From a virus, in the IMG/VR virus record IMGVR_UViG_3300030382_001968, positions 1-22,483 of that record: DNA of 22,483 nucleotides. One strand, given 5' to 3'. Position numbers and translations under genes: made by a program. The notes below the pieces were generated by a model. That model was not told the DNA's origin and did not search any database. It was given only the letters and a program-made list of their open reading frames with translations. Shown piece by piece: positions 1 to 22,483 of the stretch (positions are counted from its first letter, which is position 1; each line of letters starts with the position of its first letter).

Positions 1-79
1 GCACAGCTACAAATGTGCTTGATGCTGTTGATATATCAGCTATTTCGCCATATACAAAATAATCATTTAATGTTCTCAT
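1..79 (-). CDS. Partial phage structural protein downstream of the capsid gene (5' end only)
   Basis: The first 26 codons of a leftward gene, cut by the left window edge. It starts at an ATG (77-79) with a GGAGA ribosome-binding site 5-6 nt upstream. The visible start, MRTLNDYFVYGEIADISTAS, is polar. Its place right after the major capsid gene in the late operon suggests a head-associated or head-completion protein, but no family can be assigned from 26 residues. A GC-rich hairpin (155-183) separates it from the capsid gene. Confidence 0.6.
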   Translation of the reverse strand, partial: MRTLNDYFVYGEIADISTASSTFVAV

Positions 80-154
80 TAAATTTCTCCAAAATTAATA
101 ACCCTCGTTCCGAAGTGATACCTTCTTCAAGGTCATTATTAAATGTATCTAAGT

Positions 155-183
155 GGGGGCGGCAAAACAAGAAAACCACCCCC
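155..183 (-). terminator. GC-rich hairpin after the capsid gene
   Basis: Read leftwards, GGGGGUGG pairs with CCGCCCCC (8 bp, one G-U) around a 13-nt loop. It lies about 25 nt after the capsid stop codon in an otherwise AT-rich sequence. No U-run follows on the minus strand, so it may be a partial terminator or an mRNA-stabilising hairpin that sets capsid mRNA levels, not a full terminator; the gene at 1-79 is on the same strand. Confidence 0.5.
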
Positions 184-207
184 GTAACTAACTATGAGGA
201 AAGTTAT

Positions 208-1149
208 TTATGAAGTTGTTAAATCAGCTATTGTTGCTGAACTAGCTTCGTTTTTAGCAACTAGTGTCCACTCAACGATTAAATTACGTTTATCAGCGTC
301 ACCAGTTTTTGCTAACTCGTGTGTTGAGAAAGGTCTTAAGAAATGTGTTGCCCACATATCTGATTCAACTAACAAAGCACTTCTTCCTGAAGAACGAAGT
401 ATTCTATCAGCCATTACCCTAACTTCTCCAAAGTCAGAAACATAAACATCGATAGTAGCTACTAAACTTCTATCTTCTGCCATGTCCATTCTTGTTGAGT
501 TACCAGTAAAACCTGATACTTTTTGTTTGTTGAATGAACCTACTAACATTAAGTTTGGCTCTCCACCATTGTCATAACAGTTTTTTATTTCTGTTTTGAG
601 TATAGCTTCAGTTAAAACTCTTTGAGTGCCGTCTGTAACTGCACCTGATGAGTTCGAACCACCCGAACCATAAACATTGTTGGTAGTAGTCCAAGATTCA
701 AAACCACGTGAAGTACGTGCTGATGCTCCATTACCACTACCTGCGCCTGCGTTGACTTTACCTGTCATAGCAAGTTCCATATCTCTTTTAAGTTCTTTAC
801 CAGCTTTAGCCACTTGGTAAGCTAGCTCATTACTTACACCAGCATGGTCAACTGCTAACTGAGTACCCGAAACCATAACAGGTTTTCTTGAAATCTGTGT
901 ATAGTTGAGTACACGTGAAGTTGCTGACATTGCTGCTGAAGGTGAATCATCACCCTCTGCTTGAGCGTTAGCTGCTGCGGCTGCTAGAGAATCAGTTTGC
1001 CACTCATGTTTTGTAAAGGAAGCTGTACCAGTTCCTATACTAGACATAAAAGGAGTGTCAGTTGGAGAAATATTATAAATAATATTCTGCAAATCTTCTC
1101 TGTTGCCAACAGCATCATACGTTTCAAACGTATTGCTTAATTGTGCCAT
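208..1149 (-). CDS. Major capsid protein, DUF5309-like (HK97 fold expected)
   Basis: A 313-residue protein forming the phage head shell. The start (MAQLSNTFETYDAVGNREDL) and the following NIIYNISPTDTPFMSSIG stretch are typical of the DUF5309 group of phage capsid proteins, as are the TSRVLNYTQI region and the Gly/Ser/Ala-rich centre (residues about 130-170). The length fits the family. The ATG has a GAGGTG ribosome-binding site. It follows the scaffold gene, the usual scaffold-capsid order, and is trailed by a GC-rich hairpin. The assignment is by recalled family resemblance; a profile search would settle it. Confidence 0.85.
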   Translation of the reverse strand: MAQLSNTFETYDAVGNREDLQNIIYNISPTDTPFMSSIGTGTASFTKHEWQTDSLAAAAANAQAEGDDSPSAAMSATSRVLNYTQISRKPVMVSGTQLAVDHAGVSNELAYQVAKAGKELKRDMELAMTGKVNAGAGSGNGASARTSRGFESWTTTNNVYGSGGSNSSGAVTDGTQRVLTEAILKTEIKNCYDNGGEPNLMLVGSFNKQKVSGFTGNSTRMDMAEDRSLVATIDVYVSDFGEVRVMADRILRSSGRSALLVESDMWATHFLRPFSTHELAKTGDADKRNLIVEWTLVAKNEASSATIADLTTS

Positions 1150-1186
1150 TTTAATTACACCTCTGTTGTATTAAGTTAAATATAGA

Positions 1187-2227
1187 TTAAGTCATAGTAG
1201 ATTTGATTAACGCTGCTGCATCATCTAATTTACCAGAACGTCTTAATCTAGCTCTTTGATGTTTTACTTGTTCGCTAGACACTTCACTTTTAGTAACACC
1301 AGCGCCTGGCTTGGTTACTTTAGGTACATTTTTAGTCTTTTTCTTGGATATTTTGGTATCCTGAAGATTATCAAATTGCATAGCTTTATACAGAACCATT
1401 ACACTTCTAGCGTCATAAACATTATCCATCTCTTGTTGTGAAAAACCAAGTTTTAAACCAAAAGATTTTATTGCTCTTTTGATAGTAGGCCCTTTTTGAG
1501 GGTCATTTAAAATTGGTAATTCCCTAACAAGTGTTTGTTGATTTTCTTTAATCAACTCTGCCACCTTGCGTTGGTTTTCTGTGTTAGTTTTCTCTGTAAG
1601 CTGTTGTTTTTCAACTAATGCTTTATTTTGATTTTCTTTTAACTCTAAATACCTATTACGTTTGCGTAAAAAAGTATCATTGTCGCTTTGCTCGAGGTCT
1701 CTCCAGTTAGTACCCTCAAGTTCTTTTAACTCATTGGTATTTTGTGAATTGAATGTCTCGAGTGCGTCCAAATAATTTTGTCTTTCATTACGAGTTTTAT
1801 CTAACTCGGAAGTTAGTTCTTTTTTCTCGTCTGATAAAGACATGGTTTTTTTAGTGTAATCAGCTTGTCTATAATATCCTCTCTTTAACTCATCAAGGGT
1901 AACTTCTTCATCTGTGCCGTCTAAATTAACGGTGTATATTGATTGTTCCTCTTGAGTTTCAGGTTGTACATCTTCAACTATATTGTCTGTTAAAAGGGCC
2001 TCATTTGTTACCTCTTGAGGTGTGTCTTTTACTTCCTCGACTGATTCGGCATTTTCCATTGCCTGTTCAGAAGTATTTTCCTCTACTTCTGTTTGCGTTT
2101 CATCTACATCTGATGTTTCCTCTTTAGGTTTCATTGTAGATAAAAGTGCTGCCTGCGCTGATGAAATATCAGTTACAGGAATTCCTCCAATCTTACTTTC
2201 TTGTGTTGGAATACTTCTTTTAGCCAT
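1187..2227 (-). CDS. Capsid scaffold/assembly protein
   Basis: 346 residues. The N-terminal third (about 35-100) is very acidic (runs of E, D, Q, T). A GYYRQADYTKKTMSLSDEKK segment follows near residue 115, then a long charged coiled-coil-like region (about 125-235), and finally a basic C-terminus. This layout (acidic N-terminus, helical middle, basic capsid-binding tail) and the position directly before the capsid gene are typical of internal scaffold proteins of tailed phages. It starts with ATG behind a GGAGGG site located in the end of the preceding gene, with which it overlaps by 8 nt. No protease domain is visible. Confidence 0.8.
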   Translation of the reverse strand: MAKRSIPTQESKIGGIPVTDISSAQAALLSTMKPKEETSDVDETQTEVEENTSEQAMENAESVEEVKDTPQEVTNEALLTDNIVEDVQPETQEEQSIYTVNLDGTDEEVTLDELKRGYYRQADYTKKTMSLSDEKKELTSELDKTRNERQNYLDALETFNSQNTNELKELEGTNWRDLEQSDNDTFLRKRNRYLELKENQNKALVEKQQLTEKTNTENQRKVAELIKENQQTLVRELPILNDPQKGPTIKRAIKSFGLKLGFSQQEMDNVYDARSVMVLYKAMQFDNLQDTKISKKKTKNVPKVTKPGAGVTKSEVSSEQVKHQRARLRRSGKLDDAAALIKSTMT

Positions 2228-2480
2228 TTTTACCCTCCTTTACTTCTTGCTCTGCTATTTTCCCACTATCTACTGTATTAATAAGTATTTGTTTAAATTT
2301 CAAAGCATTTACTTGTAAATAATAAAGAGTTTCTCTTGTATCTTTATCTTCGGGTTTGGTTGAAATCCATTGTTGGTAGCCATCATTTAAAATTTGATTA
2401 AATGCTCCTACTACTAACGGATTATCTAAAATAGTCTGAGCTTCTTGCCCAGCTTTTATTTTATCATTTTTGTCTGTCAT
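2220..2480 (-). CDS. Small conserved late-operon protein upstream of scaffold
   Basis: 86 residues, charged and mainly helical, no transmembrane segment. The start MTDKNDKIKAGQEAQTILDN resembles small proteins often found just before scaffold genes in podovirus-like late operons, but I cannot name a function. AGGAGA ribosome-binding site 6-8 nt before the ATG. It overlaps the genes on both sides (17 nt and 8 nt), suggesting translational coupling within the head-assembly module. Confidence 0.7.
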   Translation of the reverse strand: MTDKNDKIKAGQEAQTILDNPLVVGAFNQILNDGYQQWISTKPEDKDTRETLYYLQVNALKFKQILINTVDSGKIAEQEVKEGKNG

Positions 2481-2646
2481 GTGTTTCTCCTATCTGTTTG
2501 ATTCGGTCTGCTAAACCAGCAGGTATCGTTTTTCTCCCAGTTAGATATCCTTTAATATCGTTATGTTTAATACCAGTATTCAAGGATAACTCATTTACTG
2601 AAATTCTGTGTTTCAACATTAATTGTTGTAATTCTGTATTGTTCAA
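2464..2646 (-). CDS. Small XRE-like helix-turn-helix protein
   Basis: 60 residues if the TTG at 2646 is used; 52 if translation starts at the ATG at 2622-2620. Residues about 9-50 (LMLKHRISVNELSLNTGIKH and following GYLTGRKTIP) look like a Cro/XRE HTH: helix, ISVNELS turn, recognition helix, then GRKTIP. A DNA-binding regulator inside a late operon would be a candidate for autoregulating it. The TTG comes right after the previous stop (TAATTG) without a clear Shine-Dalgarno, so initiation would need coupling. Function is inferred only from the fold pattern. Confidence 0.6.
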   Translation of the reverse strand: MNNTELQQLMLKHRISVNELSLNTGIKHNDIKGYLTGRKTIPAGLADRIKQIGETHDRQK

Positions 2647-2733
2647 TTATTTTTTCTTTTTCTTATCTTTTTTCTTATCTTTTTTCTTTGGTCTTCCAAC
2701 TTTATTTCCGTAAGTTCCTTTCCCGTATGGCAT
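2647..2733 (-). CDS. Tiny Lys-rich protein (28 aa)
   Basis: MPYGKGTYGNKVGRPKKKDK followed by a poly-Lys tail. It has a GAGG ribosome-binding site and its ATG overlaps the stop of the preceding gene (TAATG). Tiny proteins starting MPYGKG with a basic tail are common in phage head operons; role unknown, possibly nucleic-acid binding. The good start signal and perfect packing between neighbours support it as a real gene despite its size. Confidence 0.6.
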   Translation of the reverse strand: MPYGKGTYGNKVGRPKKKDKKKDKKKKK

Positions 2734-2939
2734 TATAATAACCTCAATAGTTCTGTAAATTTATCTGTCATTAATATAAATATAACTAAAGCTCCCCAGA
2801 CTGCGTATTTAAATCTAAAAACCTCTATTTTTACATCTCTCATGTCGTTTTCAATATGCTTTAAGTGATTGTTTTTTATATCACTTATATCTTTTTTTAT
2901 TAATTCTATTTCCAAATTCATTTCGTTTAAATCTTTCAT
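2733..2939 (-). CDS. Small coiled-coil plus one-TM protein (holin/XhlA-like shape)
   Basis: 68 residues. The first 45 are a charged heptad-like helix; residues about 46-60 (YAVWGALVIFILM) form a single membrane segment, with a short C-terminal tail. This is the shape of XhlA-type hemolysin/holin accessory proteins, so a lysis or membrane role is possible but not proven. Its ATG overlaps the stop of the 57-residue gene upstream (ATGA), and its stop overlaps the next ATG. Confidence 0.6.
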   Translation of the reverse strand: MKDLNEMNLEIELIKKDISDIKNNHLKHIENDMRDVKIEVFRFKYAVWGALVIFILMTDKFTELLRLL

Positions 2940-3109
2940 CGTACTAAAGGAAGTTTGTATAGTTTTTTGGTGTTTTGTTTAGCTATTTTTAATGCTTTAC
3001 TACCAGTAATTCCTTGACTTTCAAGTATTCTTATATTTTTTTGTATAGTTTTCCCATACTCTCTTTTTGTTAATCCTCCATATACTGGAAAATTCTTGTA
3101 AATTTTCAT
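2936..3109 (-). CDS. Small basic protein after portal (57 aa)
   Basis: Reads MKIYKNFPVYGGLTKREYGK and continues basic to a stop at 2936-2938. The ATG overlaps the portal stop codon (TAATG), so it is probably translated by ribosomes finishing the portal. No recognised family and no membrane segment. It fills the gap between portal and the next gene exactly, which is the main support for it. Confidence 0.6.
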   Translation of the reverse strand: MKIYKNFPVYGGLTKREYGKTIQKNIRILESQGITGSKALKIAKQNTKKLYKLPLVR

Positions 3110-5154
3110 TATGTTCTACCTATACCTACTGGTCTTTTTTGTGATGCTTCTAAAGCTAATTCCGCCTCATTTATTTTCATTTGTTGTTTTTTAAGCGCTA
3201 ATTCTTGTGATTTTATAGCTAAATTTACTTCTGATTCTTGTTTCTTTATACCCAATTCTTGAGCTTTAATTTGGGTATCAATTTCTAACTCTTTAGCTTG
3301 TAATTGTAGTTTTTGCATTTCTAATTGTGATTTTTGCGCTTGTATTTTTTCATCAATACTTGGCTCTGTTTGTTTAGGTGGCATTGTTTCAGGGTTTGAC
3401 ACGTACATATCAGGGTTTTTATACCCAGCTTGTGATATATACTCACTAACAGCGTTATAAATGTTTTGTGGTTGTACTAAAGTACCCATTCCGCCTTGCT
3501 GTACCAATGATTGTATTATTTGCATAATACTTGTCATTGTCTGCATTTTAGATTGTTGGTTTCCACTACCTACACCTACATTTACTGTACAGTTTAGTTT
3601 TTCTTTCCAACGAGATACATCTATTGGTACAAATTTATTTCGTAAATAGAATACTTTTTCTCTATCTTCATACCTTTGTATTAGCGAGTAAATGTTCCTA
3701 AATAAATCTTTAATACCTGTTTCTGCAAATATACGAGCAATCAGCTCAATCCTTTGCATAGCAGATTCTGTTGCCGCTGATACAGCACCAGAAGTAACGT
3801 GTGAAGTAAGTACATCGGGGTTTAATCCCTGTGTCATTTTAGATACACCACTTCTTTCTTCTCTTACTTGGTCAAGGTATTTAACCATTTCAAAAGCGAA
3901 TGGTTGAATGCTTGGAGTAGGTAAAGGTTGAACTGCATTTGGTGCCCTCATCCTAACAATACCGCCAGGTCTTGAGGTTAATAAATCATCTAACTCAACT
4001 TGTCCAGATAACACAGCGTATCTAGCATTGTTAGTTAAGTACATATTATCTAACAAGTTTCTTACGATAGTAGATTTAATTAACTGTATATCTTTAACTG
4101 TGTCTGCTACAGACATACCATAAAACTTATGTGGAATAGGTAACGGACAAATAGTTGAGAAAGGTATCATGTCTATTTCAACATTATCAAGAATGACATT
4201 TCCACCTTTAGTAATCTTTCTTAATTCAGCTATACCATCGTTATCATAATCTATGCGTAAATAACACTCATCAAGCCAAACCTGTCTTGTCGCTCCTTCT
4301 CCTTCATCTGGTGGTATAGAATCATCATCGTAACTAAACCTTGCTAACCTTTCTTCATCAAATTCTGCTTGTGATTGCGAATAAGTGGGTAAATTTTCTA
4401 CTACTTTAGGGTCATATCCCTCTAGTATTAAATCGCTTACTGTTTTTTTAACTCTATGACATACAAATTGAGCTGATTCTATATCAACCGCCCTTCTTGA
4501 TATTAAAAACTCTTCGGGTGGTACAGCTACAATTTTAACTTGTCCTTTGTTTGTAATCCTTTGTACTACACAATCATAAGTATAAACTGGTGGTATTATA
4601 TTACCCATTTCATCAGTTGTTTCTTCTTGTTGTAAGTTTTCTGTTTTTTCTATTACATTTAACTCATCGTTAGCTAAAACTGCTTGGTATTCTATTTCAG
4701 TTAAGTTTGTATAACTTTCTGTGCTTGTTTCTACCTTTTCTTCCCAAAAATGCTTTACAACACCTGTTTTACTGATTAAAGCGTCTTTGAATACATCATA
4801 TAAAACTTTAAATCCATTGTTTTGTTTATTAAAAACATGATTAACGTAATCGGTGGCTTGTTCTGCCATTTCTACATCTTCGGGCCCTTCTGGCTCAAAT
4901 TCAGCTACATTGTTATGCGTTGTAAATATACGCATAAGACTTGGCATAATATACTCAATGGTATCTCTTACATCGGTAGTTACTATTTCAGACCGACCAT
5001 CAATTTCATTACCAAACTTCTCACCAAGATAATACTTCATGGAGTCCTCTCTTTGACTAGAGAGTTCACTATTCATGTGTCCTGTTGCGTTCTCTACCTC
5101 TCTCCCTAGTCTAGAAGCTAGTTCATCGTTGGTCATTTTTTTGGTTTTAGCCAT
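3109..5154 (-). CDS. Portal protein (P22-like large portal family)
   Basis: 681 residues; forms the dodecameric ring at the head vertex through which DNA is packaged. The N-terminal region (residues about 30-130: YYLGEKFGNE, TTDVRDTIEYIMPSLMRIFT, then ATDYVNHVFNKQN) and the large size match the P22-like/podovirus portal group. The last 100 residues are a Gln/Lys-rich amphipathic helix with repeated (K/Q)xQEL-type units, like a portal barrel or coiled-coil tail. It sits between terminase and scaffold/capsid, the standard packaging order. The ATG comes directly after the stop of the Lys-rich gene, suggesting coupling. Confidence 0.88.
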   Translation of the reverse strand: MAKTKKMTNDELASRLGREVENATGHMNSELSSQREDSMKYYLGEKFGNEIDGRSEIVTTDVRDTIEYIMPSLMRIFTTHNNVAEFEPEGPEDVEMAEQATDYVNHVFNKQNNGFKVLYDVFKDALISKTGVVKHFWEEKVETSTESYTNLTEIEYQAVLANDELNVIEKTENLQQEETTDEMGNIIPPVYTYDCVVQRITNKGQVKIVAVPPEEFLISRRAVDIESAQFVCHRVKKTVSDLILEGYDPKVVENLPTYSQSQAEFDEERLARFSYDDDSIPPDEGEGATRQVWLDECYLRIDYDNDGIAELRKITKGGNVILDNVEIDMIPFSTICPLPIPHKFYGMSVADTVKDIQLIKSTIVRNLLDNMYLTNNARYAVLSGQVELDDLLTSRPGGIVRMRAPNAVQPLPTPSIQPFAFEMVKYLDQVREERSGVSKMTQGLNPDVLTSHVTSGAVSAATESAMQRIELIARIFAETGIKDLFRNIYSLIQRYEDREKVFYLRNKFVPIDVSRWKEKLNCTVNVGVGSGNQQSKMQTMTSIMQIIQSLVQQGGMGTLVQPQNIYNAVSEYISQAGYKNPDMYVSNPETMPPKQTEPSIDEKIQAQKSQLEMQKLQLQAKELEIDTQIKAQELGIKKQESEVNLAIKSQELALKKQQMKINEAELALEASQKRPVGIGRT

Positions 5155-5547
5155 TTATTTTTTAACCCTATTTTTAAATCTTTGTGCTGCTGTGTTATTT
5201 TTTGTGGCTTTTTGTATTTTAGCAATAGCATCTGCTTTTGTTGCAGCATTACTTGCTTTTTGTATTTTGTTTACTGAGCTTTTTTTCCATTTTTTAGCTT
5301 TTGAAACAAACTGACCTGCTCCAAGAAGTCCAGAGAGTGTTAATCCTATATTCCTATAGGCTTTACGTTCTTCCTCTTTACTTTTAGCGTATGATGCCTT
5401 GAACGTCTTTCGTGCATCTTTCATCCCTTCCTGAAGCATTTTTAGATGTTTACCTACCTCCATTGTGGCTTTTTTTGCGACTTTTTTGCCTGTTTTAGTT
5501 TTTAAAGCTGCTTTACCTATTTCTTTTGCTGCCTTTAACCATACCAT
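5155..5547 (-). CDS. Lys/Ala-rich basic protein between terminase and portal
   Basis: 130 residues, very basic (many Lys and Arg, Ala-rich), with no Cys cluster. A stretch near residues 68-80 (NIGLTLSGLLGAGQF) is mildly hydrophobic. The composition would suit a DNA- or RNA-binding or capsid-interior protein. GGAGAAAAAT ribosome-binding site before the ATG; its stop directly abuts the portal ATG. No family recognised. Confidence 0.6.
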   Translation of the reverse strand: MVWLKAAKEIGKAALKTKTGKKVAKKATMEVGKHLKMLQEGMKDARKTFKASYAKSKEEERKAYRNIGLTLSGLLGAGQFVSKAKKWKKSSVNKIQKASNAATKADAIAKIQKATKNNTAAQRFKNRVKK

Positions 5548-5559
5548 AATATTTTTCTC

Positions 5560-6981
5560 CTAAACTATTGCTACATCTGGCCCCATATGGCCTTTTCTAT
5601 TCCATTTTGAATTTTCAATATCAGCATGCCTTAAACTCATTACAGCGTAACGTGTAGCTGACATTAAATCATCTTTTAATTTAACCAATTTACCATCTTT
5701 CCTGTGGTATAACCTGTATTCTTGAAACCAATCATACATTGTGTTAAAAACCTTGAACTTGCCTTGCTCCATACGAGTAAGCATTTCCATTAAACCCGCC
5801 TCTACTGAATTACCACCTTTCTTTTCTCCTAAAGCTGGAGGGTTTTCAAAATGAAACGGTAACATATTTACATGAGCTGTACGGTATTGTTCTGCTAATG
5901 TAATACCACTACCTTTATCGTGTTGATATCCGTCATGTGGCCATGAAATCGGTATGAAATGACTACCTTCACGTTTATTTATATGGTTAGAGTGATAATC
6001 TGGTGTTTGCTTTGCCTCACGGTAACAATCATACACATAGACAATATCCTCATCTCTATCCCATGCTACCCAAACAACAGCAGTAGGGTGGTCGTAACCA
6101 AAATCGAGACCTGCGATTCGCGGAAAGTGCGATGGTATACTGAAAGGGTCGCAGGTCAAGGTATCCTCATCAATGGGGAATACCAATCCAGAACCAATCA
6201 TAGGGATTCCTTTACTTCTTAATTCTCTTTCGTGTGGTGGTAAAGCTGCAAGTATTTGCTCTTTCATGTCATCTGTAAGATGACCTGCGTCTTCCCACCC
6301 AGCCGTTATTAACGCCTGTTTTGGTTTTAAGCTTGTTGTAAAGTTTTGTACTACTTCTGTCATGCCAGATTCAGGAGTAAAGGTTAAATAAACCTGTCCT
6401 TGTCTGTCTAATGTCCTAGTAATACATTGTGAGTATATATCTTGCGATGGCTCTTCATCTAACCACACCAAATCAATACTCTCCCCCATGAACTTTTCTG
6501 CGCCCATTTCGTATGCTTTAAAGGCAACCCTAGACCACCCACCTGATACGTGTTTAACCATAACAGATGAATATGCGTTAGGAACGCCTGGTTTTCTAAC
6601 AAAATCCCCTAATAAATGTTTAGGAATACTCCCCTTACCTTTATCACTAGGATTGTCAGGTTGTCCAAATAATTCTCTTTGACAAATATCTCTAGTTGTT
6701 TCATTACTAGCCCCACAAACCCAAGCCCGTATGGGTTTCTTAAAAACCCTACCTTTCCACCATTTAGGGTATAAACCAGTAGCGTGTATAGACATCTCCA
6801 TAGCACCCACATAGGATTTGCCAACCCTATTTGCTGCCATTAGTAATCTTTGATTTGCCTCCGCCCCTGTTTCATGGAAGTTCTTTTGAAACCTATACGG
6901 TTGATAATAATCTAATTTATTCTCTTGTGTCCGTTTTTTTAAGGTTTTAACTATTTCATTTATTCTTTTATTTTTATCCAT
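5560..6981 (-). CDS. terL: Terminase large subunit
   Basis: 473 residues; the packaging motor ATPase and headful nuclease. Walker A-like AANRVGKS at residues 49-56, Walker B DLVWLDEE near residue 174, and a C-terminal RNase H-like nuclease with GLDFGYDHPTAVVWVAWD near residue 290, a mid-domain PHDGYQHDKGSG and a final KLKDDLMSATRYAVMSL. Domains and length are those of Terminase_6/P22-gp2-like large subunits. First gene of the leftward late operon, with a plausible sigma70-type promoter 25-60 bp upstream. The Shine-Dalgarno is weak. Confidence 0.92.
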   Translation of the reverse strand: MDKNKRINEIVKTLKKRTQENKLDYYQPYRFQKNFHETGAEANQRLLMAANRVGKSYVGAMEMSIHATGLYPKWWKGRVFKKPIRAWVCGASNETTRDICQRELFGQPDNPSDKGKGSIPKHLLGDFVRKPGVPNAYSSVMVKHVSGGWSRVAFKAYEMGAEKFMGESIDLVWLDEEPSQDIYSQCITRTLDRQGQVYLTFTPESGMTEVVQNFTTSLKPKQALITAGWEDAGHLTDDMKEQILAALPPHERELRSKGIPMIGSGLVFPIDEDTLTCDPFSIPSHFPRIAGLDFGYDHPTAVVWVAWDRDEDIVYVYDCYREAKQTPDYHSNHINKREGSHFIPISWPHDGYQHDKGSGITLAEQYRTAHVNMLPFHFENPPALGEKKGGNSVEAGLMEMLTRMEQGKFKVFNTMYDWFQEYRLYHRKDGKLVKLKDDLMSATRYAVMSLRHADIENSKWNRKGHMGPDVAIV

Positions 6982-7012
6982 ATTGAAACTTTAAGCAGGG
7001 TGGGTCTATTTA

Positions 7013-7042
7013 ATTATAATACATTTTTAAAATTGTTTACAA
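7013..7042 (-). promoter_or_regulatory. Candidate leftward promoter for the late operon
   Basis: On the minus strand, TTGTAA (7042-7037) and a perfect TATAAT (7018-7013) are separated by 18 bp. The predicted start near 7006 leaves a short leader before terL (ATG at 6981). Built only from consensus matching; spontaneous matches are easy to find in AT-rich DNA. Confidence 0.4.
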
Positions 7043-8035
7043 GTACCAATGTACATTATTCGCCGAAAACACGTGAAAAAGGGGGTTATTCGCCCTGATA
7101 TAGGGTTATTTGTGTATGTATGGTGGTAGAGGGAGCTTTATTTCTGAGAATAATATGTTCATGGGACTATTCTCTTTTCCATGGGTTGGCGAGGGGGTTG
7201 AGGGGTGTTGATAATATTGTAAGTTATTGATTTCTATTGTGATATTATTTTCAATCGTACCAGTACCAATAACAATAGTTTCAATTACCTTACTTACTGT
7301 TAATTACCTACCTACTAACTAGGGTGTTGGTTGTGGATTAAATTACATTAGTAGGAGTTGTTGTGTTTTATTATTACCTTATAGTGTGTGGCTAATACCG
7401 TCTTTCAACCCCATACACCCACCAAATCAACCATATTATTATAATAATAATACAACATACCACCACCCTGTATTTAGGTAATAAGGTACAGCAAATAAGG
7501 TTTTTCGTGGATTTAATTGTGGGTTGGTTTTTATTTAATACCTATAATAAAAATAATTACTTAATTAATTAATTAATTGTTGTTTTTTACTTTAATGTGT
7601 GTATTATAGTAATTGTACTAGGTAATTAGTTACCGAAATACTGGGTGAGTTTGGAGCACTTTTAACTACCTTTAGGTTTAACCTACAAAGATAATAAAAA
7701 AAGTGAAGTGTGTGACTTAAATTCCACCTTTTAGTGAAATTATAAGTTTACGACTTTAGGTTAGGTTGAGAACTACTTACCACAAGGTAAAAGATAAAAG
7801 ATAAACCACTAAAGAAAAGAGGGTAACTTGTAAACACTAATTCAACTAAAGTTAATATGGGTGATAGTATTTTTACACGGAAGTAGACGGTTAGGTAACT
7901 GAAGTTTAACACTATACCAAATTTATTTGGTAATACTGGGAGAGATAAAACATAAAGACTCCCCACAGAAATTTACTGTTCATTTACGGTAGGTTTTTGA
8001 TTGACTTGTAAAAGTAGTAATTCCTCCTCCTTAAA
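7043..8035. other. About 1 kb non-coding region with many small hairpins
   Basis: No ORF here has a credible start signal. Contents seen: a hairpin GAGAATA/TATTCTC followed by TTTT (7146-7178); a G-run patch (7183-7207); a four-base TTAA repeat tract (7561-7578); hairpins at 7621-7634 (GGTAA/TTACC), 7915-7932 (TACCAAAT/ATTTGGTA, perfect 8 bp) and 7938-7963 (GGGAG/CTCCC); a CCACCACCC motif (7460-7468); and a pyrimidine-rich anti-Shine-Dalgarno-like stretch (8021-8032). It lies between divergent operons, so promoters, an origin or a structured leader are reasonable guesses. A weak rightward promoter candidate is TTGTTT...16 bp...TATTAT near 7578-7606. Confidence 0.45.
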
Positions 8036-8039
8036 TGGT

Positions 8040-8075
8040 GGTGGGTAGTTTTGTAATTTTACATTACTACCTACC
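8040..8075 (+). other. Leader hairpin abutting ribozyme HHR-1
   Basis: GGUGGGUAGU (8040-8049) pairs fully with ACUACCUACC (8066-8075), 10 bp with one G-U, and an inner UGUA/UACA extension. It ends exactly where stem III of the type III hammerhead begins (8076), so the two helices could stack. The second type III ribozyme has the same arrangement (12089-12169). Confidence 0.6.
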
Positions 8076-8127
8076 TACTGTAATACGGTGTAACCGTATC
8101 TGAAGATTACAAAAGTATGAAACAGTA
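8076..8127 (+). ncRNA. HHR-1: type III hammerhead ribozyme heading the operon
   Basis: Stem III UACUGU/ACAGUA (8076-8081, 8122-8127), cleavage triplet GUA with the cut after 8082, stem I AUACGG/CCGUAU closed by UGUAA (8083-8099), core CUGAAGA (8100-8106), stem II UAC-AAAA-GUA behind a U-U pair (8107-8118), GAAA (8119-8122). All invariant core bases are present. Cleavage would leave a 60-nt leader on the first mRNA that begins with the stem I hairpin. All three helices differ from HHR-13 by compensatory changes. Confidence 0.9.
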
Positions 8128-8142
8128 ACAAAGGAGGAAAAA

Positions 8143-8355
8143 ATGGATAAATATGGTATTAGTTATGTAAAAAAAGACAACCATAAAGATTCTTATGACG
8201 GGTTTTCTTTATACATTAGATTTTATAAAGCATGGAATAAAGAACACGCTTTAAATAAATTTGAAAAAAGTAAATTTTATAAAGAATACCCAGAATTAGG
8301 CGGTAGTATGGACGGGTTTTCTAATGTTCGTTCCGTTTGGAAAGTTGAAAAGTAA
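8143..8355 (+). CDS. Small basic protein, gene 1 of the ribozyme operon
   Basis: 70 residues, Lys/Tyr/Phe-rich, no membrane segment, family not recognised. Strong AAAGGAGG ribosome-binding site after HHR-1. Its stop codon UAA (8353-8355) lies inside the 5' strand of stem I of HHR-2, so a terminating ribosome would cover the ribozyme. Likely an early or host-directed accessory protein by position; that is inference. Confidence 0.8.
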   Translation: MDKYGISYVKKDNHKDSYDGFSLYIRFYKAWNKEHALNKFEKSKFYKEYPELGGSMDGFSNVRSVWKVEK

Positions 8356-8408
8356 TACTGACGAGGTTTTAATAACCGAAACACCCAATTTATTTGGGTG
8401 TATATTAC
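8352..8408 (+). ncRNA. HHR-2: type I hammerhead ribozyme
   Basis: Stem I GUAAUA/UAUUAC (8352-8357, 8403-8408), core CUGACGA (8358-8364), stem II GGUU-UUAAU-AACC (8365-8377), GAAA (8378-8381), stem III ACACCCAA/UUGGGUGU (8 bp), triplet GUA, cut after 8402. Leaves a 21-nt leader with AAGGAGG before gene 2. Confidence 0.95.
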
Positions 8409-8423
8409 AACTAAGGAGGAAAA

Positions 8424-8681
8424 ATGGAAAACACAGAAACAAAAGTTACAATAGGTTTCAAATTAATTAAATTTGAAAAACAAGATATGGAATTTTTAAG
8501 ACAATTATTAATTGAAGAATTTGCAAGTAAAAATGGTTCAGGAAGTAGAGGTTATATACGTAACAGTTACATAACAACACTTATTGACAAACTTGGTAAC
8601 GGTTTAGGTTTAGAAAATAATTATTGGAAAAATAATATATTACCTAAATGTTACGACAAATGGGAAAAAAAACCATATTAA
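8424..8681 (+). CDS. Unknown protein, gene 2 of the ribozyme operon
   Basis: 85 residues, mixed alpha/beta composition, positively charged, soluble. An N-terminal VTIGFKLIKFEKQDMEFLRQ stretch suggests a beta strand followed by a helix. No family recognised. AAGGAGG ribosome-binding site 7 nt from ATG. Stop 4 nt before stem I of HHR-3. Confidence 0.8.
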   Translation: MENTETKVTIGFKLIKFEKQDMEFLRQLLIEEFASKNGSGSRGYIRNSYITTLIDKLGNGLGLENNYWKNNILPKCYDKWEKKPY

Positions 8682-8685
8682 AAAA

Positions 8686-8831
8686 GTAATACTGACGAGG
8701 TTTTAATAACCGAAACACACTAAAATATCTATTTTGAAAAAATACTAATGAAGTTTGTATTTATTATTTTAAATAATACTGATGAAGTGAAAACTAAAAT
8801 ATAAACTGAAATATCTTGGTGTGTATATTAC
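8686..8831 (+). ncRNA. HHR-3: type I hammerhead with an 83-nt insertion in stem III
   Basis: Stem I GUAAUA/UAUUAC (8686-8691, 8826-8831), core CUGACGA (8692-8698), stem II GGUU-UUAAU-AACC (8699-8711), GAAA (8712-8715), stem III ACACAC/GUGUGU, triplet GUA, cut after 8825. Compared with the nearly identical HHR-9, the stem III loop is 83 nt longer. The extra piece holds two core-like motifs, CUAAUGA (8745-8751) and CUGAUGA (8779-8785); the second could use the same 3' strand and cleavage site. Confidence 0.88.
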
Positions 8832-8846
8832 AACAAAGGAGGAAAT

Positions 8847-9221
8847 ATGAAACTTGACAGAAAAATTAGTTACTTGAAAAGAAATCCATTGGCTTATGCT
8901 TTAGCACTTGAAGGTGATGGCCTTAGTGATGAAGATATAAAAAAGGGATTAGAAGAAATTGGTTTGTATAATACCAAACAAATAGAATTTAGTATGAGAT
9001 GTATGATTTCTAGTAGAAGTAATACTGAAAAAGAGTACGAACAATTAATCGAAGATGTAGGTAACATTATATCTAAATCTGAAACTGATGTTTTTAATGT
9101 AATAGATAATTATAATAAAAACAATCCAAACGATGAAAAGATAAATACTGCTGATATGTATCACTTTTTTACTGAGTTGAAAAGTAAATTAGAGATTATG
9201 TTTGAAATTAATGATAATTAA
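8847..9221 (+). CDS. Acidic helical protein, gene 3 of the ribozyme operon
   Basis: 124 residues, mainly charged and helical, no Cys cluster except single Cys, no membrane segment. The N-terminus (LKRNPLAYALALEGDGLSDE) followed by DIKKGLEEIGL looks like a compact helical domain. No family recognised. AAAGGAGG ribosome-binding site; stop 3 nt before HHR-4. Confidence 0.8.
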   Translation: MKLDRKISYLKRNPLAYALALEGDGLSDEDIKKGLEEIGLYNTKQIEFSMRCMISSRSNTEKEYEQLIEDVGNIISKSETDVFNVIDNYNKNNPNDEKINTADMYHFFTELKSKLEIMFEINDN

Positions 9222-9224
9222 AAA

Positions 9225-9282
9225 GTAATACTGATGAGGATTTAATATCCGAAATACCTAAAGAAATTTAGGTATATATTAC
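9225..9282 (+). ncRNA. HHR-4: type I hammerhead ribozyme
   Basis: Stem I GUAAUA/UAUUAC (9225-9230, 9277-9282), core CUGAUGA (9231-9237), stem II GGAU-UUAAU-AUCC (9238-9250), GAAA (9251-9254), stem III AUACCUAA/UUAGGUAU, triplet AUA, cut after 9276. The stem II third pair is A-U where HHR-2 has U-A, a compensatory change. Leader left: 21 nt. Confidence 0.94.
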
Positions 9283-9297
9283 AAAAAGGAGGAAAAA

Positions 9298-9519
9298 ATG
9301 ACATTGAAATATATAACAGAATGTAAAACTAATAAAACAGTAATACACGATATTAATTTTGTTGAACTTATGACTGGTGCACATTCGCATTCTACTTCTT
9401 TTAAAAAAGAGTACAAAAAAGGCGACCAACATATTCATAAGACTAAAAAAGAGGCATTTGAGTATATAGAAGATATGAAAAAAGATAATATTAAAATGGT
9501 ATATATAGGTAAATACTAA
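9298..9519 (+). CDS. Small His/Lys-rich protein, gene 4 of the ribozyme operon
   Basis: 73 residues with four His between about residues 29 and 47 (GAHSHS and QHIHKT), which could bind metal, but there is no known motif. Otherwise basic and soluble; unknown family. AAAGGAGG ribosome-binding site. One nucleotide separates its stop from stem I of HHR-5. Confidence 0.78.
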   Translation: MTLKYITECKTNKTVIHDINFVELMTGAHSHSTSFKKEYKKGDQHIHKTKKEAFEYIEDMKKDNIKMVYIGKY

Positions 9520-9520
9520 A

Positions 9521-9580
9521 GTAATACTGAAGAGGTTTTAATATCCGAAATACCGTTATTAACTTAACGGTATCTATTAC
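9521..9580 (+). ncRNA. HHR-5: type I hammerhead with a mismatched (chimeric) stem II
   Basis: Stem I GUAAUA/UAUUAC (9521-9526, 9575-9580), core CUGAAGA (9527-9533), stem II GGUU-UUAAU-AUCC (9534-9546) with a U-U mismatch in the third pair, GAAA (9547-9550), stem III of 9 bp starting AUACCGUUA, triplet AUC, cut after 9574. The two stem II halves match two different ribozyme subgroups of this operon. Confidence 0.9.
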
Positions 9581-9596
9581 AACTAAGGAGGACAAA

Positions 9597-9773
9597 ATGT
9601 TATACGATGTAAGTATAGAAGAATGGCAAAGTTATTTGCGTGTTCAAAAATCTGGACGATTCAATATGTTAGACCCACAAGCTATATCAGCTACTGGTAT
9701 CGACAAGAAATCATATTTCGAAATAGTTAAACACTATTCAGAATTTAAAGATGAATACGGAGCTAAATGCTAA
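9597..9773 (+). CDS. Small protein, gene 5 of the ribozyme operon (58 aa)
   Basis: Begins MLYDVSIEEWQSYLRVQKSG, continues with a YFEIVKHYSEF segment near the C-terminus and ends in Cys. Soluble, helical, unknown family. It has the operon's usual signal (AAGGAGGACAAA then ATG) and lies exactly between HHR-5 and HHR-6, so it is well supported despite being short. Confidence 0.75.
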   Translation: MLYDVSIEEWQSYLRVQKSGRFNMLDPQAISATGIDKKSYFEIVKHYSEFKDEYGAKC

Positions 9774-9777
9774 AAAA

Positions 9778-9887
9778 GTAATACTGACGAGGTTTCAGTA
9801 ACCGAAACGATGTTGGCTAGTTTATGGTTGGTTATGGTGAAATAATCCATAGGAGCGAAAACTGGTATATCCGACATCGTATATTAC
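9778..9887 (+). ncRNA. HHR-6: type I hammerhead with an elaborated stem III
   Basis: Stem I GUAAUA/UAUUAC (9778-9783, 9882-9887), core CUGACGA (9784-9790), stem II GGUU-UCAGU-AACC (9791-9803), GAAA (9804-9807), stem III ACGAUGUUGG/CCGACAUCGU (10 bp, one G-U) capped by a further folded region with CUAGUUU/AAACUGG and UUAUGG/CCAUAG helices. Triplet GUA, cut after 9881. Confidence 0.92.
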
Positions 9888-9902
9888 AAAAAGGAGGAAA
9901 AA

Positions 9903-9974
9903 ATGTTTGAAGAAACACCTTACGGAATAATCGACCCCATTACTGGCGAGTTATTAATTCCGTTTACAAGTTAG
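9903..9974 (+). CDS. Microprotein, gene 6 of the ribozyme operon (23 aa)
   Basis: Reads MFEETPYGIIDPITGELLIP then FTS and a TAG stop. It has a full AAGGAGGAAAAA ribosome-binding site and is bracketed by HHR-6 and HHR-7; the last G of its stop is the first base of stem I of HHR-7. The cassette context is the reason to believe it is expressed. Too short for a functional call. Confidence 0.65.
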   Translation: MFEETPYGIIDPITGELLIPFTS

Positions 9975-10033
9975 TTATACTGACGAGGATTCAATATCCG
10001 AAACACCTAGATTTATTTCTAGGTGTATATAAC
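9974..10033 (+). ncRNA. HHR-7: type I hammerhead with compensated stem I
   Basis: Stem I GUUAUA/UAUAAC (9974-9979, 10028-10033), core CUGACGA (9980-9986), stem II GGAU-UCAAU-AUCC (9987-9999), GAAA (10000-10003), stem III ACACCUAGA/UCUAGGUGU, triplet GUA, cut after 10027. Stem I differs from the usual GUAAUA/UAUUAC by a paired change on both strands, strong evidence for a selected helix. Confidence 0.95.
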
Positions 10034-10048
10034 AAAAAGGAGGAAAAA

Positions 10049-10417
10049 ATGAGACAATATCCAATATGGTGCGATGTAGATGCACCAAATTACAAAAGTG
10101 ATAAATCTTTTGGAACAAGAGATTACACTACTACCGATGTAAAAATCGGTAGTAGTAGAGTAAATTCTTTTGACTTTGTTAAAACGGAAATTAAAAAATC
10201 TGTTTTAGATTGTGAAACACAAGAGACGGAAAGTTTTGTAGATTATAAAGAACTTCACTTGTTTGAGTTTTTGGTTGATGGCGTAGTTGTTAAAAAAACA
10301 ATCTACGACCCGAAGACTAAAGATGTAATAAGCGAAGATATTGTTGGTGGTATGTATGAGAAGCTTTTCGAAACAAACTTCCAAAAACATTATACGAGAA
10401 GATTTGGAAATAAATAA
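10049..10417 (+). CDS. Unknown protein, gene 7 of the ribozyme operon
   Basis: 122 residues, mixed charge, predicted mostly beta strand (repeated short hydrophobic stretches such as LHLFEFLVDGVVVKKTIYD near residues 72-90). Two Cys (residues 6 and 54). No family recognised. Usual AAGGAGGAAAAA signal; stop 1 nt before HHR-8. Confidence 0.8.
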   Translation: MRQYPIWCDVDAPNYKSDKSFGTRDYTTTDVKIGSSRVNSFDFVKTEIKKSVLDCETQETESFVDYKELHLFEFLVDGVVVKKTIYDPKTKDVISEDIVGGMYEKLFETNFQKHYTRRFGNK

Positions 10418-10418
10418 A

Positions 10419-10475
10419 GTAATACTGACGAGGATTGATTATCCGAAACCCTACTTATGAGGTAGGGTATATTAC
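10419..10475 (+). ncRNA. HHR-8: type I hammerhead ribozyme
   Basis: Stem I GUAAUA/UAUUAC (10419-10424, 10470-10475), core CUGACGA (10425-10431), stem II GGAU-UGAUU-AUCC (10432-10444), GAAA (10445-10448), stem III ACCCUAC/GUAGGGU, triplet GUA, cut after 10469. Leader left: 22 nt. Confidence 0.95.
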
Positions 10476-10491
10476 AACAAAGGAGGAAAAA

Positions 10492-10764
10492 ATGAGACCA
10501 AAAAATATTTTTGGAAAATCTGTAAAAGTAGATAATGCTTATGCAACTTACCGTGCAGGTTCTTTTGAATGGAAAATTTTAAAGACATATCAAGTAAAGG
10601 AAAACGAAGATAAAAACCAATATGCCAGATGGTTTACAGCTTGTAAATCGCCAATGACATACGATAGTTGGGAATATGGAGATGCTTACATAAGCGATAT
10701 TATGGGATGCAATCCAGAACTTATATCATATACTAACGATTGGTATGAAATTTATAGTAGGTAA
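10492..10764 (+). CDS. Unknown protein, gene 8 of the ribozyme operon
   Basis: 90 residues from the ATG at 10492, chosen because it follows AAAGGAGG by 7 nt; a longer frame starting at 10435 would run through HHR-8 and lacks a start signal. Aromatic-rich (many Tyr and Trp) and soluble, with KNQYARWFTACKSPM in the middle. No family recognised. Stop 4 nt before HHR-9. Confidence 0.78.
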   Translation: MRPKNIFGKSVKVDNAYATYRAGSFEWKILKTYQVKENEDKNQYARWFTACKSPMTYDSWEYGDAYISDIMGCNPELISYTNDWYEIYSR

Positions 10765-10768
10765 AAAA

Positions 10769-10831
10769 GTAATACTGACGAGGATTTAATATCCGAAACA
10801 CACTAAAATATCTATTTGGTGTGTATATTAC
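10769..10831 (+). ncRNA. HHR-9: type I hammerhead ribozyme, sister of HHR-3
   Basis: Stem I GUAAUA/UAUUAC (10769-10774, 10826-10831), core CUGACGA (10775-10781), stem II GGAU-UUAAU-AUCC (10782-10794), GAAA (10795-10798), stem III ACACACUAAA/UUUGGUGUGU, triplet GUA, cut after 10825. The stem III sequence is the same as in HHR-3 apart from that copy's insertion. Leader left: 19 nt. Confidence 0.95.
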
Positions 10832-10844
10832 AAAGGAGGAAAAT

Positions 10845-11030
10845 ATGAACAAAGAAATCAGAACTACTTTAGATAAAGAAATTACTGATTGGATTGATGA
10901 CCACAGCAACAGAAAAATAAAAATATTTATTTATGGTGCTGTTGATAGAAGATACAAAACATACGCTCAAAACTTACTTGATGCAAGAAAAGAATCAGGG
11001 TTTGATGATTCAGTTTGTAAGTATCAATAA
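10845..11030 (+). CDS. Small basic protein, gene 9 of the ribozyme operon
   Basis: 61 residues from the ATG at 10845 (AAAGGAGG 7-8 nt upstream); an in-frame start at 10821 would lie inside HHR-9. Begins MNKEIRTTLDKEITDWIDDH; charged, one Cys near the C-terminus. Unknown family. A 16-nt gap to HHR-10 is the longest stop-to-ribozyme spacing among the type I copies. Confidence 0.75.
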   Translation: MNKEIRTTLDKEITDWIDDHSNRKIKIFIYGAVDRRYKTYAQNLLDARKESGFDDSVCKYQ

Positions 11031-11046
11031 ATAACCGTAGAAAAGA

Positions 11047-11098
11047 GTAATACCGATGAGGTTTTAGTAACCGAAACGCCCTTATGGGCGTCTATTAC
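11047..11098 (+). ncRNA. HHR-10: type I hammerhead with a U4C core change
   Basis: Stem I GUAAUA/UAUUAC (11047-11052, 11093-11098), core CCGAUGA (11053-11059) in place of CUGAUGA, stem II GGUU-UUAGU-AACC (11060-11072), GAAA (11073-11076), stem III ACGCCC/GGGCGU with a UUAU loop, triplet GUC, cut after 11092. All helices are intact; only U4 is changed, which is expected to reduce activity. Confidence 0.85.
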
Positions 11099-11112
11099 AA
11101 AAGGAGGAAAAA

Positions 11113-11484
11113 ATGAACGATGATATTATAATTTTAATAATGGGCAACATCGATAATGTTCTAGTTGCGGTGGGTGTTTATTACTCACTAGCAAGTATTG
11201 AACGATATATGGAATCTTATTTTATAAACTATAAAGCATCTCAACAGTTAATTGCGTGTGTTTCGGCATGTCTTGCAAACACCGTGAGTGATGGTATAGG
11301 TTTTCTCGCTACTGGTAGTTGGGAATGGGCTTTATGGGTAATGATAGGTTGTTTATCGGGTATGTTTATAATTCCAGTTATGGAATTTATTAAATATATG
11401 AAAAAGAAAAACAAAGAATCTAGGTTGCACCCCAAAATTCATATATGGGGCACATCAATTAAAAGTAAAACTGATGAGGATTAA
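11113..11484 (+). CDS. Membrane protein, gene 10 of the ribozyme operon
   Basis: 123 residues with hydrophobic segments at about 4-27, 42-62 and 70-93, then a basic cytoplasmic-type tail (MKKKNKESRLHPK). Probably two or three membrane passes in the inner membrane; function unknown. Usual AAAGGAGG signal. Its reading frame runs on through stem I, core and half of stem II of HHR-11: the last residues SKTDED are encoded by the ribozyme and the UAA lies in the stem II loop. Translation to the end must unfold HHR-11. Confidence 0.78.
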   Translation: MNDDIIILIMGNIDNVLVAVGVYYSLASIERYMESYFINYKASQQLIACVSACLANTVSDGIGFLATGSWEWALWVMIGCLSGMFIIPVMEFIKYMKKKNKESRLHPKIHIWGTSIKSKTDED

Positions 11485-11514
11485 TTATCCGAAACGCCTT
11501 CGGGCGTCTTTTAC
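11465..11514 (+). ncRNA. HHR-11: type I hammerhead overlapping the end of gene 10
   Basis: Stem I GUAAAA/UUUUAC (11465-11470, 11509-11514), a compensated variant; core CUGAUGA (11471-11477), stem II GGAU-UAAUU-AUCC (11478-11490), GAAA (11491-11494), stem III ACGCC/GGCGU closed by a C(UUCG)G tetraloop, triplet GUC, cut after 11508. The smallest and most compact copy. Confidence 0.95.
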
Positions 11515-11530
11515 AATAGGAGGAAATATA

Positions 11531-11746
11531 ATGACTTGTAAAAACAAAGTAATTCAAATTGTAGAGAAAGGTTATGACGCAAAAGAGGTTAAAGTGCCTT
11601 GTGGTAGCACAAGTATTTACGGAGACCGTCTATTATGTGATGAATGTTTAAACGATAAAAAATTACAAAAACAACTTCAACAACAAGACCGAAACCAAAA
11701 AGCAGATGATGCTTGGTTGAGTTCTAGTGGTTGGGGAGAAATGTAA
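11531..11746 (+). CDS. Small Cys-containing protein, gene 11 of the ribozyme operon
   Basis: 71 residues from the ATG at 11531 behind AATAGGAGG; an upstream in-frame start at 11474 is inside HHR-11. Cys at 3, 24, 36 and 39 (VPCG and LLCDEC) could form a small zinc site. The C-terminal half is Gln/Lys-rich and ends WLSSSGWGEM. Unknown family; possibly a small zinc-binding regulator. Confidence 0.75.
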   Translation: MTCKNKVIQIVEKGYDAKEVKVPCGSTSIYGDRLLCDECLNDKKLQKQLQQQDRNQKADDAWLSSSGWGEM

Positions 11747-11751
11747 ATAAA

Positions 11752-11808
11752 GTAATACTGATGAGGTTTCAGTAACCGAAACACCCAAACGAGTTGGGTG
11801 TCTATTAC
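11752..11808 (+). ncRNA. HHR-12: type I hammerhead ribozyme
   Basis: Stem I GUAAUA/UAUUAC (11752-11757, 11803-11808), core CUGAUGA (11758-11764), stem II GGUU-UCAGU-AACC (11765-11777), GAAA (11778-11781), stem III ACACCCAA/UUGGGUGU, triplet GUC, cut after 11802. Leader left: 20 nt. Confidence 0.95.
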
Positions 11809-11822
11809 AATAGGAGGAACAA

Positions 11823-12080
11823 ATGAAACAATATTATGATGTTATGCGTAGAGATTATATCAAAACCGATACTGGTTTCGAGTATAGATACTTGTTGGTA
11901 AAATCTTTTAGTAACAGACACGATGCGAAGATGTATGCTTTAAAATGTAGCGATGGCGAGTTTTATTGGTACACGGAACGAGTGGATGAATTGAGTGCCT
12001 CAATCAGTAAAGATTTTGGCGACACAGTTTGTTCGGTTGGTTACATAATTGCGACGCCACAAGAACAACTAACATTCTAG
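11823..12080 (+). CDS. Unknown protein, gene 12 of the ribozyme operon
   Basis: 85 residues, aromatic-rich (Tyr at several positions in the first 25 residues), mixed alpha/beta, soluble. No family recognised. AATAGGAGG ribosome-binding site. It is the last gene before the second structured leader (12089-12226), so it ends the first block of the operon. Confidence 0.78.
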   Translation: MKQYYDVMRRDYIKTDTGFEYRYLLVKSFSNRHDAKMYALKCSDGEFYWYTERVDELSASISKDFGDTVCSVGYIIATPQEQLTF

Positions 12081-12088
12081 GTTAAAAA

Positions 12089-12169
12089 CACCCCTGACAT
12101 TTTACTTAAAGTGTAATTACATACACAAAAGATAAAAGAAATGTACGTCAAGTGGAATGTCGGGTGGTG
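12089..12169 (+). other. Long leader hairpin abutting ribozyme HHR-13
   Basis: CACCCCUGACAUUUUACUU (12089-12107) pairs with 12150-12169 over 19 bp with one bulged U (12165) and three G-U pairs. The 42-nt loop holds a further GUGUA/UACAC hairpin (12111-12126) and an A-rich single strand. It ends 2 nt before stem III of HHR-13. Possible roles are an RNase III site, an antitermination element or a helix stabilising the ribozyme. Confidence 0.65.
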
Positions 12170-12171
12170 GA

Positions 12172-12226
12172 TTTCTGTATTAAGTTGTGATACTTAACTG
12201 ATGATTGCAAAAGCATGAAACAGAAA
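12172..12226 (+). ncRNA. HHR-13: type III hammerhead upstream of the GHKL/HExxH gene
   Basis: Stem III UUUCUGU/ACAGAAA (12172-12178, 12220-12226), triplet GUA with the cut after 12179, stem I UUAAGU/ACUUAA with a UGUGAU loop (12180-12197), core CUGAUGA (12198-12204), stem II UGC-AAAA-GCA behind a U-U pair (12205-12216), GAAA (12217-12220). Same architecture as HHR-1 with compensated stems. Leaves a 69-nt leader beginning with a hairpin. Confidence 0.92.
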
Positions 12227-12248
12227 CAAAAACAAAAAGGAGGAAAAT

Positions 12249-13688
12249 ATGTCAAAAAGCAACGAGTGGTTCGTTGTAGATAAAGAAGGTCTGAAACAGA
12301 TTGAATCTGGCAGGGCTAAACACTTTATTCTATATGAACTAATATCTAATGCGTTTGATGAAAATGTAACTAGATGTGATGTAATTGTCAAAACGTTTGA
12401 AAATAAACATCGTATAGTCGTTAAAGATGATAGCCCTGATGGGTTTAAATCATTAACGGATAGTTATACATTATTTGCGCCATCCTATAAAAAAGGTAAC
12501 GTTGAACAACGTGGTAGATTTAATCTCGGTGAAAAACTTGTTTTATCAATGTTTGAAACTGCAAAGATTACATCAACTACAGGTACAATAACCTTTAACA
12601 AAGATGGCACTAGAAGTAAATCTGAAGATTCTACCGACAAAGGTAGTGTATTTGAGGGTTTTATATCTAAAAATGTACTAACTGACGATGATATCAAACT
12701 TATGGTTATAGAATGTTTCAATATCATTGTTCCGAGTCATATTGTTTTAACAATAAATGGCGAAGAAATGGATAAGAGACGTCCATTAAAGGTAATTAGA
12801 TTTGAACTCCCTACTGTTGGCGTAGATAAAAAAGGTAATTTGTTCGACACACATAGAATTGCAGATGTAGAGGTTTATAAAACCCCTAAATCTTATATAT
12901 GTGAAATGGGAATACCAGTAGTCGAAACAGACATGTCTTTTTCTGTAAATGTTTTACAGAAAATTCCTTTAAACAAGGATAGAGATAATGTTAAACCTAT
13001 ATATTTACGTAAAATGCAAACGGGTGTTCTAGATGCTATGTATGAAGAAATGTCCGAAGATGAAATAAAATCGTCTTGGGTAAATACAGCGTTAGAAAAA
13101 GCTAACGAAAAAGCAACTAGTCATGTGTTTGGTGTACGACATGGTGAGAACGCTGTAACTTTCAGCCCTGCTGACCCTGAATCTAGCAAAAAAGCTATGG
13201 CAGACGGTAGGGAAGTTGTTTACGCTGGTTCTTATTCTGGGAAAGTATGGCAAAACGTCAGAACTCACAGAGATGAAAACCCAAATCTAGTACCGTCATC
13301 ATCTAGTTTATCAGAATATCAAACTGATAATATTATGATACATATAGATGGCAACGAAGTAACCAAAGTAACAGATAAAATGAATCATATAGCTGATATA
13401 GCTAAAGATTTCCATATTAATTTGTTCAATGATGAGTTAAATGTAACTTTCTATAAAAACCACAAAGATAACGCTGTGGCTAGATATGGAAAGTGTGATT
13501 TATACTTCAATACTGCTCATTTAAGTCAGAAATGGTTTAACTGGGATACCAATAAAGAAGATATAATTGCTTTAATCATTCATGAGTTTGGGCACTGGTA
13601 CACTGGCGACCACTTATCTAGAGAATACAATGACGCTTTATGTAAAATTGGAGCTAAATTGTATTTACTACAAAAAAAATGTAACTGA
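12249..13688 (+). CDS. GHKL-type ATPase fused to a C-terminal HExxH metallopeptidase-like domain
   Basis: 479 residues, by far the largest gene of the operon. N-terminal Bergerat-fold ATPase signs: N box ELISNAFDEN (30-39), G1-like VKDDSPDGF (58-66), and G2/lid-like RGRFNLGEK (88-96). The C-terminal 80 residues carry IIHEFGHWYTGDH (443-455): HEFGH at 445-449 with a downstream His455/Glu459 that could complete a zinc site. GHKL proteins include HSP90, MutL, type II topoisomerases and T4 rIIA-like phage proteins; which group is closest cannot be told here. AAAGGAGG start signal after HHR-13. The stop UGA (13686-13688) is U4-G5-A6 of the HHR-14 core. Confidence 0.8.
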   Translation: MSKSNEWFVVDKEGLKQIESGRAKHFILYELISNAFDENVTRCDVIVKTFENKHRIVVKDDSPDGFKSLTDSYTLFAPSYKKGNVEQRGRFNLGEKLVLSMFETAKITSTTGTITFNKDGTRSKSEDSTDKGSVFEGFISKNVLTDDDIKLMVIECFNIIVPSHIVLTINGEEMDKRRPLKVIRFELPTVGVDKKGNLFDTHRIADVEVYKTPKSYICEMGIPVVETDMSFSVNVLQKIPLNKDRDNVKPIYLRKMQTGVLDAMYEEMSEDEIKSSWVNTALEKANEKATSHVFGVRHGENAVTFSPADPESSKKAMADGREVVYAGSYSGKVWQNVRTHRDENPNLVPSSSSLSEYQTDNIMIHIDGNEVTKVTDKMNHIADIAKDFHINLFNDELNVTFYKNHKDNAVARYGKCDLYFNTAHLSQKWFNWDTNKEDIIALIIHEFGHWYTGDHLSREYNDALCKIGAKLYLLQKKCN

Positions 13689-13736
13689 TGAGACCTAATT
13701 GGTCGAAACCCTCGATTTATTTCGGGGGTCTTACAT
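13679..13736 (+). ncRNA. HHR-14: type I hammerhead containing a stop codon in its core
   Basis: Stem I AUGUAA/UUACAU (13679-13684, 13731-13736), core CUGAUGA (13685-13691), stem II GACC-UAAUU-GGUC (13692-13704), GAAA (13705-13708), stem III ACCCUCGA with UCGGGGGU (one G-U), triplet GUC, cut after 13730. Stems I and II are both fully compensated relative to the other copies. The UGA stop of the preceding gene is part of the catalytic core. Confidence 0.95.
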
Positions 13737-13752
13737 AAACAAAGGAGGAAAA

Positions 13753-14148
13753 ATGAACGACGACAAAAAAAGGTTAGACCGATACTATAATAGTCTTGAA
13801 TGTAAAGTGAAATATTTAACAAGTATTTTAGAATACCTTCTATGCGATGATTGTATATCATTAGATAAACATAATATTGCGATTGTTATGTATCAAATTA
13901 AAAGCATAATGACACTTCGATATAGAATTAATTGTATGGAAAACAATAAAATCGAAGGAGATTTTGATGTAAATAATCGAAGAGTATATGCATTTCTAAA
14001 TGGTGATGTTGAATTTGCTGTAAACTGCAGATACTTAAATAACAAGGGCAAAGGTAGAGATATACCAAACAAAACCACGTTATTGAATAACTTTAAAGAA
14101 GAATACTTTAAATTTATGCTGTACAGACACGGTGTTGTTAATAACTAA
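13753..14148 (+). CDS. Unknown protein, gene 14 of the ribozyme operon
   Basis: 131 residues from the ATG at 13753 (AAAGGAGG 7 nt upstream); a longer frame from 13699 starts inside HHR-14 and is rejected. Helical N-terminal half with two close Cys (LLCDDC near residues 29-34), basic C-terminal half. No family recognised. Its stop directly abuts stem I of HHR-15. Confidence 0.78.
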   Translation: MNDDKKRLDRYYNSLECKVKYLTSILEYLLCDDCISLDKHNIAIVMYQIKSIMTLRYRINCMENNKIEGDFDVNNRRVYAFLNGDVEFAVNCRYLNNKGKGRDIPNKTTLLNNFKEEYFKFMLYRHGVVNN

Positions 14149-14237
14149 GTATAACTGACGAGGATTTATTATCCGAAACCTAGTGTGGAACGGCTGAAAG
14201 AGGATTCTTTCTAGTAAAAACCCACTAGGTCTTATAC
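14149..14237 (+). ncRNA. HHR-15: type I hammerhead with an extra hairpin in stem III
   Basis: Stem I GUAUAA/UUAUAC (14149-14154, 14232-14237), core CUGACGA (14155-14161), stem II GGAU-UUAUU-AUCC (14162-14174), GAAA (14175-14178), stem III ACCUAGUG/CACUAGGU plus GG/CC beyond a bulge, capped by a GAAAGA/UCUUUC hairpin (14196-14211). Triplet GUC, cut after 14231. Leader left: 26 nt. Confidence 0.93.
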
Positions 14238-14257
14238 AACATTCCAAAGGAGGAAAT

Positions 14258-14602
14258 ATGTTAAATACACTACATAAAGTAGATGCTAAAGTAACTAAAC
14301 GACAATCGCGAGATGAAATACTCGCTGAGTTCTTAGTTGATACTGTAAAGTTATCGCCTAAACTCGGACACGATGATAGCCAAACTGATTCAAGGTTTTA
14401 CACCTTAGTCGGACTTAAGCTACTTGCCTACGAGTTATCTAGGAATGATGATAATATAATATTGGTTAAACCTATGATGACTAGAAAAATGTTGCGTAAT
14501 GGCGGTATGTTAAAGTCAGTTAGTGGACTTATAGATGATTTAATAGGAGAAATAAACCATGTAATTTCTCTTAAAGAACGCATATCTAAATTAAAACAGT
14601 AA
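14258..14602 (+). CDS. Helical protein, gene 15 of the ribozyme operon
   Basis: 114 residues, mainly helical, soluble, with a DEILAEFLVDTVKL segment near residues 19-32 and a C-terminal coiled-coil-like LIGEINHVISLKERISKLKQ. No Cys. No family recognised. AAAGGAGG signal. Its UAA stop (14600-14602) is part of the 5' strand of stem I of HHR-16. Confidence 0.78.
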   Translation: MLNTLHKVDAKVTKRQSRDEILAEFLVDTVKLSPKLGHDDSQTDSRFYTLVGLKLLAYELSRNDDNIILVKPMMTRKMLRNGGMLKSVSGLIDDLIGEINHVISLKERISKLKQ

Positions 14603-14667
14603 TACTGATGAGTGTTTAGTACACGAAACCCCTATCTTCGTAAGATGTTCCGATAGGGGTCTATTAC
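14599..14667 (+). ncRNA. HHR-16: type I hammerhead, last copy
   Basis: Stem I GUAAUA/UAUUAC (14599-14604, 14662-14667), core CUGAUGA (14605-14611), stem II GUGU-UUAGU-ACAC (14612-14624), GAAA (14625-14628), stem III ACCCCUAUC with GAUAGGGGU, triplet GUC, cut after 14661. Stem II is a third independent compensated version. Leader left: 26 nt. Confidence 0.95.
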
Positions 14668-14687
14668 AATAAACCGTAGGAGGTAAT

Positions 14688-14897
14688 ATGAAATATGGGA
14701 TAGTATATGTAAGCGAACATGGCAATTTATTAACAAATTCAACGGATACGTTTGAATCTGAAGATAAAACCATTGGTTTAAAAAATGCTCAGCAACAGTT
14801 GTACCCAAAAAGACAATACATTGTGGTGCCAATACCTAATGTTTGGAAAACAGATGATTGTTCTGATTGCCCAGTTTGCAAACAAACACTTAAATAA
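14688..14897 (+). CDS. Small protein with C-terminal Cys cluster, gene 16 (last) of the ribozyme operon
   Basis: 69 residues; C-terminal CSDCPVC (three Cys) may bind a metal, preceded by a beta-rich region (YIVVPIPNVW). Unknown family. The signal GTAGGAGGTAAT precedes the ATG. The operon's terminator follows 26 nt after the stop. Confidence 0.78.
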   Translation: MKYGIVYVSEHGNLLTNSTDTFESEDKTIGLKNAQQQLYPKRQYIVVPIPNVWKTDDCSDCPVCKQTLK

Positions 14898-14923
14898 AGT
14901 TAGTTAAATCTAGCTTTCCTCCG

Positions 14924-14957
14924 ACCCTCCGTTTTTAATTAAACGGGGGGTTTTTTT
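14924..14957 (+). terminator. Rho-independent terminator of the ribozyme operon
   Basis: ACCCUCCGUUU pairs with AAACGGGGGGU (10-11 bp, one G-U) around a short AU-rich loop, followed by a run of seven T. On the minus strand there is no matching U-run after the stem, so it mainly serves the rightward operon, ending just before the convergent gene at 14963. Confidence 0.9.
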
Positions 14958-14962
14958 ATGCC

Positions 14963-15499
14963 TTAAAGTTTTACTTTATCTAGTTTATCTAAAGCTGAAA
15001 TCTCTAAGTTTTTTACATAATCTAATAATTCCAGATATATTTTCTTGATTTTCAGATATTCTTTTGGTTTTATTTTCAATACTGTTGTTCTTACGCTATC
15101 TGTATATGTAAATATACCGTCTTTACAATGAGGGCACTTGGTTAATGTGTTGAGATTTATTAAGAAACCTGTACCAGTACACACAAAACACTTATCTGCT
15201 GTTACCTCTATAACCGCCATTTTTAATAATTTACCTATTTTTACAGTAGATTTATGGTTTATTTTCTTATTTTGTAACAGTTCCAGTATTTCTGGCTTTA
15301 TAACTCTATAAAATTCTTCATTTATTCCGCGTTCATTATCTAAATATTTATTTATTATAAACATATATTCAGCTTGGCTTAACCCGCTGTAACCCATTAT
15401 TGCGTTTACATCGTCTGAAGTCAGACAATTATGCGATTGCCCAGTAACTTCTAATACTGGCGAGCTTGGTAACAATAATTTCAATAATTCAATGTTCAT
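14963..15499 (-). CDS. Zinc-ribbon protein, possible Q-type antiterminator
   Basis: 178 residues. A DnaJ-like zinc ribbon lies at residues 104-128: CFVCTGTGF then CPHCKDG (C104, C107, C122, C125). The N-terminal 95 residues are helical (possible HTH) and the C-terminal 45 form a Lys/Leu helix. This order recalls some phage Q antitermination proteins, but Cys4 ribbons occur in many proteins, so the role is only suggested. Last gene of the leftward middle operon; GGTGA ribosome-binding site. Confidence 0.5.
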   Translation of the reverse strand: MNIELLKLLLPSSPVLEVTGQSHNCLTSDDVNAIMGYSGLSQAEYMFIINKYLDNERGINEEFYRVIKPEILELLQNKKINHKSTVKIGKLLKMAVIEVTADKCFVCTGTGFLINLNTLTKCPHCKDGIFTYTDSVRTTVLKIKPKEYLKIKKIYLELLDYVKNLEISALDKLDKVKL

Positions 15500-15502
15500 A
15501 AA

Positions 15503-15718
15503 TCACCACGAATAAATTATTCCACTTGTTAAAATTATTATACCAACAACATTTATAAAAATAATAGAATAATCATTCCATATAACACCTACGAAAACCC
15601 AACCCAACACCCCAGTAAACTGAACATATAGGTTTAATGGGTAAATATTCATAGCTGTTAAACATAACCCACCAGATAAAATTATTGAACTAGTCCATTT
15701 AAGTATATCAGTATTCAT
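15503..15718 (-). CDS. Small membrane protein (71 aa)
   Basis: Three hydrophobic stretches (about 8-26, 32-47, 51-69: LYVQFTGVLGWVFVGVIWND, IIFINVVGIIILTSGIIYS) indicate an integral inner-membrane protein with short loops. Similar tiny proteins with an N-I-Y-P-L turn occur in many marine phages, sometimes filed as DUF6552; function unknown. Its ATG overlaps the stop of the upstream gene (ATGA). Confidence 0.65.
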   Translation of the reverse strand: MNTDILKWTSSIILSGGLCLTAMNIYPLNLYVQFTGVLGWVFVGVIWNDYSIIFINVVGIIILTSGIIYSW

Positions 15719-15924
15719 AAATCATATTTGGGGTCGTGATACAGACCTTTTTCGGGCTTTTTCTGAAGTTTCCTAACCTTTATGTCTGTTGGTTTAAATC
15801 TTACTTCTTCGGGGTGTTTTTCGCTGTCTTTTACCACCTTATCTATTGCCTCTTGCTCTGATACAGCCCCAACTGCGCCACTAAATGTTACTGTGGCTCT
15901 ATAACAATAATAGTTCTTTTTCAA
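15715..15924 (-). CDS. Small basic protein with a TTG start (69 aa)
   Basis: Begins at a TTG (15924-15922) that overlaps the methyltransferase stop (TTGA), with GGGGAG 8 nt upstream, so coupling is likely. The N-terminal part is beta-like (YRATVTFSGAVGAVSEQEAI) followed by a helix, then a basic tail. Resembles small ferredoxin-fold-like phage proteins, but no family is assigned. Confidence 0.6.
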   Translation of the reverse strand: MKKNYYCYRATVTFSGAVGAVSEQEAIDKVVKDSEKHPEEVRFKPTDIKVRKLQKKPEKGLYHDPKYDL

Positions 15925-17357
15925 AATAAACTCCCCTGTCTGTCCCGTTCTGTTTTATATTCCTCAAAATAATCTAGATTGTTCTTACCGAAACACCATA
16001 CGTTTTCTATGTAATGAGCTAGTAATTTATTATCTTCTGACATTAATGCTAGTTCTTTGTTCAATCCTTTTTCGTTGTTTTCACGTTGTATAGCTGTACG
16101 TTTTAATGGTCTTTGCGCCATTGTCATACCTATTATCCCTTTAAATGAATCCAGTAACTCATCAACAATAACATCGCAACAACGATGTCTTTTACTGCCG
16201 ATAGTTGGGTCTATTATGTTTATAAACAAATGCCCTTTGTCCGATAAACTATTGAAACAGTTGGTACTTACTGGTATAAAAAACTTATATAACCAATCAT
16301 CGAAGGTTACAAACTTTTTCCACGATTGGTCTTCTTCGCATTTACCACCCTCGTTATACCTTTCCGTTGAAAAATATGGTGGGCTAGTAAACGAACAATC
16401 AATGTTATCTATGTCTTCCCACGGCAAGTTTTCAGCCCCACTCCTGTATATTTGTACCTTTTTAACACCTTTGCAATAGAAAAAATCCTTTTCTATGTGT
16501 ATATCTGGCGAGGCATCCCCCAAAAATCCCTCGTAATCCTTTGCTTGTTGTATATATTTTTCGAAAGTAAACGGATTAGGGTCTGACCCTATGTATTCAT
16601 TTGCGTTACTGGTATAAAACCCCGCCAATCTATCACCCCAACCACAACTCGTGTCTAATACTTTTTCTGCTTTAGTCATGGTATATACTGTTTTAGCAAC
16701 TAATGGTTTAAACTGGGTTGCTATAAAACTACCCAATCTAAACGTACTCCTATACGCATCTTTGGTTAAAGCTCCACCCATTTTTTGCTTAACCCCGTTG
16801 ATTTCTACTTCTTTCATGTTGTTAATGCCACCCCAACAAGCTTTAAGACAAGACCAAATTTCCCTAGCAGTTCCCTCTGACCATGTATTAGCAACTGCTT
16901 TTCCTCGTGCACTTGGACAATTAAGTCTTAATAACTGGTGGTAATAATTACTTACAGCGTTATGAGTACCCGATGTATCTATGATACCTAACCCGTAATC
17001 TTTATAAGGATATTTATAATCATCGTGTTTTTCATTAACATTTTTAGTAATATCCTCCTGTGGTTTTGTGTGCTGATACGTTAAATTATCTCTTAAATCC
17101 CAGAATGCTTTTGCAACATCTTTCATTGTTATATCTTGTGTCGGATAAGGTGGTCTAACCTCAAATATATATTGCGCTAAATCTTCTCTAAACTTTTCTG
17201 TACCTATTTCGTTGGTTAATTTAGCAAAATCTTCGTGCCACAGTATAGGTATTCCTTGCTCGTTAGCGTATGCTGTTAAATATTGTATGTTTTCAGATAC
17301 TTTTATTACTGGTTTCTGTGTTTCTACAAACAAATTTTGTGTTTTATGGTCTTTCAT
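15921..17357 (-). CDS. SAM-dependent DNA methyltransferase (amino-methylating type)
   Basis: 478 residues. SAM-binding motif I LDTSCGWGDR at 234-243 with acidic GSDPN near 257-261; catalytic motif TSPPYF at 324-329 (the (D/N/S)PPY motif of N6-adenine/N4-cytosine methyltransferases). Motif I precedes the PPY motif. The N-terminal 230 residues have no motif I recognise and could be target recognition or a separate activity. It probably modifies phage DNA against host restriction or marks it. Overlaps the HNH gene upstream (ATGA) and the 69-aa gene downstream. Confidence 0.75.
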   Translation of the reverse strand: MKDHKTQNLFVETQKPVIKVSENIQYLTAYANEQGIPILWHEDFAKLTNEIGTEKFREDLAQYIFEVRPPYPTQDITMKDVAKAFWDLRDNLTYQHTKPQEDITKNVNEKHDDYKYPYKDYGLGIIDTSGTHNAVSNYYHQLLRLNCPSARGKAVANTWSEGTAREIWSCLKACWGGINNMKEVEINGVKQKMGGALTKDAYRSTFRLGSFIATQFKPLVAKTVYTMTKAEKVLDTSCGWGDRLAGFYTSNANEYIGSDPNPFTFEKYIQQAKDYEGFLGDASPDIHIEKDFFYCKGVKKVQIYRSGAENLPWEDIDNIDCSFTSPPYFSTERYNEGGKCEEDQSWKKFVTFDDWLYKFFIPVSTNCFNSLSDKGHLFINIIDPTIGSKRHRCCDVIVDELLDSFKGIIGMTMAQRPLKRTAIQRENNEKGLNKELALMSEDNKLLAHYIENVWCFGKNNLDYFEEYKTERDRQGSLF

Positions 17358-17722
17358 CTGTCTTTGTCTCCGTATTCGTCTATAAATCCACTTTGTTTAT
17401 CCCCGTGTTCGTCCCATTCTACATACCGTTCTTTTTCTTGTTCTTTGTACCATTCTAGCAAAGAAAGTTCAGATTCAAACTTTTCTTCCCATGCTTTTTT
17501 GCCTATACCGTGTATAGCTTCTAACCCGAACATGTGGTGACTTACACACAAACATATAAATTGGTCGTGATTTCTTTGTCCCATACCAACTCCAGTACGC
17601 AAATGGTGTATGGTTACATTGTGAGTGTTGGTTATTCCATAGTATTTTTTACAAATGAAACAACCAAACTCAGCCATTTTAGACATTTCTTTTTTGAGTT
17701 GTCTTTTATTTTTTTTAGACAA
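17354..17722 (-). CDS. HNH nuclease, Ref/RecA-dependent nuclease-like
   Basis: 122 residues. CFICKK near 20-25, TIHHLRTGVGMGQRNHDQ near 37-54, then LCVSHHMFGLEAIHG: Cys pair, HH and late C-x2-HH pattern as in P1 Ref-type RecA-dependent nucleases and related phage HNH proteins. Probably acts in recombination or genome processing, close to a methyltransferase and the recombination operon. The first codon is a TTG directly after the previous stop (TAATTG) without a Shine-Dalgarno; an ATG at residue 12 is an alternative. Confidence 0.72.
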   Translation of the reverse strand: MSKKNKRQLKKEMSKMAEFGCFICKKYYGITNTHNVTIHHLRTGVGMGQRNHDQFICLCVSHHMFGLEAIHGIGKKAWEEKFESELSLLEWYKEQEKERYVEWDEHGDKQSGFIDEYGDKDR

Positions 17723-17929
17723 TTAGTTCAATCGGTATGTAGCGAAGTGAACGCCATCATCCCCGTGTGTTCTAACACTTTTAATATTTAAACCTCTTTC
17801 TTTGAGGGTAAAAATAATACTAGATAACCTTGTTGCCCTATACTTTGTTATAGCTTCCCAACTGGTTATTTTTTTGTATTTTTTTAAGTGTTGCTCTACT
17901 TGTTTTGTTTTTGATGTCTTGTTTTTCAT
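17723..17929 (-). CDS. Small winged helix-turn-helix protein (HTH_39-like)
   Basis: 68 residues. The pattern QVEQHLKKYKKITSWEAITK then YRATRLSSIIFTLKERGLNI and a final HFATYRLN matches small phage helix-turn-helix proteins of the HTH_39 type: first helix, ITSWEAI helix, R-LSSII recognition helix, beta wing. A DNA-binding regulator of unknown target. GGAG ribosome-binding site. Confidence 0.7.
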   Translation of the reverse strand: MKNKTSKTKQVEQHLKKYKKITSWEAITKYRATRLSSIIFTLKERGLNIKSVRTHGDDGVHFATYRLN

Positions 17930-17939
17930 TGATATTCTC

Positions 17940-18368
17940 CTATCCTAAACTAGAATAAGTGGTTAATTGACTTCTATTACTTGCTTGATGTGTTCTGTAC
18001 ATCTGACAAGCAATTTCTGTTTGTATTATTAAACCCTTGAAACAATCAACCATATAACTTGCTTGGTTTATTTCAAAGTCTAATTCTGTTACTGATTTAG
18101 ACAGTTTTGCTTTCACCTCCCTGTCTTTGTTTGTGCCGTATTCTTTACCTAATTTGGTATATTCTTGTAATTCTTTGTGTTTTTGTAGTTTTTCTAATCT
18201 TGTTAGTGTTTTTTGCCAATATGCTTTTTTCTCGTAGAATATAAAAATATTGTGTACAACCTTTTCTACATCTTCTTGACCTAGTGAAATAGGACAGGTG
18301 TTTACCTTTTTTAATAATTTTTTAATATACCCTTCGTTTTCATTTATTAATTCATCGTGTGTTTTCAT
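17940..18368 (-). CDS. Charged helical protein of the replication region (142 aa)
   Basis: Rich in Lys, Glu and Leu with a probable coiled coil at about 45-110, one Cys near 25 and two near 110-120; ends with a polar SNRSQLTTYSSLG tail. No family recognised. Starts at an ATG overlapping the stop of the upstream gene (ATGA), so the two are probably co-translated. Confidence 0.65.
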   Translation of the reverse strand: MKTHDELINENEGYIKKLLKKVNTCPISLGQEDVEKVVHNIFIFYEKKAYWQKTLTRLEKLQKHKELQEYTKLGKEYGTNKDREVKAKLSKSVTELDFEINQASYMVDCFKGLIIQTEIACQMYRTHQASNRSQLTTYSSLG

Positions 18369-18823
18369 TTTCTATCCATAAATAACTTGTTTTTTTGCTC
18401 TTTAGGTAATAATTCGTAATATTCCCTATGTTTACTTAATTTATACATCTCCACAAATTCTTTTTCTTTTATTTTGCACTCTTTTTCTGTAAGTCTGTGT
18501 AGTTTAGTCCCACCCATTTTGTTATATATTTCAATCGCTAGTTTATCGTTAGATTCTTTATGTTGAAAGAAAGATTGAAACTTTTCTTTTATCTCTAAAT
18601 CTGTGTTTGCTAAAAATCTTGTTAGGTTTACTGGTACTTGGGGTTTCCATATACCAAACTCTTTATCTTCTGTGTGGGAAATAAATGCTAGAAAAACCTG
18701 TTCTTTACTATATCTCTGCAAAGATATAAAGAAAACTGCTTGTTGTTCCAATGTTAATAGTGGTTGTTTTGGGTATGTTTTGTCAAACAGACACAGAATC
18801 TGCTTGAATTCTTCTTTTGTCAT
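18365..18823 (-). CDS. Possible replication protein (helicase-loader-like), 152 aa
   Basis: The start is the ATG at 18823-18821 (AGGAAA 6-8 nt upstream), one codon inside a longer GTG frame. The N-terminus MTKEEFKQILCLFDKTYPKQ and the FGIWKPQVPVNLTRFLA segment near residues 57-73 faintly recall phage lambda P/DnaC-type loaders, which have a W-P-hydrophobic stretch before a helical domain. No P-loop is visible. First gene of the leftward operon. The function call is tentative. Confidence 0.5.
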   Translation of the reverse strand: MTKEEFKQILCLFDKTYPKQPLLTLEQQAVFFISLQRYSKEQVFLAFISHTEDKEFGIWKPQVPVNLTRFLANTDLEIKEKFQSFFQHKESNDKLAIEIYNKMGGTKLHRLTEKECKIKEKEFVEMYKLSKHREYYELLPKEQKNKLFMDRK

Positions 18824-18877
18824 CACACTTTCCTAATAATTTCATTAATTATATTTATATATATATATATAATTATA

Positions 18878-18906
18878 ATATCATATTAAATTAATATTTA
18901 TTTCAA
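18878..18906 (-). promoter_or_regulatory. Candidate leftward promoter for the methyltransferase/HNH operon
   Basis: On the minus strand TTGAAA (18906-18901) and TGATAT (18883-18878) are spaced by 17 bp. Predicted start near 18871, some 48 bp before the ATG. The surrounding DNA is nearly pure A/T with a TA repeat (18858-18870), so chance matches are likely. Confidence 0.35.
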
Positions 18907-19004
18907 GTAAAGACATTTTAAAAAAAATAAAAAAAACTATAATTAATTATTTTTTTATGGTAGATTTCAATAACTACCTTTGGTAGTTTATGAATGATAG
19001 TAAC
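18907..19004. other. AT-rich divergent control region
   Basis: Gene-free spacer between divergent operons. It holds A-tracts (18920-18936), a TATAAT (18938-18943) that could be the rightward -10 although no good -35 is seen, and a perfect AACTACC/GGTAGTT hairpin (18971-18987). No other feature seen. Confidence 0.4.
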
Positions 19005-19058
19005 GGTGGTGGGATTTTCCTCCGTATTGTAATTATGTTATAACGGTTACCCACCACT
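19005..19058 (+). promoter_or_regulatory. Leader hairpin upstream of the recombination operon
   Basis: GGUGGUGGG (19005-19013) pairs with CCCACCACU (19050-19058), 9 bp with one G-U. The 36-nt loop holds UUUUCCUCC (19015-19023), exactly complementary to the GGAGGAAAA start signal of the ribozyme-operon genes, and an inner CCGU/ACGG pairing. It ends about 10 nt before the Shine-Dalgarno of the annealing-protein gene. It resembles the leader hairpins at 8040 and 12089 but no hammerhead follows. Confidence 0.55.
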
Positions 19059-19076
19059 AAAAAACAAGAGGTGATA

Positions 19077-19640
19077 ATGGAAACTAAAAACAAGACTTCC
19101 ACATTTGCTGAAATATGGGATACGTTAAGCCAAGTAAACGTAAATGATTATACGGATACTAAAGGCGATAAAACAAAACTAACGTACTTATCTTGGGCAA
19201 ATGGTTGGAAAGCATTAATGGATAATTATCCACAAGCTACCTACCGATATTTACCTAGAATAAAATATCCTGACGGTACAGAAGAAGTTATTTGTGTAGT
19301 TGAAATAGACGGAAATAGTAGAGAAATGTCTTTACCCGTAATGAATTACGCAAATCAACCAATAGCAAACCCTAATTCATGGCAAGTTAATACATCTAAA
19401 ATGAGATGTTTAGTAAAAGCTATCGCTATGTTTGGATTAGCATTGTACATATATCGTGGTGAGGATTTACCCGATGAAGATGTTAATGTAGTGGTAAATG
19501 TTATAGATGATAGTTTGAAAAAACTAGAAAAAGCAAAGAAAAAAGACAAGAAACAAGTGTTTGAAACACTATTTAAAGAGGATAAAATAAATGAAAAAAC
19601 AGACCCAAGACAACTTGCAAAATCGTTATCAGTTGCATAG
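19077..19640 (+). CDS. Single-strand annealing protein, DUF1071 family
   Basis: 187 residues from the ATG at 19077 (AGAGGTGAT upstream; a GTG two codons earlier is less well placed). Signatures: TFAEIWDTLSQVNV at the start, LTYLSWANGWKALMDNYPQA, and the hallmark SKMRCLVKAIAMFGLALYIY then RGEDLP near residues 107-135. DUF1071 proteins are phage annealases (Sak/Erf/Redbeta functional class) that pair single strands during recombination and replication. The partner exonuclease follows, overlapping by 50 nt. The C-terminus is a charged helix, possibly for partner binding. Confidence 0.85.
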   Translation: METKNKTSTFAEIWDTLSQVNVNDYTDTKGDKTKLTYLSWANGWKALMDNYPQATYRYLPRIKYPDGTEEVICVVEIDGNSREMSLPVMNYANQPIANPNSWQVNTSKMRCLVKAIAMFGLALYIYRGEDLPDEDVNVVVNVIDDSLKKLEKAKKKDKKQVFETLFKEDKINEKTDPRQLAKSLSVA

Positions 19641-20265
19641 TTCACAATTTATAAATATAGCTTTTGGTAAATACACTAATCGCAATGATATGGTAAATTT
19701 TATAAAAGACCCTAGTTTAGTACCCGAACCCAATGAGTTTGCGAGAAAACGTATGAATTGGGGCAGTAAACACGAAGTAGACGGTATTGCTAACTGGTTA
19801 ATAAGGTGTAGCGAGGGTAAATTCCCAAATCACACCCTAGATGACCAAAAAGACTTTTTATTTGAGGATTTTGATAAACTAGACACTACAAGTATTGATT
19901 TATCATCAAAACCCGATGGCTTATCTCAAGATGAGAAAACCATTATAGAAGTAAAATGTCCAAACGAAGGCGGTAAATTACGTGAAGATTTTGATTTAAC
20001 TAGATTACCACAGATATTTGGTCAACAGTTGGTTTTAAAGAAAAATGGGTTTCCTATTGAGAAAACCCAACTATGTGAATGGACACCCCATACCTTTAGG
20101 GTATGGAATGTATATCCCGATGAAAAATTTGAGGAACATTTAATTAGTTTATTAAAGGAATTCACTAAATGTCTTTTGGTTGGTGAGGAAATTACCGATA
20201 AACCAAAGAGATATAGTGGAAAATATGAAACATACGAGAAAGCATTTGAGGTAAAATTAAAATGA
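19591..20265 (+). CDS. YqaJ/lambda-exo-like PD-(D/E)XK exonuclease
   Basis: 224 residues. Catalytic pattern: WGSKHE (Glu62), SSKPDG (Asp109), IIEVKCP (Glu120-x-Lys122) and FGQQLVLKKNG (Gln145), the order of YqaJ-type viral recombinases. It makes 3' single-stranded ends for the annealing protein encoded just upstream. AGAGGA signal inside the annealing-protein gene; the next gene overlaps by 4 nt (ATGA), so the module is translationally coupled. Confidence 0.85.
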   Translation: MKKQTQDNLQNRYQLHSSQFINIAFGKYTNRNDMVNFIKDPSLVPEPNEFARKRMNWGSKHEVDGIANWLIRCSEGKFPNHTLDDQKDFLFEDFDKLDTTSIDLSSKPDGLSQDEKTIIEVKCPNEGGKLREDFDLTRLPQIFGQQLVLKKNGFPIEKTQLCEWTPHTFRVWNVYPDEKFEEHLISLLKEFTKCLLVGEEITDKPKRYSGKYETYEKAFEVKLK

Positions 20266-20627
20266 AAAACGTAAATATTAGGATATTCCCAAACGAAGAT
20301 TATTCAATCCAATGTGAGGCGATAACCGATAAAGCAAAGGAGTTATTGCAAGAAAAGAAAGATGAGGCATACAGTAAAAACCCCAGTATAACACCCGAAG
20401 AACTGGAAAAAATACGCATAAGACCGTTTGGCAGTAATAGTAAATTTGCTTTACGAGAAGATTTATTCGCTGGACAGGATTATACTTGGAATTTTTGGGT
20501 TGGGCAAGATGATGAGGGTAAACTTATACTCACCTTACAAATAAAGAAAGCATTTGTAAAAGAGGGTGGTTTTAAACCTAAATCACCCACCATAGCAGAT
20601 AAAATGACTCAAGATAATTTTTTATAA
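20262..20627 (+). CDS. Unknown recombination-operon protein, possible ssDNA-binding role
   Basis: 121 residues; beta-rich start (MKNVNIRIFPNEDYSIQCEA), a long charged helix, then a second beta region (YTWNFWVGQDDEGKLILTLQ) and an acidic-polar C-terminal tail ending DNFL. Position after exonuclease and annealase would suit a single-stranded DNA-binding partner, but no OB-fold signature is firmly recognisable. Coupled to the exonuclease by an ATGA overlap. Confidence 0.6.
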   Translation: MKNVNIRIFPNEDYSIQCEAITDKAKELLQEKKDEAYSKNPSITPEELEKIRIRPFGSNSKFALREDLFAGQDYTWNFWVGQDDEGKLILTLQIKKAFVKEGGFKPKSPTIADKMTQDNFL

Positions 20628-20637
20628 GGAGTAGGTA

Positions 20638-20814
20638 ATGAGTGAATATAGCAATTTTGTCGAGCAAGAGCATGATAACATTTTATGTGATTGGCAGAAA
20701 TATATAGTAGAAATCAATAAAGTTAGGGAGAGTTTTGGTTTACCCTCTAGGGTTTTTTCAGACAACGAAGAAAAGGAGTTTGAAAGACAATGGGTTGAAA
20801 GTAGGTCTGTGTAA
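20638..20814 (+). CDS. Small acidic protein (58 aa)
   Basis: Starts MSEYSNFVEQEHDNILCDWQ after AAGGAGTAGGTA; helical, acidic, one Cys, unknown. It fits the 10-nt gap after the preceding gene and ends 2 nt before the next ATG, supporting a real gene in this packed operon. Confidence 0.65.
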   Translation: MSEYSNFVEQEHDNILCDWQKYIVEINKVRESFGLPSRVFSDNEEKEFERQWVESRSV

Positions 20815-20816
20815 TT

Positions 20817-21080
20817 ATGGCGAAAGAAAAAATAAAAAGAGGCGAATATAATAGGGAGTATTATATTAAAAATGCAAATAAATTTAAAAAACAAAGATTG
20901 TTAAAAATAAAATCTATGACAGAAGATGAAAGAGAACAATCTAGGGAACAACAACGCAAGTATTACCTAGACAACAAAGATATTTTTAAGAAAAGAAATA
21001 AAAAAAGGTATAATCAACTTAAAGATAAGTTAAAAAAATTAACTAAACTTGAAAACATGGTAAGAGATGCAAACGCTTAA
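20817..21080 (+). CDS. Lys-rich protein with internal YY repeats (87 aa)
   Basis: Two similar units, REYYIKNANKFKKQ (about 13-26) and RKYYLDNKDIFKKRNKKRY (about 47-65), of the K-Y-Y-x-x-N type common in phage basic proteins. Highly basic, probably nucleic-acid binding. The start overlaps the previous stop region closely (TAATTATGG), without a strong Shine-Dalgarno. Confidence 0.65.
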   Translation: MAKEKIKRGEYNREYYIKNANKFKKQRLLKIKSMTEDEREQSREQQRKYYLDNKDIFKKRNKKRYNQLKDKLKKLTKLENMVRDANA

Positions 21081-21243
21081 TGTAATTATTACAATAAAAA
21101 AAATTAAAAAAATGTACTTACTGAAAAAAGGAGATGATTTTATTAAATGGTTAGATAGATGGGAAAAAGAAGAGGAACATAAATTAAAGGGATATTTAGA
21201 GGAAATAAAAGTCTTTCTGGAGGGAGATGAATGGGACAAGTAA
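21067..21243 (+). CDS. Small charged protein (58 aa)
   Basis: Begins at the ATG at 21067 inside the end of the previous gene (MQTLNVIITIKKIKKMYLLK) and ends EGDEWDK. An internal ATG at 21112 is an alternative but has no Shine-Dalgarno. Basic start, acidic end, helical; unknown function. Its stop overlaps the next gene by 13 nt. Confidence 0.5.
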   Translation: MQTLNVIITIKKIKKMYLLKKGDDFIKWLDRWEKEEEHKLKGYLEEIKVFLEGDEWDK

Positions 21244-21446
21244 AAAATGAAATGATGAATAACATGGAAGTGTTTGAAGGCAAACACGGAGAAATTGATG
21301 AATTTCAATCAGCTGTAGCATCTTGGCGAGAGTGGATAAGGAAAAAAACCGAAGAAGATAGTGATTTTACTTACACCGAAGAAGATAAACAGAATTATAT
21401 TATAACTTATAATAAAAATTATGATATGAAATTTCCTTTGGATTAG
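21231..21446 (+). CDS. Small acidic protein (71 aa)
   Basis: MGQVKNEMMNNMEVFEGKHG start after a clear GGAGGGAGATGA signal; acidic helical protein with a WREWIRKKTEEDSDFTYTEE segment. Unknown family. It ends tail to tail with the terminase small subunit-like gene, the two stop codons overlapping at 21443-21446. Confidence 0.65.
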   Translation: MGQVKNEMMNNMEVFEGKHGEIDEFQSAVASWREWIRKKTEEDSDFTYTEEDKQNYIITYNKNYDMKFPLD

Positions 21447-21925
21447 TTTATTAATTCTTTCCTTTTGGGTTTTTCTTTGCTGTGAATTAAGCTAACCTTT
21501 TTTTTAGTATTGTTAGGTTTTTCTTTCTGTAATATTGGGTTTTCTTTTAACAAAACATTCAACTCTTCTATTAACTCCTTATCTGTTTTGGAGTTAGTGT
21601 TATCTACTTTAAGATTTATATTTTGAGATGAATAGTTAGATAAATCTAGTATGGTTTGTGCAGCCTTTAATTTAACCGCATCTTGCTCCGAATGTAATAA
21701 ATCTTGTAATACAGATATAGCTGGACTTGATGTTGCTAATATACGTTCTTCGTTTTTTTCACGAATTTCAGTTGATAATTTCCTTTTTAGGTAAGCACCC
21801 ATTTGCGCAGGTGTTTTATCCCACCCAGCTTTCAAGGCTGATTTGGTTGCATTTCCTTGAGTATTGCCATCTGTGAAATAATCAATAAATTGTTGTTCTT
21901 TTTCTACATCTATTTTTTTTGGCAT
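21443..21925 (-). CDS. Terminase small subunit-like protein
   Basis: 160 residues. The N-terminus (QQFIDYFTDGNTQGNATKSA then LKAGWDKTPAQMGAYLKRKL) matches the helix-turn-helix of phage terminase small subunits, which recognise DNA for packaging. A central helix (DAVKLKAAQTILDLS) and a long basic tail (about 120-160) follow, as in this family. It lies far from terL in this window, but the genome may be circularly permuted. GAGGTAATT signal before ATG. Confidence 0.7.
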   Translation of the reverse strand: MPKKIDVEKEQQFIDYFTDGNTQGNATKSALKAGWDKTPAQMGAYLKRKLSTEIREKNEERILATSSPAISVLQDLLHSEQDAVKLKAAQTILDLSNYSSQNINLKVDNTNSKTDKELIEELNVLLKENPILQKEKPNNTKKKVSLIHSKEKPKRKELIN

Positions 21926-21933
21926 AATTACCT

Positions 21934-22167
21934 CTACTGTAAAGGGTTGTCTGACCTAGCTTTCATCTCATCTACTTTTGCTTTCAATACAGCAATTTCA
22001 GCTTTGTTAATGGCAATGTCTGCTGTCAATGGTTTAATGTCGGGTGATGATTTTTTCTCAAGTACAGCTAAACGATTTGAGATTTCTCCAAACTTGGAAA
22101 AACCACCACCAATAGCTACTACGATTGAGAGTAAAACCCCCCATGTTTTTATGTCTTTAAAATCCAC
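21934..22167 (-). CDS. Small one-TM plus coiled-coil protein, GTG start (77 aa)
   Basis: The start is GTG (22167-22165) behind AGGAGGATTC. One membrane segment at about 9-23 (WGVLLSIVVAIGGGF), then a coiled-coil-like region (LAVLEKK, later INKAEIAVLKAKVDEMKAR). Single-pass shape of a holin, spanin-like or phage accessory protein; role unproven. Overlaps the upstream gene by 11 nt. Confidence 0.6.
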   Translation of the reverse strand: MDFKDIKTWGVLLSIVVAIGGGFSKFGEISNRLAVLEKKSSPDIKPLTADIAINKAEIAVLKAKVDEMKARSDNPLQ

Positions 22168-22483
22168 GAATCCTCCTTAGATGTTCTTCTGTTCGTATTC
22201 TGTTGTCTATAGATTCCTGTAAGTTTTTTTGATATTTAGCCACAGGGTCGCTATAGTTGTTTTGATTCTCAGCATATATATTTCTAACATCAATATATTC
22301 TCTGGCGTCATAATAATTACCTCCATTAATAATGGGTTGGTTATTAAATATATCTTGGTTGATGTTATCATAGCTGTCAAGAATCTTGTTATTATTCATA
22401 GCTTTGGCTACGATTAATGAGGTAGCTATAAGTCTTTGGTCTACTCGTTTGAGAGTTTCATTTACCTTTTTCTCTATGGATTC
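22157..22483 (-). CDS. Partial gene, 5' end beyond the right edge
   Basis: The frame is open from the window edge to a stop at 22157-22159 (about 108 residues visible, starting ESIEKKVNETLKRVDQRLIA). The first Met in the window (22399) has no Shine-Dalgarno and is internal. Asn/Tyr-rich middle (IINGGNYYDAREYIDVRNIY) and an Arg/Glu-rich C-terminus. Probably a structural or internal virion protein by location; not recognised. Confidence 0.6.
   Translation of the reverse strand, partial: ESIEKKVNETLKRVDQRLIATSLIVAKAMNNNKILDSYDNINQDIFNNQPIINGGNYYDAREYIDVRNIYAENQNNYSDPVAKYQKNLQESIDNRIRTEEHLRRIRGF

Follow-up and report, generated by a model that had tools for sequence, protein, structure and literature searches.

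Clustered hammerhead ribozymes in prophages were described by Perreault et al. in 2011, together with the proposal that they process transcripts into single-gene mRNAs; in that report tandem sets cleaved in vitro, and a triple set did so in E. coli as well (PMC3088659). The role of prokaryotic hammerheads has been called an open question, with a link to phages (PMC6155905). Here we consider a window of 22,483 bases, a complete virus record encoding a terminase, a portal and a major head protein, in which hammerheads stand at the junctions of a long run of genes. The initial annotation held that such ribozymes usually occur as isolated copies and knew of no operon built in this way. Clusters and the processing idea were already in print (PMC3088659); no one-per-gene ribozyme operon was found in the open-access literature, subscription papers lying mostly outside the search. 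What is new here is one-per-gene completeness, and the array is an extreme variant of the published clustered phage hammerheads.

Composition and identity of the hammerhead array

On the + strand, positions 8143-14897 carry 16 successive ORFs with a hammerhead ahead of each one and AGGAGG 4-7 nt upstream of every ATG (Table 1). All 16 hammerheads of the window are on this strand and within 6.6 kb of phage DNA, and none was found in the rest of the window. A hammerhead before each gene, as initially annotated, is borne out by a structural descriptor and by covariance models that match 16/16, as is the division into 14 type I copies (14/14 by model R1) and two type III copies (2/2 by model R2). 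Measured distances from predicted cut to ATG likewise agree with the annotated 19-26 nt for type I, where the cut would fall just before the next SD, upstream of AGGAGG as claimed; for the type III copies they are 60 and 69 nt.

Table 1. Positions of genes, ribozymes (with predicted cuts) and associated hairpins in the window
Feature	Position	Strand	Basis or remark
Leader anti-SD UUCCUCCUCCUU	8021-8032	+	RNAfold; predicted to pair with first SD as long as the type III cut has not removed it
Type III hammerhead, operon head; predicted cut after 8082	8076-8127	+	R2 E=1.5e-14; descriptor
Gene 1 (70 aa)	8143-8355	+	SD and ORF; L491 orthologue
Type I hammerhead, cut after 8402, overlaps gene 1 stop	8352-8408	+	R1 E=1.5e-14
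Gene 2 (85 aa)	8424-8681	+	SD and ORF
Type I hammerhead, long stem III loop insert, cut after 8825	8686-8831	+	R1 E=2.4e-10; fold
Gene 3 (124 aa)	8847-9221	+	SD and ORF
Type I hammerhead, cut after 9276	9225-9282	+	R1 E=1.1e-12
Gene 4 (73 aa)	9298-9519	+	SD and ORF; L465 orthologue
Type I hammerhead, cut after 9574, one stem II U.U mismatch	9521-9580	+	R1 E=1.3e-11
Gene 5 (58 aa; weak DUF5049)	9597-9773	+	SD and ORF; Pfam match below cutoff
Type I hammerhead, long stem III, cut after 9881	9778-9887	+	R1 E=3.5e-6
Gene 6 (23 aa)	9903-9974	+	61% identity to 28-aa ORF of G1
Type I hammerhead, cut after 10027	9974-10033	+	R1 E=1.9e-13
Gene 7 (122 aa)	10049-10417	+	Orthologues: G1, G2, G7, L491
Type I hammerhead, cut after 10469	10419-10475	+	R1 E=2.4e-14
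Gene 8 (90 aa)	10492-10764	+	SD and ORF
Type I hammerhead, cut after 10825	10769-10831	+	R1 E=1.2e-13
Gene 9 (61 aa)	10845-11030	+	SD and ORF
Type I hammerhead, U4-to-C core (CCGAUGA), cut after 11092	11047-11098	+	R1 E=6.8e-17
Gene 10 (123 aa), 3' end overlapping 11465 ribozyme	11113-11484	+	
Type I hammerhead, cut after 11508	11465-11514	+	R1 E=1.5e-18
Gene 11 (71 aa)	11531-11746	+	Orthologues: G2, L522
Type I hammerhead, cut after 11802	11752-11808	+	R1 E=1.8e-15
Gene 12 (85 aa)	11823-12080	+	
Large hairpin 3' of gene 12; similar one 3' of G1 orthologue	12088-12168	+	Folding energies -28.9 and -31.9 kcal/mol (RNAfold)
Type III hammerhead, predicted cut after 12179	12172-12226	+	R2 E=3.9e-16
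Gene 13 (479 aa, weak GHKL-ATPase match)	12249-13688	+	Match to Pfam HATPase_c_3 (E=4e-4) falls short of cutoff
Type I hammerhead, gene 13 stop UGA inside CUGA core, cut after 13730	13679-13736	+	R1 E=2.2e-15
Gene 14 (131 aa)	13753-14148	+	
Type I hammerhead, branched stem III, cut after 14231	14149-14237	+	R1 E=1.7e-9
Gene 15 (114 aa)	14258-14602	+	
Type I hammerhead, cut after 14661	14599-14667	+	R1 E=1.5e-14
Gene 16 (69 aa), final operon gene	14688-14897	+	
Intrinsic-terminator-like hairpin and T run, likely transcript end	14923-14952	+	

The type I core C-U-G-A-N-G-A ... G-A-A-A with its U16.1-H17 triplet is exact in 13 of 14 copies, and across both types the catalytic core is intact in 15 of 16, the sole deviation being the U4-to-C change of the 11047 copy, the one departing base that had been noted at the outset. 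All 14 type I copies have three stems with stem I open, and the copies at 8076 and 12172 combine the same core with an open stem III and a closed stem I, the type III arrangement. A simple CTGANGA-GAAA-TATTAC pattern occurs 7 times in the window and never in 100 shuffles. The descriptor, which requires the core and three stems, has no match on the minus strand of the window; about 4 Mb of fetched loci, reversed as a control, likewise gave 0, against 287 and 114 in the true orientation.

Checking by covariance models, as proposed with the initial annotation, gave a divided answer. An Rfam scan of the window returned no match reaching its gathering score, the best being RAGATH-1-hammerhead at up to 42.0 bits (cutoff 56.3) and Hammerhead_1 at 31.5 (cutoff 34), and two models were therefore trained on hammerheads taken from other phage contigs, R1 on 28 type I copies and R2 on 28 type III copies. 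The descriptor selected these training copies, so that their own pairing is given by construction, which is not the case for the window copies; training loci and window share nothing beyond short matches in the hammerheads and a small number of weakly related proteins. R1 recovers 14/14 type I copies (E from 1.5e-18 to 3.5e-6, with a degenerate nested copy following at 0.014) and R2 both type III copies (3.9e-16 and 1.5e-14; next 0.18), such that all 16 are matched at 3.5e-6 or better. A seventeenth ribozyme at 8757-8814, nested in the 8686 copy, was rejected as a degenerate remnant, at only 0.014 with R1 and 0.18 with R2. Shuffles, reversed-sequence controls and the independent models together rule out a chance or low-complexity origin of the copies.

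Stem variation tells the same story of a preserved fold. When copies from the window and three relatives were chosen without reference to stem I and compared with 10,000 permutations, stem I paired at 180/180 positions (permutation maximum 174) and stem II at 119/120 (maximum 103), confirming that the differences between copies carry matching, compensatory changes on the other strand. An alignment of 24 copies has 99.7% of cells paired and two-sided changes in 11 of 15 pairs; its covariation score of 0.436 compares with 0.123 after shuffling (0/500) and with at most 0.075 for slid versions of the structure, it being worth noting that kinship alone can beat shuffles without any structure. Loop II reads U-N-A-N-U in 14/14 type I copies of the window, and the 5-nt loops II among 88 type I copies elsewhere keep U1 in 70/72, A3 in 65/72 and U5 in 70/72; together with the A that flanks stem I in most type I copies, this suggests a conserved tertiary contact signature. 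Identification of the elements as hammerheads is thus consistent with core, covariation, putative tertiary signature and recurrence in relatives.

The predicted folds are not uniform. RNAfold gives the stem III hairpin a probability of at least 0.93 in 13 of 14 type I copies, and stem I at most 0.11 in six (9521, 9974, 11465, 11752, 14149 and 14599). The copies are AU-rich, as is riboJ57, a hammerhead insulator that did not work in E. coli (PMC7536230); taken with the low stem I probabilities, this means that some copies may be slow.

Distribution and inheritance of the ribozymes

A search of related phages for the same array, suggested at the outset, yielded three contigs that share the design: G1 (3300030372_003023), with 10/10 genes headed by ribozymes, G2 (3300025101_000170), with 7/8, the last gene lacking one, and G7 (3300006735_005474), with 3/3. 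This amounts to 20/21 genes, or 36/37 with the window included. Among the four genomes, gene order and content are reshuffled in gene-plus-ribozyme units, and the SD region is near-identical in every unit; G2 and G7 are near-identical through the first SD and thereafter differ by one cassette. At the junction preceding the 479-aa gene, the window has a type III ribozyme and G1 a type I, an exchange which indicates that ribozyme function was kept and sequence was not.

Shorter arrays exist in other phage contigs, with at least 8 hammerheads in L213, 7 in L104, 6 in L108 and 5 each in L112 and L178; in L104 and L112 a type III copy comes first. Many hammerheads of other contigs, among the matches listed, precede an SD and an ORF, and type III copies with a U.U mismatch adjoining stem II form a recurrent class of at least 73 matches, some at overlapping loci. 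For bacterial and archaeal genomes, the matches listed for the hammerhead-SD pattern include no array of three or more, and few of those fetched passed the descriptor.

Most near relatives are organised differently. Of 80 loci with a terminase 82-92% identical, 45 have at least 2.5 kb upstream, and 43 of these carry no hammerheads, the exceptions being G2 and L106 (one copy). In 30 ribozyme-free relatives and in 2 phages from culture, R1 found nothing that rose above noise; Pelagibacter phage Baldr and Vibrio phage 1.262.O, relatives that have been cultured, show no hammerhead. In the relative L491, the same place is occupied by orthologues of genes 1 and 7 and of one G1 gene, joined by ordinary close or overlapping stop-start junctions. 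The ribozymes are accordingly read as lineage-specific insertions between stop and SD (or as lost elsewhere), and their absence from most near relatives implies that the system is not essential for this phage type.

With which neighbour a ribozyme belongs can be judged from its position and its kinship. The distance from stop codon to ribozyme lies between -20 and +16 nt for 14/14 type I copies of the window, and mostly between -20 and +12 in the arrays of other phage contigs. Ribozyme similarity tracks the upstream gene (0.853 against a background of 0.560 for unrelated pairs, P=1e-5), with pairs that are few and non-independent and a linkage that overlap with the stop codon partly forces. 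Linkage to the downstream gene was considered and is unsupported (0.573, P=0.48). As type I copies are anchored to the upstream gene and inherited with it, they more likely serve as 3'-end makers of that gene. The phrase "in front of every gene" describes their position and obscures this likelier role. The reshuffled cassette is SD-gene-ribozyme, the same unit as the predicted cleaved mRNA.

Proposed transcript processing and competing explanations

The array is probably one transcript, covering 8143-14897, which cleaves itself at a hammerhead at each junction and yields 16 single-gene mRNAs with uniform ends. Self-processing of this kind would fit the same four lines of sequence evidence that identify the ribozymes. 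The genes would be transcribed as a single unit, likely ending at the hairpin at 14923-14952. Type I cleavage just ahead of the next SD would leave the ribozyme body as a hairpin-rich 3' end of the upstream mRNA, bearing a 2',3'-cyclic phosphate, and the downstream mRNA would begin with a 5'-OH and a 19-26-nt leader containing its SD; these end groups are those of the known hammerhead reaction. The type III copies, at the head and at 12172, would cut on their own 5' side, so that the body remains on the downstream mRNA. Effects on stability and translation would be expected to follow, and uncoupled gene expression is a possible consequence of the processing. Ribosomes terminating at stops within a ribozyme could hinder its folding.

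At the operon head, cleavage may do more. The head gene is preceded by a type III copy in all three genomes with a visible head (window, G2 and G7), with a weaker stem III in the latter two. Presuming transcription to start upstream of 8021, RNAfold gives the first SD of the window a probability of being unpaired of 0.00 with the leader and 0.89 post-cleavage; the corresponding change is from 0.00 to 0.98 in G2 and from 0.01 to 0.93 in G7, the three genomes counting as two independent cases since G2 and G7 hardly differ in this region. The prediction is thus that a conserved leader anti-SD keeps the first SD hidden until the type III copy cuts, which would strip away the leader and free the SD. 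A general unmasking of SDs by cleavage was rejected when RNAfold, run for all 16 genes, gave a clear effect at the head only; with SDs not clearly masked, genes 2-16 are predicted to need no cleavage for translation.

The reshuffling described above invites the reading that ribozyme-SD repeats are chiefly recombination joints for cassette swapping, with RNA cleavage secondary or a by-product. Exchange of whole units among the four genomes, the single-cassette difference between G2 and G7 past the first SD and the near-identical SD region of all units would suit such joints. Recombination requires identity, however, yet the stems diverge with compensatory changes that preserve only the RNA fold, one orthologous junction has a type III copy in place of a type I, and the cores are catalytically complete, which makes this reading unlikely. 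It is very unlikely that the elements are simply stable 3' hairpins or spacers, stabilising or insulating mRNAs, with self-cleavage of little weight: the strength of stem III in nearly all type I copies and the anchoring of elements to stop codons are what one would expect of them, but a plain hairpin would not preserve 15/16 cores, the U-N-A-N-U loop II, an A-flanked 6-bp stem I and the U-H triplet.

Released genes might alternatively be closed into circular mRNAs, through a rebuilt stem I, with the ends religated either by the ribozyme itself or by a ligase of RtcB type, for which 5'-OH and cyclic-phosphate ends are substrates. Many neighbouring copies do have stem I (GUAAUA/UAUUAC) in common, such that fragment ends can pair; by inspection, however, full compatibility holds for only 6 of the 12 neighbouring type I pairs, which is near the level that chance gives from a common stem I, and selection for circles was dismissed for want of any enrichment in compatibility between neighbours. 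A published search for circular products of clustered hammerheads found none (PMC3088659), and closure into circles appears extremely improbable. Self-cleavage into linear single-gene mRNAs is the reading we retain. More tentatively, and with appreciable doubt, it may extend to a ribozyme-organised operon recurrent in several phage lineages, where SD-gene-ribozyme is at once the mRNA and the exchanged cassette, type I copies replace terminators and the head type III copy acts as an SD switch.

Comparison with known systems

A 16/16 array repeated in relatives, with a ribozyme-free counterpart (L491) that has some of the same genes, makes the role of the hammerheads directly testable. If cleavage is true, the phage would obtain single-gene mRNAs and need no promoter, terminator or host nuclease for each gene, and the array would offer a ready-made set of parts to insulate the genes of synthetic operons. 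In the RiboJ insulator, the ribozyme body stays on the 5' side. RiboJ insulators place a hammerhead before the RBS and standardise the 5' end of the message (PMC7536230), in which they are comparable to the type III copies of the window, but they are engineered and used one per transcription unit; with the type I copies, the body would instead end up 3' of the preceding gene. Among Rfam families, RAGATH-1 (RF03152) is the best match and has a similar type I core and stem layout, whereas the window copies remain below its gathering score, and most of the copies shown have a poor RAGATH-1 upstream hairpin or none. The HHphage hammerhead of haloarchaeal viruses, a variant of the motif, opens a polycistronic transcript and lies close to the mapped 5' end (PMC3088659); it is a single copy there, as opposed to one per gene here. 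Closest of all are the clusters of the same report, in which, as in the window, multiple hammerheads of mixed types flank single genes in phage DNA; those clusters are short, in the text available up to a triple set, whereas the window extends the arrangement to 16/16 consecutive genes, anchored to stop codons, opened by a type III copy and reshuffled in relatives.

Inserts in stem III and a shared hairpin

The stem III loop of the type I ribozyme at 8686..8831 carries an insert that contains a degenerate second hammerhead; the insert may be what is left of a gene since lost, or a pair that has fused. A different, branched stem III insert is common to a downstream ribozyme and its counterpart in the related array-bearing contig 3300030372_003023 (G1), and its inner hairpin shows a compensatory change between the two, GAAAGA/UCUUUC to GAUAGA/UCUAUC; this insert could be a binding site or make an additional tertiary contact. 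Also kept in both contigs, 3' of orthologous genes, is the large hairpin CUGACAUUUUACUU...AAGUGGAAUGUCGG, after which the next element is type III in the window and type I in G1.

Coordinates of the ribozyme-associated features
Feature	Window	Other contig
Insert, 8686 ribozyme	8735-8820	
Degenerate second hammerhead	8757-8814	
Large hairpin	12088-12168	G1 reversed 3685-3764 (in locus L091)
Ribozyme with branched stem III insert	14149-14237	G1 reversed 3784-3872
Gene 10 end in ribozyme	11465-11484	
Gene 13 end in ribozyme	13679-13688	
Two type III hammerheads		L387:93-530 (uncultured bacterium bin, isolate name ErkenSummer)

Type III hammerheads in other contigs

Four further contigs (L331, L269, L270 and L325) each hold several type III hammerheads set ahead of genes, and these genes seem to lack Shine-Dalgarno sequences. 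The ErkenSummer locus with two such ribozymes is possibly a prophage.

Coding overlap and the gene 13 product

Upstream coding sequence enters two of the window's ribozymes: gene 10 ends within stem II and its loop, and the gene 13 stop is the UGA of the CUGA core. Because coding sequence extends into the ribozyme in both cases, ribosomes that terminate there would sit over the core. The 479-aa protein encoded by gene 13 (12249-13688) matches GHKL-ATPase weakly and carries the motif HEFGH; its sole relative in the phage collection, at 37% identity, lies in LR745208.1, a 485-kb uncultured phage.
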